Positions 1 through 64,000 of a stretch of DNA of 64,000 bases are shown here, one piece after another (positions within the stretch are counted from its first letter, which is position 1; each line of letters begins with the position of its first letter). This stretch comes from Alkaliphilus sp. NP8 (GTDB lineage Bacteria > Bacillota > Clostridia > Peptostreptococcales > Natronincolaceae). The notes under the pieces were generated by a model that was not told the origin of the DNA, did no database searches, and saw only the letters and a program-made list of their open reading frames with translations. Location of the stretch: positions 1 to 64,000 of the forward strand of contig JADWMM010000028.1 of NCBI GenBank assembly GCA_015978205.1, in the 5' to 3' direction. A program made the translations under genes and the position numbers.

Positions 1-80
1 TATATAATAATTCTCTCTTTTTATTTTAACATTTAATAAAAATACAAAAGTTTATATTCAAATTATAAAAACTCTTATAT

Positions 81-515
81 TTATTCAAGTATTTCAATAT
101 CATCTCCAGGTTTAATCTTGCCACCTTTAATAACTTTAGTGAAAATACCTTCCTTAGGCATTACACATTCTCCTACAGTATAAAAAATAGCACATTTTTC
201 ATGACATACTTTACCTATTTGAGTTACTTCTTGAATAGTTTCACCTATTTTCAACCTTGTACCTACTGGTAACTCATATAAAGTTATACCTTCTGTAGTT
301 AGATTTTCAGCAAATTTGCCTGGTTCTAATCCATCTGCACCCATTTCTATAGCCTTATTTATACTTTCTTGACCTAATAAACTAACTTGTCTATGCCATT
401 TTCCACCATGAGCATCGCCTTCTAGTCCAAAGTCTTCTATAAAAACACCTTCTTGGATTTGTTCTTTAGGTATTCCTTTTTTATTACTAATATTAATTGC
501 AACAACTTTTGCCAT
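81..515 (-). CDS. MOSC domain protein
   Basis: A 144-residue protein that is essentially one MOSC domain, the beta-barrel found in molybdenum cofactor sulfurases and in stand-alone proteins thought to handle sulfur or molybdopterin. The family cysteine is visible in GKVCHEKCAI near residue 105. The N-terminal GLEGDAHGGKWHRQVSLL block is typical of the short bacterial members. The ATG follows AAGGGGG at good spacing. It is the last gene of a minus-strand operon with two MoeA-type genes, 39 bases after the MoeA-PBP fusion, so a role in molybdenum cofactor maturation is likely. The precise reaction cannot be told from sequence. Confidence 0.88.
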   Translation of the reverse strand: MAKVVAINISNKKGIPKEQIQEGVFIEDFGLEGDAHGGKWHRQVSLLGQESINKAIEMGADGLEPGKFAENLTTEGITLYELPVGTRLKIGETIQEVTQIGKVCHEKCAIFYTVGECVMPKEGIFTKVIKGGKIKPGDDIEILE

Positions 516-554
516 ATTAAAGTCCCCCTTGTAATATTAAATCTTATTTTAAAA

Positions 555-2477
555 TTATAAATAAATAACATCTCCAATATTTTCTGTACTATATCCACCT
601 AATTCTTCTATTTTTTTAATAAATTCCTTACTTTTCATTGTATTTATTAGAGAAATTATCTTTTCATCTTTAAACATTTCTTTAGGAATGCATATATCAT
701 AATCTTCCCAGGCTATAGGTATAAAATCTAAATCCATAGATTTTGAAGCAGATAACACTCCCATTCCACAATCAGCAGATTGCCCACATATTGCTGCAGC
801 TACGGTCATATGAGTATTAAATTCACGTTCATATCCTTTGACATCTTCAGGGTTTATTTCATTTTTTTTCAAGCAATAATCAAATAGTACTCTAGTACCT
901 GCTCCTCTTTGCCTATTTACAAATTGAACCTCTTTTTGAGTTAAATCTTTAACAGACTTAATTTGTAATGGGTTTCCTTTTTTCACCATCAATCCTTGAC
1001 TACGCTTTACAAATTTTATTATAGCATAATCCTCACTATTTAAATACTTTTTAATATAAGTTTTATTATATTCACCAGTTTGTTCATCTAATAGATGTAT
1101 AGGAGCTATATGACATTCACTTTTTTTCATAGCCATTATTCCTCCTAAACTCCCTACATGAGCAGATGATAAGAACATATCAGTCTTATTAACATGGAGC
1201 TCATTAGATAACATATCCATTACTAAGTCATGACTTCCAATAGAAACTATTGTATTATTAATTTGACTAGTGGATTTTAATAGTTGTACTTCAACTTTTG
1301 TGCCAGCCTCATACCCTTCTACATTCTGTGGAATTGCAAGTATGCCATCAGCTTTTACTAAAGACATAGTAACACCTGCACCTCTATCTAATGGAGTAGC
1401 TATAATCTTTTTGTCTACATTACCTAATTTTATTCTTACAAATTCCTCATGTTTTAAAGACGATACTATACGTCTCGATAATATACTTACTATTTTCTCA
1501 GGTTCACCTAATATATTTCTGTTATATTTAAATAAAAGGGGTTTTACAAATGATTCAAAAACAAAATAAGCTGATACAGGGTAACCCGGTATTCCAATTA
1601 CTGGTTTATTATTTACTATTGCTAAAATAGCTGGCTTACCTGGTTTTATTGCAACACCATGTGTAACAACTTCTCCAATTTCTCTAAGCACATTTACAGT
1701 ATAATCTTTAGATCCAGCAGAAGAACCAGCATTAATAATTACAATATCATTTTCTTCTACAACTTGTAATACTCTGTCTTTTATGGCATTATATTCATCT
1801 GGAACAACTCCATAAGTATATGGAATACCATTATTTTCTTCCACCATAGCTGCAAACATATGAGAATTTGATTCTATAATTTTACCTGGAGATAATTTAT
1901 CTTCAACTTGCACAATTTCCGATCCAGTTGGAATAATGCCTACTTTAGACATTTTGTAAACTTCAATTTCAGTAATCTGACCAGATAATAATGCACCTAT
2001 GTCCATAGGTCTTATTTTATGATTACCACTTATAATTAGCTCATTTTCAACTATATCTTCTCCTATAGGTCTTATATGTTGCCAAGGGCTAGCCGCCTGA
2101 CGAATCTCTATGTTATTTTCGTCTATTTCAACTACATCTTCTATCATAATTACTGCATTATATGGTTCTTCTATGTATCCACCTGTATTAATATAAACAA
2201 AATCTTCATTTAACTTTAGACTTATAGGATTATTTTCATCTGCAGCATATGTAGAGCTCGCAACTACAGCTATTCCATCCATTGCAGCAGCATTATAGTT
2301 TGGAGAAGATTTTTTAGCGAAAACCGGCTTAATAGTAGTTCTATTTAAACTTTTTATAACAGGTATAACTTCTGAATCCGTTACATTGTTTAGAGAACTT
2401 ACAATAAAAAAGTATTTATTCTTAGCATCTTCTAATGGAACGCTTTTTAAATATGTATCTCTATCTTTTTTAGCCAT
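555..2477 (-). CDS. MoeA-type molybdopterin molybdenumtransferase fused to a C-terminal periplasmic-binding-like domain
   Basis: 640 residues, much longer than ordinary MoeA (about 400). Residues 1-400 carry the MoeA fold: AMDGIA in the N-terminal domain, the MoCF-binding segment with GSSAGSKDY near 262, KPGKPAI, and a MoeA C-terminal beta domain. Residues about 410-640 resemble the PBP-like (LysR substrate-binding-like) domain that many Clostridia and archaea attach to MoeA, with GAGTRVLFDY and the QSADCGMGV stretch. MoeA inserts molybdate into adenylylated molybdopterin; the added domain may sense or deliver oxyanion, which is inference. It lies 25 bases downstream of a second, plain moeA. 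The start follows AAAAGGGG. Confidence 0.9.
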   Translation of the reverse strand: MAKKDRDTYLKSVPLEDAKNKYFFIVSSLNNVTDSEVIPVIKSLNRTTIKPVFAKKSSPNYNAAAMDGIAVVASSTYAADENNPISLKLNEDFVYINTGGYIEEPYNAVIMIEDVVEIDENNIEIRQAASPWQHIRPIGEDIVENELIISGNHKIRPMDIGALLSGQITEIEVYKMSKVGIIPTGSEIVQVEDKLSPGKIIESNSHMFAAMVEENNGIPYTYGVVPDEYNAIKDRVLQVVEENDIVIINAGSSAGSKDYTVNVLREIGEVVTHGVAIKPGKPAILAIVNNKPVIGIPGYPVSAYFVFESFVKPLLFKYNRNILGEPEKIVSILSRRIVSSLKHEEFVRIKLGNVDKKIIATPLDRGAGVTMSLVKADGILAIPQNVEGYEAGTKVEVQLLKSTSQINNTIVSIGSHDLVMDMLSNELHVNKTDMFLSSAHVGSLGGIMAMKKSECHIAPIHLLDEQTGEYNKTYIKKYLNSEDYAIIKFVKRSQGLMVKKGNPLQIKSVKDLTQKEVQFVNRQRGAGTRVLFDYCLKKNEINPEDVKGYEREFNTHMTVAAAICGQSADCGMGVLSASKSMDLDFIPIAWEDYDICIPKEMFKDEKIISLINTMKSKEFIKKIEELGGYSTENIGDVIYL

Positions 2478-2502
2478 AATACCGTCCCCTTTTTATTGTA
2501 TA

Positions 2503-3729
2503 TTAAAGTATTGAAACTTTAACTACATCTCCTTTTACAAGTCCTTCTGCATTTGTATCTATCCTAACACTACCTCTAGCTTTGGCCATCATAGAAAGCA
2601 TTCCTGATTTTCCATAAACAGGCTCTATAATAGTCTTTCCTTTTTCTTCCTTTATGTTAACCATAACATAATGCTCTCTTCCAGGAGCAGATGGAATATT
2701 AGAAGAAATTTCGCCTTCCACATATTGGTTAAGACTTTTTTCATTATAATATATTTCTTTAATTAAAAAGCTTACAAATACCTTATATATAACAAGAGCA
2801 GAAACAGGTTGTCCAGGTAATCCAAAAACAGCCGTGTTATTAATTCTACCAATTATAGTTGGTTTCCCTGGTTTAATAGAGATTCCATGAATAAACACAC
2901 CTGGATATCCAATATCATTAATTACATCTTTAGTATAATCCTTGTTACCCATAGAACTACCACCAGATACTAAAACAACATGACTATTATTAGCACATTC
3001 TTCAATCTTAGCCTTTAATAAATCTCTATCGTCCTTTACTATGGCTCTTTCTACAACAATGCATCCATCTTCAACAGATGCGGCAGATAAGCTATACGTA
3101 TTCATATCTTTTATTTTTCCTGGTTTTAGCTCTTCTGTAGGAGAAACCAATTCATCTCCAGTTGAAACTATACTCACCTTAACTTTCTCATAAACATCTA
3201 TATTGCCAATGCCTATACCAGCTAACATTCCTATATCCTGCGGTCTTAATTTATGACCTTTTTTAAAAATAACTTCGCCATTTTTTAAATCTTCGTCTTT
3301 TTTTAATATATTTTGTCCAGGGGCAGTTGGCTTTTGAATACATATCTCATTTCCTAAAGTCTCTGTATATTCAATCATGACTACTCCATCAGTACCTATA
3401 GGTAACATTCCACCTGTAGGCACATAGTAACATTCACCAGGTTTTAAAACCACCTCGGCTTTTGCTCCCATTTCTATGTTACCTTTATATTTTAAAAAGC
3501 TAGGAATGCTTTCACTAGCACCGAACGTATCTTTAGATATAACAGCATAGCCATCTACTGTAGATCGATTAAACCCAGGTACATCTATTGATGCAACTAT
3601 ACTATTAGATACATGTCTTCCAACTGCATCTAATATATTAATTTTTTCAGTTTTTAAGGAAATTTCATTAAATTCTTCTTTTATTTTATTTTTTGCCTCT
3701 TGTACAGTAACTGTATTTAATAGTTCCAT
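2503..3729 (-). CDS. moeA: molybdopterin molybdenumtransferase MoeA
   Basis: A normal-size MoeA (408 residues from the start chosen here). The family blocks are present: DVPGFNRSTVDGYAV, PTGGMLPIG, the MoCF loop with VSGGSSMGNKDYTKDV, SIKPGKPT and FGLPGQPVSA. It ligates molybdate to molybdopterin in the cytoplasm in the last step of cofactor synthesis. A longer reading frame starts 17 codons upstream, but AAAGGAG sits about 8 bases before the ATG at 3729, so the shorter form is preferred. It is the first gene of the moeA / MoeA-PBP / MOSC operon, about 90 bases after the 6S RNA terminator. Two MoeA genes in a row may split duties such as molybdate versus tungstate, which is not shown here. 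Confidence 0.92.
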   Translation of the reverse strand: MELLNTVTVQEAKNKIKEEFNEISLKTEKINILDAVGRHVSNSIVASIDVPGFNRSTVDGYAVISKDTFGASESIPSFLKYKGNIEMGAKAEVVLKPGECYYVPTGGMLPIGTDGVVMIEYTETLGNEICIQKPTAPGQNILKKDEDLKNGEVIFKKGHKLRPQDIGMLAGIGIGNIDVYEKVKVSIVSTGDELVSPTEELKPGKIKDMNTYSLSAASVEDGCIVVERAIVKDDRDLLKAKIEECANNSHVVLVSGGSSMGNKDYTKDVINDIGYPGVFIHGISIKPGKPTIIGRINNTAVFGLPGQPVSALVIYKVFVSFLIKEIYYNEKSLNQYVEGEISSNIPSAPGREHYVMVNIKEEKGKTIIEPVYGKSGMLSMMAKARGSVRIDTNAEGLVKGDVVKVSIL

Positions 3730-3820
3730 ATTAACACTCCTTTGAGAAGTAAAATGCTTATTGATATAATATTTCGACAATAATGAGTGATTTCCTTTTA
3801 AATATTAGAAAAATAAAATA

Positions 3821-3840
3821 ACCCCCTAAATAGGGGGTTA
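3821..3840 (-). terminator. intrinsic terminator of the 6S RNA gene
   Basis: On the minus strand ACCCCCTA-TTTAGGGGGT forms a short GC-rich hairpin followed by a T-rich tail (TTATTTTATTTTT). It lies directly after the 3' arm of the 6S RNA closing stem. Confidence 0.85.
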
Positions 3841-3841
3841 A

Positions 3842-4051
3842 AATGTTTTCCAAGATGCCGTCAGCTGCAAAATTCACACCCGCTACCTCACGTAAGTGGG
3901 TGACTTATTTTATTCTTTCGAAGTCCACTCGTAGGCGGCATTCCGTCTAAATAAAAACGTAATCTCCCGGATGTCTATTGTCGGTTGAATTTCGCTAAGC
4001 CTTACGCACACCTCAGAATTTATTAACTGTTTCAGTTTGTTAATTGTTTAT
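3842..4051 (-). ncRNA. ssrS: 6S RNA
   Basis: The minus strand between ftsH and moeA has no open frame but shows the hallmarks of 6S RNA, the promoter-mimic RNA that binds sigma-A RNA polymerase. The 5' arm TTCTGAGGTGTGCGTAAGGC (near 4018) matches the start of known 6S RNAs, and the 3' arm GACGGCATCTTGGAA (near 3853) matches their end. The two arms pair over ten consecutive positions (UUCUGAGGUG with CAUCUUGGAA). The total of about 200 bases is the usual length. A TATAAT box lies 7 bases before the inferred start and a hairpin terminator follows. Ends are approximate. The family match comes from memory of the E. coli and Bacillus forms, not from a covariance search. Confidence 0.87.
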
Positions 4052-4057
4052 AAATCT

Positions 4058-4063
4058 ATTATA
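4058..4063 (-). promoter_or_regulatory. -10 box of the 6S RNA promoter
   Basis: A perfect TATAAT on the minus strand (GTGTATAATAG) lies immediately upstream of the 6S RNA. The region 17 bases further up is AT-rich but has no clear TTGACA. Confidence 0.6.
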
Positions 4064-4148
4064 CACCAAAATATAATTTTTATAAAATGAAATTTTTACC
4101 GTTAAAGTTTAATAATTAAAAAAATACATCAAATATCACCCAAATACT

Positions 4149-5936
4149 TTAATTTAAGGATTTTTTGGATATTTTGTCAATACATAAGTTAATATCTTCT
4201 TCATTTAGTGTTTCTTTACTTAAAAGAGATTCAGCTATTGATTCAATTAATTCAATATTATATTCTATAATAATTTTAGTTTCTTCATACAACCTTTTCA
4301 TTTCACTTTTAGTAATTTCTGCTGACTTTCCGTCTATTCTGCCTTGACTACCGTATAGCACATCATAATTAATCATACCAATTTCTTCACTCATACCAAA
4401 ATGTTTAATCATTGAAACTAATATTTCAGTTGCTTTTTGTATATCATTACTTGCACCAGTTGTAACATTGTCAGCACCAAATATTAATTCTTCAACTATT
4501 CTACCAGCTAATGCAATCTTTATATTGTTTATCATTTCTTTTTTTGTATTGTACATTTTGTCTGGAGGAATGTTCATACTAAATCCGCCTGCACCTTTTG
4601 TACTAGGAATTATAGTCACTTTTGTGACCTTATTTTGAGGACAAAGTAACTTAGTAACCACTGTATGCCCTGCTTCATGATATGCAGTTATTTTTTTATC
4701 TAGATTTTTAATATTACTTCTATCTTTTTTCTCATCTCCAGCAATTACAGTATAAAAAGCTTTATCTATATGATATTCAGAAATAGATTCTGAGTTTTCT
4801 CTAGCTGCGTTAATTGCAGCTTCATTCATTAAATTCTCTAGCTTAGCACCACTGAAATACACCGTTTGCTCTGCTATACCTTTTAAACTAAGATTGGCTT
4901 TAATAGGTCTATCCTTACTATAAAGTTTTAAAATTTCATATCTAGCTTTTAAATCAGGTAACCCTACCTCTATTTGTCTATCAAATCTTCCTGGTCTTAA
5001 AAGAGCTTCATCTAAAATATCTAGTCTATTAGTAGCTGCGATAACAATAATACCTTCATTGCCCTTGAATCCGGACATTTCAGTCAAAAGTGCATTCAAG
5101 GTCCTATCAGATTCATCACTACCTCCCAAACCACCACGATCTCTTTTCTTACCTATAGCGTCTATTTCATCTATAAATATAACACATTTACCTTTTTCTT
5201 TAGCTTTTTTAAATAAAGATCTAATTCTTCCAGCGCCAAGTCCTGCATATACTTGTACAAAGTCAGAACCAGATACTGCTAAAAAACCTACTCCTGCTTC
5301 ACTTGCCAAAGCCTTTGCCATTAAAGTTTTACCTGTTCCTGGAGGTCCGTAAAGAATTATGCCTTTAGGCATTCTAGCTCCATATCTTTCATACTTTTTA
5401 GGATTTTTTATAAAGTCTACTAGTTCCATAATATTTTCTTTCGCTTCTTCATTACCTGCAATATTGCTGAATCTAATATTTGATTCTTGTTCAGTAGACG
5501 TATCTATATCTGACATTTTATTATATTCCTTGGAAACCTGCTGAGAATTATTCTTAGACATATAAACTACAAGCCCTACAAATGCTCCGATTGATATAAT
5601 TCCTAATATTATTTGTCCAGTTGAATATTGTACACTTACTTCCTCTACTTTTATGTTATTAGTAAGCATATTTTCTTTAAATCCATCTATTCTTGGATTA
5701 TCTGTTACAAATTGCTGTCCATCTTTAAGTTCTCCTTTTAATTGAGAAGAATCTGAAATGGATATAGAATTAATTTGATCATCTTCAACTTTTTTCATAA
5801 ACTCTGTGTATGAAATTTCAATAACTGGCTCTTTAAAATTATTATTGTAGATAATAAAGCCAGTAATAAAAATTAAAACAACAATTATAACTAAACTAAT
5901 TATTATATTCTTCTTACTACTTATCATTTTTTGCAT
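4149..5936 (-). CDS. ftsH: ATP-dependent zinc metalloprotease FtsH
   Basis: A membrane-anchored AAA+ protease of 595 residues. There are two N-terminal membrane segments (about 10-30 and 108-126) with an extracytoplasmic domain between them. The AAA module carries Walker A GPPGTGKT (about 197), Walker B CVIFIDEIDAIG and the second region of homology with NRLDILDEALLRPGRFDR. The M41 zinc site HEAGH is near residue 421. It degrades unstable membrane and regulatory proteins. The start follows AAAGGGGG. It is a little shorter than typical FtsH because the C-terminal tail is short. It is monocistronic, ending about 100 bases upstream of the 6S RNA promoter. Confidence 0.95.
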   Translation of the reverse strand: MQKMISSKKNIIISLVIIVVLIFITGFIIYNNNFKEPVIEISYTEFMKKVEDDQINSISISDSSQLKGELKDGQQFVTDNPRIDGFKENMLTNNIKVEEVSVQYSTGQIILGIISIGAFVGLVVYMSKNNSQQVSKEYNKMSDIDTSTEQESNIRFSNIAGNEEAKENIMELVDFIKNPKKYERYGARMPKGIILYGPPGTGKTLMAKALASEAGVGFLAVSGSDFVQVYAGLGAGRIRSLFKKAKEKGKCVIFIDEIDAIGKKRDRGGLGGSDESDRTLNALLTEMSGFKGNEGIIVIAATNRLDILDEALLRPGRFDRQIEVGLPDLKARYEILKLYSKDRPIKANLSLKGIAEQTVYFSGAKLENLMNEAAINAARENSESISEYHIDKAFYTVIAGDEKKDRSNIKNLDKKITAYHEAGHTVVTKLLCPQNKVTKVTIIPSTKGAGGFSMNIPPDKMYNTKKEMINNIKIALAGRIVEELIFGADNVTTGASNDIQKATEILVSMIKHFGMSEEIGMINYDVLYGSQGRIDGKSAEITKSEMKRLYEETKIIIEYNIELIESIAESLLSKETLNEEDINLCIDKISKKSLN

Positions 5937-6052
5937 AAAAAAACCCCCTTTAAGTAATTAAATTCTAAATTTAAAATTTAATATGTAAAGGGCGGTTTAC
6001 ATAATATATTATCATTATATTATTTAAATGTAAATGGAAAATATTAACTAAC

Positions 6053-7090
6053 CTATTTTTCTTTAAAAAATGTAACATTTTTTATTATAAGATCAACAGT
6101 TCCATCACCATTTCTTTTTACTTTAAATTTTAGGTTATCATCAAAGCATTCTCTATCATTTTTTATATCAAATCCTGTATCTGTTTTAATAGATTTTTTC
6201 TTTAGCTTTTTTTCTACCCATGGTTTGTTGACTTCAAAATCTGTTACCTGAAATCCACTATTATTTAAATGATCTATATAATCATTTTTTATTTCTTCGC
6301 TACCTTCCATAGCCTCTTCTACAAAATTTCTAACATTTATTTCTTCTTCTTTTTTTAAATTGTTAGATAATGCATCTCTAACCTTTGTAGCTTGATCAAT
6401 ATCTTGTCTCAATTGACTCCTAACCCATTTTTCAGTAATGTTTTTAAACATTTTTGTTTTATCTTTACTATCTACTAATATATTACTATTCAAAAAATCT
6501 TTAACGAAAAAATTAGCAACTTCATTTTCTTTATCTGAAGATTGTTGTTTATCCAATATAACAAGATCGTATTCTTCATTAGCTTCATATAATTTTATAA
6601 ATGCACATTTCTGCAATCTCTGACCCGCTCCTGGAAGACCTATTTCCTGAGGTATAATAGATACTTTAAACTTATCTTCTACATATTCAATATCATGTAC
6701 ATAAGATTTTCTATAATCCATTTTTAATAATGCTACATACTTTATATTCTCTACAGAGTAAATACAGATAACTAAATCGCCAGAAGATGCATTCCCATTA
6801 TTTTTTATTGAAGTAAATAAATGTTGAGCAATTTTTTTAGAACTTTCAACGAAATTATCCTCTTCATATAGTATAGCATCGCAGTTATCACGAACAACAT
6901 TAGGTCCACTAATGAATTTGGCTATCCTGTTATCATCATCCTTTAAAGATCTTACTATATGCTTTTCTAAAAGATCATGAATTTCTTCCGTAATTTCTTG
7001 TTCATAATCCGCAAATAGTGGTGAATCCATTGTTTTATCTAATACATGCACAATTACGTGATGTAAAATAAGACTGTTAGCTTCTCTCAT
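6053..7090 (-). CDS. nucleoid-associated protein, NdpA/YejK family
   Basis: A 345-residue protein resembling the 37-kDa nucleoid-associated family (PF04245) along most of its length. Recognisable are an N-terminal block starting near ILHHVIVHVLD, a middle acidic alpha/beta part, and IIPQEIGLPGAGQRLQKCAFI, a stretch typical of this family. Members bind the nucleoid in E. coli, and their biochemical role is unclear. It stands alone between ftsH and a small hypothetical gene. There is no signal peptide or membrane segment. Confidence 0.8.
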   Translation of the reverse strand: MREANSLILHHVIVHVLDKTMDSPLFADYEQEITEEIHDLLEKHIVRSLKDDDNRIAKFISGPNVVRDNCDAILYEEDNFVESSKKIAQHLFTSIKNNGNASSGDLVICIYSVENIKYVALLKMDYRKSYVHDIEYVEDKFKVSIIPQEIGLPGAGQRLQKCAFIKLYEANEEYDLVILDKQQSSDKENEVANFFVKDFLNSNILVDSKDKTKMFKNITEKWVRSQLRQDIDQATKVRDALSNNLKKEEEINVRNFVEEAMEGSEEIKNDYIDHLNNSGFQVTDFEVNKPWVEKKLKKKSIKTDTGFDIKNDRECFDDNLKFKVKRNGDGTVDLIIKNVTFFKEK

Positions 7091-7142
7091 AATTATCCTC
7101 CTGATTTATCCTAGCTTTTGATTTTTTTATTACATACAGGCA

Positions 7143-7176
7143 AAAATAAGATACTAGGTTCCTAGTATCTTATTTT
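7143..7176 (-). terminator. intrinsic terminator after the 7238 gene
   Basis: The perfect inverted repeat AAGATACTAGG / CCTAGTATCTT with a two-base centre is flanked by A and T runs on both strands. It lies downstream of the small gene at 7238-7444. Confidence 0.75.
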
Positions 7177-7237
7177 AAAATTTTAAGTAATTTAAATATT
7201 TATTAGTGATTATAAAATTGAAGTCATTTGCAATATT

Positions 7238-7444
7238 CTATATAGCAAATAAAGTGTTTTTTTTCTTACGTAAAAAGTCTAAGTAGCACTCTTTAGTTTT
7301 AATATGAGCTTTATATTCATCTTCCCCTATCAACCCTTTGTCTCTACTTTCTTTTAAAATTTTTAACATAGTTAAAGATAAATCTTCCAATTCTTTTTCG
7401 ATAATCTCTTTTTCGTATTGTGTGAATTGCCTTTTAAACTTCAA
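7238..7444 (-). CDS. small hypothetical protein
   Basis: A 68-residue, highly charged, probably helical protein (FTQYEKEIIEKELEDL and a Lys-rich C-terminus). I do not recognise the family. It would begin at a TTG codon preceded by GGGGGG about 9 bases upstream. It has its own downstream terminator. Soluble, no cysteine motif apart from a single Cys. Confidence 0.55.
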   Translation of the reverse strand: MKFKRQFTQYEKEIIEKELEDLSLTMLKILKESRDKGLIGEDEYKAHIKTKECYLDFLRKKKNTLFAI

Positions 7445-7750
7445 CCCTATCCCCCCGTTTAATATATATACTTTTATAATGTATATTACACTATATCTTT
7501 ATATATTATAATTATTATATTTCTATAAATAGTTAGAAACTCCTTCTTTATTTTAATAAAATAATAATATATTTTATACTAACCTCTTATAGTATATAGA
7601 GCTTTTCAGCTATACTACATGTGGAATATAACTAATCTACAAACTCCAATCATGTGCAATTATGTGAATTGTAAATATTTTTAACCTCTTTATTGTATTC
7701 ACATTTTACTTTTCATTTCATAAAATATATTAAAAAGAGAGGTGCTTTAT

Positions 7751-8011
7751 ATGAGCGAGTCCTGTGATAAGCCAATTATAAATAAAACAATCGATACTAA
7801 ATTGGATTATACTACCCCTAATAACAATGTATTATGTAATGATAATGTTTCTAACAATTTTTTCAAAGAAAACAAAACCATTTTATTATTTTTCTTTCTA
7901 ATTTTAGTTGTTTTATTCTGCACTTGTCCAATTTTCAAAGATTCTCCTACTACCTTATTATTCTTTTTCTTATTATTATTTATTTTATTTATGGGCCCAT
8001 ATATATGGTAA
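7751..8011 (+). CDS. small two-segment membrane protein
   Basis: About 86 residues starting at the ATG preceded by AGAGGTG. The first 40 residues are polar and Asn-rich. They are followed by two Phe/Leu-rich membrane segments (about 43-62 and 69-84), with CTCP between them and the protein ending GPYIW. The composition resembles small Clostridial/Bacillus proteins of sporulation or envelope gene sets, but no family is recognised. It is one of few plus-strand genes here and has its own terminator shared with rluD from the other side. Confidence 0.6.
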   Translation: MSESCDKPIINKTIDTKLDYTTPNNNVLCNDNVSNNFFKENKTILLFFFLILVVLFCTCPIFKDSPTTLLFFFLLLFILFMGPYIW

Positions 8012-8043
8012 TTATAAATTTAAATTAACACACTTTAAAATCA

Positions 8044-8072
8044 TCCCCTAAAAACAAAGAATTTTTAGGGGA
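8044..8072. terminator. bidirectional intrinsic terminator
   Basis: CCCCTAAAAA and TTTTTAGGGG form a hairpin between the convergent genes at 7751 (+) and 8093 (-). A/T tracts lie on both sides. Confidence 0.75.
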
Positions 8073-8092
8073 ATTTATTTATATCTAAAAAT

Positions 8093-9010
8093 TTATATAG
8101 ATTTTAATTTTTCTCTTAACTGTAACAAATCTTCCGGAAGACTAGCTTCAATTTCAACTTCATTTTTATATCTTGGTTGTAAAAAATGTAAATATCTAGC
8201 ATGTAATGCTTGGCGTTTTATTAACTCACTATCATCCTTTCCATAAAGTGTATCTCCTATTAAAGGATGGCCTAAATGTGTCATATGCACTCTTATTTGA
8301 TGAGTTCTTCCAGTTAATAGCTTTACTTCAAGCATAGTTGCATTTTTGTATCTTTCTAAAACTTTATATTCCGTAATAGATGCTTGACCTCTTTCATCTA
8401 CAATTCTTTTTCTAGAATCACCACCACATCTATAAATTGGTGCTTCAATTCTACCCTCATCAGCTTCTACATTTCCCCAAACAAAAGTAATATATTTTTT
8501 TTGGATATTATTTTCCTTCATTTGTTGAGAAAGAGCATTATGTGCATGTGAATTTTTAGCAATAATTAATAATCCAGAAGTATCCATATCTAATCTATTA
8601 ACAAATCTAATTTTACAATCTATTCCTTTGTTAGTTAAATACCATGCTGCCGCATTTGCGATAGTAGTATCTGCATGACTTTTAGTTGGATGTGTCACTA
8701 TACCTGGTTGTTTATTAACTAATAATAAGTCTACATCCTCATATGCAACTTTTAAAGGTATATCTTGTGGAACAAAATTACTAGGATTTTCATTCATAAC
8801 AACTCTAATTTCATCTCCTGTTTTTACAGTTTCATGGTACCTAGTGTATTCTCCATTAATAAAAACACTTTTATCTCTTTTTAATTTTGATAATAATCTA
8901 CTTGATAGTTCTAATTTTCCTTTTAAAATTTCTCTTAATAACTTTTTATCATCTTCACTTTCAACAACATATACAATTATTTTTTCTGATTGCTTACTCT
9001 CTAAAATCAT
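8093..9010 (-). CDS. rluD: RluA/RluD family 23S rRNA pseudouridine synthase
   Basis: A 305-residue enzyme with an N-terminal S4-like RNA-binding domain (LSSRLLSKLKRDKSVFINGE, about 35-55) and the pseudouridine synthase domain. The catalytic aspartate lies in NRLDMDTSGLLI, and the downstream family blocks LLTGRTHQIRVH and GHPLIGDTLYG are intact. Enzymes of this group convert uridines in the helix 69 region of 23S rRNA (positions 1911/1915/1917) to pseudouridine. The exact target cannot be read from sequence because paralogues are similar. It is divergent from nadK. Confidence 0.9.
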   Translation of the reverse strand: MILESKQSEKIIVYVVESEDDKKLLREILKGKLELSSRLLSKLKRDKSVFINGEYTRYHETVKTGDEIRVVMNENPSNFVPQDIPLKVAYEDVDLLLVNKQPGIVTHPTKSHADTTIANAAAWYLTNKGIDCKIRFVNRLDMDTSGLLIIAKNSHAHNALSQQMKENNIQKKYITFVWGNVEADEGRIEAPIYRCGGDSRKRIVDERGQASITEYKVLERYKNATMLEVKLLTGRTHQIRVHMTHLGHPLIGDTLYGKDDSELIKRQALHARYLHFLQPRYKNEVEIEASLPEDLLQLREKLKSI

Positions 9011-9113
9011 TTTTCATCTACTCCTATTAATTTAATAAATTTTATTAAAGGGATTTTGAAATAACCATAGAATTACAATAAATATATACTTTTAATAATA
9101 AAGGAGAATGTCT

Positions 9114-9920
9114 ATGGAATCTACTAAAATCATTAATATTATACATAATAACCAGAAACTATCTGTAGAAACTGCTTATAGCTTAAAAAATAAATTGATT
9201 TCTTTAGGATATACAGTTAGCTCTACTTTTGATGATTTAGCAGAACTAACTATTTGTATCGGTGGGGATGGTACATTTTTAAGAGCTTTGCGAAATCATA
9301 ATTTTCCTAAGATTCCTATCGTAGGTATAAATACAGGTCATTTAGGCTTTTTTACAGAAATTACTCCTAAAGAAATTGATGATTTTCTTAAAAAATACAT
9401 GTCCAACAAGTATACTCTTCAGCAAATTACACCTATTGAAGCTAAAATTTCTACACGAAATAATAAAATAACTACTACTGGTATTAACGAAATTGTTATT
9501 AAAGGTGATAAATCACGTTCAATTCACTTAGATATTTATGTTAATGACAATTTAGTACAGCGATTTAGTGGAGATGGAATACTTATATCAACATCACCTG
9601 GAAGCACAGCATATAACTATTCAGCAGGCGGAAGCATAGTTGATCCTAGCTTAAATGTATTGCAAATTACACCACTATCACCTATGAATACAAATGTATA
9701 CCGTTGTTTTTCATCTAGTATTATCTTGCCTTCAGATGCAATAATTAAAGTTAAACCTGAATATAGGTTTGAAAATTCATTAATCGTTGTAAGTGACGGT
9801 TTTGAGCACCGACACAATAGTATTATGCAAGTAGATGTAAGTTTATCCAAATACAAAATAAACATGGTTAGATTAGAAAATTATGAATTTTGGAGTCGAG
9901 TTACTAGTAAATTTTTATAA
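9114..9920 (+). CDS. nadK: NAD kinase
   Basis: Phosphorylates NAD to NADP using ATP or polyphosphate. The 268-residue protein has the GGDGTFLRAL motif near residue 50, GINTGHLGFFTE, and the conserved STSPGSTAYNYSAGGS block. An ATG at 9108 lies only one base after AGGAG, so the ATG at 9114, with 7-base spacing, is preferred. It is a single plus-strand gene with a terminator after it. Confidence 0.93.
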   Translation: MESTKIINIIHNNQKLSVETAYSLKNKLISLGYTVSSTFDDLAELTICIGGDGTFLRALRNHNFPKIPIVGINTGHLGFFTEITPKEIDDFLKKYMSNKYTLQQITPIEAKISTRNNKITTTGINEIVIKGDKSRSIHLDIYVNDNLVQRFSGDGILISTSPGSTAYNYSAGGSIVDPSLNVLQITPLSPMNTNVYRCFSSSIILPSDAIIKVKPEYRFENSLIVVSDGFEHRHNSIMQVDVSLSKYKINMVRLENYEFWSRVTSKFL

Positions 9921-9940
9921 GTAAATGAAATTCATACTAA

Positions 9941-9979
9941 ATATAAACCTCCTGTAATTAAATATAAGGAGGTTTATAT
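9941..9979. terminator. intrinsic terminator after nadK
   Basis: The arms ATATAAACCTCC and GGAGGTTTATAT form a hairpin with a 15-base loop just after nadK. It also faces the convergent gene at 9996. Confidence 0.6.
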
Positions 9980-9995
9980 TAATATATTATTTCTT

Positions 9996-10637
9996 TTATT
10001 TACTTATTTCATAAAACATGAACCTAGCATTTCCTTCTGCCCACTGTCTATACCTTTGATTCATTTTATAAAACTCTAATAAATTACTTTCTTCATATAA
10101 TTTCCAAGTTAAAGCATTAAACTTATATTCACCAGTACGCAATATTTCTTCTATTATCATTCCATTTTCATTAAAATATTCTTTGAAAATTTCTGTTAAA
10201 TTCTTATTCTCTAATCCAAAATGCTGATAAGTATCTACTGCCATAGCCTTTAAAATCCAATCAAGCTCATTAACTTTCTTTAATATTTTTTTAGTATAAA
10301 CTTTTTTATCCACATAAATAAAAGTTTCAATATCTTTAGTTGCAACAAAATCTTCACATAAACTTTCAAATAATTTTTGATCTACTGACATCCACCCTAT
10401 ATTTTCAAACTTTTCATTTAAACTTTGTATAACTCTGTCTTCTGAAATATTTTTAATTTCATGAATTAACTCTTCTTCATTGAAAGAATCATATTCTATT
10501 ACATTTTGTAAAATATCTATAAAAATATCTTTATTAATCCATATCCATCTTTGTTTAGAAATATCGACCTGAAATAAATCTTCTATATCATTGTTTTTTA
10601 TCATTTTTTCTATATTAAGTTTATTAATATTTATCAC
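9996..10637 (-). CDS. hypothetical protein
   Basis: A 213-residue soluble, acidic, helix-rich protein with no recognisable motif. Trp and Phe are scattered (QRWIWINKD, NELDWILKAM, MNQRYRQWAEG). No signal peptide or membrane segment is seen. It stands alone between two terminators. Confidence 0.6.
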   Translation of the reverse strand: MININKLNIEKMIKNNDIEDLFQVDISKQRWIWINKDIFIDILQNVIEYDSFNEEELIHEIKNISEDRVIQSLNEKFENIGWMSVDQKLFESLCEDFVATKDIETFIYVDKKVYTKKILKKVNELDWILKAMAVDTYQHFGLENKNLTEIFKEYFNENGMIIEEILRTGEYKFNALTWKLYEESNLLEFYKMNQRYRQWAEGNARFMFYEISK

Positions 10638-10759
10638 CTTCTTTACCCTAATTATATCTTATTTATAATTAATATATTTATAATCTTTAGTTCAAATATA
10701 GCTTTCTTTATTATATAAAACTTTTTTGTATTGAACAAGGAGATAAAGTGTTAAAATTA

Positions 10760-10801
10760 AATAAAGTCATCATATCACTGTGATATGATGACTTTATTTT
10801 T
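10760..10801. terminator. bidirectional intrinsic terminator
   Basis: The near-perfect palindrome AAAGTCATCATATCAC / TGATATGATGACTTT is followed by a T run. It lies after the symporter gene at 10841 on the minus strand. Confidence 0.75.
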
Positions 10802-10840
10802 TTGTATTTAAAATTTAAAAGTTGTGATACAATTCAATTT

Positions 10841-11995
10841 TTATTTATTATTTTTTCCTGCTATTTTATCTACTAAAATCGAAATAGCACCATCACCTGT
10901 TATGTTAGCAGCTGTTCCAAAACTATCTTGTGCCATATATAATGCCATCATTAATCCTAAGTTAGCTTCTGAAAACCCTAACATTGAAGAAAGTAACCCT
11001 AATGCAGCCATAACTGCACCTCCAGGTACACCAGGAGCGGCTATCATAGTTACTCCAAGCATTAAAATAAATGGAAATACTTGCGCAAAAGTTAGTACTG
11101 TACCTTGTAATAACATTACAGCAATAGCACAAGTAGTAAGTGTAATAGTACTACCAGCTAAGTGAACAGTTGCACATAGTGGAATTACAAATTCTGCTAT
11201 TTCATCACTTACATTATTTTTCTTAGTTGATTTAAGAGTTACTGGAATTGTTGCTGCTGAAGATTGAGTTCCTATAGCAGTAAAATATGCAGGTAACATA
11301 TTTTTAATAGCTGCAAATGGATTTTTTCCAGAAACTGATCCAGCTAATAAATACTGTAAAATAATGTAACCTATATGCATTGCAATTACTAAAATAAATA
11401 CTCTACCAAACACTGCTAGTGTCTGGAATGCTTCCCCTGAAAATGCCATTTCTGCAAATATACCTGCTATATAAATAGGTAATAACGGAATAATTATATT
11501 TTCAATTACCTTTTCAATAATTCCTTGGAATTCATTCATAAACGATAACATTGTTTTACCTTTTATTGCAGCAATTCCTAGACCTAGCACAAATGCTGTA
11601 ACTAACGCTGCCATTACACCCATAATAGGTTCAATTTGAAGTTCAAATATAGGTGATATCTCTACTCCATTAGCTCCTATATCTGCTCCTGTTTTAATAA
11701 GTGAAGGTAATATGCTTCTTGCCCCTAAGAAAGCTAAACTACCTGCAATTATAGTAGATAAGTAAGCTAATCCTGCTGTAATACCTAATAACCTTCCTGC
11801 TTCGTCACCAAGTTCTGCAATACCTGGCACAATAAATCCTATAATCAATAGTGGAATTATGTAATTCAAGAATTGGCCGAAAATTCCACTGAATGTTATT
11901 AGGATTCTTGTAAGGATTTCGATTTGAGTCATCCCAATTAAAATACCTGCAATAATTCCGATTATAAGCCTTGGTAGTAATCCTATTTTCTTCAT
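10841..11995 (-). CDS. dicarboxylate/amino acid:cation symporter (DAACS family)
   Basis: A polytopic membrane protein of 384 residues with the GltP/SstT fold: eight or so hydrophobic helices, re-entrant loops, a Ser-rich motif (TAIGTQSSAATIPVTLKS) and the C-terminal core with MAAPGVPGGAVMAAL and MALYMAQDSFGTAANITGDGA. Family members import glutamate, aspartate, serine, threonine or C4-dicarboxylates with Na+ or H+. The substrate is not resolvable here. ATG follows GGAGAAG. It is monocistronic, bounded by terminators. Confidence 0.9.
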   Translation of the reverse strand: MKKIGLLPRLIIGIIAGILIGMTQIEILTRILITFSGIFGQFLNYIIPLLIIGFIVPGIAELGDEAGRLLGITAGLAYLSTIIAGSLAFLGARSILPSLIKTGADIGANGVEISPIFELQIEPIMGVMAALVTAFVLGLGIAAIKGKTMLSFMNEFQGIIEKVIENIIIPLLPIYIAGIFAEMAFSGEAFQTLAVFGRVFILVIAMHIGYIILQYLLAGSVSGKNPFAAIKNMLPAYFTAIGTQSSAATIPVTLKSTKKNNVSDEIAEFVIPLCATVHLAGSTITLTTCAIAVMLLQGTVLTFAQVFPFILMLGVTMIAAPGVPGGAVMAALGLLSSMLGFSEANLGLMMALYMAQDSFGTAANITGDGAISILVDKIAGKNNK

Positions 11996-12148
11996 TTCTT
12001 CTCCTCCATTCTTTTTTATATATAATTATAATTTCTAATAGGTTAACCCTATAACCTATTATTTCCATTATACACTTTTTAATTTCTTTATTCAATGAAA
12101 ACATTAATTTTTCTTAATGTATTTAAAATATCGATTTTTCTTAATTTT

Positions 12149-12182
12149 AAAAAACGAAAGAAAAAAAATTCTTTCGTTTTTT
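12149..12182 (-). terminator. terminator of the lysine biosynthesis operon
   Basis: AAAAAACGAAAGAA / TTCTTTCGTTTTTT forms an inverted repeat just downstream of the last dap-operon gene on the minus strand. Confidence 0.8.
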
Positions 12183-12190
12183 AAAGTTTA

Positions 12191-13384
12191 CTATACTTTA
12201 TTATCCCATTTACTAAAAATTTTATTTAAGACATTTATAAAGTAATCTATATTATCTTTTTTTATAATTAATGGCGGTAAAAGTCTTAGTACATTACCAG
12301 AAGTAATATTAGCCAATATTTTATTATCAAATAATTCATTTTGCATCTTTTTAGGATCTTTTAATAAATCTATACCTACCATTAAGCCTTTACCTCTAAT
12401 ATCTCCAATGAAACTTGGAAACTGTTGCTTTAATTTTGACAGCTCATTATATAAATAAAAACTTTGTTCTTCTACATTTTCCATTATTTCTTCATATAGA
12501 ATATCTATGGTTTTACTTCCTAATGCTGCACTTAATGGATTTGGTGCAAAAGTAGTTCCATGATCCCCAGCCTTAAAATAATTAGAAATTTCTTCTTTTA
12601 CTAATATACCTCCTAAAGGTAGGCCTCCACCAAATCCTTTAGAAAACAAAAGTATATCCGGAGTTACATTAGTATGCTGGTAAGCAAATAGCTTGCCTGT
12701 TCTTCCCATTCCTGATTGAATCTCATCAAGACAATATAAAACATTATGTTTTTCACATAGATTTTTAGCATTTTCCATAAATTCTTTACTAATAACTTGT
12801 ATTCCACCAGACCCTAATATCGGTTCAAATAATAATGCAGCCGGATTATATTTAGCTACAATTGTTTCTAAACTGCTTAAATCTTCTCTCTCTAATTCAT
12901 AAACAGGCATATTTATAGTTGGAAAATCTTGTTGTATACTAGCCATTCTAGTTAGTTTTATAGCGCCTAAGCTACGGCCATGAAAACTATTCTTTAATAC
13001 TATTATTCCTTTTTTATTATTTGACTGTCCATACTTATGAATATATTTAATAGCTGCTTCTGTACTCTCGGTACCAGAATTTGTAAAAAAGACTTTTCCT
13101 TTATAGGTGTTTTTTGCAATTTTTCGTGCTAATTCTATAGCTGGTTTAGAATAAAATATATTGGAAATGTGTAAAAAATCTTTACTCTGCTTTTGTATCT
13201 CTTTTTGTATTTCAGAGTGACAGTGTCCTAATACATTAACTGCTAGCCCTGAAAACAAATCTAAAAACTCATTATCTTCCTCATCTGTTATAATCATACC
13301 TTTTGCATTTTTTACAACTATAGGTAATCTTTCATAAGTAGGAAGTATATATTCTTTATCTAAATTTATCCAATCTTTAGCCAT
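12191..13384 (-). CDS. class III aminotransferase, probable N-acetyl-diaminopimelate aminotransferase
   Basis: A PLP enzyme of 397 residues of the ArgD/acetylornithine aminotransferase type. It has the NSGTESTEAAIKY block, NSFHGRSLGA, the LDEIQSGMGRTG motif and the Schiff-base lysine in FSKGFGGGLPLG. By position it is the last gene of the asd-dapA-dapB-dapH operon. This makes transamination of N-acetyl-2-amino-6-oxopimelate to N-acetyl-L,L-diaminopimelate its likely job. Acetylornithine aminotransferase activity is the sequence-level alternative, since the two substrates are close and no arg genes are nearby. It follows dapH by 27 bases. Confidence 0.85.
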   Translation of the reverse strand: MAKDWINLDKEYILPTYERLPIVVKNAKGMIITDEEDNEFLDLFSGLAVNVLGHCHSEIQKEIQKQSKDFLHISNIFYSKPAIELARKIAKNTYKGKVFFTNSGTESTEAAIKYIHKYGQSNNKKGIIVLKNSFHGRSLGAIKLTRMASIQQDFPTINMPVYELEREDLSSLETIVAKYNPAALLFEPILGSGGIQVISKEFMENAKNLCEKHNVLYCLDEIQSGMGRTGKLFAYQHTNVTPDILLFSKGFGGGLPLGGILVKEEISNYFKAGDHGTTFAPNPLSAALGSKTIDILYEEIMENVEEQSFYLYNELSKLKQQFPSFIGDIRGKGLMVGIDLLKDPKKMQNELFDNKILANITSGNVLRLLPPLIIKKDNIDYFINVLNKIFSKWDNKV

Positions 13385-13411
13385 ATTCTCCCTCTTTTAA
13401 AATAAGTATTT

Positions 13412-14125
13412 TTATTGTTGATCTATATCTCTAAGTGCACTTACTATTTCTGTTTTCCCTTTAGTTTTATTGTCTATATATTTTATAATCTTAGCAGGTG
13501 TACCTGCTACTACAGCTCCTTCTGGAACATCATTAGTTACTACAGCTCCAGCTGCTACTACGGCTCCTTTAGAAACTTTAACTCCTTCTAAAATAACTGC
13601 ATTTGCACCAACAACAACTTTATCTTCTATAATTACAGGTGTAGCAGAAGGTGGTTCTATAACACCTGCTATAACAGTTCCTGCACCTATATGACAATTT
13701 TTGCCTATAGTTCCTCTTCCACCTATTACTACATTCATATCTATCATAGTACCCTCACCTACAACCGCACCAATGTTAATTACTGCTCCCATCATAATTA
13801 CAACATTTTTACCAATTTGTACTTTTTCTCTAATAATAGCTCCTGGTTCTATTCGTGCATGTGTATCTTTAATATCTAACATAGGTATAGCAGAGTTACG
13901 TCTATCATTTTCTATTTCGTATTCTTCAATAAGCTCTTTATTTTCTTCTAAAAATCCTTTTACAATATTCCATTCTCCAAATATAGTACCTGTCTTTGTC
14001 TCTATAAAGCTTTTAAACTCCCACTTTTTCCAATTGATACTGCTTAAATCTCCTTTTACATAAAGCTTTACAGGAGTTTTTTTATTACTTTCTTGAATGT
14101 ATTTTATTATCTCTTTTGCATCCAT
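13412..14125 (-). CDS. dapH: 2,3,4,5-tetrahydropyridine-2,6-dicarboxylate N-acetyltransferase
   Basis: A 237-residue left-handed beta-helix acyltransferase. Residues 1-80 form the DapH-specific N-terminal domain ([20 protein letters not shown]). Hexapeptide repeats follow ([26 protein letters not shown] and [26 protein letters not shown]). It acetylates tetrahydrodipicolinate with acetyl-CoA, so this organism appears to use the acetylated branch to diaminopimelate for peptidoglycan and lysine. It lies between dapB and the aminotransferase in a tight operon. Confidence 0.93.
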
Positions 14126-14145
14126 TTATGTTCCTCCTAATTAAT

Positions 14146-14865
14146 TTACAAATTTAGCATATCCTTCATTCTATATAATCTAGGTTCTTTATTTAAAATA
14201 AATTTGGCTGCCTCCAATGCTCCTTGTGCAAATACTGACCTATCGTAAGCTTCGTGAGATATTTTTATTGCCTCTAAATCGCCTATAAAATTAACTTCGT
14301 GTTCACCAACAATATTTCCTCCACGAATAGCATGAATGCCAATTTCACCTCTTTGTCTAGAGCATTCTCCAACTCTACCATATTTGTGCTTTCTAACTTC
14401 TCCTAAACCTTTTTCTATAGATTTTACTATGCTCTTAGCACTTCCTGATGGCGCATCCTTTTTATGATTATGGTGAGCTTCTATTACTTCTATATCTACT
14501 TTATCTTTTAGTATTGATGCTGTTTGCTCTACTAGGGTAAACAATAGATTCATTCCTAAAGACATATTAGTTGATTTTAATATTGGAATTTTATTGGAAG
14601 CAAGCTTTATTTGTTCTAATTGTTCTTCACTATACCCTGTTGTTCCAATTACTAAAGGTATATTTTTTTCCTCGCAAAGTTTCAATATGTTATCTAATGC
14701 AGATGGATGTGAAAAATCTATTACTACATCATACTTATTACTTATTGAATCTTCAAACTCTTTAGAGTTAACTCCTTCAACTATATTCCAAAAAGAATCT
14801 TCTTTAGCTAAATCTTCTATTAGTTTACCTATATGACCACCTATTCCATAAATTAATAAATTCAT
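14146..14865 (-). CDS. dapB: 4-hydroxy-tetrahydrodipicolinate reductase
   Basis: A 239-residue NAD(P)H enzyme. It has an N-terminal Rossmann motif (YGIGGHIGKLIEDLA), VIDFSHPSAL, GTTGYSEEQL, and the catalytic EAHHNHKKDAPSGSA with its histidine pair and lysine. It reduces hydroxy-tetrahydrodipicolinate in the second common step of the pathway. It sits 20 bases after dapA. Confidence 0.94.
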   Translation of the reverse strand: MNLLIYGIGGHIGKLIEDLAKEDSFWNIVEGVNSKEFEDSISNKYDVVIDFSHPSALDNILKLCEEKNIPLVIGTTGYSEEQLEQIKLASNKIPILKSTNMSLGMNLLFTLVEQTASILKDKVDIEVIEAHHNHKKDAPSGSAKSIVKSIEKGLGEVRKHKYGRVGECSRQRGEIGIHAIRGGNIVGEHEVNFIGDLEAIKISHEAYDRSVFAQGALEAAKFILNKEPRLYRMKDMLNL

Positions 14866-14887
14866 ATAGATAATCCTCCTTAAATAC

Positions 14888-15760
14888 TTAAATAATAGTT
14901 AATTTTTTCATTTCTTCAATCAGTTTACTTTTATTATTTTCTTCCATAGGTGTTAGTGGAAGTCTTAATTCATTTTCAATATATCCCATGGCGTTTAAAG
15001 CAGCTTTTACTGGAATTGGATTTACTTCACAAAATAAAAGGTTTAAAAACTTCTTATATAAAACTTGCATCTTCAAAGCTTTTTCCACATTACCAGACAT
15101 AAATGCTTCACACATTTGCTGCATTTGTTTTGGGATAACGTTAGAAGATACCGAAATAACCCCACTACCCCCGCAAGCATAAATAGGCACTATTTGATCA
15201 TCATTTCCAGAATAAATCCTAAAGTCTTCAGGAACTAATCTTTTAATTTCTAATATTTGTGAAATATTTCCGCTAGCTTCTTTAACAGCTACTATATTTT
15301 CAACCTTACTTAACTCTGCTACAGTTTCTGGTTCAATATTTACTCCAGTTCTTGACGGTACATTGTATAGAATTACAGATAAAGATGTAGAATTAGCTAT
15401 TTCAGTATAATGCTTAATCAAACCTTTTTGAGTACATTTATTATAATAAGGTGTTACAAGCAATACTCCATCTGCACCTAAATCTTCAGCCTGTTTAGTA
15501 TGCTCTATGGATTTTTGTGTTGAATTGGAACCAGTACCTATTATAACCGGAATTTTACCGGCAACCTTCTTGACAGATAAGCTAATAATTTTTTCTCTCT
15601 CTTCAAATGTTTGTGTAGATGCTTCTCCAGTTGTACCTAATACGATTAAAGCCTGAGTGTTATTCTGCAACTGAAAATCAATTAATTTTTCATATGATTC
15701 AAAATCAACTTTACCTTCCTTAAACGGTGTTACAATAGCAACGCCTGCACCTTTAAACAT
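14888..15760 (-). CDS. dapA: 4-hydroxy-tetrahydrodipicolinate synthase
   Basis: A 290-residue TIM-barrel aldolase. The substrate loop GTTGEAST, the tyrosine in LYNVPSRTG, and the Schiff-base lysine in IVAVKEASGN (about 160) are all intact. It condenses pyruvate with aspartate semialdehyde. It is second in the asd-dap operon downstream of a lysine riboswitch. Confidence 0.94.
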   Translation of the reverse strand: MFKGAGVAIVTPFKEGKVDFESYEKLIDFQLQNNTQALIVLGTTGEASTQTFEEREKIISLSVKKVAGKIPVIIGTGSNSTQKSIEHTKQAEDLGADGVLLVTPYYNKCTQKGLIKHYTEIANSTSLSVILYNVPSRTGVNIEPETVAELSKVENIVAVKEASGNISQILEIKRLVPEDFRIYSGNDDQIVPIYACGGSGVISVSSNVIPKQMQQMCEAFMSGNVEKALKMQVLYKKFLNLLFCEVNPIPVKAALNAMGYIENELRLPLTPMEENNKSKLIEEMKKLTII

Positions 15761-15778
15761 AATTTTGCCTCCTTATTT

Positions 15779-16774
15779 TTATTTTAAATTTTCAATAATC
15801 TCTAAAATTTGAACAGCATTAGTAGCTGCACCTTTTCTAAGGTTATCTGCAACTATCCACAAAGATAATGCTTTTGAATTAAATAAATCCTGTCGAATTC
15901 TGCCTACATAAGTATCGTCATTGTTTTCAGCATCAATTACAGTAGGGTACTTATTTTGTTCCGGATTATCAATTACAATTACTCCCTCAGTATTTCCTAA
16001 CAATTCTTGAACTTCTTTTACATCTGGTTCTTTACTAAACTCTAGGTATAAAGACTCACTATGACCATAAACCACTGGAACTCTAACAGCAGTGGGATTA
16101 ACCTCTATGGAATCATCATTCAAAATTTTATGTGTCTCATGTACCATTTTAAGTTCTTCTTTTGTAAATCCATTTTCATTAAATACATCTATATGAGGAA
16201 TACAATTACCTGCAATTCTTCTTGTGTATACTTCATTTGGATAATTTTTATCTACCAATTGTTTTTCAAGTTCATCAATTGCCTTATAACCACTTCCTGA
16301 TACAGCTTGATATGTTGATACTACAGCACGATTAATTTCATATCTTTTGTGAAGAGGAGAAAGTACCATTACCATTTGAGTAGTTGAGCAATTTGGATTA
16401 GCTATTATTCCTCGATACCCTTTTAAAATATGTCCATTAACCTCTGGTACAACTAAAGGTATACCTTCTGTCATTCTCCACTGAGATGAGTTATCTATTA
16501 CTATATTCCCTGCTTCAGCTGCAATAGGTGCAAATTTTTTAGATACAGATCCTCCAGCAGAAAATAATAGATAATCAAAATTTTCTTTCATTACATCTTC
16601 TGTTAGTAACTCTACTGTTACTTCTTGATCATTAAACATCAGCTTATTTCCAGCAGATTTTTGTGAAGCAAATATCCTCAATTTTTCTATAGGTACATTT
16701 CTTTCTTTAATTACTTCTATCATCTTTCTTCCTACTGCACCTGTACCCCCTACAATACCAACTATTAATCCCAT
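15779..16774 (-). CDS. asd: aspartate-semialdehyde dehydrogenase
   Basis: Reduces aspartyl phosphate to aspartate semialdehyde with NADPH. The 331-residue protein has GGTGAVGRKMIEV at the N-terminus, the catalytic cysteine in NPNCSTTQMV (about 128), and the QAVSGSG segment. It is the first gene of the dap operon, directly downstream of a lysine riboswitch whose terminator lies about 160 bases before the ATG. Confidence 0.94.
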   Translation of the reverse strand: MGLIVGIVGGTGAVGRKMIEVIKERNVPIEKLRIFASQKSAGNKLMFNDQEVTVELLTEDVMKENFDYLLFSAGGSVSKKFAPIAAEAGNIVIDNSSQWRMTEGIPLVVPEVNGHILKGYRGIIANPNCSTTQMVMVLSPLHKRYEINRAVVSTYQAVSGSGYKAIDELEKQLVDKNYPNEVYTRRIAGNCIPHIDVFNENGFTKEELKMVHETHKILNDDSIEVNPTAVRVPVVYGHSESLYLEFSKEPDVKEVQELLGNTEGVIVIDNPEQNKYPTVIDAENNDDTYVGRIRQDLFNSKALSLWIVADNLRKGAATNAVQILEIIENLK

Positions 16775-16935
16775 GATTAAATTTTCCTCCTTATCTAGAT
16801 AAAATATTTCTATTTATTACTAAGGCAAAGTTTATCTTATATTATTTATATATAAACTTTACTAAATACATTACCAAAAGTATCTTTTTTATATAGTATG
16901 AAAATTCTCAATATATGTTTTTATATAATAAAAAA

Positions 16936-16960
16936 ACCCCTAGACAGATTCTAGGAGTAG
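16936..16960 (-). terminator. expression-platform terminator of the asd-dap lysine riboswitch
   Basis: On the minus strand CCTAGA-ATCTG-TCTAGG is followed by GGTTTTTTTA. It lies between the lysine aptamer and asd, so it works as a premature terminator. Confidence 0.8.
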
Positions 16961-17039
16961 TTAATTATAATTGAAAAACACTCACAAGTATATAAACACT
17001 CCCTATTATTATTTCGTATTTATATACTATATTATTCTC

Positions 17040-17222
17040 AATTAATAAACAGCTCTCCATAGAACTTCATCTATGACAGTACCTTGATTATTCATCAAAA
17101 TACCAACCGTTAATATAAAGCTTATTAACAATTTCGGCACGTCAGCCTTTCTATATCAGTATTGAGTGCTTTTCTCTTAACATCTGATATATACTAATCT
17201 TCAGTGCTCCTCTATTTATTAG
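17040..17222 (-). promoter_or_regulatory. lysine riboswitch (L box) controlling asd-dapABH
   Basis: The minus strand carries the L-box landmarks in order: GAGGAGCACTGAAGATTAGTA, AAAGGCTGACGTGCCGAAA, GGTTGGTA, GGTACTGTCATAG, and the closing CTATGGAGAGCTG that pairs with the 5' GAGG side (P1). It is very similar to the element upstream of lysC. Lysine binding is expected to favour the downstream terminator and switch off the operon. Confidence 0.92.
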
Positions 17223-17330
17223 TAATAATACTAAATTTAATATTCAATTTATATGTTGATGCTAGTCTATCATAGTAATGTTAGAATTGTCAACCAATTT
17301 CTATAAATTCAAAAACTTTAATAATCTTCT

Positions 17331-18239
17331 TTAATAATAAAAATCATGTAAACCTATAGTTTTTATGTGTTCTCTATTTTCCACTATCCAAAAATTAGTC
17401 GATTTTCTTGGGTTCAAGAAATACAATGCATCCCCAACTGGTCTAGAACCATTTAATACATCTTTTGCAGCTTTAATACTATATGCATCAGGGTTATTAT
17501 AAATAGTACCATCTATAACAGGTGAAAACTGAGTATATCCGTTTTGTTTATCAAAAACTACACCTTTAATTGTATTTGGAAACTTAGGACTATTAACTCT
17601 ATTAATAATTACGTTTCCTACTGCAACTTTACCTTCATAAGATTCTCCCTGTGCTTCAGAATTTATTATTCTGCTTAACCAATAAATATCTTCATCTCTT
17701 TGACTACCTCTGTTTGGTATTTCAGTTGTAGGAGCATTTGCATTGCTACTTAAATATAAAACTTGACCTTCTCTAATCGTATTTGTATATAAATTATTAA
17801 CTGTTTTTAATTTATTTACAGATGTATTAGCTCTCTGAGAAATTAAAAATAAAGTATCTCCTTTTTTTACTGTATATTTATTTCCAGTAATAGTTTCAGA
17901 TGTGGTGCTACTATTCTCTTTATTATTTTTAGAACTGGTAGTCTTTTCAATATTATCATCACTTAATTCTTCATTATCAGCTAAAGCACTTAAACTCTTT
18001 TCATTCTTATTTTCATTATCTTCATTTATTTCTATAGATATTCTATCTTCTACTACTTGCTTTTCTTTATTTTGATTAACTTCAGCTATAGAGTCTACTT
18101 TAGATTCAGTTTCTTCTTTAACATTATTTTCATTAAATAAGCTAGAATTTATCAAAGAAAATGATATTAGGCTACTTAACAAAATTCCACTAGTAATTAC
18201 TAATATCTTATGTTTGTTTAAAATATTCTTCATCTGCAT
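17331..18239 (-). CDS. LysM and SleB-type cell wall hydrolase
   Basis: 302 residues: an N-terminal membrane anchor or uncleaved signal (about 13-31), a long low-complexity Asn/Glu/Lys linker, one LysM domain (YTVKKGDTLFLISQRANTS, about 125-168), and a C-terminal Hydrolase_2 domain of the SleB/CwlJ group. That domain carries the catalytic glutamate region RIINSEAQGESYEGKVAVGN. Such enzymes cleave peptidoglycan, classically spore cortex during germination, though LysM-bearing paralogues also act on vegetative wall. The start is preceded by AAAGGA. The gene stands between the two lysine-regulated units. Confidence 0.88.
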   Translation of the reverse strand: MQMKNILNKHKILVITSGILLSSLISFSLINSSLFNENNVKEETESKVDSIAEVNQNKEKQVVEDRISIEINEDNENKNEKSLSALADNEELSDDNIEKTTSSKNNKENSSTTSETITGNKYTVKKGDTLFLISQRANTSVNKLKTVNNLYTNTIREGQVLYLSSNANAPTTEIPNRGSQRDEDIYWLSRIINSEAQGESYEGKVAVGNVIINRVNSPKFPNTIKGVVFDKQNGYTQFSPVIDGTIYNNPDAYSIKAAKDVLNGSRPVGDALYFLNPRKSTNFWIVENREHIKTIGLHDFYY

Positions 18240-18343
18240 CTTATCATCCTTTCACATATACTTATGTTAAAAATTCTATCATAAAAGGAATACAATGACT
18301 CAATGTAACTTTTGGTAATACTAAATATACTTAATCACAAAAA

Positions 18344-18376
18344 AAGTACTAGAGCAATACCCCCTAGTACTTGTCT
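18344..18376 (-). terminator. intrinsic terminator after the polysaccharide deacetylase
   Basis: AAGTACTAG / CTAGTACTT has an 11-base loop and a T run on the minus strand, downstream of the gene ending at 18472. Confidence 0.75.
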
Positions 18377-18471
18377 ATATTTCAATACTCATAAAATATA
18401 GCTTTTTATAATACTATCCTATATTTTTCAAATTATCCTTTTATTAACATTATAATAGCTTAACAACTAAA

Positions 18472-19431
18472 TTATCTAATAATAGGTTTATTAGCTAATT
18501 TCAGTTCAACCATTTTATCTAATTCTTCTTCTGTAATGTCTCTAAATGTTCTAAACGCATATTCTTGATTTTTAAGTTCTGATATTATTTCTGGTAATGC
18601 TTCTGCCATGGCAGTGTTACGAGCCGTATCGTGAAATAAAATAACAATAAAATCCTTATTTTTAGCACCATTAATTACATTACTTATAAGTTTATCTTTT
18701 TTGTCATAATCAAAGCTAGCATCTCCTGATAATACGTTCCAATCAATATAATAATATCCCTTATTTTTAATATCCTTTGTTAACTGTGGCATAAACTGCT
18801 TTCCACCATATTCAAAGGAACTATGGTTAGAAGACCCACCAGGAAAACGTAAGATTTTAGGAATCTTAAAGTCTAATACATCTTCAATAGCTTGTTCTGC
18901 TAATTCTAGATCCTTATAATAACTTTCAAAACTACTATATATAGAATATTTATGACTATATGTGTGTGGAAGAACCATATGACCTTCATCATAAGTTTGT
19001 TTTACAAGTTCAGGCTTTTGCTCTACTGATTTTCCAATTGTAAAAAATGTTGCTTTTACATTATTATTTTCCAGTATTTCAAGTACTTCTGGCGTTAAAC
19101 TAGATGGCCCATCATCAAAAGTAAGAAATACTTTTTTTCTAGAATCAAATTCTTCACTGTTATCTTCAACTTTATCATTTATTTCCTCTTCAAATTCTTC
19201 TTCAGATTCTTCGGATTCTTTTTCAGAAATTGTTTCCTCTGCACCTTCTTCTACCTCTTTATTTTGATCTATATAATTTCCATCTGGATTTTCCTCTTGT
19301 ATATTTTCAACGTTTTCGTTTATATTATTATTACTAAGGAAGGACTGCGCAACACCTACCATCGAAGGGGCAGCAACCATAATAGCTAAAAAAACTATTC
19401 CAACAAATGCAATTTTACTAATTTTTCTCAT
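18472..19431 (-). CDS. polysaccharide deacetylase (NodB domain, carbohydrate esterase 4)
   Basis: 319 residues from the ATG that follows TGGAG; a longer frame starts 21 codons upstream without a site. It has an N-terminal signal/anchor, a very acidic Glu/Asp linker (about 40-95), then the NodB catalytic domain. All motifs are visible: TFDDGP (MT1, with the aspartate pair), HTYSHKYS (MT2, metal histidines), RFPGGSS (MT3), DWNVLSGD (MT4) and ILFHD (MT5). It probably removes acetyl groups from peptidoglycan or another wall glycan outside the membrane. Monocistronic. Confidence 0.9.
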   Translation of the reverse strand: MRKISKIAFVGIVFLAIMVAAPSMVGVAQSFLSNNNINENVENIQEENPDGNYIDQNKEVEEGAEETISEKESEESEEEFEEEINDKVEDNSEEFDSRKKVFLTFDDGPSSLTPEVLEILENNNVKATFFTIGKSVEQKPELVKQTYDEGHMVLPHTYSHKYSIYSSFESYYKDLELAEQAIEDVLDFKIPKILRFPGGSSNHSSFEYGGKQFMPQLTKDIKNKGYYYIDWNVLSGDASFDYDKKDKLISNVINGAKNKDFIVILFHDTARNTAMAEALPEIISELKNQEYAFRTFRDITEEELDKMVELKLANKPIIR

Positions 19432-19542
19432 GTATATCACTCCAATTATATTCTTTATTGCTAAAAAACATTTTACTATAATTAAATTATACATGAATTT
19501 TTTGTAAAAGTATTAAAGAAATAGTAAAAGAATTAAAAGTAT

Positions 19543-20757
19543 TTATTTTATTAACTCAAAATTTTCTCCTATTAACTCTATTGCTAATTGTTCATTTTTC
19601 ATATCAACAACCCATGTAATTTTAATTTCAGATGTTGTTACCATTTGTATTTCTATATTATTATTTGACATTAATTCAAAAATTTTTGCTGCTACTCCAG
19701 AATGTGATCTCATTCCTGAACCTACTACAGATATTTTTGCAATACTCTCATTCGATTCCCACTGGATTTTATCATCATCTTTTTGCCATTCTTTAATATT
19801 TTTTTCTGCTTTATTTAAATCTTCTTTAGGCACCGTAAAACTGACATTCATTCTACCATTTTTTATAATCATTTGAGATATCATATCTACGTTAACGCCT
19901 TGCTCTCCAAGATTACCAAATAGTCTATATAAACTTTTAGTGCATGATGGTAAATTTAACACTGTAATTTGTACATCATCTAGACTAGATGTCATCCCTG
20001 TTATAACTGTTTCTTCCATTTCTACCATTCCTCCATCCGTAATAGTTGTTCCTGTATTCTCTGAAAATGTAGATGCTACATACATAGGTAATTTAAAATT
20101 ATAAGCTAGCTCAACAGCCCTATGATGAATAACTCCTGCACCTAAACTTGCCATTTCCATCATCTCTTCATATCCAATAATATCTATTTTTTTTGCTTTT
20201 TTAAGTCTACGAGGATCCATTGTATAAATTCCATCAACATCAGTATATATTTCACACTTAGCTCCTAATTTAACAGCTAATGCAACCGCAGAAGTATCAC
20301 TTCCACCTCTTCCTAATGTTGTATATTCGCTATCTTTAGTTATTCCTTGAAATCCTGCTACTACAACTATTTTGTTTTCTTCCAAGGATTTATTTATTTT
20401 CAATACATCAATATCCTTTATCCGTGCATTTTGATGTATATCTGTAGTTTGAATATTTAGCTGAGATCCTGTAAAAGATACTGAATTATACCCTTTAGAT
20501 ATTAAAGCCATAGCTAAAAGGGAAATAGTAACTTGTTCTCCAGTAGTTAATAACATATCCATTTCTCTTTGATCTGGATCATCAGAAATATCTTTTGCTA
20601 ATGCAAGAAGATTATTAGTTGTATTGCCCATAGCCGATACAATAACCACCACACTATCTCCTTGTTTATATCTGCTTATAATTTTATCCGCAACCCATTT
20701 TATTTTTTCAATATTAGCCACAGATGAACCTCCATATTTCTGAACAACTATACCCAT
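19543..20757 (-). CDS. lysC: aspartate kinase
   Basis: Phosphorylates aspartate at the head of the lysine/diaminopimelate pathway. The 404-residue protein has the KYGGSSV nucleotide/aspartate motif at the N-terminus, VVVAGFQGI, GRGGSDTSA (about 148), and two C-terminal ACT domains for allosteric feedback (VTVLNLPS and ISVVGSGMRSHSGVAAKIF). It is transcribed alone from behind its own lysine riboswitch. A separate homoserine-linked isozyme is not seen here. Confidence 0.95.
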   Translation of the reverse strand: MGIVVQKYGGSSVANIEKIKWVADKIISRYKQGDSVVVIVSAMGNTTNNLLALAKDISDDPDQREMDMLLTTGEQVTISLLAMALISKGYNSVSFTGSQLNIQTTDIHQNARIKDIDVLKINKSLEENKIVVVAGFQGITKDSEYTTLGRGGSDTSAVALAVKLGAKCEIYTDVDGIYTMDPRRLKKAKKIDIIGYEEMMEMASLGAGVIHHRAVELAYNFKLPMYVASTFSENTGTTITDGGMVEMEETVITGMTSSLDDVQITVLNLPSCTKSLYRLFGNLGEQGVNVDMISQMIIKNGRMNVSFTVPKEDLNKAEKNIKEWQKDDDKIQWESNESIAKISVVGSGMRSHSGVAAKIFELMSNNNIEIQMVTTSEIKITWVVDMKNEQLAIELIGENFELIK

Positions 20758-20872
20758 TATTACACCCTCCCTACATATTCATTTTATAGCACTTTAAAAC
20801 CCTAGAAAATCATTATCACTCTAGTTAAAGTTTTTAATTGCATAAGAAAATATATTTTTTATACAATTAAAA

Positions 20873-20897
20873 AACTCCTAGAATGATCCTAGGAGTA
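20873..20897 (-). terminator. expression-platform terminator of the lysC lysine riboswitch
   Basis: CTCCTAG-GATCATT-CTAGGAG on the minus strand is followed by TTTTTTAATT. It sits between the lysine aptamer and lysC. Confidence 0.8.
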
Positions 20898-20979
20898 ATT
20901 AATTATAATTGAAGAAACGACTAAAATAATCACATAAATCTTTAGCATTTTATATTGTTATTTATAGTATGTTTTCTTA

Positions 20980-21165
20980 CAATTAACAAATAGCTCTCCA
21001 TAGACCTTTATCTATGACAGTAACTTGATTATTAATCAAACTACCAATCATTAATCTAAAGCAAATTAATGATTTCGGCACATCAGCCTTTTCATATCAG
21101 TATCGAGTGCTTTTCTCTTAACAACTAATATGTACTAATCTTCAATGCTCCTCTACTTATCAACA
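20980..21165 (-). promoter_or_regulatory. lysine riboswitch (L box) controlling lysC
   Basis: Minus-strand GAGGAGCATTGAAGATTAGTA, AAAGGCTGATGTGCCGAAA, GATTGGTA, GTTACTGTCATAG and CTATGGAGAGCTA match the conserved L-box core. They are nearly the same, base for base, as the element in front of asd. The two probably arose by duplication and place both transcription units under lysine control. Confidence 0.92.
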
Positions 21166-21228
21166 CTACTATTAAGTTTATAAAACAAAGCTTATCATAA
21201 TATTGTGAACATTGTCAATAATAATTTA

Positions 21229-21258
21229 AAAAGTGCTAAGAAAACCTTAGCACTTTTT
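21229..21258 (-). terminator. intrinsic terminator after the FMN dehydrogenase gene
   Basis: AAAAAGTGCTAAG / CTTAGCACTTTTT hairpin with a T tail on the minus strand, downstream of the gene ending at 21296 and just upstream of the lysC riboswitch. Confidence 0.75.
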
Positions 21259-21295
21259 ATAAATTACTAAAAATATTTTTCACTACTGTATTATA

Positions 21296-22312
21296 TTATA
21301 TAAATACCTTATTTTTGTTAATATCCTTTAGATTGTGACACCCTGTCATAATCATAGTTTGTTTTAGCTCATTACCTAATTTTTCTGTATAGATTTTTAC
21401 TCCTTCGGCTCTGCCACCATATGCAGATACCACATAAGGTCGGGCAATAAGTATAGCATCAGCACCTAGAGCTAATCCTTTGAATACATCTAAACCACTT
21501 CTAAATCCTCCGTCAATAAAAATTTTCATCTTTCCTTTTACAGCTTGGGCAATATCTGGTAAAACTTCTATTGTAGCAGGAGTATGGTCTAAAACTCTAC
21601 CTCCATGGTTAGAAACAACAATTCCATAAGCACCTGCCTCTAACGCTTTTTTAGCACCTTCTGCAGTCATAATTCCTTTTAAAATTACAGGAAGCTTAGT
21701 TGAAGAAATTATTTCCTTTAATTCTTTAACTGATTTTGTACCTACAGGCTTTCCAAGTAAAGCTAGAGTAACCAATCCAGCTGCATCAATATCCATTGCA
21801 ACGGCTGGTGCTCCACTTTTTTCAGCTTTTTTAATTTTTGCTATTATTTCTTCTTTTTCCCATGGCTTAATAGTTGGTACACCATGTCCATCATGTTCTT
21901 TAACTACCTGGAGTGGCAGATCATAATATTCATCTTTAACCCCATCTCCAGTAAATCCGATTACACCAGCCTCTTTACATCCTTCTATAATCGCTTCAGT
22001 ATATTCATAATCATCTAAAGCTGGACTATAGTTAAGAGGAACAGCTCCAATTGGCGCTGCAAATATTGGGTATTCAAACTTCATTCCAAACAACTCAATA
22101 GAAGTATCTATTTCCTTTTCTTCTATGATTGTATCTAAATTAACTTTTACATCATTTAACTTTTCTCTATTTCTAATAAACCCAGAACCGGAGCCTTTCC
22201 CACCTACTCCAGGTACTTTACCTTTACAAACTATACCGTTACAGTCTTTACAAACCTTACAATTTTCATTCACAAGCTCTCTAGCTCTGTTTAAAACTTC
22301 TGAATAATCCAT
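21296..22312 (-). CDS. FMN-dependent alpha-hydroxy-acid dehydrogenase/oxidase
   Basis: A 338-residue TIM-barrel flavoprotein of the lactate/glycolate oxidase family. The active-site histidine lies in VSNHGGRVLDH and the FMN phosphate site in IDGGFRSGLDVFKGLALGADAILI. The N-terminus is unusual: residues 15-35 hold four cysteines (ENCKVCKDCNGIVCKG) before the barrel. This could bind a metal or iron-sulfur centre, and such a Cys-rich start is found in a Clostridial subgroup. The substrate is probably a 2-hydroxy acid such as lactate, which is an inference. Monocistronic. Confidence 0.85.
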   Translation of the reverse strand: MDYSEVLNRARELVNENCKVCKDCNGIVCKGKVPGVGGKGSGSGFIRNREKLNDVKVNLDTIIEEKEIDTSIELFGMKFEYPIFAAPIGAVPLNYSPALDDYEYTEAIIEGCKEAGVIGFTGDGVKDEYYDLPLQVVKEHDGHGVPTIKPWEKEEIIAKIKKAEKSGAPAVAMDIDAAGLVTLALLGKPVGTKSVKELKEIISSTKLPVILKGIMTAEGAKKALEAGAYGIVVSNHGGRVLDHTPATIEVLPDIAQAVKGKMKIFIDGGFRSGLDVFKGLALGADAILIARPYVVSAYGGRAEGVKIYTEKLGNELKQTMIMTGCHNLKDINKNKVFI

Positions 22313-22429
22313 ATTTATACCCCCGCTTTAATTTAAAATTTATTTAATTTAAATATACATGTAATAATTTATAGCGTACTATATCATTGTACTACCTTTT
22401 TATAAAAGTTACAATAATGCGAATTATAA

Positions 22430-23050
22430 CTACTTTCTCGAAACAAAAATATTATCTTTAATATAAAATCTCCAAGGAAAATCTACTGCTTCTTCTGCAT
22501 AGTCTATATTTATCCTTTTAGTTGTTATAATTTCAAATTCAAATTTATCATCATCATGACTATTTTCAACCCATAAAATATTTCCACAAAGATCCATGTT
22601 ATTATTTATTTCTTTAGTTATACTCATTGCCATACTTAATTTTCCAGGTCCATTCGCTAAATTTATTATCTGCTTTTTCGTTAAGTCTTTAAATGGTTTA
22701 TTATACCTATTATATGCCATAATATTTTTACCTTTTATAGGTTCAATTCCCCTAATTAAGACTGCTGCAGCTTGTCCTTTTTCCTCTGTAACTATATTCA
22801 TACAATTATACATTCCATAAATTAAATATACATAAGAATATCCAGGTTCTCCAAACATAACCTTAGTTCTTTTCGTCATTTTATTGTTATAACAATGAGC
22901 AGCTTTATCAATTTCTCCAATATAAGCCTCTACTTCAACTATTTTTCCGATTAGCTTTTCTCCATTTATATAGTGAAAAAGTTTTTTTCCTAAAAGGTCT
23001 TTTGCAACATCAAGTGTATATCTGTTATAAAATTCTCTTTTAAGTTTCAT
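22430..23050 (-). CDS. 3-methyladenine DNA glycosylase (AAG/MPG family)
   Basis: A 206-residue enzyme that excises alkylated purines from DNA. It shows the family start KREFYNRYTLDVAKDLLGK, VEVEAYIGEIDKAAH with the catalytic glutamate, the RTKVMFGEPGYSYVYLIYGMYNCMNIVT block, and LANGPGKLSMAM. GGAGGAAGG lies inside a longer reading frame, so the start is the ATG after it. Stand-alone repair gene. Confidence 0.92.
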   Translation of the reverse strand: MKLKREFYNRYTLDVAKDLLGKKLFHYINGEKLIGKIVEVEAYIGEIDKAAHCYNNKMTKRTKVMFGEPGYSYVYLIYGMYNCMNIVTEEKGQAAAVLIRGIEPIKGKNIMAYNRYNKPFKDLTKKQIINLANGPGKLSMAMSITKEINNNMDLCGNILWVENSHDDDKFEFEIITTKRINIDYAEEAVDFPWRFYIKDNIFVSRK

Positions 23051-23213
23051 ATAGCCTTCCTCCATAACTTATATATTTATTTGATTTATTATAAATACAT
23101 ATATCCTTACTTAGTGTCAAATAATATATCTAAAGACATAAAAATATTTAAATAACTATTGGATATTTAAAATTAAATATGCTTAAAATTTTAGTAAAAT
23201 AGGAGGTATAGAA

Positions 23214-23837
23214 TTGAATATAAAAAAAACACTAAACTTACTTTTAGTATTATTAATATTTTCGTTAATTATTACAGGTTGTAATTCTACACAAAGACCT
23301 AATCCTCAAGATAATACTCCTTCGCAGAAAAATGCACCAAATACAAATTTTTCAAATTTAAACAATGATACAGATACAAATAGCCCTACAGATAAAAGAC
23401 TACCTAGAGTTGAAAATGATGCTGAAGTTAATGATAAAAGCACTATGGATAATACAATGCCAAACAGACCTAATCCTGTTACTCCAACATCTGATACTAA
23501 ATTCACGGTTGAGCATATTCATGGATTTGATTTAGAGGTTGCTTTAACAAATAATAATAAAGTAGATATGGAGTATGTAAAAGGTATATCTAATGAAAAG
23601 AGTAGAATAGAAACCGTATTTAATGGAAAGACAGAAATAGTAGAGCATGAAGAAGCTTCTAGACAAATAGAAACTTTAATTAATCAAATACCTGGAGCTT
23701 CATTAGCAGATACAACAAAAATAGTAGAAGCAGTATTAGGCGCATTAGAAACAGATCGTGGAGATGTTATAAATTTTGAGATGGAATTTATATTTGAAAG
23801 CGGGGAAAAAGTAGATATAGAATTTAATAAAGAATAG
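23214..23837 (+). CDS. YusW-like lipoprotein
   Basis: A 207-residue exported lipoprotein with a signal peptide and lipobox (SLIITGC, Cys about 23). A Pro/Asn/Asp-rich linker follows to about residue 95, then a compact C-terminal domain resembling the YusW family (FDLEVALTNNNKVDMEYV ... GEKVDIEF). The start is TTG, 7 bases after a perfect AGGAGG. The function is unknown. It is a plus-strand singleton. Confidence 0.75.
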   Translation: MNIKKTLNLLLVLLIFSLIITGCNSTQRPNPQDNTPSQKNAPNTNFSNLNNDTDTNSPTDKRLPRVENDAEVNDKSTMDNTMPNRPNPVTPTSDTKFTVEHIHGFDLEVALTNNNKVDMEYVKGISNEKSRIETVFNGKTEIVEHEEASRQIETLINQIPGASLADTTKIVEAVLGALETDRGDVINFEMEFIFESGEKVDIEFNKE

Positions 23838-23856
23838 TAATTTTATATATTATATT

Positions 23857-23906
23857 CTCCTCCTTAAGACAGGTTAAAAAACAAAATCTGACACTTAAAG
23901 GGGGAG
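23857..23906 (+). terminator. possible intrinsic terminator after the YusW-like gene
   Basis: CTCCTCCTTAAG and CTTAAAGGGGGAG can pair with a 25-base loop, followed by TTTTTTA on the plus strand. The long loop lowers confidence. Confidence 0.45.
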
Positions 23907-23910
23907 TTTT

Positions 23911-24276
23911 TTATTTGTTTTTTAAACACTTATTAATACTATCTATAACTTTATTTTTTTGAAATGGCTTTATTATAAAATCTAAAGCTCCTTCAGAAAT
24001 TGCTTCTTGTATAATGGATTTTTGGCCCATAGCAGAACACATAATGACTTTTGCCTTATTATCTATTATTTTAATCATTTTTAAACCTTCAAGACCAGTT
24101 ACATTTGGCATAGTTATATCCATAATAACTAAATCAGGTTTTAACTTTACATATTGTTCCAAAGCTTCGTTTCCATCACAAGCTTCCCCAACAACTGTAT
24201 ACCCTGATTTTTCAATAATATCTGTAAGCATTTTTCTCATAAAAAGTGAATCATCTACTACTAAAATTTTTGCCAC
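23911..24276 (-). CDS. CheY-like single-domain response regulator
   Basis: 121 residues, a receiver domain only: ILVVDDSLFMRKML with the acidic pocket, the phospho-acceptor aspartate in DLVIMDITMPNV (about 54), the switch threonine/serine position in VIMCSAMGQ, and the lysine in FIIKPF. It has no output domain, so it should act by protein contact, as CheY does on flagellar motors, or as a phosphate relay. It is preceded by a c-di-GMP-I riboswitch with terminator, so its synthesis is tied to c-di-GMP. No kinase or chemotaxis genes are nearby. Confidence 0.92.
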   Translation of the reverse strand: MAKILVVDDSLFMRKMLTDIIEKSGYTVVGEACDGNEALEQYVKLKPDLVIMDITMPNVTGLEGLKMIKIIDNKAKVIMCSAMGQKSIIQEAISEGALDFIIKPFQKNKVIDSINKCLKNK

Positions 24277-24369
24277 TATGCTGTCATCTCTTTCTTTTAG
24301 AAAATAATAGTATTATTAAAGTTATTAATCTATATTCTACATATATTCTTAAATTAATATACGTTTAAA

Positions 24370-24411
24370 TAAATAGAACCATGGCACTACAAATAGCCAT
24401 AGTTCTATTTA
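24370..24411 (-). terminator. expression-platform terminator of the c-di-GMP riboswitch
   Basis: Minus-strand AATAGAACTATGGC / GCCATGGTTCTATT hairpin followed by TATTTAAA. It lies between the aptamer and the response regulator gene. Confidence 0.65.
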
Positions 24412-24435
24412 TTTTTAAATTATATTTTTATAACC

Positions 24436-24510
24436 TGGCAACCCGACTATCATAGTGTTATCACCTTAGATTCGTAGTTTTGCGTCCTTACCTTTTGATA
24501 AGTTTGCCAT
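24436..24510 (-). promoter_or_regulatory. cyclic-di-GMP-I riboswitch (GEMM)
   Basis: The minus strand reads ATGGCAAAC ... AAGGACGCAAAACTACG ... TCTAAGGTGATAAC ... GTCGGGTTGCCA. This follows the GEMM-I consensus: GGCAAAC, GGACGCAAAG-like core, tetraloop receptor, and closing GGGTTGCC pairing with the start. The base before CAAAC is G, as in c-di-GMP-sensing rather than cGAMP-sensing members. It stands about 160 bases upstream of a CheY-like gene with a terminator hairpin between. Confidence 0.9.
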
Positions 24511-24748
24511 TTTCATACTTACGACTTTATATCATTAATATAATACTTCCCCTATTAACCCAATATTACTACTTTACATATAGTTTATATTTACCTTAAA
24601 TTATATTATCTTATTTTATTTATGTCAACCAACATTAACAAATATGAGACTTTAGTCCTATTTAAAAATATAAACATATACCGTAGTTTTCATAAAAATA
24701 AAAAAGTTCGAGTTTATCCCAATCTTTTTTATACAACTTATTTTTTAT

Positions 24749-25033
24749 TTATTTACTTGATTTTTGTAGATACAACCTATCATTTCTAATTATTTCATAT
24801 GCCTTAGCTATTTCATATCCTTTTTTTGATAAACAAATATATATAGAAAATGTTTTTTCTTTTTTTAAAAATCCTAAATTTTGAAGCTTTCTTAAATTAT
24901 GAACAACTGCACTAGTAGATTTAATATTCGTTAATTGTTGAATTTCCATAATAGTTGGGTGAAGTTTATACTTATCAATATAATTTTTTACAGCTATTAA
25001 AATATCAATTTGTACTGCTCCCTCTGATCTCAT
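24749..25033 (-). CDS. LexA-like winged-helix DNA-binding protein
   Basis: 94 residues from the ATG after GGAGGG; a longer frame adds 29 unlikely residues. The fold resembles the LexA N-terminal winged helix: helix 1 ILIAVKNYIDKYKLHPTIMEIQQLTNIKSTSAVVHNLRKLQNLGFL, followed by a wing and a short helix. There is no C-terminal peptidase domain. It probably acts as a small transcription factor with unknown target. A decayed relative lies at 36822-37071. Confidence 0.75.
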   Translation of the reverse strand: MRSEGAVQIDILIAVKNYIDKYKLHPTIMEIQQLTNIKSTSAVVHNLRKLQNLGFLKKEKTFSIYICLSKKGYEIAKAYEIIRNDRLYLQKSSK

Positions 25034-25362
25034 TATATATTCCCTCCAGATAATAAAACCCCCTACTATTTGTAGATTTATATTCCTAACAATTTTTTCT
25101 ATTAAATTTTTGTATCTCAATAACTATAAATTCATTATATTGATTACTAAATTGTCTTAATATCATATACTTTTACTATTTAAAATCATAATCCTATAAT
25201 TTATACGTCTATAGAACTGTATTTTATATTATATATGATTTTACGACAAATTTCTCCTTTTGTCAAAATATACTTACAATCTGGTAAAGTTAACCTGTAC
25301 AGATTATAAACACTATTCTTCTATATTAATTCTTTAAAATACCACTTAAACAAAATAAAAAA
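25034..25362. other. intergenic region, no gene seen
   Basis: AT-rich sequence between the winged-helix gene and the flavoprotein terminator. No open frame with a ribosome site and no clear RNA motif were found. Confidence 0.5.
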
Positions 25363-25384
25363 CTATCTATTGAATAATAGATAG
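25363..25384 (-). terminator. intrinsic terminator after the flavoprotein gene
   Basis: CTATCTATT-GAAT-AATAGATAG flanked by A and T runs, just downstream of the gene ending at 25410. Confidence 0.75.
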
Positions 25385-25409
25385 CCTTTTATTTAACTAA
25401 TATATTAAA

Positions 25410-26873
25410 TTATTTTGCTGCATTTTGTCCTGCAATTCTTCCGAATACTACGATATCAGCTAAAGCATTTCCGCCTAATCTATTTCCACCGTGTACTCCT
25501 CCTACAACTTCCCCTGCCGCAAATAATCCTTCAATTACTTCCCCATCTTCCGTTAATACTTGAGCATCTGTATTAATTGTTAATCCACCCATAGTATGAT
25601 GAACTGATGGAGTTACTTGAATTGCATAGTATTTTCCACCTTCGATCGATCTTGGCATATCTGCTCTATTAAAATCTGTATCTTCTCCTGCAGCTACGAA
25701 ACCATTATATTTTTCTACCGTTTCTGTAATTTTATCTGCAGGAATTTCTAATGTTTCTGCTAACTCTTCAATTGTTTCACCTTCTACTGTTAAGCCTCTC
25801 TTAATATATCCATCAATTGCTCCTAAACTATCTGCTATTTCTTGATTAAAAAATAAGAAAGCTGTTCCATTTTCTTGAGATAAAATTGCTTCAGATACAA
25901 CATCTCTCGTTTCTATTTCATCTATAAATCTTTCACCGTCTCTATTAATTAAAAGCGCTCCATTTCCTCTAACTGCTTCTGTAATCATATATCCATCATT
26001 AGGAAGTGTTGTAGGATGTGTTTGAATTTCTTTAATTTGTGTTAATCCAGCTCCTAATTCTAAAGCCATTTTGATACCGTCTCCAGTTGCTCCTGGATGG
26101 TTAGTTGTTCCAAAACCTTCTAATTCACTATTATATTCTACTTGCATCTCAGAATTTGCTCCAAATCCACCTGTTGATATAATTACTGCGTCTGCTAAGA
26201 TAGTTAATTCATTTCCTTCTTCATCCTCTGCAACTACTCCAGTTACAACTCCATCTTCAGATAATACCTCTGTTGCTGTAGTATTTGTCATTACTTCCAT
26301 GCCTTTATCTTCTAAAACTGTTCTTAATGTAGATACTACTTCAGGCCCTACAGGATCTCCTCCTTCAGGTCTATGAGCACGGTCATTACTTGCTCCACCT
26401 AATCTACCTACATTAGTAAAATCTCCACCTAAATCAATTAACCACTCTACTGCGTCAGCTGCATTTTGTGTTAGTGTCTTAACTAATTCAGGTATATTTT
26501 TATCATGTCCACCCTTCATTGTATCTTCGTAGAACTTATCTTTACTATCTTCAATACCTAATTCAGATTGTACACTTGTTTCTGCAGCATTTAATCCACC
26601 TGTAGCTCTTAATGTATTTCCTCCAACCACTGGCATTTTTTCAAGTATTATAGCTTCTTTTCCTGCATTTCTAACTTCAAGTGCTGAAGCTAAACCTGCT
26701 CCACCCGCACCAATTACTACTACATCTGTTTCTAACACTTGTTCTTCTGGCGTATTATTTTCTATATCTTCTGTAGAAGTACTAGGTGTTGTTCCTCCAC
26801 AGCCTACTAACATACTTGCAAGTACTAAAGCTGATGTTAACCCTAAAACCTTTTTGTTCTTAAATAGACTCAA
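25410..26873 (-). CDS. exported FAD-dependent reductase of the fumarate/urocanate reductase family
   Basis: 487 residues from a TTG start placed 7 bases after AAGGAGG; the longer frame lacks a site. A lipoprotein signal (ALVLASMLVGC) is followed by a Thr/Ser/Glu linker. Then comes the flavocytochrome c flavoprotein domain: VVIGAGGAGLASALE for ADP-ribose, GGNTLRATGGLNA, and the C-terminal HHTMGGLTI and GGVHGGNRLGGNAL blocks. No heme-binding CxxCH or FMN-attachment domain is present, so electrons must come from a separate membrane partner. The substrate could be fumarate, urocanate or another enoate. Monocistronic. Confidence 0.85.
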   Translation of the reverse strand: MSLFKNKKVLGLTSALVLASMLVGCGGTTPSTSTEDIENNTPEEQVLETDVVVIGAGGAGLASALEVRNAGKEAIILEKMPVVGGNTLRATGGLNAAETSVQSELGIEDSKDKFYEDTMKGGHDKNIPELVKTLTQNAADAVEWLIDLGGDFTNVGRLGGASNDRAHRPEGGDPVGPEVVSTLRTVLEDKGMEVMTNTTATEVLSEDGVVTGVVAEDEEGNELTILADAVIISTGGFGANSEMQVEYNSELEGFGTTNHPGATGDGIKMALELGAGLTQIKEIQTHPTTLPNDGYMITEAVRGNGALLINRDGERFIDEIETRDVVSEAILSQENGTAFLFFNQEIADSLGAIDGYIKRGLTVEGETIEELAETLEIPADKITETVEKYNGFVAAGEDTDFNRADMPRSIEGGKYYAIQVTPSVHHTMGGLTINTDAQVLTEDGEVIEGLFAAGEVVGGVHGGNRLGGNALADIVVFGRIAGQNAAK

Positions 26874-27049
26874 AACTAACTCCTCCTTTTTTGTATAACT
26901 CAAGTAGCTTTTGTTGAAATATAAGTTATTTCGTATAAATAATATATTATTGTTATTATGTTGTCAATAAAATCTGTTGAAGTAAATATGTTCTGAATAT
27001 TCATATGTGATATATAACTTCCAAAGCTTCTTCTTCATAAGTTAGCGTC

Positions 27050-27283
27050 TTATTTATCCTTTATTATTACATTATCATCTATTAATTTCGCATCTATTGC
27101 CGATAATATGTTCTCTATTTTAAAAGTGCTAAATTCCCACTTGTCTATATCTAGTACTTTTATATATTCATTATCCATTTTTAAAACTTGTATTTTTTGT
27201 TGGATTATTTCCAGTCCTTTTATATACATAATTGTTATTACTTTATAATTAATTAATGAATATTTTAACCAGTTATTTACCAT
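27050..27283 (-). CDS. small hypothetical protein
   Basis: 77 residues from the ATG 8 bases after TAGGAGGG. A lone soluble protein with an Ile/Lys-rich, beta-leaning sequence (IIQQKIQVLKMDNEYIKVLDIDKWEFSTFK). No family recognised. Confidence 0.5.
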   Translation of the reverse strand: MVNNWLKYSLINYKVITIMYIKGLEIIQQKIQVLKMDNEYIKVLDIDKWEFSTFKIENILSAIDAKLIDDNVIIKDK

Positions 27284-27359
27284 ATTACCATCCCTCCTAC
27301 CAAACATTTGTTCTTACTGTTATATTATCAGAATGTACGTTCGATGTAAACATAAAAAT

Positions 27360-27380
27360 AATAAGCTACTTGAGCTTATT
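27360..27380 (-). terminator. possible terminator hairpin
   Basis: AATAAGCT-ACTTG-AGCTTATT with ATTTTTATG after it on the minus strand, downstream of the gene ending at 27497. Confidence 0.45.
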
Positions 27381-27496
27381 ACTCTTAATACAATATTAGA
27401 TTTAATAAAAAATTAAAGTGAAAATATACATAGCAAAATTTATTGTTCATTTAAAATATAATATAAAACACATATAAACTTTTATTTTCTCAATTA

Positions 27497-27667
27497 TTAC
27501 GATTTTTTATCTAACTTTTCTAAGATTTTGTTTAATAAATTATGTATGTTAATTAATATTACTAATACAAAACATAGCATTGCATAAGTTACTATTTCTC
27601 CAGTATAGAAAGATACTATTCCAAGAAAAATAAGAATAAGAGTATACCTGATTGCACTAAAATTCAT
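27497..27667 (-). CDS. small membrane protein, paralogue of the one at 34072
   Basis: 56 residues starting MNFSAIRYTL, with one or two membrane segments (about 8-40) and a charged helical C-terminus (NLLNKILEKLDKK). The copy at 34072-34230 is closely similar in DNA and protein, including the unusual long spacing of AAAGGAG to the ATG. Their conservation in a decaying neighbourhood supports that both are or were real genes. Function unknown. Confidence 0.6.
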   Translation of the reverse strand: MNFSAIRYTLILIFLGIVSFYTGEIVTYAMLCFVLVILINIHNLLNKILEKLDKKS

Positions 27668-27902
27668 AATAATTATTCGCTCCTTTCCTTCTTTTTCTAC
27701 GATAATTTCTCCACCACCAATACAATAGAAAAATATAATGCTAATGGGATACGCATTTTTTTGTCTACTTTCTTCCAAAGCTCAATCTCCTGTTCTATGT
27801 GAGATTAGATATAGCATTTCGCATTATAAAAAATTATAAACTAATACATCTGATTGTTAATATCCTTAGGCAAACTACTTATTTTTTTAATCCCTTGTTC
27901 CA

Positions 27903-28440
27903 TTAGTGTAGGTCTTGAGCATCTGAGTAGTGTCTAAGAAATCTATTTGATAAGTCTTTATCTTCGCTTAAAAACATTGATTCTTGATCTAAAATCATGT
28001 GAAAAATAGAGTTTGTGACTACTGTAACATAGTAAACCACATCTTTTCTACATTTTTTAAAGATAATACTATTATTTCTTAAAATTTCAATATAGTGTGA
28101 TGCATTACTTTTATAAAATGTCCATTCTTGGTAACCACTTATTCTAATTTGAACAGACTCTATTTTATCATCTAAAGTGTCGTTTAGTATTAATTCCTCT
28201 ACTAGATTTTCACCACTACAATAATCACTGTAATTTATATACCCCCCATTTACACTAATATTGTATCCGCCCACTTTTATTTTAATTTTATTTGGTATTT
28301 AGAAATACATTGTATCAAAAGAAATTGTACCTTCACTTGACCCGTAATTATTTGCTTGTCTTTCATTTTGAACATCACGGACAATATAAATTGCTTCACA
28401 TCCTCTTTTTTGAAGAACTGATGACAATTTGTCAATTACA
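27903..28440 (-). pseudogene. interrupted gene of unknown family
   Basis: A frame entered at about 28440 encodes VIDKLSSVLQKRGCEAIYIV and on to ISFDTMYF. It meets TAA at 28299-28301 and continues in the same frame as a 123-residue open stretch (VGGYNISVNGGYI through HYSDAQDLH) without a ribosome site before its GTG. Continuous coding character on both sides of the stop suggests one gene broken by a nonsense mutation, whose 5' end is also lost near 28440. I do not recognise the family. Confidence 0.5.
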
Positions 28441-28664
28441 GCTTAACAAAATCATTTCTTGTATAGTATTTTCCGAATGCCTTTCAATATTTCTATCTAA
28501 TTATTTTCCTATTATATATTTTCTATATTTACAAATTATTTCCTTCTAAATTGTGATATTTTAAAAAATAAAAAAGAAAAGCTATATTGCTAACTTCTAA
28601 CATATAACTCTTCTTTTCATCAGATATTTTATTAGAATTACTGTTACATTCTATTAAATTTAAT

Positions 28665-30110
28665 CACTAGTGTTTAAAATTTAGAAAAATATTAACGTTG
28701 ACTTCTTTGAAGTTTGTATTAATATTTAAATTTATATGCTTAATTCCAATATGGAATATTATTCCATTAAAAAAGTGTATATTAGGACTGTTAATTTTGT
28801 TTTTCGGGTTTTTATGGAATTATATATAGTGTTTTTTTAACCACTAAGCCATACTTCCCAACTAAATTTAATAGGATCTATCAACTCTGTTAGAGAATGT
28901 TTGATTAGTCGTTTTATTTTTAATAGCCCGTAGGGCTTAGAGATTTCACGTTTAATTAATTTAAGAGCTATAAAGGTAATAATAGCCGTGATTATTTGAA
29001 TCATTACAGCGTTTAAGCTATGGCCAATAAATTTTTTGATTTTTAAATTTTGCTTGATCCACTTAAAAAATAATTCGATTTCCCAACGTTTTTTATATAA
29101 CCAAGCAATTTCCTCACTAGTTAGATCAAATATATTCGTTACAAAGCTTAGCTCTTTACCTTTAGAATCAATTATATTAACAATTCTATATTGATTTTTA
29201 GTTTTGTTAATATAGTGCTTACCAAGATAAACAATTTTATCTGATATGATTTGAATATCAGTATCTAAAAGTGATTCTTCAGCATATGAAATCTCTAAAC
29301 TTTTAACATTAGTAAAAACAGCATTATCTTTTAACCTAGTAACAAATTGCTTTTTTTGATTAGTAAAAGTATCAAATTTTTTATAATCAACATAACCTTT
29401 GTCAAATACATATATACAATTTGGATCTTCTGTAAGATTGTCTAGTTTATCTATATCATGAACTCTAGCATTTGATACAATAACTGTTTCAGGGATACCT
29501 TTACCCAAATCAAACTTAGTATTTAATTTAATTCCAGATTTGGTACTTCTGAATTCAGCCCATTTAAAGTAAGTTAGTGCCATGCTAATAGTAGATGAAT
29601 CAATTAACTTTATATTACCTAATCTTTTTATTCGTTCAGGTATAGTTAAATTGATCATTGCCCGATTAATTAAATCTTGCATCGTTGGAATCAAAACATT
29701 AAAATCAATATTATTGTTGTAATTGGATAAAGATCCTAGGCTAACGCCTTTAATTGTTTCCTTTAAATTTGAATTAGATTCCATAAAATCGCTTATATCT
29801 CTTAAACTATTTAGCTCCGCTAGATGAAAATACATTAAGGTCTTAAGATGATTAGCAGCGATTGAATAGTCAACATTTAACTTATATGTTGATATTTTCA
29901 ATGTGTCCCAATTAATAATGTCTACAAATTTGTCAAAGATTTTGATATAATTATCCATAGTCAGTAGCCCCCTTGGTTGGTATGGTTGTGGTAATTATAT
30001 TAAACCAAAGGTTGCTGACTATTTTTATATCTAAATTTAACGTAAAAAATGAAATTATTGGATATTAAGTTTTATCAATGGATTTTATATCCACTTATTG
30101 AACACTAGTG
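28665..30110 (-). mobile_element. IS4-family insertion sequence, about 1446 bp
   Basis: The element carries one transposase gene. Its ends are suggested by the inverted repeat CACTAGTGTTTAA at 28665 and, on the opposite strand, CACTAGTGTTCAA ending at 30110 (12 of 13 match). No target-site duplication is visible next to these ends, so either the ends are slightly off or flanking DNA has been lost. Confidence 0.7.
28837..29958 (-). CDS. IS4 family DDE transposase
   Basis: A 373-residue transposase. The first acidic residue lies in KLIDSSTISM (about 119), the second in YVFDKGYVDYKKF (about 185), and the YREK-type signature appears as KKRWEIELFFKWIKQNLKIK (about 290-310). The frame is intact, and the start follows the AAGGGGG in the upstream leader. 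The gene catalyses cut-and-paste movement of the surrounding element. Confidence 0.9.
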   Translation of the reverse strand: MDNYIKIFDKFVDIINWDTLKISTYKLNVDYSIAANHLKTLMYFHLAELNSLRDISDFMESNSNLKETIKGVSLGSLSNYNNNIDFNVLIPTMQDLINRAMINLTIPERIKRLGNIKLIDSSTISMALTYFKWAEFRSTKSGIKLNTKFDLGKGIPETVIVSNARVHDIDKLDNLTEDPNCIYVFDKGYVDYKKFDTFTNQKKQFVTRLKDNAVFTNVKSLEISYAEESLLDTDIQIISDKIVYLGKHYINKTKNQYRIVNIIDSKGKELSFVTNIFDLTSEEIAWLYKKRWEIELFFKWIKQNLKIKKFIGHSLNAVMIQIITAIITFIALKLIKREISKPYGLLKIKRLIKHSLTELIDPIKFSWEVWLSG

Positions 30111-31095
30111 GTCTACTTTATAAAAAATAAAAAACTATTAAAATTAATTATGAAGTTTGTTGACTCTAAAGATAAGACCCCAAAGACATACCCCAGTAAA
30201 AGGAAGGAAGAAAAAAAGAACCAACAAAGACCCTAAAATAGACCCTCTTTAGTAGTAGAAGTAGTAGTAAGTTTTGTGGGTATGTGGACAGACTCCCTAG
30301 AAAATTACATGCACACTATTAGGTATTCTTATTTAAACATTTATGTAAATGACTGTCCATCATATCCACATAATAAAAGGAATATTTATATTCCTACTGA
30401 TTGGGACCATATAGATAGACCTTAACAGATTCACATACAAATATATAAATAAGATTAATTTAATTTGTATTATTAACCATATTCTCGAATTATATTTTCC
30501 ATCTAAAACTATCTAAAACCATAACTTGTTTTATTCGAAAACTAAACCAATTAATATGAAGACTTATATATTTTTTTAGATTAGAAATAGTAATTCTAAT
30601 ACATCTACCCCTTCAACTATTAACTAAATGTACGTTTAGGGAAAGTGAAATAGAGTTTAAGGCAGCCCCAAGATACTATCCCTATAATGCCTTAAGCCTG
30701 TATAACGGTATAAAGTCACCTAATTACCTTCTGAAATTACATTAAAAACTTTTGTTCTTTTTAATGACACTACTTATTAATACACTTATATATTCTAATA
30801 CAACATAGATTATTGGATATATCCATAAACTATCAAATCATTCATATCAATCTCTCCTGGGCATTATATATTTTAAAACCTATTACACTAAAAAAAGTTT
30901 TGAACAACAAGAAATCCCTCCTAAGTACATATAATTGATTTATTACCTAATATTTTTTAATTTTAAATTAATAATTTCTATATAGCTTTATCAGTTACAT
31001 CGATAATCATAAAATGTTATTATTATAATCTACCTGGTACATCTTTAAAAGATAATGCGATATAAATAATATCTACATATTTTGAATGAGTTAAT
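30111..31095. other. almost gene-free kilobase next to the IS4 element
   Basis: About 985 bases with stop codons in all frames except short stretches. The only protein-like stretch is the 47-codon frame at 30282. Direct TAGTAG-type runs occur near 30250. No tRNA, riboswitch or terminator of note was found. It probably holds remains of deleted genes. Confidence 0.5.
30282..30425 (+). CDS. doubtful 47-residue open frame, possible gene remnant
   Basis: ATG to TAA encodes a stretch with protein-like composition (SLENYMHTIRYSYLNIYVND and IYIPTDWDHIDRP). The frame stays open for 16 more codons upstream of the ATG. There is no good ribosome site. It could be the C-terminal remnant of a lost gene. 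Confidence 0.25.
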   Translation: MWTDSLENYMHTIRYSYLNIYVNDCPSYPHNKRNIYIPTDWDHIDRP

Positions 31096-31518
31096 TTATG
31101 GATGACTTATATAAGTTCTTGTAATTTCGCCATAATATTCATTTAGCCTTATTATAACTGAAGTATCAGGGAATTTTGCATTTTCTTTATTTTCAATGGT
31201 ATATTTAATCATTATTCCTCTGCCATAAGTTTTATCTGGGGAAATTTCTAGAATCTTAGGTGTTTCGCCTTCATTTGTTATAAAAAATTCATATCTTTCC
31301 TTACCTAAATCAACCCCTCCACCTGAATTATAGTCTTCATTAAGATTTTTATTATGATTCTCTGATAGTATCATCATATCTTGAACTTCTTTTGGGGCAT
31401 TTTCAAAGGAAATTATTTCATAGCTTAATTCCTTATTTTCTTCATTACTACACCCTACAAAAAAGAAACTAGTGCAAATAATTAAGAGAATACCCAAAAT
31501 AATGTAATTACTTCTCAT
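31096..31518 (-). CDS. hypothetical lipoprotein
   Basis: 140 residues with a signal peptide and lipobox SFFFVGC (Cys about 23). A roughly 115-residue extracytoplasmic domain ends in beta-rich sequence (RYEFFITNEGETPKILEI, SVIIRLNEYYGEITRTYI). Family not recognised. Stand-alone gene between the IS4 and IS110 elements. No clear ribosome site was noted. Confidence 0.6.
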   Translation of the reverse strand: MRSNYIILGILLIICTSFFFVGCSNEENKELSYEIISFENAPKEVQDMMILSENHNKNLNEDYNSGGGVDLGKERYEFFITNEGETPKILEISPDKTYGRGIMIKYTIENKENAKFPDTSVIIRLNEYYGEITRTYISHP

Positions 31519-31639
31519 AACATATCACTCCTAGTACAATATATTTGTAACACAAAGTTACATCTTTTCTTTTATTATTGAGTTGATCGTTCGAACAAAC
31601 AACTTGTATGTTAGATGATTATTCGGATTCTCACCTTTA

Positions 31640-31902
31640 CAACTTAATAATGATTTCCGGTATAGACACCAGTCAATTCTTGAAGTATTCTATTACTGAA
31701 TAAGAGGAAAATTGAATCACTCCTAGGGCGAAGCCTTTAAGGTTTCTATACCTGCAAAAAAGACAATTACTCCATTCAGTGAAGAATTTATGAGTTGGCT
31801 GGTTGGGACCGGTTTTCGGTATACCTGAGTCACATGCTAGGTTGTGTACTCACTGCTAAAATGGATACTCTTATGTCACTACTTTTGAAAGGAGCAACTA
31901 AA
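31640..31902 (+). other. non-coding 5' part of the IS110-type element, candidate bridge-RNA region
   Basis: IS110-group elements carry a structured non-coding left end that is transcribed as the bridge RNA guiding the recombinase. The 260 bases before the transposase start show hairpin potential, for example TGAGTCACA-TGCTAGGT-TGTGTACTCA at 31828-31854. I infer the role from position; no bridge-RNA consensus was checked and the element boundary is unknown. Confidence 0.35.
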
Positions 31903-32840
31903 ATGTATCACTTTGATTTTATCAGCGTAGGTATAGATGTTGGTGCTGATTTTAGCTGGGTTTCTATACTTACTCCTGATCATAATCCAGTTGTTAAACC
32001 ATTTAAGATAATTCACGATGATATTAATTCCCTAGGAAGAGCTGTTCTGACAATTAAAAAAGCAGAAGAGTCTAATTCTATGAAAGCTCGCACCTTTCTA
32101 GAATCTACGGGAATCTACCATTTCCCACTCTTCTGCTACCTGAAAGAATCAGGATTTGAGGTTTTTGTCCTTAACCCTCTTATTACTGATTCTAACAAAA
32201 ATTTAGGTATTAGAAAAGTAAAAAATGATAAATCTGACGCTACGCGTATTGCTAAAACTGCTTATACCCATGATCCTAAAGTTTCTTTAATGCCTTCAGA
32301 TCTAGTTATTAACTTAAGATCACTGGTTAGAGAATATTATAACCTTGTTGATGCTAAGACTGCATATGTTAATAAACTTCATAAAGAACTTAGAATGGTG
32401 TTTCCAAGTTATAGTAAGGTATTGGTTTTATTTCAGCTGTTACACTAATGTGCGAGATTGGTGATTTTTCAGCTTTTAAAAAACCTAAACAACTTTATGC
32501 ATATTTTGGTCTAGATCCTGCTGTAAAAGAATCTGGTAAATTTAAAGGCAATAAAGTCTCTATGTCTAAACGTGGTTCTAGACTGGCTAGAAGAGTCCTT
32601 TTTACAGTTGCTTTAGTATCTGTTAGAAGCTCTAAATGTGGTCAAGCTAATAATCCAGTTATTAAAGACTACTATGATAAAAAGAAAGAATCTAAGCCTA
32701 AAATGGTTGCCCTTGGAGCTGTTATGTATAAGGTATCAAATATTGTTTTTGCTGTGCTTAGAGATAACAAACCATTTGTCCTTCGGACTGCTAAAGAACA
32801 TGAAATATCATATAAATCTAATTTAACTTTAGTAGCTTAA
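31903..32840 (+). pseudogene. IS110 family transposase, internally deleted
   Basis: The start ATG follows AAAGGAG. The first 175 codons give the RuvC-like half with all four DEDD residues visible (VGIDVGADFS, FLESTGIYHF, VKNDKSDATRIA). At about 32418 the frame shifts into the C-terminal transposase_20 half, which resumes at ISAVTLMCEIGDFSAF and continues through the serine motif VKESGKF to the end. Compared with the normal length of about 400 residues, roughly 100 residues of coiled-coil linker are missing. The gene cannot make a working recombinase. Confidence 0.85.
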
Positions 32841-33105
32841 AATCAAATTTAAAAATATCTTTAGCCCAAGCTAATGTTCGTATTTCCAATTGGCTTGTTT
32901 GCTATGCTATTTTTTATTTAGTTTAATTTTAAAAGTTTTTTTAATTTTTGTGTTGACTATTACTAGTTGGTCTTTAGATAAATTTATTTGGTAGTATCAG
33001 TAATTCGTATTTTAAATCTATTACGCCTTTAATAGAAAATGTTTAACAAATGTTATTAGTATTTTAATTCTATTTATAACTGTAACTTATGATTTCACTA
33101 TTACA
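32841..33105. other. non-coding tail of the IS110-type element and spacer
   Basis: A hairpin CAAGCTAAT / ATTGGCTTG lies about 30 bases after the transposase stop. The rest is AT-rich without an open frame. Confidence 0.35.
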
Positions 33106-33621
33106 TCAAGATTCAATCATAAAGCTATTAAAATATTCCTCACCATCAGAATATTTATCTTTCAATGTTCCCCATAAAATTGTAGCTCTTATATCACTAC
33201 TTAAATCAGCATCATCATAGCCAATATACGTAAGTGTACGCTCTGTTTCAATCATCTTTTCTTTATAATCGAATTTTACTGAACGTATGGTGAATACCTT
33301 ACATGAAAAATAATGACCACCATCAATAGACTGTCCCAGATGTTCAAACTCATATTTTGATGTATCGTATACGGTTATATTCTTTCCTTGCCACTGCCCT
33401 TCATACTGTTCAATTTGAATACCATCCTTCCCGTAGATAGCAGCCAGTTCATCTCTTAAATCAACACCAGAAGACCCGCCAGGTTTATAACTATTGAACG
33501 GTAGTTTGTAAACAACTGTTCTTTCTCCATTTTCAAGAGAAACGATTTTAAATTGAAATTTAATCATAGTAAAAATAATGATACATACTCCAATTAAGAT
33601 AACTTTTAACTTTTTATTCAT
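33106..33621 (-). CDS. hypothetical membrane-anchored protein
   Basis: 171 residues. A single N-terminal membrane segment (about 7-24, VILIGVCIIIFTMI) is followed by an extracytoplasmic domain with GGSSGVDLRDELAAIYGKDG and a DYKEKMIETERTLTYIGYDD stretch. Start preceded by TAGGAGA. No family recognised. It is one of several small membrane proteins in this accessory region. Confidence 0.6.
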   Translation of the reverse strand: MNKKLKVILIGVCIIIFTMIKFQFKIVSLENGERTVVYKLPFNSYKPGGSSGVDLRDELAAIYGKDGIQIEQYEGQWQGKNITVYDTSKYEFEHLGQSIDGGHYFSCKVFTIRSVKFDYKEKMIETERTLTYIGYDDADLSSDIRATILWGTLKDKYSDGEEYFNSFMIES

Positions 33622-33733
33622 ATTAAATTCTCCTATAAATTCTTATTTATCTATTTAAAGTAATTAAATCGTATGCCACATTTTACATCCGTTATACCCT
33701 TAATAGATCATATATATTGTCCATATAAGTTTT

Positions 33734-34009
33734 TTATTTCGTGTCAGAAAGTAAAAATACAATAAATGACAACATACCTGTGACAAGAGATGATATATAC
33801 ATAGTTGAAGCATTTGATGCTTGAATTTCTAATAATGCAAAAGATATATACCCTCTACTGTTATCTATAATTGGTAAAAGATATAAGGCTGAAAAAATTG
33901 ATAAAATCATAATTGTAAAAGAAATCTTCTTCCAATAATTTTTCTCTTTATTTTGAACAATCCCAACAATAATAAATATTATTCCCATGGTTTGAAATAA
34001 TCCAGACAC
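33734..34009 (-). CDS. small integral membrane protein
   Basis: 91 residues with three predicted membrane segments (about 5-19, 29-47, 68-86). The start is GTG, 7 bases after a perfect AGGAGG. Function unknown. Confidence 0.6.
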   Translation of the reverse strand: MSGLFQTMGIIFIIVGIVQNKEKNYWKKISFTIMILSIFSALYLLPIIDNSRGYISFALLEIQASNASTMYISSLVTGMLSFIVFLLSDTK

Positions 34010-34071
34010 TTCAATTCCTCCTATTAATTAAAATTTCATATCTTTTCATTTATCATTTATTACGATATTTT

Positions 34072-34230
34072 TTATAACTTTTGTAATATTTTCTTTAATA
34101 CATCATGTATATTTGTTAATATTATTATTACAAAACATAACATTGCATAAGTAACTATTTCTCCGGTAAAGAAAGATACTATTCCAAGAAACATAAGAGT
34201 AAGAGTATACCTAATTGTACTAAAATTCAT
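34072..34230 (-). CDS. small membrane protein, paralogue of the one at 27497
   Basis: 52 residues, MNFSTIRYTL to KKILQKL. It is nearly identical in layout to 27497-27667 (IVSFFTGEIVTYAMLCFV is shared with one change). AAAGGAG lies 12 bases before the ATG in both copies. One or two membrane segments. It is short enough to be missed by ordinary gene calling. Confidence 0.55.
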   Translation of the reverse strand: MNFSTIRYTLTLMFLGIVSFFTGEIVTYAMLCFVIIILTNIHDVLKKILQKL

Positions 34231-34316
34231 ATTAATTATTCACTCCTTTACAAACTAAACATTATATATACTTATAAGTTTTTTAGAATCTATAAGTATA
34301 TAATATCTTTTTAATA

Positions 34317-34790
34317 TTAATCTATATATATCCAATATCTTTGGGTAATTCCATTTCCCTCTGGTATTTCATTTTCTAATTTTGTACCATTATTTATTAT
34401 AGTCTTTGCCGATCCAACATTATTTTTATCGCAGGTAATTAAAACCTTTTTAATATTTAATTTCTTACATTCTATTAAACCTAGTGATAGCATTTCAGTT
34501 GCATAGCCTTGTTGTCTTTCTGATTTTCTAACACTGTAACCTATATGTCCACCAAAATTTAATAAATAATCATTTAAACGATGTCTAATATCAATCATAC
34601 CAATTAAACGACTATCATCAGCAGAAATAGCCATATATGTAGTTGATGGAACTAACCCGTCCCTCACAGTTTCTTCTTTTAAATTATCACAAAATGCATT
34701 ATACCAATCTTCAAAAGTTTCTGCTGTTCTTAAACCTGCAGTACCATCCATACTATCTCCATTTTCAATAAACTCTTTTTTATATTCCAT
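34317..34790 (-). CDS. GNAT family N-acetyltransferase
   Basis: 157 residues from the ATG after AGAGGAA; an in-frame ATG 8 codons upstream has no site. The acetyl-CoA fold is visible: IGMIDIRHRLNDYL strand, GHIGYSVRKSERQQGYATEML (motif A, pyrophosphate loop QQGYAT), then LNIKKVLITCDKNNVGSAKTIINNG. The acceptor is unknown. It lies just upstream of, and divergent from, an IS110 element. Confidence 0.85.
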   Translation of the reverse strand: MEYKKEFIENGDSMDGTAGLRTAETFEDWYNAFCDNLKEETVRDGLVPSTTYMAISADDSRLIGMIDIRHRLNDYLLNFGGHIGYSVRKSERQQGYATEMLSLGLIECKKLNIKKVLITCDKNNVGSAKTIINNGTKLENEIPEGNGITQRYWIYID

Positions 34791-34814
34791 AATTTCCTCT
34801 TGCATAATGAACAT

Positions 34815-35034
34815 GTAGTCAAGCTACTGTTCAAGTTGTTTTTATTTTATAATGAACATAGTGTTGTGGATTGGTGTATCCTCCTACAGCTTGACTGTTT
34901 CTTAAAAGCTCCAACCACATATCTATGTTTTTTTGTTTATTAGTTAGATAACGCTTTGACGTTTGATCTCGGGCAAGGATACATAACATAGTGTGGTACA
35001 CAACCAACTACTTATTAATTAAGGAAGTGATTTT
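34815..35034 (+). other. left end of the second IS110-type element, candidate bridge-RNA region
   Basis: 220 non-coding bases before the transposase start. AGTCAAGCTACTG near 34817 and CAGCTTGACTG near 34895 are inverted copies that could form a long hairpin. By analogy with IS110-group elements this is where a bridge RNA would be encoded. The boundary with the GNAT gene is not clear. Confidence 0.3.
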
Positions 35035-36144
35035 ATGATCTACGTAGGCATCGACGTTGCCAAAGACAAGCATGACTGTTTTATTGTTTCCTCTGAAGGT
35101 GAAGTCATCAAAAATGTTTTCACTTTCAAGAATATCATCGATGGTTTTAAATCTCTGTTAGCAGCTATTCCAGATATTCCTAAAAACAAAGTAAAAGTGG
35201 GAATTAAAGCTACTGGACATTACAGCTTGAACCTTATGAGATTTATCACCGATAATCAACTACCCCTAGTTGTTCTTAATCCTCTTCAAACCAACCTTTT
35301 CAGAAAAGCTCAAACCCTTAGAAAAAGTAAGACGGATAAGATTGATGCTAAACTCATTGCTCATATGCTACAGTCAGGTAACTTTAACCCCCACTCAGAA
35401 TTATCATACCATCTTAGTGAGTTAAAGTCATTAACTAGACATAAGTCTAGGATAAAAGAAAATCTTTCAAAGTACAAAATCTCTCTCAATAGAACCCTCC
35501 ACATTATGTTCCCTGAACTGGCTTCTGTAGTGTATTATATTAATCAAAAATCAACTTATGCGCTCTTAAAAACCTTTTCTTCAAAGAAAGCCATTGCTTC
35601 TGCTCACCTGACCAAACTTACGAACATTCTAAAGAAAAATTCTAGAGGCAAGTACGGTAAAGACAAAGCTTTGTTGGTAAAAGAGACTGCAGTAAATTCT
35701 ATAGGTTCTGATAGTCGTGCCTTGTCTTTTGAACTTTCTCAAACAATCTCATTTATTGAACTCTATACTACAGAAATTGCTAAAATCGACACTGAGATTA
35801 AAGTTATAATGGATGAATTGAAAAGCCCTATACTCTCTATACCTGGGATATCTTATGGACTTGGATCAGTTATTCTTTCCGAAATTGGTGATATCAAAAA
35901 ATTTGATTCTCCATCTAAGCTGCTTGCATTTGCAGGTTTAGAACCCTCTACCTATGAATCAGGTAGATTTGTCGCTACTGACATGCGAATAGTTAAGCGA
36001 GGCTCCCCTTACCTTAAGTGGGCTCTCTTAGAGGCTGTACGGTTAATCTCCATGAGAGATAATACATTTAAAACCTACTATCAGAAAAAAAGAGCTAAAG
36101 GAAAGCACTACTATGTTGCAAATTCCCATGTAGCTAAAAAATAA
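35035..36144 (+). CDS. IS110 family transposase, probably inactive
   Basis: 369 residues with the RuvC-like N-terminal part (YVGIDVAKDKHD and SKTDKIDAKLIAHML), a helical linker, and the C-terminal transposase_20 domain with IPGISYGLGSVILSEIGD and the serine motif TYESGRF. Two defects are seen. The DEDD glutamate is replaced by lysine (VGIKATGHYS, where relatives have E; GAA to AAA explains it). The frame also ends in GCT AAA AAA TAA, while the next frame continues IIRVIHYLLTNNINF to 36200, as if one A were lost from a seven-A run. A -1 slip at the A run would restore the tail. Confidence 0.85.
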   Translation: MIYVGIDVAKDKHDCFIVSSEGEVIKNVFTFKNIIDGFKSLLAAIPDIPKNKVKVGIKATGHYSLNLMRFITDNQLPLVVLNPLQTNLFRKAQTLRKSKTDKIDAKLIAHMLQSGNFNPHSELSYHLSELKSLTRHKSRIKENLSKYKISLNRTLHIMFPELASVVYYINQKSTYALLKTFSSKKAIASAHLTKLTNILKKNSRGKYGKDKALLVKETAVNSIGSDSRALSFELSQTISFIELYTTEIAKIDTEIKVIMDELKSPILSIPGISYGLGSVILSEIGDIKKFDSPSKLLAFAGLEPSTYESGRFVATDMRIVKRGSPYLKWALLEAVRLISMRDNTFKTYYQKKRAKGKHYYVANSHVAKK

Positions 36145-36200
36145 TTAGGGTTATCCATTATTTACTGACTAACAATATCAATTTTATATCTAAAAGTTAA

Positions 36201-36534
36201 AACTAATTTTAATTTCTGGTAGAATACTCTACCTTTTTTTGTTATGATTTTTTTTATTATCCATTATGAAACTTAGTTATCTAATTTTTTACTTGACTTC
36301 ATATAGTTAGTCTTAAAGTTAGCATATTAGTTTACATAGATGTTTGATTAACCATCCACTATCCATTTAACATCTTTTAATTTTGCTTACACTTAAACGC
36401 ATTCTAATTTACCTTAAATTTAAATTCGATATTATTCAATGAGAATAATCACTTAAAATTACCTACATTATACAACACATTCCGAAAATATTTTGTCGAG
36501 TTATGTCATTTTAAATAAAAATTTAAAGACAATT
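36201..36534. other. intergenic region, nothing recognised
   Basis: AT-rich sequence between the IS110 tail and the DUF3006 remnant terminator. No open frame with a ribosome site and no RNA motif noted. Confidence 0.5.
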
Positions 36535-36561
36535 AAAAAAGACCGAGTTTCCCCGATCTTA
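36535..36561 (-). terminator. intrinsic terminator after the DUF3006 remnant
   Basis: GATCGGG-GAAA-CTCGGTC followed by TTTTTTAATTG on the minus strand. It lies about 20 bases after where the intact gene would have ended. Confidence 0.75.
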
Positions 36562-36579
36562 AATCCCCTACTAATCTTC

Positions 36580-36779
36580 CTACATACCTTTGAACTTATC
36601 TTGTATATGCTTCTTCCTCTTTTCAATAGCTTCCTGGTGTTATGATATATCCAGTCTTCTAGTTTTAAACCATCTCCTTCTTTCACACATTCGCTTACTC
36701 TATATTTTTCAACATCAATAATTTCTCCATCTATTTCTACAAAAGCATAATTTCCTTCGAATCTTTCCAATATAATCAT
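36580..36779 (-). pseudogene. DUF3006 family gene, frameshifted
   Basis: The first 47 codons (ILERFEGNYAFVEIDGEIIDV, VKEGDGLKLEDWIYH) match the small DUF3006 proteins of Firmicutes. Near 36635 the frame changes, and the expected C-terminus EAIEKRKKHIQDKFKGM appears one frame over. There it ends at a TAG where the family usually has Trp followed by Glu-Asp. The original frame instead runs on into the terminator as nonsense. The start follows AAAGGGG. Confidence 0.75.
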
Positions 36780-36821
36780 CTAGTTTATTCCCCTTTCCTT
36801 TTTACTGTGGTGTATAACACA

Positions 36822-37071
36822 TTACTCCTCCTTGATCATTTCATATACTTTAATTATATTATATCCTTTACTAGATAAACCGCATAGCCCTTGGAAGTGA
36901 AAGTGCTCTTTCTAAATATCCTAAGCTTTCAAGCTCTTTCAAATGGTGAAAAACTGTACTTATCGATTTAACATTTATTGATTATGCAATTTCTCTAATA
37001 CTTGGACTGAATTGATTTTTTTCAAAATAATTTTTAATTGCTATTAAAATAGCTGCTTGTTTACTTTTCAT
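36822..37071 (-). pseudogene. LexA-like winged-helix gene, two lesions
   Basis: The minus strand from ATG at 37071 (after AAGAGGTG) reads KSKQAAILIAIKNYF, FSPSIREIA, then TAA at 36982-36984. It then continues SINVKSISTVFHHLKELESLGYLER in the same frame. Near 36885 a frameshift is needed to reach GLSSKGYNIIKVYEMIKE and a stop at 36822. The whole is homologous to the intact gene at 24749-25033 (compare CLSKKGYEIAKAYEIIRN). It is not in any single open frame. Confidence 0.8.
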
Positions 37072-37301
37072 CTTTTGCACCTCTTATATTTTATACAGCG
37101 CCCATTTACAATCATGTAAAGTGTACTTAAGTTCATAAAGTCTCTGCATGTTTTCTATCTGACTTTGGCACCTATTTATAGCTTATTTAACATGTAAACT
37201 TATCTTTCATTATTCAATTTAAGCATCTTATATTTTTAAAAAAAAGTTGGGCCAATCTATATTATAAATACAAATTTTGTAGTATTGTATATCAAAATCT
37301 A

Positions 37302-37498
37302 TTATATCTTTCTGTCAAAATTATGATATCTTGTCCCTTGAAACGTTAGCTTACCAGCATCCCCTTCTGCCAAGAGACCATATTCCTTAGATGGAACACG
37401 AAACTCCATTCTTTAATTCCTCTAAAAATAGTAAATAATATAATTCCAAATACCAAAATAAAAAACAGTGGAAAAATTGATCCCATCAAATTAAACAT
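37302..37498 (-). pseudogene. DUF2500 family gene, internal deletion
   Basis: ATG at 37498 (after GGAGAAG) encodes FNLMGSIFPLFFILVFGIIL and FRGIKEW, the membrane start of the DUF2500 family. The next frame then gives FRVPSKEYGLLAEGDAGKL and TFQGTRYHNF, its characteristic C-terminus, ending at 37302. The central part of about 60 residues is missing and the join is out of frame. Confidence 0.75.
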
Positions 37499-37542
37499 TT
37501 CTATAATCTTCTCCTTTCATCTTTTTAAACCCTAAATAATTT

Positions 37543-37989
37543 TTAATTCCCCACATATATTAATTTTATTAAACCCTCGTTTTTTTCTGTTTTAAATAGT
37601 GGATTATCAGTGCTGTTTAGTGTACCATAGTCATTTTCATAACTTTTAAAATCAAACATATAACCCAATCTGTAGTAGTATCCAGTAATACTACAAATAA
37701 TTTCATCTTCTTTTACAAAAATTAATTGCTGCATTCCTTCGCTTAAAGCTTCTTTTATAGCATTGCTTTTTATACCAATCACTTCTTCTATGGTTTCTCT
37801 AGATGTATAGGGTCCAAAAGTATAAACGGTATCCCACTCAAAGGGTATTATATCATTTAAAAAAACCTCATCTTGAGTAATCAAATTTACATTTGCATTA
37901 AATATTTTATTGTTTCTAATAACTACAAATGTGTTTCTAAAATACATAAACGAAAGTATTATTATTAATACAACTATTACTTTTTTCAA
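37543..37989 (-). CDS. hypothetical protein with N-terminal membrane segment
   Basis: 148 residues from the TTG 9 bases after AAGGGG. A signal/anchor (VIVVLIIILSFMYF) is followed by an extracytoplasmic domain with FEWDTVYTFGPYTSRETIEEVIG. This block is seen in small Firmicute proteins of unknown role. It ends about 45 bases before the DUF2500 remnant. No cysteines in the exported part except one Cys-Ser. Confidence 0.55.
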   Translation of the reverse strand: MKKVIVVLIIILSFMYFRNTFVVIRNNKIFNANVNLITQDEVFLNDIIPFEWDTVYTFGPYTSRETIEEVIGIKSNAIKEALSEGMQQLIFVKEDEIICSITGYYYRLGYMFDFKSYENDYGTLNSTDNPLFKTEKNEGLIKLIYVGN

Positions 37990-38050
37990 TGTTCCAGTCC
38001 CCTTATAAATTTGTAGTAACACAATATTGAACCAAGTAAATTATTAATCA

Positions 38051-38437
38051 CTATAATACAACTATCATTATGATGATTCCCACTACTAAATAAAAAAGCC
38101 CTGAATATGGAAATATCATCAACTCTAGCTTTTTAATTCTATTACTTAATTCCTCTTCTATTTCTTTGAAAAAAGGAATTTTTTTTATATGATTAAAATC
38201 AATGTCTACCGAATTTAACCATTGTACATATCTTATTTCCATATTATTATAGTTATTTAAAATTATCTTTTTTTCATATTTCTCACAGGATATATTTTTT
38301 TCTTTTAAAATACCAGTAAGTACAGATGTTACCATTTGAGCATTAACATTTGTTAAAGTAAATTTATGCCTATTTATTACAATGTCTAAAATAAATAAGC
38401 AAGTTAGCATAAATAGAGCCCATAAAGAGCTATTCAT
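38051..38437 (-). CDS. hypothetical membrane protein
   Basis: 128 residues with one membrane helix at each end (about 5-20 and 108-127) and a charged cytoplasmic or external middle (ILKEKNISCEKYEKKIILNN). Family not recognised. It lies between a truncated GNAT gene and the 37543 gene. Confidence 0.5.
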   Translation of the reverse strand: MNSSLWALFMLTCLFILDIVINRHKFTLTNVNAQMVTSVLTGILKEKNISCEKYEKKIILNNYNNMEIRYVQWLNSVDIDFNHIKKIPFFKEIEEELSNRIKKLELMIFPYSGLFYLVVGIIIMIVVL

Positions 38438-38466
38438 TTTTATTAATTCTATCGCTTGCCTTAATA

Positions 38467-38727
38467 TTAAGTAAGACGATCATCCGGTTTTCTATCGTGA
38501 AGTCCTATACTACCAATAACCTTGTTTTCTGACTTTAAAACAATAGCGTATGTATCGCTATTATTTAGAAACATTTTTATTATTTCTTTACTTTCTTCTT
38601 CATTTTTATGTGGTGGCCACCCAGCATTAGGTCCTACTAATTCACTTTTAGCATATTCATATAAATCTTTACTATCAGTTTCTTTCCATTCTCTTAATAT
38701 TAGCCTATTAGTTATCAATGTTTTCAT
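38467..38727 (-). pseudogene. RimJ/RimL-type GNAT acetyltransferase, 3' truncated
   Basis: The 86 residues match the first half of RimJ/RimL-like acetyltransferases (TNRLILREWKETDSKDLYEYA, VLKSENKVIGSIGLH). The usual length is about 180, and the acetyl-CoA loop is missing. The frame ends 30 bases before the next gene, so the 3' half was deleted. The start has a good AGGGGG. Confidence 0.8.
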
Positions 38728-38816
38728 ATCTTTTTCCCCCTGTTACTTAGCAATATTTATCTTACACACCTTATAAATAACGTAAGTTAATCTAGCTTCA
38801 TTTCTAATTCTTCTAA

Positions 38817-39008
38817 TTATATATATTTTTTCTGCAAAAGAAATATAGTAGAGCTCAAAAATCCTATAATACCTAATAAGGGTGCTGGATTAAAAGCACC
38901 TCTTTTATTGCAATCCTTAATGTATTTTATTTGTTTATTTGTACCTTTTATAACCTTTGGGTGACCATCTACTTTTAACTGTATTAGATCTAAAAATAAT
39001 TTATTCAA
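38817..39008 (-). CDS. doubtful small hypothetical protein
   Basis: 63 residues from a TTG with no good ribosome site. Basic N-terminal half, and a C-terminal hydrophobic segment (APLLGIIGFLSSTIFLL). It may be a remnant. Confidence 0.3.
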   Translation of the reverse strand: MNKLFLDLIQLKVDGHPKVIKGTNKQIKYIKDCNKRGAFNPAPLLGIIGFLSSTIFLLQKKYI

Positions 39009-39095
39009 CCAAGGATATTATTCTTAGAAAAAGTATGCATACATATTTTTTATATATTTTTAAAAAGTGGCACACTTTTACCTTTACATAAAAAA

Positions 39096-39125
39096 CACCA
39101 CCCCTAGCTCAATCTAGAAGCGGCA
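39096..39125 (-). terminator. intrinsic terminator after tRNA-Thr
   Basis: Minus-strand GCCGCTTCTAG-ATTGAG-CTAGGGGTGGTG hairpin (with two G-U pairs) followed by TTTTTTATG. Confidence 0.75.
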
Positions 39126-39141
39126 TTTTTCAACATTTTAA

Positions 39142-39216
<75 letters not shown>

Positions 39217-39217
39217 G

Positions 39218-39267
39218 TAATCGTACTTTCCTCGTACGATTATACAACAATTCTATGTACATGTAAA
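39218..39267 (-). promoter_or_regulatory. promoter of tRNA-Thr, overlapping a hairpin
   Basis: TTTACA (39262-39267) and TATAAT (39239-39244) are separated by 17 bases on the minus strand. The -10 box overlaps the inverted repeat TAATCGTAC-loop-GTACGATTA at 39218-39242. The hairpin ends one base before the mature tRNA. Confidence 0.65.
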
Positions 39268-39273
39268 GAGTTA

Positions 39274-40176
39274 TTATCTAATTTCAAAATCTATTTTTCC
39301 TGCACCCATTTCAATATCAAATTCTAATTTTGTATTAGTATCTTCATAGTTAGAAGATATATAATAATCACCTAATTTATTTAAATTAAGATCATCTATG
39401 TTAGTTGCAGTTAAAGCACCATCTAGTTTTATTTTTATCCCTGCATCTTTAGGAATTACAATGTTTAAATTAGATGCACCAGAGTCGATATTAATAAATG
39501 ATTCCTTACGTTCATTTCCTAAAATAACGTCTAAATTTGCAGCACCTAGATCTAAATCTAAAGTTCTAATTGGCACATCTATAAGATCAAACTTTCCAGA
39601 AATAGCACCTAAATCAAAATCTAAATCCCAGATTATATCTTCATTTAAATTAAAGTTATAATCGTTATCAAGTCTCCCAAAATTTATACCTATATTATCT
39701 TTATTTTCAAACTTTAAAATCGCTATTTCTTTGTTGTTTTCATATGATTCACTATATGTTAAATCTCCACTTTTTAAATGTGTACTTATAAGTTTTTCTT
39801 CTTCTGAACCTATATCTACCTTAGATGCTCCTATATCTAGTTCAAATTCTCCATAGGATGTTTTACTATCTTTTTCTATATCAATATTTTTCTGAACCAA
39901 CTCCGCTTTAGCATTCCCAGTAAAATTATATATATTTATATTTTGATAAAAAACACTATATAAAATTAGAATTATAAAAAATGCTATCCATGTTACAAAA
40001 GGAACTACTTTCTTTTTATTGAATAACATATTAACTCCTATTACTATTAATATTAAAGGCCATAAATCTAAAATACCTACAAATATATTAAAGTCAATAT
40101 ATCCTAAGTTTTTAAGAAATAAAAACACACCAATAGCAATTAAAATAATAGCTCCAGATACTTTGTTTTTATTCAT
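39274..40176 (-). CDS. LiaF-like membrane protein
   Basis: 300 residues. Four N-terminal membrane segments (residues 8-85) match the LiaI/LiaF-type transmembrane region. The C-terminal half is a beta-strand-rich domain with repeated DLGA/DSGAS/MGAG motifs (DFDLGAISGKFDL, LDLDLGAANLDVIL, FDIEMGAGKIDF). This is the architecture of envelope-stress sensors and so-called toastrack domains. It follows two PspC genes, together suggesting a cell-envelope stress module. No LiaRS kinase pair is present. Confidence 0.8.
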   Translation of the reverse strand: MNKNKVSGAIILIAIGVFLFLKNLGYIDFNIFVGILDLWPLILIVIGVNMLFNKKKVVPFVTWIAFFIILILYSVFYQNINIYNFTGNAKAELVQKNIDIEKDSKTSYGEFELDIGASKVDIGSEEEKLISTHLKSGDLTYSESYENNKEIAILKFENKDNIGINFGRLDNDYNFNLNEDIIWDLDFDLGAISGKFDLIDVPIRTLDLDLGAANLDVILGNERKESFINIDSGASNLNIVIPKDAGIKIKLDGALTATNIDDLNLNKLGDYYISSNYEDTNTKLEFDIEMGAGKIDFEIR

Positions 40177-40220
40177 ATATTCACCCCTTTTAATATATAA
40201 TATTTCTTTAAATTAAGGTT

Positions 40221-40655
40221 TTATTTCTTTTTAACACTATCAACTAAAATCATTATTCCTGCTCCAATTAATAAGAATGGAAATAAAAATCTAAAATTTA
40301 ATGAAACAAATAGTCCAAATCTTTTAATAAGTAATAAAAACCCAATTATCATAAGTGCATATGCTGTTAATTTTCTATTATTTTCTTCATTGAAGTTTTT
40401 ATTAGAACTTGTATTTTGTTGCTCATAGATTCCATTTTCATTTTTTTCTAAATTTACCCCTTTTATAATCTCTTCTTTTTCAGGTAATAATATTGCAGCT
40501 ATAATATAAATAAATACCCCTGTTCCAAAAGCAAATACACTAATAATCCAAATAAGTCTAATTATGGTTGAATCTATTCCTAAGTATTCACCTAGTCCTC
40601 CACATACTCCTGCTATTTCATTATCAGTTTCTGAACGATACAAGCGGTTTTGCAT
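40221..40655 (-). CDS. PspC domain membrane protein
   Basis: 144 residues. Residues 1-62 form a PspC domain ([30 protein letters not shown], then a membrane helix). The rest contains two more membrane segments with a soluble loop between them. PspC-type proteins take part in phage-shock or envelope stress responses. It lies between the shorter PspC copy and the LiaF-like gene; the three are probably cotranscribed. Confidence 0.85.
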   Translation of the reverse strand: MQNRLYRSETDNEIAGVCGGLGEYLGIDSTIIRLIWIISVFAFGTGVFIYIIAAILLPEKEEIIKGVNLEKNENGIYEQQNTSSNKNFNEENNRKLTAYALMIIGFLLLIKRFGLFVSLNFRFLFPFLLIGAGIMILVDSVKKK

Positions 40656-40674
40656 AAAAAATCTCTCCTTACAT

Positions 40675-40857
40675 TTATATTTGTCTAGGCATTATTATTG
40701 CAGCTATAATATAAATGAACAACCCTGTTCCAAAAGCAAATATACTAACAATCCATAAAAGTCTAACTATAGTTGAATCCACTCCAAAATATTGACCTAG
40801 TCCTCCACACACTCCTGCTATTTTTTTATCAGTTTCTGAACGATATAATTTATTCAT
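40675..40857 (-). CDS. PspC domain protein, minimal copy
   Basis: 60 residues consisting only of a PspC domain ([30 protein letters not shown]) and its membrane helix. It is close to the first 60 residues of the next gene, so it arose by tandem duplication. It begins the putative pspC-pspC-liaF-like operon. Confidence 0.8.
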
Positions 40858-40960
40858 TTAACTTATTTTCCTCCTTTACTTATACTCTATTAAAAAATGC
40901 TTATTTATATTATTATAATATACTTTAGCACTATTTTGTTTACTTTAAGTATAATATTTA

Positions 40961-41010
40961 AAAAATATAGAGTAAATAGTTATATATTATACTATTTACT
41001 CTATATTTTT
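40961..41010. terminator. intrinsic terminator after iorAB
   Basis: Perfect 20-base arms AAAAATATAGAGTAAATAGT / ACTATTTACTCTATATTTTT around a 10-base loop. Only 6 bases separate it from the iorB stop codon. Confidence 0.75.
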
Positions 41011-41016
41011 TATACT

Positions 41017-41595
41017 TTACTTATAGTTATATCCAAAGTCAAAAGCTTCAAGGTTCATATCTATTGCTTTAGGTGGTACATTTTCCTTTATTACCTTCTT
41101 CCAAGTATCTACTTTAATATCTAAGTGTTGTGCTAATATTCCAAGTAAAATTACATTAGCTACTTGTTTTTTACCTAAGCTTTTAGCTTTTTTAAAAGCA
41201 TCTAATTCAATTACATTATATTTAGATTTTAAATTTTCCACATCTTCATCTGGATATTTTTCTTTTTCTTGTTGAACTAGTGTTGGATAAACTCTTTTGG
41301 TATTTCTAATAATTATACCATTTTCTTTTAAATCTTTACTCCATCTAAGTCCTTCCAACGGCTCCATTGCCACTAATATATCTCCTTCTCCAGTAGGTAT
41401 ATTAGGTGAAAAAACTTTATCTCCTATTCTTACATTACCCCAAACCATACCACCTCGTTGAGATAAACCTACAACATCATTACTCTTAATATCATATCCT
41501 TCTAACATTGCTACTTCTGAAAAAATTCTTGTCATTAAAATTAAACCTTGGCCTCCTACACCTGCAAACATAATATTAGTTGTCAATGTTTTCAC
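41017..41595 (-). CDS. iorB: indolepyruvate ferredoxin oxidoreductase, beta subunit
   Basis: 192 residues of the pyruvate ferredoxin oxidoreductase gamma-like fold, beginning NIMFAGVGGQGLILMTRI. With IorA it oxidises arylpyruvates derived from aromatic amino acids to aryl-acetyl-CoA, reducing ferredoxin. It overlaps the iorA 3' end by 20 bases, so the two are translationally coupled. This supports amino-acid fermentation. Confidence 0.93.
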   Translation of the reverse strand: MKTLTTNIMFAGVGGQGLILMTRIFSEVAMLEGYDIKSNDVVGLSQRGGMVWGNVRIGDKVFSPNIPTGEGDILVAMEPLEGLRWSKDLKENGIIIRNTKRVYPTLVQQEKEKYPDEDVENLKSKYNVIELDAFKKAKSLGKKQVANVILLGILAQHLDIKVDTWKKVIKENVPPKAIDMNLEAFDFGYNYK

Positions 41596-43396
41596 CCTCC
41601 TTATTTAAACCTGCAGAAGATTTGATAGCATTTACAGGACAAACCTGAGCACATATACTACAACCAACACACATTTCTTTATCTATTGACGACTTTAATT
41701 TTTCAATTCCTTCATACTTTTTCATTCTTAATGGTGGACAGTTAGTTTTAATACACGTTCTACAACCTATGCATATTTCTGGATCCACATAAAAATGTGG
41801 TTTGTTTAATTTATATTTTAAAGCACAAGGACCATTTGCAACAATAACAGATAGGCCTTCATATGCAATTTCTTCATCTATTAATTTTTTAGTAGAATCA
41901 TAATTATATTGATCGATTTCTTTAACCCTATTAAAACCGATAGATTTTAATAATGACTTAATATTTACTTGCATATCATCTCTTTCATTAAAGTTTCCAG
42001 AACTACCATTATGTTGTCCGCCAGTCATAGCTGTGGTTCTATTATCTAATACTATATAAGTGATATTTTCGTTGTCCTTCTTTTGATGAAGTAAATTAAC
42101 AAAGGATGGAATACCTGAATGGAAGAAAGTTCCATCACCTATAACTGCAACTACAGGTTCTTCCTTAGCTATCATAGTCATTGCTTTTCTCATTCCTTTT
42201 GCCATTCCAATACTAGCTCCCATACTTATTATAGAGTTTGATTGCTCAAATGGGAAAAGAGAAGCCATAGAATAGCATCCTATATCCCCTACAACTATTT
42301 TAGTTTTAGATTTTTTAAGAATATCAAATACTGGTCTATGGGGACATCCAGAGCAAAATAGAGGAGGTCTTGCAATAGTTTTTTGAGAACTTTCTTCATA
42401 TTCTTTTTTGTTTTTTAATACATCAGATTTATATAGTCCTTTTTCAATGTCGGAAATATCAAGTTCTCCTGTAAAGTTAAAATATTTTTTCCCTTCACAT
42501 TGAATTCCCATTAATTTAAGCTCATTTTCTATAAAAGGTGTCATTTCTTCAATAACTAATACTTTATCGTATTTATTTGTTATTTCTTTTGCTTTCTTTT
42601 CTGATATTGGATAAACCATTCCTAATTTCCATATGCTTGCATTCGGGTTTATTTCCTTAACATGGTTGTACATTAATCCTGATGTAATAATCAGTGTATC
42701 TGTATTTTCTCTTTCTTCTAATCTATTTATCTCTAAATTATATGCATGTTCTTCTAATTTCTTTATTCTATCTTTTATAAAAAATTGTGCATCTTGCGAT
42801 GCTGGAGGTATCATACAATATTTTTCTTTATTTCTATCAAATTCTTTTACATTATCTTCTATTCTATCATTTAATTCTACAATTCCTCTACTATGACATA
42901 GTCTGCTTGTGATTCGGAGCATTGTAGGCCCTTGAAACTTCTCACTCATCTCTAATCCTAATTTAGTAAAGTCCTTAGCTTCTTGACTATCAGAAGGGTC
43001 TAATACAGCCATACTTGCAAATTTAGCCCAGACTCTATTATCTTGTTCATTTTGAGAACTAGAAAGCCCTGGGTCATCACCAGTAACTAATACAAATCCT
43101 CCATTAGTAGGTGTTTGCGTAAATGTCATAAGTGGGTCTGCAGCAATATTTACACCTACGTGTTTCATAGTAACCATTGATCTTACACCATACATTGAAG
43201 CTCCTATTGCTACTTCTGTAGCAACTTTTTCATTGGTTGAAAACTCTGAATATACGTCATCATATGATTTAAGTTTTTCTATTATTTCAACTGTTGGTGA
43301 ACCTGGATAGCTTGCTGCCACTATACCTCCACCTTCATAAAAGCCTCTTGAAATAGCCTCATTACCTGTTATTACTTCTTTATTAACAGAAGACAT
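41576..43396 (-). CDS. iorA: indolepyruvate ferredoxin oxidoreductase, alpha subunit
   Basis: 606 residues. It has an N-terminal pyrimidine-binding half (TGNEAISRGFYEGG, AASYPGSPTVEI), the thiamine diphosphate-binding half with FCSGCPHRP and VIGDGTFFHSG, and a C-terminal ferredoxin-like part. That part carries two 4Fe-4S motifs, CIGCRTCIKTNCP (about 545) and CVGCSICAQVCP (about 577). It catalyses CoA-dependent oxidative decarboxylation of arylpyruvates in the cytoplasm. First gene of the iorAB pair. Confidence 0.95.
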   Translation of the reverse strand: MSSVNKEVITGNEAISRGFYEGGGIVAASYPGSPTVEIIEKLKSYDDVYSEFSTNEKVATEVAIGASMYGVRSMVTMKHVGVNIAADPLMTFTQTPTNGGFVLVTGDDPGLSSSQNEQDNRVWAKFASMAVLDPSDSQEAKDFTKLGLEMSEKFQGPTMLRITSRLCHSRGIVELNDRIEDNVKEFDRNKEKYCMIPPASQDAQFFIKDRIKKLEEHAYNLEINRLEERENTDTLIITSGLMYNHVKEINPNASIWKLGMVYPISEKKAKEITNKYDKVLVIEEMTPFIENELKLMGIQCEGKKYFNFTGELDISDIEKGLYKSDVLKNKKEYEESSQKTIARPPLFCSGCPHRPVFDILKKSKTKIVVGDIGCYSMASLFPFEQSNSIISMGASIGMAKGMRKAMTMIAKEEPVVAVIGDGTFFHSGIPSFVNLLHQKKDNENITYIVLDNRTTAMTGGQHNGSSGNFNERDDMQVNIKSLLKSIGFNRVKEIDQYNYDSTKKLIDEEIAYEGLSVIVANGPCALKYKLNKPHFYVDPEICIGCRTCIKTNCPPLRMKKYEGIEKLKSSIDKEMCVGCSICAQVCPVNAIKSSAGLNKEGENIDN

Positions 43397-43664
43397 TTGA
43401 TCACTCCTTTATAATCTAATAATAATTTCTAAATATATTTGTGCATATATATCAGCACTTGTATAATACTACCCTGTATAACATTGAAATAAACATAATT
43501 TTTTTAAGTGTACTTCTATGTATCACTTATATATATAAGTTAAATTCAAAATGAGAATAAAATTTAACAATTTTCGTAAATGTTTTCTGTTGCATTTTTA
43601 TACAATATATATTAATATTTATACTGTTGTTTAATCTTATGTTTTATAAGGAAGGAGCATTTTA

Positions 43665-45023
43665 ATGAATAACAAAAACAAAGAAATTTATTCTATATCA
43701 AGTATATTAAAATTTATTATTCCTTCATTAATAGGAGCACTTTTATTTATGATTCCTATTTCATATAATGGAGAAATAACTATTCCTATAGCCATATTTT
43801 CTGGATTTATTCTTGATATATTATCTGACTTACTACCAGCAATTACTACTGTACTAATATCTATTACAGCAATTATTAGTATACTTACTAAAATATTTAA
43901 ACCTTATATGATTAAAGAAAATTCTTTTTTAAATAGTTTATTTAACGTCACACCTTTATGGTTTATAGCAAGAATTTTAGGTATGGTATTTGCAATTTCT
44001 GCATTATTTAAAGTTGGACCAGAATGGATGTGGTCTGACGTTACTGGAGGACTACTTTTAAACGATCTACTTCCAATATTATTCGCTGTATTTCTTTTTG
44101 CAGGATTACTTTTACCTTTACTCTTAAACTTTGGACTATTAGAGTTTTTTGGAACTTTATTAAGTAAAATAATGCGTCCAATCTTTAAATTACCTGGACG
44201 TTCATCTATAGACTGTATCACTTCTTGGCTTGGAGATGGAACTATCGGTGTACTTTTAACAAGTAAGCAGTATGAGGAAGGATATTATACAAAAAGAGAG
44301 GCTTCTGTAATTGCAACTACTTTTTCAGCAGTATCTATAACTTTCAGTTTAATTATAATTGCTCAAGTAAATTTAACTCACCTTTTTGCGCCATTTTATT
44401 TAACGGTATCTATTGCAGGGGTTTTAGCAGCTATTATTGTTCCACGTATACCTCCGCTTTCTAGAAAATCTGATACTTATTTAGTTAATAACCACAAAGG
44501 TGATTCTGAAAAAATACCAGAAGGATATTCTTCATTAACATGGGGACTTAAACAAGCTGTAGAACAAGCAGATAAGAATAGTAATATAAAGGAATTTTTT
44601 AAAAGTGGATTTAAAAATGTATTAGATATGTGGCTAGGTGTAACTCCTATAGTTATGGCTTTTGGTACTTTAGCGGTTATAATAGCAGAGTTTACTCCAA
44701 TATTTCAATGGTTAGGAATTCCATTTGTTCCAGTATTAAAATTATTAAATGTTCCTGAAGCAGAACTTGCTGCTCAAACTTTAGTAGTCGGGTTTGCAGA
44801 TATGTTTTTACCATCTGTTATAGCAAGTCAAATTACAAGTGCTTTTACACGCTTCGTTATAGCATGTGTATCTGTAACACAACTTATATATATGTCCGAA
44901 GTAGGCGGATTAATACTAGGATCTAAAATTCCTATTTCTATTAAAGAATTAGCTATTATATTTATTGAACGTACTTTAGTCACTCTACCAGTAATCGTAT
45001 TAATAGCTCACATTATATTTTAA
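43665..45023 (+). CDS. YjiH family (nucleoside-recognition/Gate domain) membrane protein
   Basis: 452 residues with about 11 membrane segments. YjiH/Gate-domain features are seen in WLGDGTIGVLLTSKQYEEGYYTKREASVIATTFSAVS and LVVGFADMFLPSVIAS. Related Gate proteins transport nucleosides or act in sporulation; the substrate of YjiH-type members is unknown. ATG follows GGAAGGAG. Singleton on the plus strand with its own terminator. Confidence 0.8.
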   Translation: MNNKNKEIYSISSILKFIIPSLIGALLFMIPISYNGEITIPIAIFSGFILDILSDLLPAITTVLISITAIISILTKIFKPYMIKENSFLNSLFNVTPLWFIARILGMVFAISALFKVGPEWMWSDVTGGLLLNDLLPILFAVFLFAGLLLPLLLNFGLLEFFGTLLSKIMRPIFKLPGRSSIDCITSWLGDGTIGVLLTSKQYEEGYYTKREASVIATTFSAVSITFSLIIIAQVNLTHLFAPFYLTVSIAGVLAAIIVPRIPPLSRKSDTYLVNNHKGDSEKIPEGYSSLTWGLKQAVEQADKNSNIKEFFKSGFKNVLDMWLGVTPIVMAFGTLAVIIAEFTPIFQWLGIPFVPVLKLLNVPEAELAAQTLVVGFADMFLPSVIASQITSAFTRFVIACVSVTQLIYMSEVGGLILGSKIPISIKELAIIFIERTLVTLPVIVLIAHIIF

Positions 45024-45030
45024 CTTTAAT

Positions 45031-45060
45031 AAAAAAGCTCCCTAACTTGGGAGCTTTTAT
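45031..45060. terminator. intrinsic terminator after the YjiH-type gene
   Basis: AAAAGCTCCC-TAACTT-GGGAGCTTTT hairpin with A/T flanks on both sides, between convergent genes. Confidence 0.85.
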
Positions 45061-45092
45061 TTTTAAACTTTATATTATAAATTTGCTTCAAA

Positions 45093-45959
45093 CTATTCTT
45101 CATCATAAAAATCTAAATATGAATGCTTTTGTCCATCTTTCTTCCATCCTAAAATACAATCCATGTTAATATTTTGAGCAGCTCTAAATATAGACTTATC
45201 AACATCTTTAAAGTCATCTTTTAAACTTTTAATTAGTTCTTTCACTTCCTGACGTTTACTTCCTGTTTTTTTAGCAGCTACCATACAAGCGCAATTTAAA
45301 GGCCAAATACCATTAGATTCTGTATAGTCAATAATGGCTTCTTCCTCTACAAAGTAAAGAGGTCTAATTAATTCCATATTATCAAAATTAGTAGATTTAA
45401 GTTTAGGAAGCATAGTACTAAAATTCCCTGTATATAATATATTTAACATAGTAGTTTCAATAACATCATTAAAGTGGTGTCCAAGGGCTAACTTATTACA
45501 TCCTAACTCCTGGGCCTTCGCATATAAGGAACCTCTCCTCATTTTGGCACACATATAACAAGGATAATCTTTTGCATTTTTTTCTGCTACCTCAAAGACT
45601 TTAGCTTCATAAATATGGACTGGAATATTTAAGTGATTACAGTTATCTATAAGTAATTCTCTAATACTTTTATGATAACCTGGATCCATTGCAATAAATT
45701 GTAATTCAAAATTATTTTTCCCATGTTTTTTCAGTTCTTGAAAAAGCTTAGCTAAAAGCAAACTATCTTTTCCACCAGATATTGCAATACCTATTTTGTC
45801 TCCATCTTCTATTAAATTAAATTCCTTTATACCTTTTATAAACTTTTTCCATATAGTTTTTTTATATTTAGTAATAATACTTCTCTCTATTGTCTCAAGT
45901 GGTTCTCTTTCACCAAGAGGTATTATAGACTCGCATCCATTTCCTGCAATATCAGACAT
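45093..45959 (-). CDS. TtcA/TilS-like PP-loop tRNA-modifying protein
   Basis: 288 residues with the PP-loop SGGKDSLLLA (about 60-70), and cysteines in DYPCYMCAKMRRG and NCACM. TtcA-type enzymes use a 4Fe-4S or persulfide-linked sulfur to make 2-thiocytidine at tRNA position 32. This group of Clostridial members may have other sulfur-transfer tasks. GHHFNDVIETTML is the family block near the ATP site. Singleton. Confidence 0.85.
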   Translation of the reverse strand: MSDIAGNGCESIIPLGEREPLETIERSIITKYKKTIWKKFIKGIKEFNLIEDGDKIGIAISGGKDSLLLAKLFQELKKHGKNNFELQFIAMDPGYHKSIRELLIDNCNHLNIPVHIYEAKVFEVAEKNAKDYPCYMCAKMRRGSLYAKAQELGCNKLALGHHFNDVIETTMLNILYTGNFSTMLPKLKSTNFDNMELIRPLYFVEEEAIIDYTESNGIWPLNCACMVAAKKTGSKRQEVKELIKSLKDDFKDVDKSIFRAAQNINMDCILGWKKDGQKHSYLDFYDEE

Positions 45960-46001
45960 TTTAACACCTTCTTCTTTCTATAATAAATATTCTAAATTTA
46001 A

Positions 46002-48191
46002 TTAAAGCTTTAGTTTAGCAAGTGCATCTGCAAGTGCTGTGTTAGCAAACTCTTTATCTTCTTTTTGCTTTTGTTTTTTCATATATTTAGCTACTTCTTT
46101 TTTAGACACCTTATTGCCTTGTTTTTTCTTTCTTTCTTTGAAATTAGATAGTTTTTCTTTATATCCACATCTACATAAAAATATCTGACCTTCACCTTCA
46201 CCTTTAAGCTCTAATTTCTTTTTACAGTTAGGACATCTTGCATTAGTAGTTTGTGCAATATTTTTTTTATGACCACACTCTCTACTTTGACAAACTAACA
46301 TTTTACCTCTTTTCCCTTTAACTTCAAGCATATATTTTCCACATTCTGGGCACTTGTTCCCAGTTACATTATCATGTTTAAAGGTTTCTTGACTATTCTT
46401 TATTTCTTTTACAACTTCCTTAGTATAATTCTTCATTTCTCTAACAAAATTTTCTTTATTAAGTGATCCTTTTGAAATAGCTTCTAGTTTTTGCTCCCAT
46501 TCTGCAGTTAGTTGAGGGGATTTAAGATCTTCAGGAACTAATTCTAATAATTGTTTCCCTTTTGATGTTATATATATATCTTTTCCTCTTTTTTCAATTA
46601 AAAAACTTTTAAATAATTTTTCTATAATATCTGCTCTAGTAGCTACAGTACCTAATCCTCCAGTTTTACCTATTGTTTTAATTAAATCTTTATCTGCACT
46701 TGCCATATATTTTACTGGATTTTCCATAGCGGAAAGTAAAGTTCCTTCATTAAAAGGTGCTGGCGGTTTAGTTTGTCCTGTAGTTTCTTTAATAGAGGAT
46801 ATTTTTAAAATATCTCCTTTGTTTATATTAGGAAGTAACTGTTCTGAAACTCCATCATCTGCAGTATGGTCATCAAAATTATTTTCATATACCTCTTTCC
46901 AGCCTTGTTTAATAACTCTCTTACCCTTAGCTATAAAAGTTTCTTCTTCAATTTTAGATTTAATAGAAGTTTCTTCATATTCAAAAGGTGGATATAAAAC
47001 AGCCATAAATCGTTTTACAACAAGATCATATATTTTTCTTTCCTTGTCACTTAAAGAGCTTAGTTGAACAAACTGCTCTGTTGGAATAATAGCATGGTGA
47101 TCTGAAACTTCACTATCATTTACAAATGATTTATTCCCTTTTATAGGGTTTTTCAGAATTTTATGTGCTAAATTTCTATATGGACCTACTCCACAAGATT
47201 TAAGCCTATCCTTTAACGTATTTACTATATCCGAAGAAATATATCTTGAATCCGTTCTAGGATATGTTAATATCTTATGACGTTCATAAAGTTTTTGCAT
47301 AATTGAAAGTGTCTCTTTTGCAGAATAGCTAAACATTTTATTAGCATCTCTTTGAAGTTCTGTTAAATCATACAATTTAGGAGAATAACTTTTTTTATGT
47401 TTTTTATTTATTTCTACTACTTTAGCATCTTTATTTTTCACGCAATTAACTAATCTATTAATTTTTTCCTCACTAAAAGTTTTAACATCATTTGAGCTCT
47501 TATCCTGCCAGATTAATTTTAAATTGTTACTAATAGCTTGCATTCCATAAAATTTCTTTGGTTTAAAGCTTTGTATCTCTTTTTCTCTTTTAGCTATTAT
47601 TGCAAGTGTTGGAGTCTGAACTCTTCCACAAGAAAGTTGTGCATTATATTTACATGTTAAAGCACGAGTTGCATTAATACCTACTATCCAGTCTACCTCT
47701 GCCCTTGCAATAGCAGACAAATACAGTTTTTCATATTCTGTACCATTTTTTAAGTTTCTAAATCCATCTTTAATAGCCTTATCTGTAACTGAAGAAATCC
47801 AAAGACGTTTAATAGACTTCTTTATTTTTGCTTTATCAATAATCCACCTTGCAACAAGTTCTCCTTCTCTTCCAGCATCTGTTGCTATTATAATTTGTCC
47901 AACATCTTTTCTATTCATTAAACTTTTTACAGTATTAAACTGCTTTCCAGTCTTTTTAATAACTATAAGCTTTAAATCTGAAGGTAGCATAGGTAAATCT
48001 TCCATCCTCCAAGATTTATATTTATCACTATAGCTTTCAGGACCTGCTAATGTAACTAAGTGACCTAATGCCCACGTTACAATATACTCTCGTCCTTCAA
48101 AATACCCATTTCCTTTTTTCTGACAGTTTAAAACTCTAGCTAAATCTCTTCCTACTGAAGGTTTTTCTGCTAACACTAATTTTTTATTCAT
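46002..48191 (-). CDS. topB: DNA topoisomerase III
   Basis: 729 residues. The Toprim domain starts KLVLAEKPSVGRDLARVL and has IIATDAGREGELVARWI with its acidic residues. The core includes SCGRVQTPTL and the catalytic tyrosine in ILTYPRTDSRYIS. The C-terminus has two zinc ribbons (CPECGKYMLEV ... CQSRECG and CPNCKKKLEL ... CRCG) and a lysine-rich tail. It relaxes and decatenates DNA by single-strand passage. Start preceded by GAAAGGAT. Confidence 0.95.
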   Translation of the reverse strand: MNKKLVLAEKPSVGRDLARVLNCQKKGNGYFEGREYIVTWALGHLVTLAGPESYSDKYKSWRMEDLPMLPSDLKLIVIKKTGKQFNTVKSLMNRKDVGQIIIATDAGREGELVARWIIDKAKIKKSIKRLWISSVTDKAIKDGFRNLKNGTEYEKLYLSAIARAEVDWIVGINATRALTCKYNAQLSCGRVQTPTLAIIAKREKEIQSFKPKKFYGMQAISNNLKLIWQDKSSNDVKTFSEEKINRLVNCVKNKDAKVVEINKKHKKSYSPKLYDLTELQRDANKMFSYSAKETLSIMQKLYERHKILTYPRTDSRYISSDIVNTLKDRLKSCGVGPYRNLAHKILKNPIKGNKSFVNDSEVSDHHAIIPTEQFVQLSSLSDKERKIYDLVVKRFMAVLYPPFEYEETSIKSKIEEETFIAKGKRVIKQGWKEVYENNFDDHTADDGVSEQLLPNINKGDILKISSIKETTGQTKPPAPFNEGTLLSAMENPVKYMASADKDLIKTIGKTGGLGTVATRADIIEKLFKSFLIEKRGKDIYITSKGKQLLELVPEDLKSPQLTAEWEQKLEAISKGSLNKENFVREMKNYTKEVVKEIKNSQETFKHDNVTGNKCPECGKYMLEVKGKRGKMLVCQSRECGHKKNIAQTTNARCPNCKKKLELKGEGEGQIFLCRCGYKEKLSNFKERKKKQGNKVSKKEVAKYMKKQKQKEDKEFANTALADALAKLKL

Positions 48192-48356
48192 TTTTACAAT
48201 CCTTTCAAAACTACAATTATTATATATAATAAATAATTAGAAAACTTTGTTATAGTTTAATATTTATTTAACTCATATTTTACTAAAAATATATCAATAC
48301 CATACTATTTTATCATAAAATAAGATTATATTATATTTATATGCTATAAATAAAAT

Positions 48357-48381
48357 AGACTCTAGGATTTACCTAAAGTCT
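48357..48381 (-). terminator. intrinsic terminator after the zinc-ribbon gene
   Basis: AGACTTTAGG-TAAAT-CCTAGAGTCT on the minus strand followed by ATTTTATTTAT. Confidence 0.65.
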
Positions 48382-48399
48382 TTTAAAATACTTTAAAAA

Positions 48400-48645
48400 C
48401 TACAAAATTTTTCTAAGCTTTTCTACTTCAAACTGTTTAATAGATTTTACTTTTCCTTGACCAATACATAAAATATCAACCATTCCATCTTTTACATTTA
48501 GTACTCTTCCTTTAGTTTTAGTTCCAATAACATTAACAGGTGTTTTTCTATTAATGTCTTTAATATTATTGGATTTACAGTAACTACATGTTTCATTAAA
48601 ATAAGAAATTCTTCTACATTCTACACAGTAACTTAAGTTTTTCAT
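48400..48645 (-). CDS. small zinc-ribbon protein
   Basis: 81 residues. The Cys4 ribbon is CVEC ... CSYC in the first 25 residues, and is followed by a basic beta-rich part (GTKTKGRVLNVKDGMVDILC). Good GGGGGAG ribosome site. Function unknown; it may bind nucleic acid or protein. It follows the selenoprotein terminator. Confidence 0.6.
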   Translation of the reverse strand: MKNLSYCVECRRISYFNETCSYCKSNNIKDINRKTPVNVIGTKTKGRVLNVKDGMVDILCIGQGKVKSIKQFEVEKLRKIL

Positions 48646-48767
48646 CCCAGCTCCCCCATTTCAAAGTAGTAAAAATTAAAGTCTTTTATTATAATAATCT
48701 CTGGTTGTCCATTCTTTATATATATATTAAAAAAAATTATAAAAATGTCTTGTTTTTTCAAAAAATA

Positions 48768-48795
48768 AAAAGATGAGGATAATTCCTCATCTTTA
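48768..48795 (-). terminator. terminator of the selenoprotein gene
   Basis: AAAGATGAGGA / TCCTCATCTTT inverted repeat about 30 bases after the stop codon. The same stem sequence occurs after the paralogue at 49755-49784. Confidence 0.8.
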
Positions 48796-48824
48796 CTATT
48801 TATAAATAAAATTTTATTATACAA

Positions 48825-49487
48825 TTATGCTAATGTTTCATTAAGAAGTTCTACCATTTTACGAGTAGTCTCACCAGCTACAGCTGCACAACGAGCTTTT
48901 CTTCTTGGGTCTCCATACTCTACTCCTTCAGCCTTCATAAACTTACCTACAGACTCTGCACATAGCTCTGACTCTGCAACTGTAGTAGTTAAACCTAATC
49001 CTTCTGGCTGGTATTGTGGGAATTCATGTTTCTTATACCATCTGATTAGTTCTCCTATTAATTTCTTTTGTGTATCGACATCTGCTACTGACCCTATACA
49101 ACTTGCAGCAACACCTAATGATCCACAAAGTGTTGACATACCATATCCTCCAGCTGCATTTGTAAATGCTTGAGGTGGAATTTGATTAAAAGGATATCCT
49201 ACTTCATCTGCTAGTGTACCGAAGAACCCTTCGGCTACTCCAACGCCTCAGCCTCCCATTTCTTTGTAACCATTATATGCCCTTGCTTCAACAGTTGCTG
49301 GATCTAATTTCACATACTTAAATGGCCATTGTGGTGCTGATGTAGATTCTGCTGTATCTACTGCTGCTGTTGTACATCCTGTAAGTACTGCTCCTAAACC
49401 TCCAGCCATAGCTACTCCTGCTACTGAAACTCCTGCTCCTTTTAGAAAATCTTTTCTGCTAATTTGTTTTTTTTCTAAATTTGACAT
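48825..49487 (-). CDS. probable selenoprotein of the C-GCAxxG-C-C family, Tat-exported lipoprotein
   Basis: One 221-codon frame interrupted only by a TGA at 49248-49250, read here as selenocysteine at residue 80. Residues 1-40 form a Tat-type signal (SRKDFLKGAG, then AVLTGC lipobox). Then EMGG-U-GVGVAEGFF begins the C-GCAxxG-C-C domain, with U where the family has its first cysteine. The other conserved positions follow in GGYGMSTLCGSLGVAASCIG, SELCAES and KARCAAVAG. All 36 codons after the TGA read as ordinary protein up to the next ATG, and a SECIS-like hairpin follows the TGA. The family is thought to be redox-active; the reaction is not known. A genuine nonsense mutation is the alternative, but is less likely. 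Confidence 0.85.
49216..49250 (-). promoter_or_regulatory. UGA codon and bacterial SECIS-like hairpin
   Basis: After the TGA (49250-49248), bases 10-32 form the hairpin GTA-(G)-CCGAAG-GGTT-CTTCGG-TAC. The stem is perfect apart from one bulged G, and the apical loop is GGTT, 20-23 bases after the codon. Bacterial SECIS elements recognised by SelB lie at this distance and have a GG- or GU-containing apical loop. The match is by eye. Confidence 0.8.
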
Positions 49488-49754
49488 AATAGCCCCTCCT
49501 AATAAATATTAATTGTCTTTTTTTAGAACTAAATTACACTTACTATTAATTAATAACTAATTAATAACTTTCTTGTTAATATAATAACATACTTATCTAT
49601 AAAATAGTTATAAGTATGACTTATGGTATATAAGTGATTCTTATTCCAAAATATTACATCCATGTACACTAGTGTTGGGAATAGATTCAATAATTTATAT
49701 ATTTTTTGTATTATATAGTTTTCATAATAGAAAACTAATATTTTCTATATATAC

Positions 49755-49784
49755 AAAAAAGATGAGGATATCCTCATCTTTTTT
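49755..49784 (-). terminator. terminator of the paralogue gene
   Basis: AAAAAAGATGAGGA-TA-TCCTCATCTTTTTT hairpin, downstream of the gene ending at 49820. Confidence 0.85.
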
Positions 49785-49819
49785 GATTTTTACTTTTTAT
49801 TAAAGTTTTATTACAGATA

Positions 49820-50362
49820 CTATGCTAAAGTTTCATTAAGAAGTTCTACAGCTTTAGCTGCAACCTCACCAGCTACTGCTGCACAACGAGCTTTTCTTCT
49901 TGGATCTCCATACTCTACTCCTTCAGCTTTCATAAACTTACCTACTGAATCTGCGCATAGCTCTGACTCTGCAATTGTAGTAGTTAAACCTAATCCTTCT
50001 GGTTGGTATTGTGGGAATTCATATTTCTTATACCATCTAATTAGTTCTCCTACTAATTTCTTTTGTGTGTCAACATCTGTTACTGAACCTATACAAGTTG
50101 CAGCAACACCTAAAGATCCACAAAGTGTTGACATACCATATCCTCCCATTTCTTTGTAAGCATTATATGCTCTTGCTTTTACTACTTCTGGATCTATTTT
50201 TTTATACTTAAATGGCCACTCTGGTGCTGATGTAGCTTCTACTGTATCTACAGCTGCTGTCGTACATCCTGTAAGTACTGCTCCTAAACCTCCTGCCATA
50301 GCTACTCCTGCTCCTTTAAGAAAATCTTTTCTAGAAATTTGTTTGTTTTCTTTATTTGACAT
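49820..50362 (-). CDS. C-GCAxxG-C-C family paralogue lacking the selenocysteine segment, Tat-exported lipoprotein
   Basis: 180 residues from the ATG 7 bases after GGGAGG. It is closely similar to the selenoprotein next door: same Tat signal (5 residues shorter), same YKEMGG, same GYGMSTLCGSLGVAATCIG and the same tail. Exactly 35 codons, from the Sec region through NAAGG, are absent without disturbing the frame. The deletion ends share GGAGG. Without the first redox residue the protein may be a partner or a decaying copy. It lies upstream of the selenoprotein gene on the same strand. Confidence 0.85.
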   Translation of the reverse strand: MSNKENKQISRKDFLKGAGVAMAGGLGAVLTGCTTAAVDTVEATSAPEWPFKYKKIDPEVVKARAYNAYKEMGGYGMSTLCGSLGVAATCIGSVTDVDTQKKLVGELIRWYKKYEFPQYQPEGLGLTTTIAESELCADSVGKFMKAEGVEYGDPRRKARCAAVAGEVAAKAVELLNETLA

Positions 50363-50377
50363 AATTAAACCTCCCAA

Positions 50378-50703
50378 AATTAATAAAAATTTGTTAAAAT
50401 ATAAATAAATATTATATATATAGTGTTACTTTTTTAACACCTTCTATTTATCTTATAGTACAAGTTTTATACACAGTATAATAACAGTTAATTATATACT
50501 ATAACCATACCTTATTCTTATATTATATTTAATTAGATTTAATTATAGTTTAAAATAAAACTTCAATTTCTGTTTTTTAAAAAATTCATGATATAATACA
50601 ATAAACAGTAAGTATAATATTTAAAACTTGAAGTAATTCTAATTATTTGAAGTAATGCTAATTATTATAATTAGAATGTTATAGGAAGGGGAACTTATAC
50701 ATA
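50378..50703. other. divergent control region between the paralogue and a LysR gene
   Basis: AT-rich, no gene. It should contain promoters for both directions and contains the tandem and palindromic repeats listed at 50628-50674. Confidence 0.6.
50628..50674. repeat. tandem 19-bp repeats and overlapping palindrome, possible LysR operator
   Basis: TTGAAGTAATTCTAATTAT (50628-50646) is followed directly by TTGAAGTAATGCTAATTAT (50647-50665), with one mismatch. CTAATTAT-T-ATAATTAG (50658-50674) overlaps the second copy as a perfect palindrome. It sits about 30 bases upstream of the LysR start. LysR proteins often bind such sites; binding here is inferred. Confidence 0.5.
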
Positions 50704-51594
50704 ATGAACTTACAATATTTAAAAGCTTTTTTTGTAACTGTAAAATTAAACAGTATATCTAAAGCTGCTAAAGAACTTCACTTAACTCAACCTGGATTAA
50801 GTATGCAAATACAATCCCTAGAAAAAGAATTAGAATCTTCTCTTTTAATTAGAAGTAACAAAGGTGTTAAGTTAACAGAGGCTGGAGAAATAGTTTTTGA
50901 TTATGCTAATACTATTCTTTCCATGCAAGATAATATCGAACGTGATTTAAACAGTCTAAAATCTCATAAAAAAGAATTGTTAATTGGATCTTGTAAAGCT
51001 GTTGGAGAATATGCATTACCCTGTAGTATATACATCTACAAACAGGATTTCCAAGATGTAGATATAAACTTTGTAATTCATAATACTGAGAATATTGTTA
51101 AAAGCTTGATAGACCGTACTATTAATATAGGAATTCTTCATGGTGATAAAAAACATGAAAATATAATAACAGAAAAAATAACTTCAGATAAATTATTACT
51201 TGTAACATCTCTACCACTTATGAAAGATGTTATTACCATAGATGAATTTAAAAAATTACCACTAATTTTTAGGGAAAAAGGATCTGGTACCTATCACACT
51301 ATAGAAAAACATTTAAAGGCAAATAAGATAGATATTGAAGATCTAAACATAATATATGAATTAAACTCTATGGAAGCAATCAAAACTTCTGTATTGTCAG
51401 GAAAAGGAATTTCTTTTATTCCTGAACTATCAATAAAAAGAGAGTTAAAAGACGGTAATTTAAAGGAAATAAAAATAGAAGGATTAAATATAATTAATGA
51501 ATTTTTTATAGCTTACAGAAAAGATCACAATCTAAGTATTCACGAAAAAGACTTTGTTAAATTTATAAAATCTTCTAGAAGAGGATTTTGTTAA
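50704..51594 (+). CDS. LysR family transcriptional regulator
   Basis: 296 residues. The N-terminal winged helix (NLQYLKAFFVTVKLNSISKAAKELHLTQPGLS) is followed by a CysB/CbbR-like effector domain. It is divergently placed from the C-GCAxxG-C-C genes and convergent to a YeeE-type gene, which argues for control of sulfur or selenium genes. The effector is unknown. Ribosome site GGAAGGGG about 12 bases before the ATG. Confidence 0.85.
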   Translation: MNLQYLKAFFVTVKLNSISKAAKELHLTQPGLSMQIQSLEKELESSLLIRSNKGVKLTEAGEIVFDYANTILSMQDNIERDLNSLKSHKKELLIGSCKAVGEYALPCSIYIYKQDFQDVDINFVIHNTENIVKSLIDRTINIGILHGDKKHENIITEKITSDKLLLVTSLPLMKDVITIDEFKKLPLIFREKGSGTYHTIEKHLKANKIDIEDLNIIYELNSMEAIKTSVLSGKGISFIPELSIKRELKDGNLKEIKIEGLNIINEFFIAYRKDHNLSIHEKDFVKFIKSSRRGFC

Positions 51595-51613
51595 AAATGT
51601 TACTTGTTTTACA

Positions 51614-51661
51614 TAGCATTATAAATGACCAGTTATATATAACTGGTCATTTATAATGCTA
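51614..51661. terminator. bidirectional terminator, 24-bp perfect arms
   Basis: TAGCATTATAAATGACCAGT and its exact complement form a 48-base palindrome between the convergent LysR and YeeE-type genes. Confidence 0.75.
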
Positions 51662-52177
51662 TAAAATATATTTAAATAATATTTTACTTCCTATCCATGC
51701 ACCTACAAACATAAATGCTCCAAAAACCCATCCATGAAGAGAAAATGAAGGTATTGCACTAAAATAAGCTCCTATATTACAGCCAAAACTTAATCTAGTT
51801 CCATAGCCCATTAAAATTCCACCTGCTAAGCCAAAAAATAGTTGCTTTTTATTTTTTATATTCTTAAATTTAAATTCTGAAAAAAATAAAACTGATATTA
51901 AAGCTCCTATTATTATAGCAACAGAAATTAGCATTATGTTATTATTAAAATATGTTTGTCCCGAATCTAAACCATTATTATATACATTAAAATAATACCA
52001 GTCTTCAACATTTATACCCAATTTATGCAAAATTCCTACGCCAGCATATAAAAATGATGTACTGATTCTCCAAGCAGATCCAGTAGTAAATAACAAAATT
52101 ATATTTAAAATTGCTAAAATAATTCCACCTACCCAATATGGCCAAGGTTTATTATTAATTTTCGACTTTAAATTCAA
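51659..52177 (-). CDS. half-size YeeE/YedE family membrane protein
   Basis: 172 residues with four or five membrane segments. The C-terminal motif GYGTRLSFGCNIGAYFSAIPSFSLHGWVFG matches the Sulf_transp signature with its transport-relevant cysteine. Full-length YeeE (TsuA, thiosulfate uptake) has about 350 residues; this protein corresponds to one half. The partner half is at 52471. The TusA-like gene lies between them, and the three form an operon. It should import thiosulfate, sulfite or a selenium compound. Confidence 0.85.
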   Translation of the reverse strand: MNLKSKINNKPWPYWVGGIILAILNIILLFTTGSAWRISTSFLYAGVGILHKLGINVEDWYYFNVYNNGLDSGQTYFNNNIMLISVAIIIGALISVLFFSEFKFKNIKNKKQLFFGLAGGILMGYGTRLSFGCNIGAYFSAIPSFSLHGWVFGAFMFVGAWIGSKILFKYIL

Positions 52178-52225
52178 ATATATATACCCCCTCGTTCTAT
52201 ATTATAATTAAATTTAACCGCTATT

Positions 52226-52453
52226 TTATTTAGCCTTTTCAATATAAATTTCCCACTCACCTTCACCAATTTCAATATAATCAATATAGTGTCCTTGTTT
52301 CTTAGTCCATTCAATTACATTAGTTATAGAACAATTATGATCTGTTTGCATAATTAATACGTCGCCTATTTTCATTTTTTTTAGTTTTTTCAATGCTTTT
52401 AATAAAGGAATAGGACATGCTTCAAACATACAGTCTAATTTATATTCTGCCAT
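52226..52453 (-). CDS. TusA/SirA family sulfur-carrier protein
   Basis: 75 residues with the active-site CPIPLLKALKKLKKM motif near the N-terminus (Cys about 13). TusA-like proteins accept persulfide (or selenide) and pass it on. It sits between the two YeeE-type genes, like YeeD next to YeeE in the thiosulfate transporter, so it probably receives sulfur or selenium from them. Confidence 0.9.
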   Translation of the reverse strand: MAEYKLDCMFEACPIPLLKALKKLKKMKIGDVLIMQTDHNCSITNVIEWTKKQGHYIDYIEIGEGEWEIYIEKAK

Positions 52454-52470
52454 ATATATTCCTCCTAGTG

Positions 52471-53169
52471 TTATAAATCTGCCATTATGTTATTTTGTTT
52501 GTCATACCAATTTGCTAATAAATATAATGTGCTTAATGCAGTTAGTTGAATAACTAGTGCCGGGAAAAATCCTATATGCTTAGGTATATATATTGTCTTT
52601 GATGAAGATATGAATAACTTGTCCCAGAATTCAAAGTGATTGCTACTTAATACAGTTCCTATAATAAAACCAATTAAAACTACTACTTGCATAGCATATC
52701 CTTCTCCAATTCTAATTAACGTACCAGATGCGCACCCTCCAGCTATAACCATACCTATTCCAAATAAAATCGCTCCTAATATAGTATGAAAACCTACAGG
52801 ATGAATTTGGCCAGGCACATCTGCTAAAGAATAGTTTGCTATATTTCCAATTTGTATATATTGAAATATGCTAAATCCTATTGTAGATATAATTAATCCT
52901 ATTATTACAGCTCGAAATAATGACGTAGTTCCTACCATTATTGGATCCCTAAAGCTAGCAGCAAAACAAAATCTAGAGCGTTGCATAGTAATTCCAATCA
53001 TAATACCAATTGTCCAAATTATACTATATCTTATATTCGTATTTAAAAAATAATAAGCAATTATAAAAGAAATAAAACCTACAAAAAAGAAATAAGGCAA
53101 TTGACTTTTTTTAGGCTTTATTTCTTTCTGTCTACGTTTCTTTAGCTCTTCAATTTTATTAGATGACAT
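52471..53169 (-). CDS. half-size YeeE/YedE family membrane protein
   Basis: 232 residues with a basic cytoplasmic N-terminus (EELKKRRQKEIKPKKSQ) and about six membrane segments. Two cysteine motifs of the family are visible: RSRFCFAASFRDP (about 65-77) and GGCASGTLIRIGEGY (about 148-162). Likely forms one channel with the 51659 protein. First gene of the putative yeeE-tusA-yeeE operon, 33 bases after the LysR gene, with which it may be cotranscribed. Confidence 0.87.
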   Translation of the reverse strand: MSSNKIEELKKRRQKEIKPKKSQLPYFFFVGFISFIIAYYFLNTNIRYSIIWTIGIMIGITMQRSRFCFAASFRDPIMVGTTSLFRAVIIGLIISTIGFSIFQYIQIGNIANYSLADVPGQIHPVGFHTILGAILFGIGMVIAGGCASGTLIRIGEGYAMQVVVLIGFIIGTVLSSNHFEFWDKLFISSSKTIYIPKHIGFFPALVIQLTALSTLYLLANWYDKQNNIMADL

Positions 53170-53201
53170 AAATTCACCTCCGTTTAAATTATAAGAGTAT
53201 A

Positions 53202-54086
53202 TTATTCATATTTACAGCAAAAATCCATAAAGTTATTTATAAAATCAATTTCTTTATCGTAAAGATATACAAAGTTAAATTCTCTATTAATACAAAAATT
53301 ATCTATAGAAACAATTGATATTTTCCCTTGCTCTACTTCATTTTTTACTGCTTCTTTAGATATAATTGTGTAACCAATATTTGATTCAACTAAAGATATA
53401 ATAGCATTAATACTACCTAAGCTCATACACTTGCTTAATGTTTCTGTACTATATCCTCTAGTAATCAATTCTCCTTCAAATATTTCTCGTGTACCAGAAC
53501 CATGTTCACGAAGCAATAAGTTCCCTTTTAAGACATCATTTATAGTAACCACTTTTCTATTTGCAAACTCATGTTTTGAAGAAACCGCCAATACAAGTTC
53601 ATCATTTTTAAATTTCTTATATTTAAATTTTGTCTTATCAAAAGGTCCTTCTATTAATGCTAGTTCCACTTCTCTATCAATTAACTTTTTTAAAATAATA
53701 TTAGTATTATCTACATGTAAATCTATACTTATATTAGGATTATCAGTCTTATACTCACCTAATATAGGTGGAACCACATATCCACCAATAGTCAGCGTAG
53801 CAGCTATATTATGTCTTTTAATAGTAGGTGCACCACTTCGAAGACCTCGTTCCATCTCAGAAGATATATTACTTATTTCCTTAGCATACTGCAGGAAAAA
53901 TTCCCCTTCTTTTGTTAACTTTAATAATCTACCTTCTCTTTCTATAAACTTAGTTTCGTAATAATTCTCTAAAAACTGAATTTGTTGATACACTCCTGGC
54001 TGAGTTATATTAAGTATTTCAGCAGCTTTAGTAAAGTTTCTAGTTTTAGCTACAGTTATAAATGTTAAAATTCTAGAATCAATCAT
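53202..54086 (-). CDS. LysR family transcriptional regulator
   Basis: 294 residues. The helix-turn-helix LTFITVAKTRNFTKAAEILNITQPGVYQQIQFLE is followed by an effector domain. Start at the ATG after AGGTGA; a GTG three codons earlier is less good. It lies directly upstream of the yeeE-tusA-yeeE genes and probably controls them in response to sulfur or selenium status. Paralogous to the other LysR gene only distantly. Confidence 0.85.
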   Translation of the reverse strand: MIDSRILTFITVAKTRNFTKAAEILNITQPGVYQQIQFLENYYETKFIEREGRLLKLTKEGEFFLQYAKEISNISSEMERGLRSGAPTIKRHNIAATLTIGGYVVPPILGEYKTDNPNISIDLHVDNTNIILKKLIDREVELALIEGPFDKTKFKYKKFKNDELVLAVSSKHEFANRKVVTINDVLKGNLLLREHGSGTREIFEGELITRGYSTETLSKCMSLGSINAIISLVESNIGYTIISKEAVKNEVEQGKISIVSIDNFCINREFNFVYLYDKEIDFINNFMDFCCKYE

Positions 54087-54157
54087 TTTATTCACCTATA
54101 TTCATATTATTATTTTTATTATAACATATTTAAATTTTGATTGTTACAAAAAAAACA

Positions 54158-54196
54158 ACTCTATTCATTTGAATTTTTCTCTTTTCTGAATAGAGT
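54158..54196 (-). terminator. terminator after the M55-type gene
   Basis: ACTCTATTCA / TGAATAGAGT arms with a 19-base loop and a T run on the minus strand. Confidence 0.65.
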
Positions 54197-54235
54197 CTAT
54201 GTTGCTTGATTTATTGCTAAAAACACAAGTTTATA

Positions 54236-54778
54236 TTATATTGTACTTTCTGCTAAAGTAGTTATTGCTAACCGTAATTTGTAAGCTTCATTTAAATCTT
54301 TGGCATTATATTTTATTCTATTGGATTCTATAAGTTCTACTCCTGGTATTAATAAAGTCATCTCTGCCATACTACTATTTAAAAAAGTCATTTCTAGTTC
54401 GATCTTACCTTCTAATTTATTTGTAACACTAGATTTTAATTCTTTACTTAATGATTTACGTACTTTTTCTTCCATTAATTTATGTACTTTCTTAGGTTGA
54501 ATGCATTGGGCAGTATATCTGCTATGAGCATACTTTACAATTAATGACTCTATTTGGTTATCAAATTCTTTTACTTGTTTTGATAATATATTATCTCCTG
54601 ATACAAAAACTACAGGAACGTTATATTCTCCTGCTAACTTTGCTCCTCTTATTGCTGCATTTACTTCATCTGTCATTAGCTTTCTAGCTCTATTATAGTC
54701 ATATTCTTCTTGCATAATATGTGTGTTATTTACTACTCCACTAATCCCTTCTATATCTGCCGAAATGTAAACTTTCAT
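54236..54778 (-). pseudogene. M55 D-aminopeptidase (DppA-like), internally deleted
   Basis: The 180-residue frame starts like DppA (KVYISADIEGISGVV with its metal-binding Asp and Glu, then RARKLMTDEVNAAIRGA) and ends like DppA (NVPVVFVSGDN and IVKYAHSRYTAQCIQPKKVH). After AAIRGAKLAG it jumps directly to EYNVPVV. About 85 residues holding the NDSHG metal ligand and the remaining histidines are missing. The deletion is in frame, so a protein may be made, but it lacks the zinc site. Confidence 0.75.
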
Positions 54779-54825
54779 ACATTGTGTCCCCCTTTTTTTA
54801 AATATTCTTTTTACTAATACTTTTT

Positions 54826-54954
54826 TTACTCCCTATCCAGTTTTAAGTATGTTATTAGAATTATTCCAGTTGTTAATGGAGTAAAAAATAAGTTTATTGT
54901 TTCTTTTATAACATCCTTTACTACTAACTTTTCAACTTTTAAATCACTATTCAT
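54826..54954 (-). CDS. small membrane protein
   Basis: 42 residues (NSDLKVEKLVVKDVIKETI, then a hydrophobic FFTPLTTGIILITYL segment). A weak site GGAT precedes the ATG. It follows a membrane-protein gene by 50 bases and may be cotranscribed with it. Family unknown. Confidence 0.4.
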   Translation of the reverse strand: MNSDLKVEKLVVKDVIKETINLFFTPLTTGIILITYLKLDRE

Positions 54955-55003
54955 TTTTCAATCCATTTATTTAGTATATTTTATAAAAATCTATATAAAT
55001 TAC

Positions 55004-55378
55004 TTAATTCATCTGAAGCTTCCTTATTCGCATTATTAAAGTACAGATTATAAATATTATAAAGATGCTTTCATTAAATAAAGGCAAAACAGAAATAATA
55101 GTTAAAAACAAAAAAGAAGCTAATACCTTTTTTAAAGTTTCATGTTCACCACTATAGTTAGCATATCTCATATTATATGAATACAAAAATATAAATACAA
55201 TACCACTTCTTAATATAAGTCCAACAATCACTCCTAGTATAAATAAAGAAGTCATCAATATTGAATTTTCTTCATAACTAACACTTTTATAAAAATTTAT
55301 AGAATTTAAAACTAAAGTTGCAAATAAAAATAATAATAATAATGATACAATAATTTTTAATACCCTTACATTTTTCAT
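55004..55378 (-). CDS. hypothetical membrane protein
   Basis: 124 residues with four hydrophobic segments (about 8-26, 42-64, 87-100, 103-118). Start preceded by AAAGGAGG. Family not recognised. First of a two-gene unit with the small protein at 54826. Confidence 0.6.
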   Translation of the reverse strand: MKNVRVLKIIVSLLLLFLFATLVLNSINFYKSVSYEENSILMTSLFILGVIVGLILRSGIVFIFLYSYNMRYANYSGEHETLKKVLASFLFLTIISVLPLFNESIFIIFIICTLIMRIRKLQMN

Positions 55379-55524
55379 TATAATAAATCACCTCCTTTAA
55401 TTAAAAGCATATTGCCTATTATGAAAAAAGCTGTGCTAATCTAATAATATTTTCTTAAATCTACAGATTTATATTTTGACATTTTTTTCAAAAATCCTCT
55501 ACGCAAATTTTGACATATCCCAAA

Positions 55525-55556
55525 AAAAGTCGCACTGCCTTTGCAATGCGACTTTT
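55525..55556 (-). terminator. terminator of the ABC importer operon
   Basis: AAAAGTCGCATTGC / GCAGTGCGACTTTTTTT hairpin just after the ATPase gene on the minus strand. Confidence 0.85.
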
Positions 55557-55562
55557 ACCTTT

Positions 55563-56366
55563 TTATGAAAATAATAGTCTGTCACTAATAAATTGATTAT
55601 CTTGTATTTTATCAAAATAGCTTAATAACTTTTCAATAGTAAGACTTTTCTTTTCTTCTCCTTTTATATCTAATATAATTTCCCCTTGATGAAGCATTAA
55701 AAGTCTGTTCCCTTGATTAATTGCCTGATGTAAATTATGCGTTACCATAAGAGTAGTAATATTTTTGTCTAAAACAATTTTTTCTGTTAATTCTACTATT
55801 CTTTCAGATGTCTTTGGGTCTAATGCTGCTGTGTGTTCATCAAGTAAAAGCAAATCTGGATTTGATATAGTAGCCATAACTAAAGATAGAGCTTGACGTT
55901 GTCCACCAGATAACATTCCAACTTTTGTATCAATCATATTTTCAAGTCCTAAAGATAATTGACTTAGTACCTCTTTAAATCTTGGTATATTTTCTTTATA
56001 TACTCCCATTGATAAATTAAATTTTTTCCCTTTATTAACCGCCATAGATAAATTTTCTAGAATTGTCATAGATGGCGAAGTTCCAAAAGATGGATCCTGA
56101 AATACTCTACTAATAATTTTAGATCTTTTATGTTCTGGAAGCTGTATTAAATCTTTCTTATTTAAAATAATATTTCCTTCATCAGCCTGTATTGCACCTG
56201 AAATTAAATTAAGTAATGTAGATTTTCCTGCTCCATTACTACCAATAACAGTGATAAAGTCTCCTTTATTTATATCTACTTTAAAGTTACTAAAAATTGT
56301 TTTTTCGTTTATAGTATTTCTCTGAAAAGTCTTATATAGATTCTGTATTTGTAGCACTGGATCCAC
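55563..56366 (-). CDS. ABC transporter ATP-binding protein
   Basis: 267 residues. Walker A GSNGAGKST (about 44), signature LSGGQRQALS, Walker B LLLLDEHTAALD and the H-loop VTHN are present. It drives the importer encoded by the two preceding genes, of the TrpXYZ-like family in Firmicutes. It overlaps the permease gene by 35 bases, which implies coupled translation. Confidence 0.93.
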   Translation of the reverse strand: MDPVLQIQNLYKTFQRNTINEKTIFSNFKVDINKGDFITVIGSNGAGKSTLLNLISGAIQADEGNIILNKKDLIQLPEHKRSKIISRVFQDPSFGTSPSMTILENLSMAVNKGKKFNLSMGVYKENIPRFKEVLSQLSLGLENMIDTKVGMLSGGQRQALSLVMATISNPDLLLLDEHTAALDPKTSERIVELTEKIVLDKNITTLMVTHNLHQAINQGNRLLMLHQGEIILDIKGEEKKSLTIEKLLSYFDKIQDNQFISDRLLFS

Positions 56367-57240
56367 CTCCTAAAAGCTCTTTAAATCTCCAAGGTAACTT
56401 TATATCTTTATATCTTAAAGCTAATGCTATAACTACAATAATAGCTGTTATTAGCTTTAAATCTGTTGCAGGGAATCCAAGTTTTAGTGCAAAAGCTGTA
56501 CTTGCTTTGTATAAAATAGAACCTATTATAGCCATTGTTGTAGCATATATAAAAGGTATATTTTTTAAAACTGTTTCACCTAAAATAATAGCAGCTAATC
56601 CCATAACTATTACTCCTGTACCCATACCTACATCTGCAAATCTCTGGTGCTGCGCCATTATAGCTCCAGATAAAGCCACTAACCCGTTAGCAAGCATAAG
56701 TGCCATTATTTTTATCGTTCCTATATCTATTCCAAGTGAAGTAATAAGCTTTGGGTTATCTCCAGTAGCTTTTAATAAAAAACCTAATTTAGTTTTAAGA
56801 AATAAATCTAAACATATCTTCATAAAGATTGTTATGAAAGCGATTATATATATTGGCATTAAATCATTTGTAAATATTGTTTTTTCTTGAAACAAAGGAA
56901 TATTAGCTTTTCCCATAACTCTTAAATTAATTGAATATAGTCCAATCATCACTAAAATACTAGATAATAAATTAGTAATTTTTAACTTAGTATGGAGAAT
57001 TCCTGTAACTCCACCAGCAAGTGCTCCAGCTCCAAAAGATAAAATAGTTGCAATAAAAGGATTTATCCCTGACTGTAAAAGTGAAGCAGCAACGGCAGCT
57101 CCTAATGGAAAGCTACCATCTACTGTTAAGTCTGGAAAATCTAATATTTTATAAGTTATATATACCCCTAAAGTCATTATTCCAAATATTAATCCTTGCT
57201 CTAAAATAGTTAACCAAAGTTCCATTTTTTTACTCACCAC
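56332..57240 (-). CDS. ABC transporter permease
   Basis: 302 residues with about nine membrane segments. It resembles the permeases of the branched-chain/YtfT-like class that pair with TrpX-type binding proteins (PDLTVDGSFPLGAAVAASLL, GDNPKLITSLGIDIGTIKI). Forms the membrane channel of the operon. The gene overlaps the binding-protein gene by 11 bases. Confidence 0.9.
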   Translation of the reverse strand: MVSKKMELWLTILEQGLIFGIMTLGVYITYKILDFPDLTVDGSFPLGAAVAASLLQSGINPFIATILSFGAGALAGGVTGILHTKLKITNLLSSILVMIGLYSINLRVMGKANIPLFQEKTIFTNDLMPIYIIAFITIFMKICLDLFLKTKLGFLLKATGDNPKLITSLGIDIGTIKIMALMLANGLVALSGAIMAQHQRFADVGMGTGVIVMGLAAIILGETVLKNIPFIYATTMAIIGSILYKASTAFALKLGFPATDLKLITAIIVVIALALRYKDIKLPWRFKELLGGGSSATNTESI

Positions 57241-58258
57241 CCTTAATGATTTCTGCAGACTTTTTTAACTCTTCTGGAATGTGTACTCCCAATTTTTCTG
57301 CAGTATCTTCATTAATGATTATTTGAGTATCTTTTAAAGTATCTACAGACATATTTTCAGGTTTCTCACCATTTATAATATCTATAGCCATAAGTCCAGT
57401 TTGAAATCCTAATTTATAATATTCTATCCCTTCTGTCGCTAATGCTCCTGCCTTTACATGTCCTTCTTCTGCTGCAATAATAGGTATATTTTTATCTATA
57501 CTTTCATTAACTATTAAAGGTATTGCAGATACTACAAGATTATCTGTTGGAACATACATAACATCTACTTCATTTAGTAACTCTTGTAATGCTTGAGATA
57601 TTTCATTAACACTAGTTACTCCTGCTTTTTTGATTTCAAGATCAAAATTAGGAGCAAGATTTTCAATCTTATTTACCTGTATTTCAGAATTTACCTCGCT
57701 AGTATTATATAAAACTCCAACTTTTTTAGCTGTTGGAATTAATTGATTTAATAATTTAAATTGCTCTTTTACCGGATTCATATCACTTGTTCCAGCAATG
57801 TTAGTACCAGTCTTTTCCCACGACTTTACTAAACCTGCTTCAATTGGATCTGTAACTGCTGTAATAAGAATTGGTATATCTTTAGTTGCATTATATGCAG
57901 CTTGTGCTGATGGAGTAGCAATTGCTAAAATCATATCTTTTTTATCTGCTACAAAATTTGAAGCAATTGTTTGAGCTGTTGGTATATCATTTTGAGCATT
58001 TTGATATTCAATTTCAAAATTTTCTCCAGATATATATCCATTTTCTTCTAGCGCTGCTATAAAACCTTGTCGTGATGCATCTAATGCAGGATGCTCTACA
58101 AGTTGAGTTATCCCTATTTTAATAATATCATCTTGCTGTTTAGAAGCTGTATTACTTTCCTCTGCTTCCAAAGGTGTTGGTGATGCTGTGCACCCTATTA
58201 ATAAAGATCCAACTAACAACATTATTACTACTAAGTTTAAAAATTTTTTTCCTACCAT
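57230..58258 (-). CDS. ABC transporter substrate-binding lipoprotein (TrpX-like)
   Basis: 342 residues. Signal peptide with lipobox SLLIGC, then a two-lobe binding fold (KIGITQLVEHPALDASRQGFIAAL, AILITAVTDPIEAGLV). This group is annotated as tryptophan/tyrosine-type binding protein in Firmicutes, but histidine or other amino acids remain possible. It is the first gene of the operon, behind a long structured leader that ends in a terminator hairpin. Confidence 0.9.
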   Translation of the reverse strand: MVGKKFLNLVVIMLLVGSLLIGCTASPTPLEAEESNTASKQQDDIIKIGITQLVEHPALDASRQGFIAALEENGYISGENFEIEYQNAQNDIPTAQTIASNFVADKKDMILAIATPSAQAAYNATKDIPILITAVTDPIEAGLVKSWEKTGTNIAGTSDMNPVKEQFKLLNQLIPTAKKVGVLYNTSEVNSEIQVNKIENLAPNFDLEIKKAGVTSVNEISQALQELLNEVDVMYVPTDNLVVSAIPLIVNESIDKNIPIIAAEEGHVKAGALATEGIEYYKLGFQTGLMAIDIINGEKPENMSVDTLKDTQIIINEDTAEKLGVHIPEELKKSAEIIKGGE

Positions 58259-58337
58259 ACTACCATCCTCCAGTTTTGTATTTTGTATATTGATTTAAAT
58301 ATTTTGTTATCTAAGACAATAGTTTGCTTTCTTAGAT

Positions 58338-58353
58338 AATAAAAAAACCCTCT
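58338..58353 (-). terminator. leader terminator of the ABC importer operon
   Basis: CCCTCTAG / CTAGAGGG is a perfect 16-base palindrome flanked by AAAAAG and TTTTTTTA on the minus strand. It lies 80 bases before the first gene and about 180 bases after the inferred transcription start, so it can attenuate the operon. Confidence 0.85.
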
Positions 58354-58440
58354 AGCTAGAGGGCTTTTTAGCAATATAAAATAAACCTTTTAAAAAATAT
58401 ATTTTAAAATATATTTAAAGGCATTTATACACAATATGTC

Positions 58441-58516
58441 CTACTAACCTACCATACTACTATTTATAAAAAAATTAGATCTCTATAGCCTACAAAAATA
58501 CTTATCTACTATTCTA
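58441..58516 (-). promoter_or_regulatory. UAG-triplet-rich leader, possible HutP-type binding region
   Basis: The minus strand contains ten TAG triplets within 76 bases (three at 58506-58516, two at 58481-58490, five at 58441-58463). HutP of Bacillus subtilis binds NAG triplets, chiefly UAG, in the hut leader and prevents termination. The adjacent upstream gene encodes a HutP-family protein, and a terminator follows downstream. The regulatory link is inferred. Confidence 0.55.
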
Positions 58517-58537
58517 CATTAAAATGAAATTAAACAC

Positions 58538-58566
58538 ATTATATCTAAGTTATATTTCTATGTCAA
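58538..58566 (-). promoter_or_regulatory. sigma-A promoter of the ABC importer operon
   Basis: TTGACA (58561-58566) and TATAAT (58538-58543) are exact consensus boxes with exact 17-base spacing. They lie between the HutP-like gene stop and the leader. Start is inferred near 58531. Confidence 0.9.
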
Positions 58567-58607
58567 CATAATTTTAAAAGTAATTTCAGAATATAAATTA
58601 TTAACCT

Positions 58608-59027
58608 TTAAACATCAGGTAATGCTCTATGTCCTAATCCTATTACCACTTCATTTAAATGTAATAAACCGATACTCATAAAAATAGTTACACTTAAATG
58701 TTCTTTATATCTAGCAATACCAATCTTTCCGCCTACATTTAGACCATTGGCTTTAGATGCAACTTGCATTATAGCTTCCCTTGTTGCACCCGCTACTGCT
58801 CCATCATGAACATGACTTTCCTTTATAATTCCACTTCTCCTAGAAGCTATAATAGCTCTTTCAATAATCTTAGGTATGGAGTTAATAAGATTTCCACCTA
58901 TATCTACAGCTGCACCCTTAACTCCTTTATCTTTTAGTTGACTAATCTTTTGATCTTCAATACTTCTTGAAGAAGTCATAGCAATTTCTATGGACGCTCT
59001 TGCTACATCCATACTGTCTAATTTCAT
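58608..59027 (-). CDS. HutP family RNA-binding antiterminator
   Basis: 139 residues matching the HutP fold: VKGAAVDIGGNLINSIPKIIERAIIASRRSGII, the histidine-containing ESHVHDGAVAGA segment (compare ESHALYH in Bacillus HutP), and the C-terminal VIGLGHRAL. In B. subtilis HutP binds L-histidine and Mg2+ and stops premature termination in the hut operon. No hut genes are in this window. The next operon downstream has a UAG-rich leader. It follows an ornithine cyclodeaminase-like gene by 80 bases. Confidence 0.87.
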   Translation of the reverse strand: MKLDSMDVARASIEIAMTSSRSIEDQKISQLKDKGVKGAAVDIGGNLINSIPKIIERAIIASRRSGIIKESHVHDGAVAGATREAIMQVASKANGLNVGGKIGIARYKEHLSVTIFMSIGLLHLNEVVIGLGHRALPDV

Positions 59028-59108
59028 ATTTTCATCTCCTATACATATAGCTTCATATTTGCTAAATAATATTTTATAATAATGCTATATAGTTAATTTA
59101 TACTGCAA

Positions 59109-60077
59109 TTAGAGATTAATCTTTTGTCCAATATCATTTTCAGTTGCAACATCAAAGATTTTTTGTGCTACAAAAAGATCAAATAGCGCCATCCCAACTG
59201 ATTTGAAAAATACAGTATTATATTTTGAATAATCATTAGACAAAACTATATCACTAAACATATTTATTTTTTCTTTTGTTATCCAGTCTTGTTCTAATGG
59301 AATAATAAGATCCCCAGTCTCATGAAAAGCATGATCTGTATCTATATAAATTTTATCACAGTGTTTTATTACTGACTTTGGATATTCTCTCATAAATGGT
59401 TTGTACGATCCAATACCTATAAAACATTTGTTTCTTATTAAATCTACATCATCAGGAATAACTGGATCTGTAGAAGTCGTTGCAGTAACTATAACTTGCG
59501 AATTTCTAACCAATTCTTCAGAAGTTCTGCAAATATTAATTTTTATATCACTATGTATTTCTTTAGAAAGTTTATTAGCAAACTCTTCTAATGCTTCAGA
59601 TCTTTGATCGAATATATTTATGTTCTTCAATTCTCTAGCAGTAGCTGCATAAATGGCCTGATAAAAGCCTTGTATTCCACATCCGATTATACCTACACTA
59701 TCAATATCTTCTCTTGATAAATGTTTTATTGCTACTCCACCTACAGCACCTGTTCTTAATGCTGTTAAAATTTTAGCATCCATAACCGCAGTTGTTTCGC
59801 CAACTTCTTTATCATGTAAAATCATAATACCATCGATGTAAGGTTTATCTTTTTCTATATTTTTTGGAAAAAGAGTTAATATTTTAGTTCCAAATCCATT
59901 TCCATTTACGCAAGGCATTAAGAGTAGTGTATCTTTATTTTTTCCCATTTCCTCACTCATTCTTAAAGGCATACTATAATTTTCTGCCGCATATGCCTTA
60001 TATGCATCTTCAATACTTTCCATCATTTCTTTGTAGTTTATGCATTTTAAAATATCATCTTTGTTTAAAAAAATCAT
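59109..60077 (-). CDS. ornithine cyclodeaminase/mu-crystallin family protein
   Basis: 322 residues from the ATG after AAAGGGG; the upstream extension in the longer frame is not favoured. The Rossmann motif is VGIIGCGIQGFYQA (about 133), and VMDAKILTALRTGAVGGVAIKHL is the family core. These enzymes convert ornithine to proline, or reduce imines to amino acids (lysine, alanine and others), with NAD(P)H. The substrate is not resolvable. Neighbour of a HutP-like regulator and an amino-acid-type ABC importer, which suggests a shared amino-acid theme. Confidence 0.85.
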   Translation of the reverse strand: MIFLNKDDILKCINYKEMMESIEDAYKAYAAENYSMPLRMSEEMGKNKDTLLLMPCVNGNGFGTKILTLFPKNIEKDKPYIDGIMILHDKEVGETTAVMDAKILTALRTGAVGGVAIKHLSREDIDSVGIIGCGIQGFYQAIYAATARELKNINIFDQRSEALEEFANKLSKEIHSDIKINICRTSEELVRNSQVIVTATTSTDPVIPDDVDLIRNKCFIGIGSYKPFMREYPKSVIKHCDKIYIDTDHAFHETGDLIIPLEQDWITKEKINMFSDIVLSNDYSKYNTVFFKSVGMALFDLFVAQKIFDVATENDIGQKINL

Positions 60078-60199
60078 ATAAATTCCCCTTTTAATTAAAC
60101 TAAGATATATAATCATTGTTTTATATATTACCAACAATGTTAAACATCTCACAATCATTGTACAATAAATTAGCTTAATTTAAAAGGTAAAAATAGAAT

Positions 60200-60841
60200 T
60201 TAACATACGAATGTGTTAGTCCACTCTTGTAATTCATTAACAAACCGTGCAACGTGATAACCATCACATACTGCATGATGAGCTTGTATTGCTAGTGGTA
60301 ATAAAACCCTATCACCTTCGTTGTGATATTTACCTATTGTAAAAATGGGAGGGTAATAGTCATACCCTTTCTGCAGATTTAAATTAAATCCTTTAAAAGA
60401 TACCCAAGGAATGCATGAAACATTAAATACATTTGCAATTTTGGGCTTAGGATTCAGATCTTTTTTATCTCCATGCTTTTCCATATCATCTGAATAATTT
60501 TGATAAAATTTGTTAAACTTATCATCATATTCTGTCCATATATTAGAGAAAGTTTCTTCCTGCTTATGAAGAACAGTATAACTTGGATTTACATTATCAT
60601 AATATCCCAAATTGCCGTCTTCATTTACCCCAATACAAAATTCTTTGTGTTGATTTACAATTTTTGTAATCCCATAAAGAATGACCGGGAAAAATTTCAT
60701 TTTTTTATTTTTTACCTGCCCAAGCAAATGACTGATATCAATTTCTACATTCATGCTAAAAGTACATGGAATAATATTTTGATATAATTTATATTGTTCT
60801 TTTCGCTTCCAATTTTCTTTATCTATTAAATGAAATGTCAT
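60200..60841 (-). CDS. chloramphenicol acetyltransferase-like protein, type A
   Basis: 213 residues from the ATG after GGAGGG, close to the usual CAT length. The catalytic histidine lies in AIQAHHAVCDGYHVARFVNELQ (about 190), and FNVSCIPWVSFKGFNLNLQKGYDYYPPIFTIGKY is the typical block. Type A enzymes acetylate chloramphenicol with acetyl-CoA, but chromosomal relatives may act on other acceptors. Singleton next to tmRNA, with no mobile element adjacent. Confidence 0.87.
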   Translation of the reverse strand: MTFHLIDKENWKRKEQYKLYQNIIPCTFSMNVEIDISHLLGQVKNKKMKFFPVILYGITKIVNQHKEFCIGVNEDGNLGYYDNVNPSYTVLHKQEETFSNIWTEYDDKFNKFYQNYSDDMEKHGDKKDLNPKPKIANVFNVSCIPWVSFKGFNLNLQKGYDYYPPIFTIGKYHNEGDRVLLPLAIQAHHAVCDGYHVARFVNELQEWTNTFVC

Positions 60842-60973
60842 TCTAATTTTCCCTCCAAATTCCAACTTTTTATTCAAAATAAGCATACCACGTATTATAC
60901 TCAAAATCAAAGGATCTGACGCATGAACTGCACCGACTCGTTTTTTATATTGATATGTTATATATAAACAACA

Positions 60974-61010
60974 AATCCGAACCCTTATCCTATCGGAAAA
61001 AGTTCGGATT
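60974..61010 (-). terminator. terminator after tmRNA
   Basis: Minus-strand ATCCGAAC / GTTCGGAT arms followed by TTGTTGTTTATA, 10 bases after the tmRNA 3' end. Confidence 0.75.
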
Positions 61011-61019
61011 TTATTAATT

Positions 61020-61377
61020 TGGTGGAGGCGAGGAGAATCGAACTCCTGTCCGAAAGCTCTTTATCACCAGCTTCTACGAGTGTAGTTGTTGTTTTAAATC
61101 TCGTCTCCTCTGTCGTCCAACAACATACTACAGATTCGACCAGCCTCAATTATACATCAGTAAAGTCAAGACACCCTTTAAGACGTTCCCCGCGTTATAT
61201 GACGTTTCTAGCCTAGTTGCGGGAAGCTAGGTAGAAACGAAGCTGCCTTATTATGCAGCTAATGCGTAATTATTATTTTTTGCGTTTATATTTAATGCTC
61301 AGTTTTTGACGTGATTCTAAGCAAAACACGACTCGCTACTAATGACTCCAAACCCCCGTCGAAACCTGTACGCCCCC
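61020..61377 (-). ncRNA. ssrA: transfer-messenger RNA
   Basis: The 358-base tmRNA is complete. The 5' end GGGGGCG pairs with the 3' CGCCTCC ahead of ACCA to form the tRNA-like acceptor stem. TTCGATTCTCCTC gives the T arm. The tag frame is resume codon GCA then AAA AAT AAT AAT TAC GCA TTA GCT GCA TAA, encoding AKNNNYALAA. Pseudoknot regions follow. It rescues stalled ribosomes together with SmpB, whose gene lies 4 bases upstream. Confidence 0.95.
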
Positions 61378-61381
61378 AATT

Positions 61382-61855
61382 TTATAGTTGTATTTTTTGT
61401 TTTTGACGTAATTCTTTATCCATTCGGCGTTTAGCATCTTTCTTAGCTATATCTTGACGTTTATCATAATTCTTTTTACCAACAGCTATACCTAATTCAA
61501 CTTTTACTAATCCATCCTTTAAATATATATTTAAAGGAATTAGAGAATATCCTTTTTGCTGAACATATCCAATAAGTTTCTTTATTTCTTGTTTATGGAG
61601 TAGCAGCTTCCTTATTCTTAAAGGGTCTTTGTTAAAAATATTTCCTTTTTCATAAGGACTTATATGAACATTATACAGGAAAACCTCACTATTTTCAACT
61701 CGGGCATAACCATCTTTAATATTAACTTTTCCTTGTCTTATTGACTTTACTTCAGTGCCTGCTAAAACAATACCAACTTCTAGGCTATCTTCAATGAAGT
61801 AATCATGTCTCGCTTTTTTATTTGCTGCTATTACTTTTCGTCCACTTTTAGCCAT
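61382..61855 (-). CDS. smpB: SsrA-binding protein
   Basis: 157 residues with the SmpB OB fold: [29 protein letters not shown] at the start, the C-terminal basic tail [17 protein letters not shown]. It binds tmRNA and enters the ribosome during trans-translation. Only 4 bases separate its stop from the mature tmRNA, so the two are probably transcribed together. Start 8 bases after GGGTG. Confidence 0.95.
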
Positions 61856-61969
61856 GTTTTTTCACCCTTTATATTGTATCACTGTATAAGTTTCACTTAT
61901 ATATATTACCATGAAGAGTTGAATTTGTCAATTTTCTAATGGTTACAGATAGTATTAAAATATATTATT

Positions 61970-62458
61970 TTACACTAAGATAGAAATCTTCAATGTATCT
62001 ATAAATTCTCTTCCTTTTTCCCCATCATAATAATCAGTAGGAATATCCAGCAATCTAAGCTTAATCTCTGATTCATTCATTAAGTTCAATAATTCTTCCA
62101 TCAATATTCCTCTATCCCCTTGTATACTACATGTTGGACTGCTATTTACACCTATTAATCCTAATATTTCATATCCATTATCTAAGTACTCCATCATAAT
62201 ATCTACAGTATCTTTTGATATTTGTCTACATAGTTTCCTATATTCTTCAGTGTCGTATTCATACTTGTTCATAGGCTTACGACTTAACCCTAAATATCTA
62301 TATTCTGGACATGGTAATTGGTGAATTCCTATCCCACAATCAATAATTTCCTTAACTACATCTCTATAAGGTCCTTTTGATCTAGCTAATGGTGGAACTA
62401 CAGAGTTCTGATTCAATATACAATGAGATACAAAAACTACTTTTTTGTTTCTTTCCAT
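61970..62458 (-). CDS. TudS-like (DUF523-related) putative desulfidase
   Basis: 162 residues with three cysteines in the positions of the TudS iron-sulfur ligands: SHCILNQNS, LPCPEYRYLG and SPTCSIQG. TudS-type enzymes remove sulfur from thiouracil-like compounds with a 4Fe-5S cluster. The ATG overlaps the stop of the ECF gene (TAATG), so translation is coupled to it. Known in C. difficile as the CD3072 type; the substrate is unknown. Confidence 0.8.
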   Translation of the reverse strand: MERNKKVVFVSHCILNQNSVVPPLARSKGPYRDVVKEIIDCGIGIHQLPCPEYRYLGLSRKPMNKYEYDTEEYRKLCRQISKDTVDIMMEYLDNGYEILGLIGVNSSPTCSIQGDRGILMEELLNLMNESEIKLRLLDIPTDYYDGEKGREFIDTLKISILV

Positions 62459-63015
62459 TATTTTACTCCTTGAAAATATCTCTTAGGTATTCTCTTAATT
62501 AAAAATACAACTATTATACAACTTGCTATCTTATCTACAATATTGCTTGTTATTCTAGGAATAAATGCAGCTGCAAATACTTTTTGTCCCGATTGAACTA
62601 ACCATGTAAAGAAAACATCATTAAAATCACCAGTAATCCCTCCATATACATATACTGAAATAGGAGTTCCTATTAATGGTGCTATTACTGATAAAATCGC
62701 TCCAGTAAAAATTGCAGTTTTAAAATCAAATTCTTTTCTTCTTGCTATTAAACCTACAACTATTCCTACTGCAATATTTACTAGTGCAAAAGGAATACTC
62801 TTTGGGCTAGTTATAATTCCTTGAACTACATTCGTAAGCCCTCCAGTTAAGGCTCCATAAAATGGGCCAAAAACTACTGCAGTAAATATGGTTCCTATTG
62901 TATCTAAAAATAATAACGGTATATTCAACATACTTGATACTGATCCAAGCACTATATTTACTGCTATTCCTAATGCTGAAAAAATTAATACATGTGTATT
63001 ATTTCTATTATTCAT
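62458..63015 (-). CDS. ECF transporter substrate-specificity (S) component
   Basis: 185 residues with five or six membrane segments in the ECF S-component pattern. FSALGIAVNIVLGSVSSML and GPFYGALTGGLTNVVQGIITSP match the family. Resembles the CD3073 type. It needs a shared energising module (EcfAAT), not seen in this window. Coupled with the TudS-like gene, so the imported compound probably contains sulfur. Confidence 0.8.
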   Translation of the reverse strand: MNNRNNTHVLIFSALGIAVNIVLGSVSSMLNIPLLFLDTIGTIFTAVVFGPFYGALTGGLTNVVQGIITSPKSIPFALVNIAVGIVVGLIARRKEFDFKTAIFTGAILSVIAPLIGTPISVYVYGGITGDFNDVFFTWLVQSGQKVFAAAFIPRITSNIVDKIASCIIVVFLIKRIPKRYFQGVK

Positions 63016-63170
63016 GCTCTTACCTCCATATTTTATTTAATTCACATAAATTATAATATATGGAGAATTTATTGTACAATTGATTTATTTTATGTTTTTA
63101 CTTTAAAGTATAGAGTTTTATTATAGGAGATAAAAGCAATGTATAAACTTGTTAAAAAACTAAGTAAGTT

Positions 63171-64000
63171 TTATTGTTCTGATAAGACAAAATCGATTTC
63201 CCTTTTTGCTATATCTACTCTACTAACTTTTATATTTACAATATCACCCATTCTATATTGCTTTTTAGTTCTTTCACCCATTAATATATGATTTTCACTA
63301 TCATAAATATAATAATCATCTACTAAAGAACTTAGTCTAACTAAACCTTCTATAGTATTATCTAACTCTACAAACATACCAAATGAAGTAACGCCTGAAA
63401 CAATACCTTCATAGACTTCTCCAATTCTTTCTGTCATATATTCAGACTTTTTCAAGTCTACAGTTTCTCTTTCTGCTTCATCTGCAACTCTTTCTCTATC
63501 TGAAGATTGTTCTGCAGTATTAGGTACTATGCTACTTAACTGTTGTAAACGCTTATTATTTAATTTGCCATTTATAGATTCTTTTATAATACGGTGTATC
63601 TGAAGATCTGGATATCTTCTAATTGGCGATGTGAAATGACAGTAGTATTGTGCAGCTAATCCAAAATGTCCTAAATTTTCACCAGCATACCTAGCCTTTT
63701 TAAGAGATCTTAACATTAAAGTATTTATTACTCTTTCTTCCTTAGTACCTGATATTTTCTCTAATAGCTCTTGTAGTGCTTTCGGATGAACTTCACTATT
63801 TAAACCTTTTAAGTGATATCCAAAATTATGAATAAACTTATTAAAGTCTTCAAGTTTTTCTAGACTAGGATCCTCGTGAACACGATATACAAAAGGTGTA
63901 TTTTGCCAATAAAAGTTTTCAGCTACAGTTTCATTACAAACTAACATAAACTCTTCTATAATTCGATTAGCAATACGTCTATCATATTTTTTGATATCTA
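63171..64000 (-). CDS. rnr: ribonuclease R, 3' part (5' end beyond the window)
   Basis: About 276 codons are visible. The catalytic RNB domain end is seen (ANRIIEEFMLVCNE, then FTSPIRRYPDLQIHR and NTAEQSSDRERVADEAERE), followed by a C-terminal S1 domain (GEVYEGIVSGVTSFGMFVELDNTIEGLV). The open frame continues to the right edge, so the ATG at 63947 is internal. RNase R degrades structured RNA and works with tmRNA in quality control, and its gene is often next to smpB-ssrA. Here the ECF/TudS pair separates them. Confidence 0.93.
   Translation of the reverse strand, partial: DIKKYDRRIANRIIEEFMLVCNETVAENFYWQNTPFVYRVHEDPSLEKLEDFNKFIHNFGYHLKGLNSEVHPKALQELLEKISGTKEERVINTLMLRSLKKARYAGENLGHFGLAAQYYCHFTSPIRRYPDLQIHRIIKESINGKLNNKRLQQLSSIVPNTAEQSSDRERVADEAERETVDLKKSEYMTERIGEVYEGIVSGVTSFGMFVELDNTIEGLVRLSSLVDDYYIYDSENHILMGERTKKQYRMGDIVNIKVSRVDIAKREIDFVLSEQ

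Follow-up and report, generated by a model that had tools for sequence, protein, structure and literature searches.

An in-frame TGA that very probably encodes selenocysteine in a probably exported, haem-less relative of split-Soret cytochrome c from Alkaliphilus sp. NP8

We analysed a 64-kb stretch of DNA from Alkaliphilus sp. NP8, referred to here as the window, in which two open frames on the minus strand are separated only by a TGA codon. The features of the locus are listed in Table 1. A sequence-only reading had joined the two frames into one gene with a 220-residue product, and the joined frame was confirmed: it begins with an ATG at 49487, downstream of an AGGAGG, runs through 79 codons that cover the signal and the start of the domain, passes the TGA, and continues for 140 codons up to the TAA at 48827-48825 without a further stop. 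That reading also held that annotation would normally show two broken genes, and the mechanical list of open reading frames (ORFs) indeed gives two ORFs of 79 and 104 aa in its place. Ordinary annotation would split the gene in two, and no listed NCBIfam model reaches its cut-off on the protein. Upstream of the gene lie a tandem paralogue, a divergent LysR-type regulator, two half-size YeeE/YedE membrane proteins flanking a TusA-like sulfur carrier, and a second LysR-type regulator.

Table 1. Features of the locus in the window (codon and residue numbers refer to the joined frame; Sec, selenocysteine).
Feature	Position	Strand	Basis or remark
Candidate selenoprotein gene, C-GCAxxG-C-C / split-Soret-type domain	48825..49487	-	220 codons + TAA
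TGA, codon 80, putatively read as Sec	49248..49250	-	frame, homologues, SECIS covariation
Predicted N-terminal export signal: SRKDFLKG (RK variant of the Tat motif), lipobox LTGC, Cys38	49374..49487	-	
Predicted bacterial SECIS hairpin, 7-bp stem including one G-U, loop GGUU	49218..49235	-	folding, covariation, covariance model
Cys121, second invariant Cys/Sec position	49125..49127	-	alignment
Cys176, third invariant position	48960..48962	-	alignment
Cys200, fourth invariant position	48888..48890	-	alignment
Tandem paralogue between LysR regulator and Sec gene	49820..50362	-	comparison with the Sec gene
Divergent LysR-type regulator	50704..51594	+	NF040786, 238.1 bits, best among the matches listed; below the cut-off of 250
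Half-size YeeE/YedE (Sulf_transp) membrane protein, second half of the Pfam profile	51659..52177	-	
TusA-like sulfur carrier	52226..52453	-	best match the thiosulfate model TsuB/YeeD, below cut-off
Half-size YeeE/YedE (Sulf_transp), first half of the Pfam profile, GGCASG motif	52471..53169	-	
Second LysR-type regulator	53202..54095	-	NF040786, 199.2 bits; cut-off 250

An open frame on both sides of a TGA is rare in this DNA. A TGA with at least 60 aa before it and at least 100 open codons after it occurs twice in the 64-kb window, and the second case, at 13692 (plus strand), is antisense within the open frame 13412-14125 (minus strand), which we take to be dapD-like from its translation. In eight comparisons of the codons past the TGA, dN was 0.15-0.43 and dS 0.41-1.54, with dN/dS of about 0.16-0.53. 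As judged from these codon comparisons, the part of the gene after the TGA is under purifying selection.

We then looked at the codon that relatives have at this site. A single-sequence scan of genome contigs found no relative, and an alignment-based scan gave 41 loci; in L076 the match is confined to the signal. Across loci L019-L106, the site is occupied by TGA in 47 distinct stretches and by a Cys codon (TGC or TGT) in 27, and no third kind of codon was aligned there, leaving aside the truncated paralogue and rows without coverage of the site. Note that these counts exclude the truncated paralogue, a fragment on contig C75 that holds the N-terminus only (L023), L076, the N-terminal side hits of L102 and L103, and repeats in overlapping loci (L021, L022, L034, L035 and L077), and that identical 60-base stretches were collapsed. 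The in-frame TGA therefore stands where homologues have Cys or TGA, as the sequence-only reading had expected of them. Since the same TGA recurs in many other genomes, it is not a sequencing error in this one.

The distribution of the protein was examined in three samples. Within Natronincolaceae, 11 of 20 genomes have it (the host included), and all 14 full-length copies contain exactly one TGA; proteins of four of these genomes are identical, in the part compared, to those of Anaerovirgula multivorans and three Alkaliphilus species. Matches at E ≤ 1e-10 were found in 53/398 genomes of the phylum sample, and at E ≤ 1e-15 in 24/393 genomes of the order sample. One TGA is present in 29 of the 30 near-full-length matches of the order sample, its place having been read for the fetched loci, which are the minority. 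The host genome itself has a second full Sec copy on contig C21 (L020, 1501-2151, minus strand) with 55% identity; this copy, too, adjoins a YedE/YeeE half pair. A haem-less branch with the Cys form was seen in Sedimentibacter, Anaerocolumna, Christensenella and other Clostridia (L061, L063-L066, L069, L070 and L072), and Sedimentibacter hydroxybenzoicus encodes the two forms, Sec (L056) and Cys (L061).

The hairpin downstream of the TGA was found exactly as first described, with a stem of 49235-49229 paired to 49224-49218 in which one G-U pair is counted, and a GGTT loop at 49228-49225 that starts on base 20 past the TGA. When folded as RNA, segments of 43 and 52 bases starting at the TGA gave -15.7 kcal/mol, with z values of -2.80 and -2.51, and a 71-base stretch gave a z of -0.89. 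Because folding energy alone is weak at the latter length, the SECIS claim is carried by covariation. In the TGA set (47 stretches, 7 pairs), 95.7% of 329 cells were paired and four pairs changed on both sides, with 17 doubly changed cells compared with 2.7 in shuffles. The covariation score was 0.274 versus 0.154 in shuffles; none of 500 shuffles was as high, and all slid versions of the pairing scored lower. Two pairing measures were moderately high only (12/500 and 16/500 shuffles). On the other hand, in the Cys set (27 stretches, same columns) 64.0% of 189 cells were paired, and the covariation of 0.262 was not above the shuffles (0.239; 85/500 as high); one of five measures, that of further pair types, did exceed them (17 vs 13.3, 8/500). 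The Cys set is an imperfect control, since kinship inflates the scores and this set is the more divergent, and the contrast between the two sets is nevertheless marked in these alignments. The proposal that the hairpin acts as a SECIS element thus held up: just 3' of the TGA there is a hairpin with a G in its apical loop that is kept by compensatory changes in the TGA set and far less in the Cys set.

Chance matches to such a signal are few. When the 64 kb were searched for a TGA followed by 8-19 bases, a perfect 6-bp stem and a loop starting with GG, three matches were obtained. Besides the Sec site, these were 35288 (minus strand), which is antisense in the frame 35035-36144 (plus strand), and 12338 (minus strand), which lies inside the frame 12191-13384 (minus strand), whose own frame has no TGA. 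The frame 35035-36144 is presumably a transposase, from a reading of its translation. A covariance model applied to the window and to three further stretches of this genome gave 80.3 bits for the Sec site and 70.9 bits for the C21 copy, both of which belong to its training set, and 10.7 bits for the next match. An Rfam scan of 49100-49300 at E ≤ 5 returned two matches, both far below their cut-offs, and none at the hairpin that reaches a cut-off.

The machinery for Sec insertion, which the earlier reading had proposed to look for, is complete in the host genome (2.67 Mb in 81 contigs, 92.6% complete). A tRNA-Sec with anticodon TCA scored 73.6 bits, above the gathering score, and SelB (372.9 bits), SelA (626.1 bits) and SelD (403.9 bits) were all above their cut-offs. 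The four genes lie together on a contig of 12,290 bases (C80), with a GC content of 0.282 compared with 0.288 for the window. The selD gene itself contains an in-frame TGA, in SSG-U-AAK (L016, 1399-2445, minus strand); Sec-containing SelD is a known type. Among 60 hand-chosen genomes, a set that leaves out those with weaker TGA-bearing matches only (e.g., G099 and G044), selA above the cut-off was found in 21/22 genomes with the TGA form, 25/29 with the Cys form and 7/9 same-family genomes without the protein. The one TGA-form genome in which no selA was found, G187, is 90% complete. The co-occurrence with selA discriminates little, because most Cys-form genomes have selA too.

Taken on these sequence data, the reading of the TGA at codon 80 as Sec is strongly supported, and two other readings of the codon have to be weighed against it. 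The TGA could be a true stop, either in a pseudogene or between two genes, the second of which would start from an internal ATG (49139); the two entries in the ORF list and the shortened tandem copy next door fit such a stop. It is contradicted by the recurrence of the TGA at this very codon across many genomes, by purifying selection on both sides of the TGA, by the covariation of the SECIS hairpin and by a conserved segment between the TGA and the internal ATG, and we regard it as very improbable. Even less credible to us is a genome-wide reassignment of TGA as an ordinary sense codon, for example for Trp. What speaks for it is the scarcity of TGA as a stop, since 47 non-overlapping ORFs of at least 150 aa in the window end in 39 TAA, 7 TAG and 1 TGA. 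Frames ended by TGA lie at 10824-11165 (plus strand) and 33106-33621 (minus strand). However, the other in-frame TGA candidates inspected (13692 +, 35288 -, 56507 + and 26071 +) are antisense to other frames, relatives have Cys and never Trp at the site, and the genome has a full Sec system.

The N-terminus had been taken for a Tat lipoprotein signal. The lipobox LTGC with its Cys was found, and TatC is present in the host genome (227.8 bits), but the twin-arginine motif is RK and not the canonical RR. At the second arginine position, K occurs in 32, R in 24, and another residue or a gap in 7 of 63 aligned rows. Export by the Tat route is therefore likely, as far as can be told from these motifs.

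The assignment to the C-GCAxxG-C-C family was correct and can be refined. The protein matches the Pfam model C_GCAxxG_C_C (PF09719) with 33.7 bits (cut-off 27) over residues 85-213, and it is not listed at E ≤ 0.001 for NCBIfam TIGR01909 (cut-off 47.4 bits). The best NCBIfam model is that of split-Soret cytochrome c, NF047622 (99.4 bits, E 2.3e-28), below its cut-off of 400. When the PDB was searched by sequence, the sole relative at E ≤ 1 was 1h21 (3e-15), the split-Soret cytochrome c of Desulfovibrio desulfuricans ATCC 27774, whose Cys residues align with positions 80, 121, 176 and 200. An AlphaFold model, for which Cys was put in place of Sec, had a mean pLDDT of 86.8; in blocks of ten residues the values were at least 95 from residue 51 on, except for one block of 83, and at most 61 in the first 50 residues. 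This predicted model again retrieved 1h21 first, both with Foldseek (E 9.1e-11) and with VIA-align (Z 26.3 over 175 residues, rmsd 3.1), and no other fold was prominent in the VIA-align listing, where the next row had a Z of 3.8. The modelled protein thus has the fold of 1h21.

In an alignment of 63 rows (62 of the 75 listed relatives and the window protein), eleven columns are invariant in 63/63 sequences, and four of these are the Cys/Sec positions 80, 121, 176 and 200. By alignment, Sec80 is at one of four invariant Cys positions. The earlier statement that the TGA sits at the first conserved Cys agrees with the alignments to relatives and to 1h21, while the Pfam match begins at residue 85, after the TGA. 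Although the fold is the same and the four Cys positions align, the window protein differs from the Desulfovibrio cytochrome in having Sec for the first Cys, in having a lipobox, and in having no CxxCH haem motif, two of which are needed for split-Soret cytochrome c. Within C-GCAxxG-C-C, it is more aptly placed in a branch of the split-Soret cytochrome c fold that lacks haem. A 2003 paper on the split-Soret protein is said to describe a possible [2Fe-2S] centre bound by Cys.

Since 11 of the 47 TGA stretches lie in longer proteins with two CxxCH motifs, the Sec site is found in haem-less lipoproteins and diheme cytochrome-like proteins alike. The diheme loci with TGA are L062, L067, L071, L073, L074, L083, L084 and L086-L089, L085 being left out because its stretch is identical to one already counted. 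Against the split-Soret model, L062 and L083 scored 177.9 and 150.6 bits, below the cut-off of 400. A SECIS-like hairpin is present at the Sec site of these split-Soret-like diheme proteins, which are probably selenocytochromes, judging from their genes. In one Dethiobacter locus (L062), the gene lies among cytochrome c7/c3 and NapC/NirT-type genes. A tree of 76 rows, built by a quick method and with 25 of 73 inner branches open, implies at least three changes between Sec and Cys and at least three changes of haem content, the direction of which cannot be told from it.

Next, we examined the neighbourhood of the relatives. Both YeeE/YedE halves in the window score best against the selenium model NF033796, below its curated cut-off. 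A LysR relative is adjacent in 10/10 same-family loci (L024-L033), and a YeeE half is at the edge of 7/10 of these, where the flanks are 1.5 kb; neither LysR nor YeeE occurs in the flanks of L034 and L035, which are tandem second copies. The full YedE-TusA-YeeE-LysR set was found in L036, L040, L042, L044, L046, L049 and L053, which have longer flanks. These loci are not independent, as six of the seven encode proteins identical to those of same-family loci. No YeeE, TusA or LysR neighbour was found within the flanks, some of them short, of 30 of the 41 loci L036-L076, TGA forms among them. Neighbours at loci without the set are diverse, for example genes for MrpORP-like and superoxide-dismutase-like proteins (L041), pyruvate phosphate dikinase and cobalamin adenosyltransferase (L043), or a weakly ferritin-like protein and acetolactate synthase (L048). 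According to the available parts of two studies, thiosulfate is imported by YeeE/YedE proteins, whose TusA-like partners are believed to accept the sulfur, and selenium by a YedE-like protein of one archaeon (PMC11582611, PMC5322559). Among known gene sets, the YedE/LysR_Se set of selenium metabolism (PMC5322559) is close, in that the regulator and the transporter halves in the window score best against the selenium models NF040786 and NF033796, respectively; the transporter here is, however, in two halves, and the scores are below the cut-offs. For this lineage, then, a connection with uptake is plausible, but it is no rule for the whole family, because of the 30 loci without such neighbours.

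We consider it highly probable that the two frames are one gene whose UGA at codon 80 would be read as Sec, with SelB bound to the GGUU-loop hairpin delivering tRNA-Sec. The product would be exported already folded, probably by Tat, and anchored as a lipoprotein, and Sec80, Cys121, Cys176 and Cys200 would form a redox centre, made up of iron or else of selenol/thiol pairs, which would pass electrons along at the outer face of the membrane. A metal centre would go well with export of the folded protein. The unity of the gene, the exchange of TGA and Cys, the SECIS covariation, the Sec machinery and the kinship of fold can be read directly from the sequences. It is thus very likely that this anaerobic bacterium produces a redox protein for export in which Sec takes one of four fixed positions. 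From there we infer that selenium is in the protein, and likewise its export route, the chemistry of its centre, its substrate and its role beside sulfur/selenium uptake. The most likely role is that of an exported redox or electron-transfer lipoprotein, or of a reducer of a sulfur or selenium compound, on the outer face.

Sec could also be inserted into a protein that works as a reductase-like thiol/selenol enzyme instead of a metal-centre electron carrier. This would agree with the Pfam label of the family, 'putative redox-active', with reviews whose available parts assign most selenoproteins to redox functions and most characterised ones to a thioredoxin-like fold with a redox motif, and with the TusA and YeeE/YedE neighbours, which belong to families that handle sulfur and selenium (in the part of PMC11582611 available). 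However, the invariant Cys/Sec positions are four and not two and are spread across the domain, and the nearest solved fold is a cytochrome, its novel iron centre being known here from the title of 1h21 only; we give such an enzyme a considerable chance, short of even. The protein may alternatively be the outer partner of a split YeeE/YedE-TusA system for selenium or sulfur uptake under a selenium-responsive LysR. The adjacent LysR and YeeE genes of the same-family loci, the seven longer-flank loci with the full set (with the dependence noted above), the YedE/YeeE pair beside the C21 copy and the 238.1 bits of the regulator against a model of selenium metabolism (cut-off 250) all point that way, but the lack of these neighbours in most of loci L036-L076, TGA forms included, does not, and we hold the partnership to be possible without expecting it. 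For the electron carrier that we prefer, a more specific and rather unlikely proposal is that Sec80 would naturally supply a selenolate ligand to an iron(-sulfur) centre located at the four Cys positions, in a Bacillota lineage with haem-less and diheme forms. If true, this would be a selenium-tuned electron-transfer iron centre in a protein that is neither a hydrogenase nor a molybdenum/tungsten enzyme and that leaves the cell with its cofactor in place.

Sec in the C-GCAxxG-C-C family is already on record: selenoprotein inventories list it and the title of NCBIfam TIGR01909 contains '(seleno)protein'. In the available parts of the two inventories, C-GCAxxG-C-C selenoproteins appear as forms 1 and 2 (PMC13188914) and as one form (PMC9312934); the table rows for the forms give '-' as the Sec motif and one accession per form, WP_012158890.1 for form 2. 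The window protein belongs to the same PF09719 family, for which Sec had thus been predicted there before. A table row in PMC13188914, as far as available, also predicts Sec in a c-type cytochrome, the multihaem ExtKL, which is of a different family. The literature searched, covered in part, contains no mention of the position of the Sec, of kinship to the split-Soret iron centre or of diheme Sec forms. Less expected are the diheme relatives with TGA at the Sec site and the tandem copy that lost the Sec segment. The 47 stretches with TGA and hairpin, the 63-row alignment and the diheme TGA relatives provide the basis for a curated model. Connecting this 'redox-active' selenoprotein family, so far loosely defined, to a solved iron-centre fold would make the role of its Sec accessible to spectroscopy.

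Compared with the Sec gene, the tandem paralogue is short of 35 residues in frame, the Sec site among them, and of five residues of the signal, and it keeps the other three Cys. GGAGG is found at both borders of the missing segment, which is the trace expected of a deletion between short repeats. Over the 179 remaining codons dN/dS was 0.35, a value that includes the time before the deletion. An assembly fault may be the source of the short paralogue. The two other genomes of the genus have both tandem copies intact but for the TGA.
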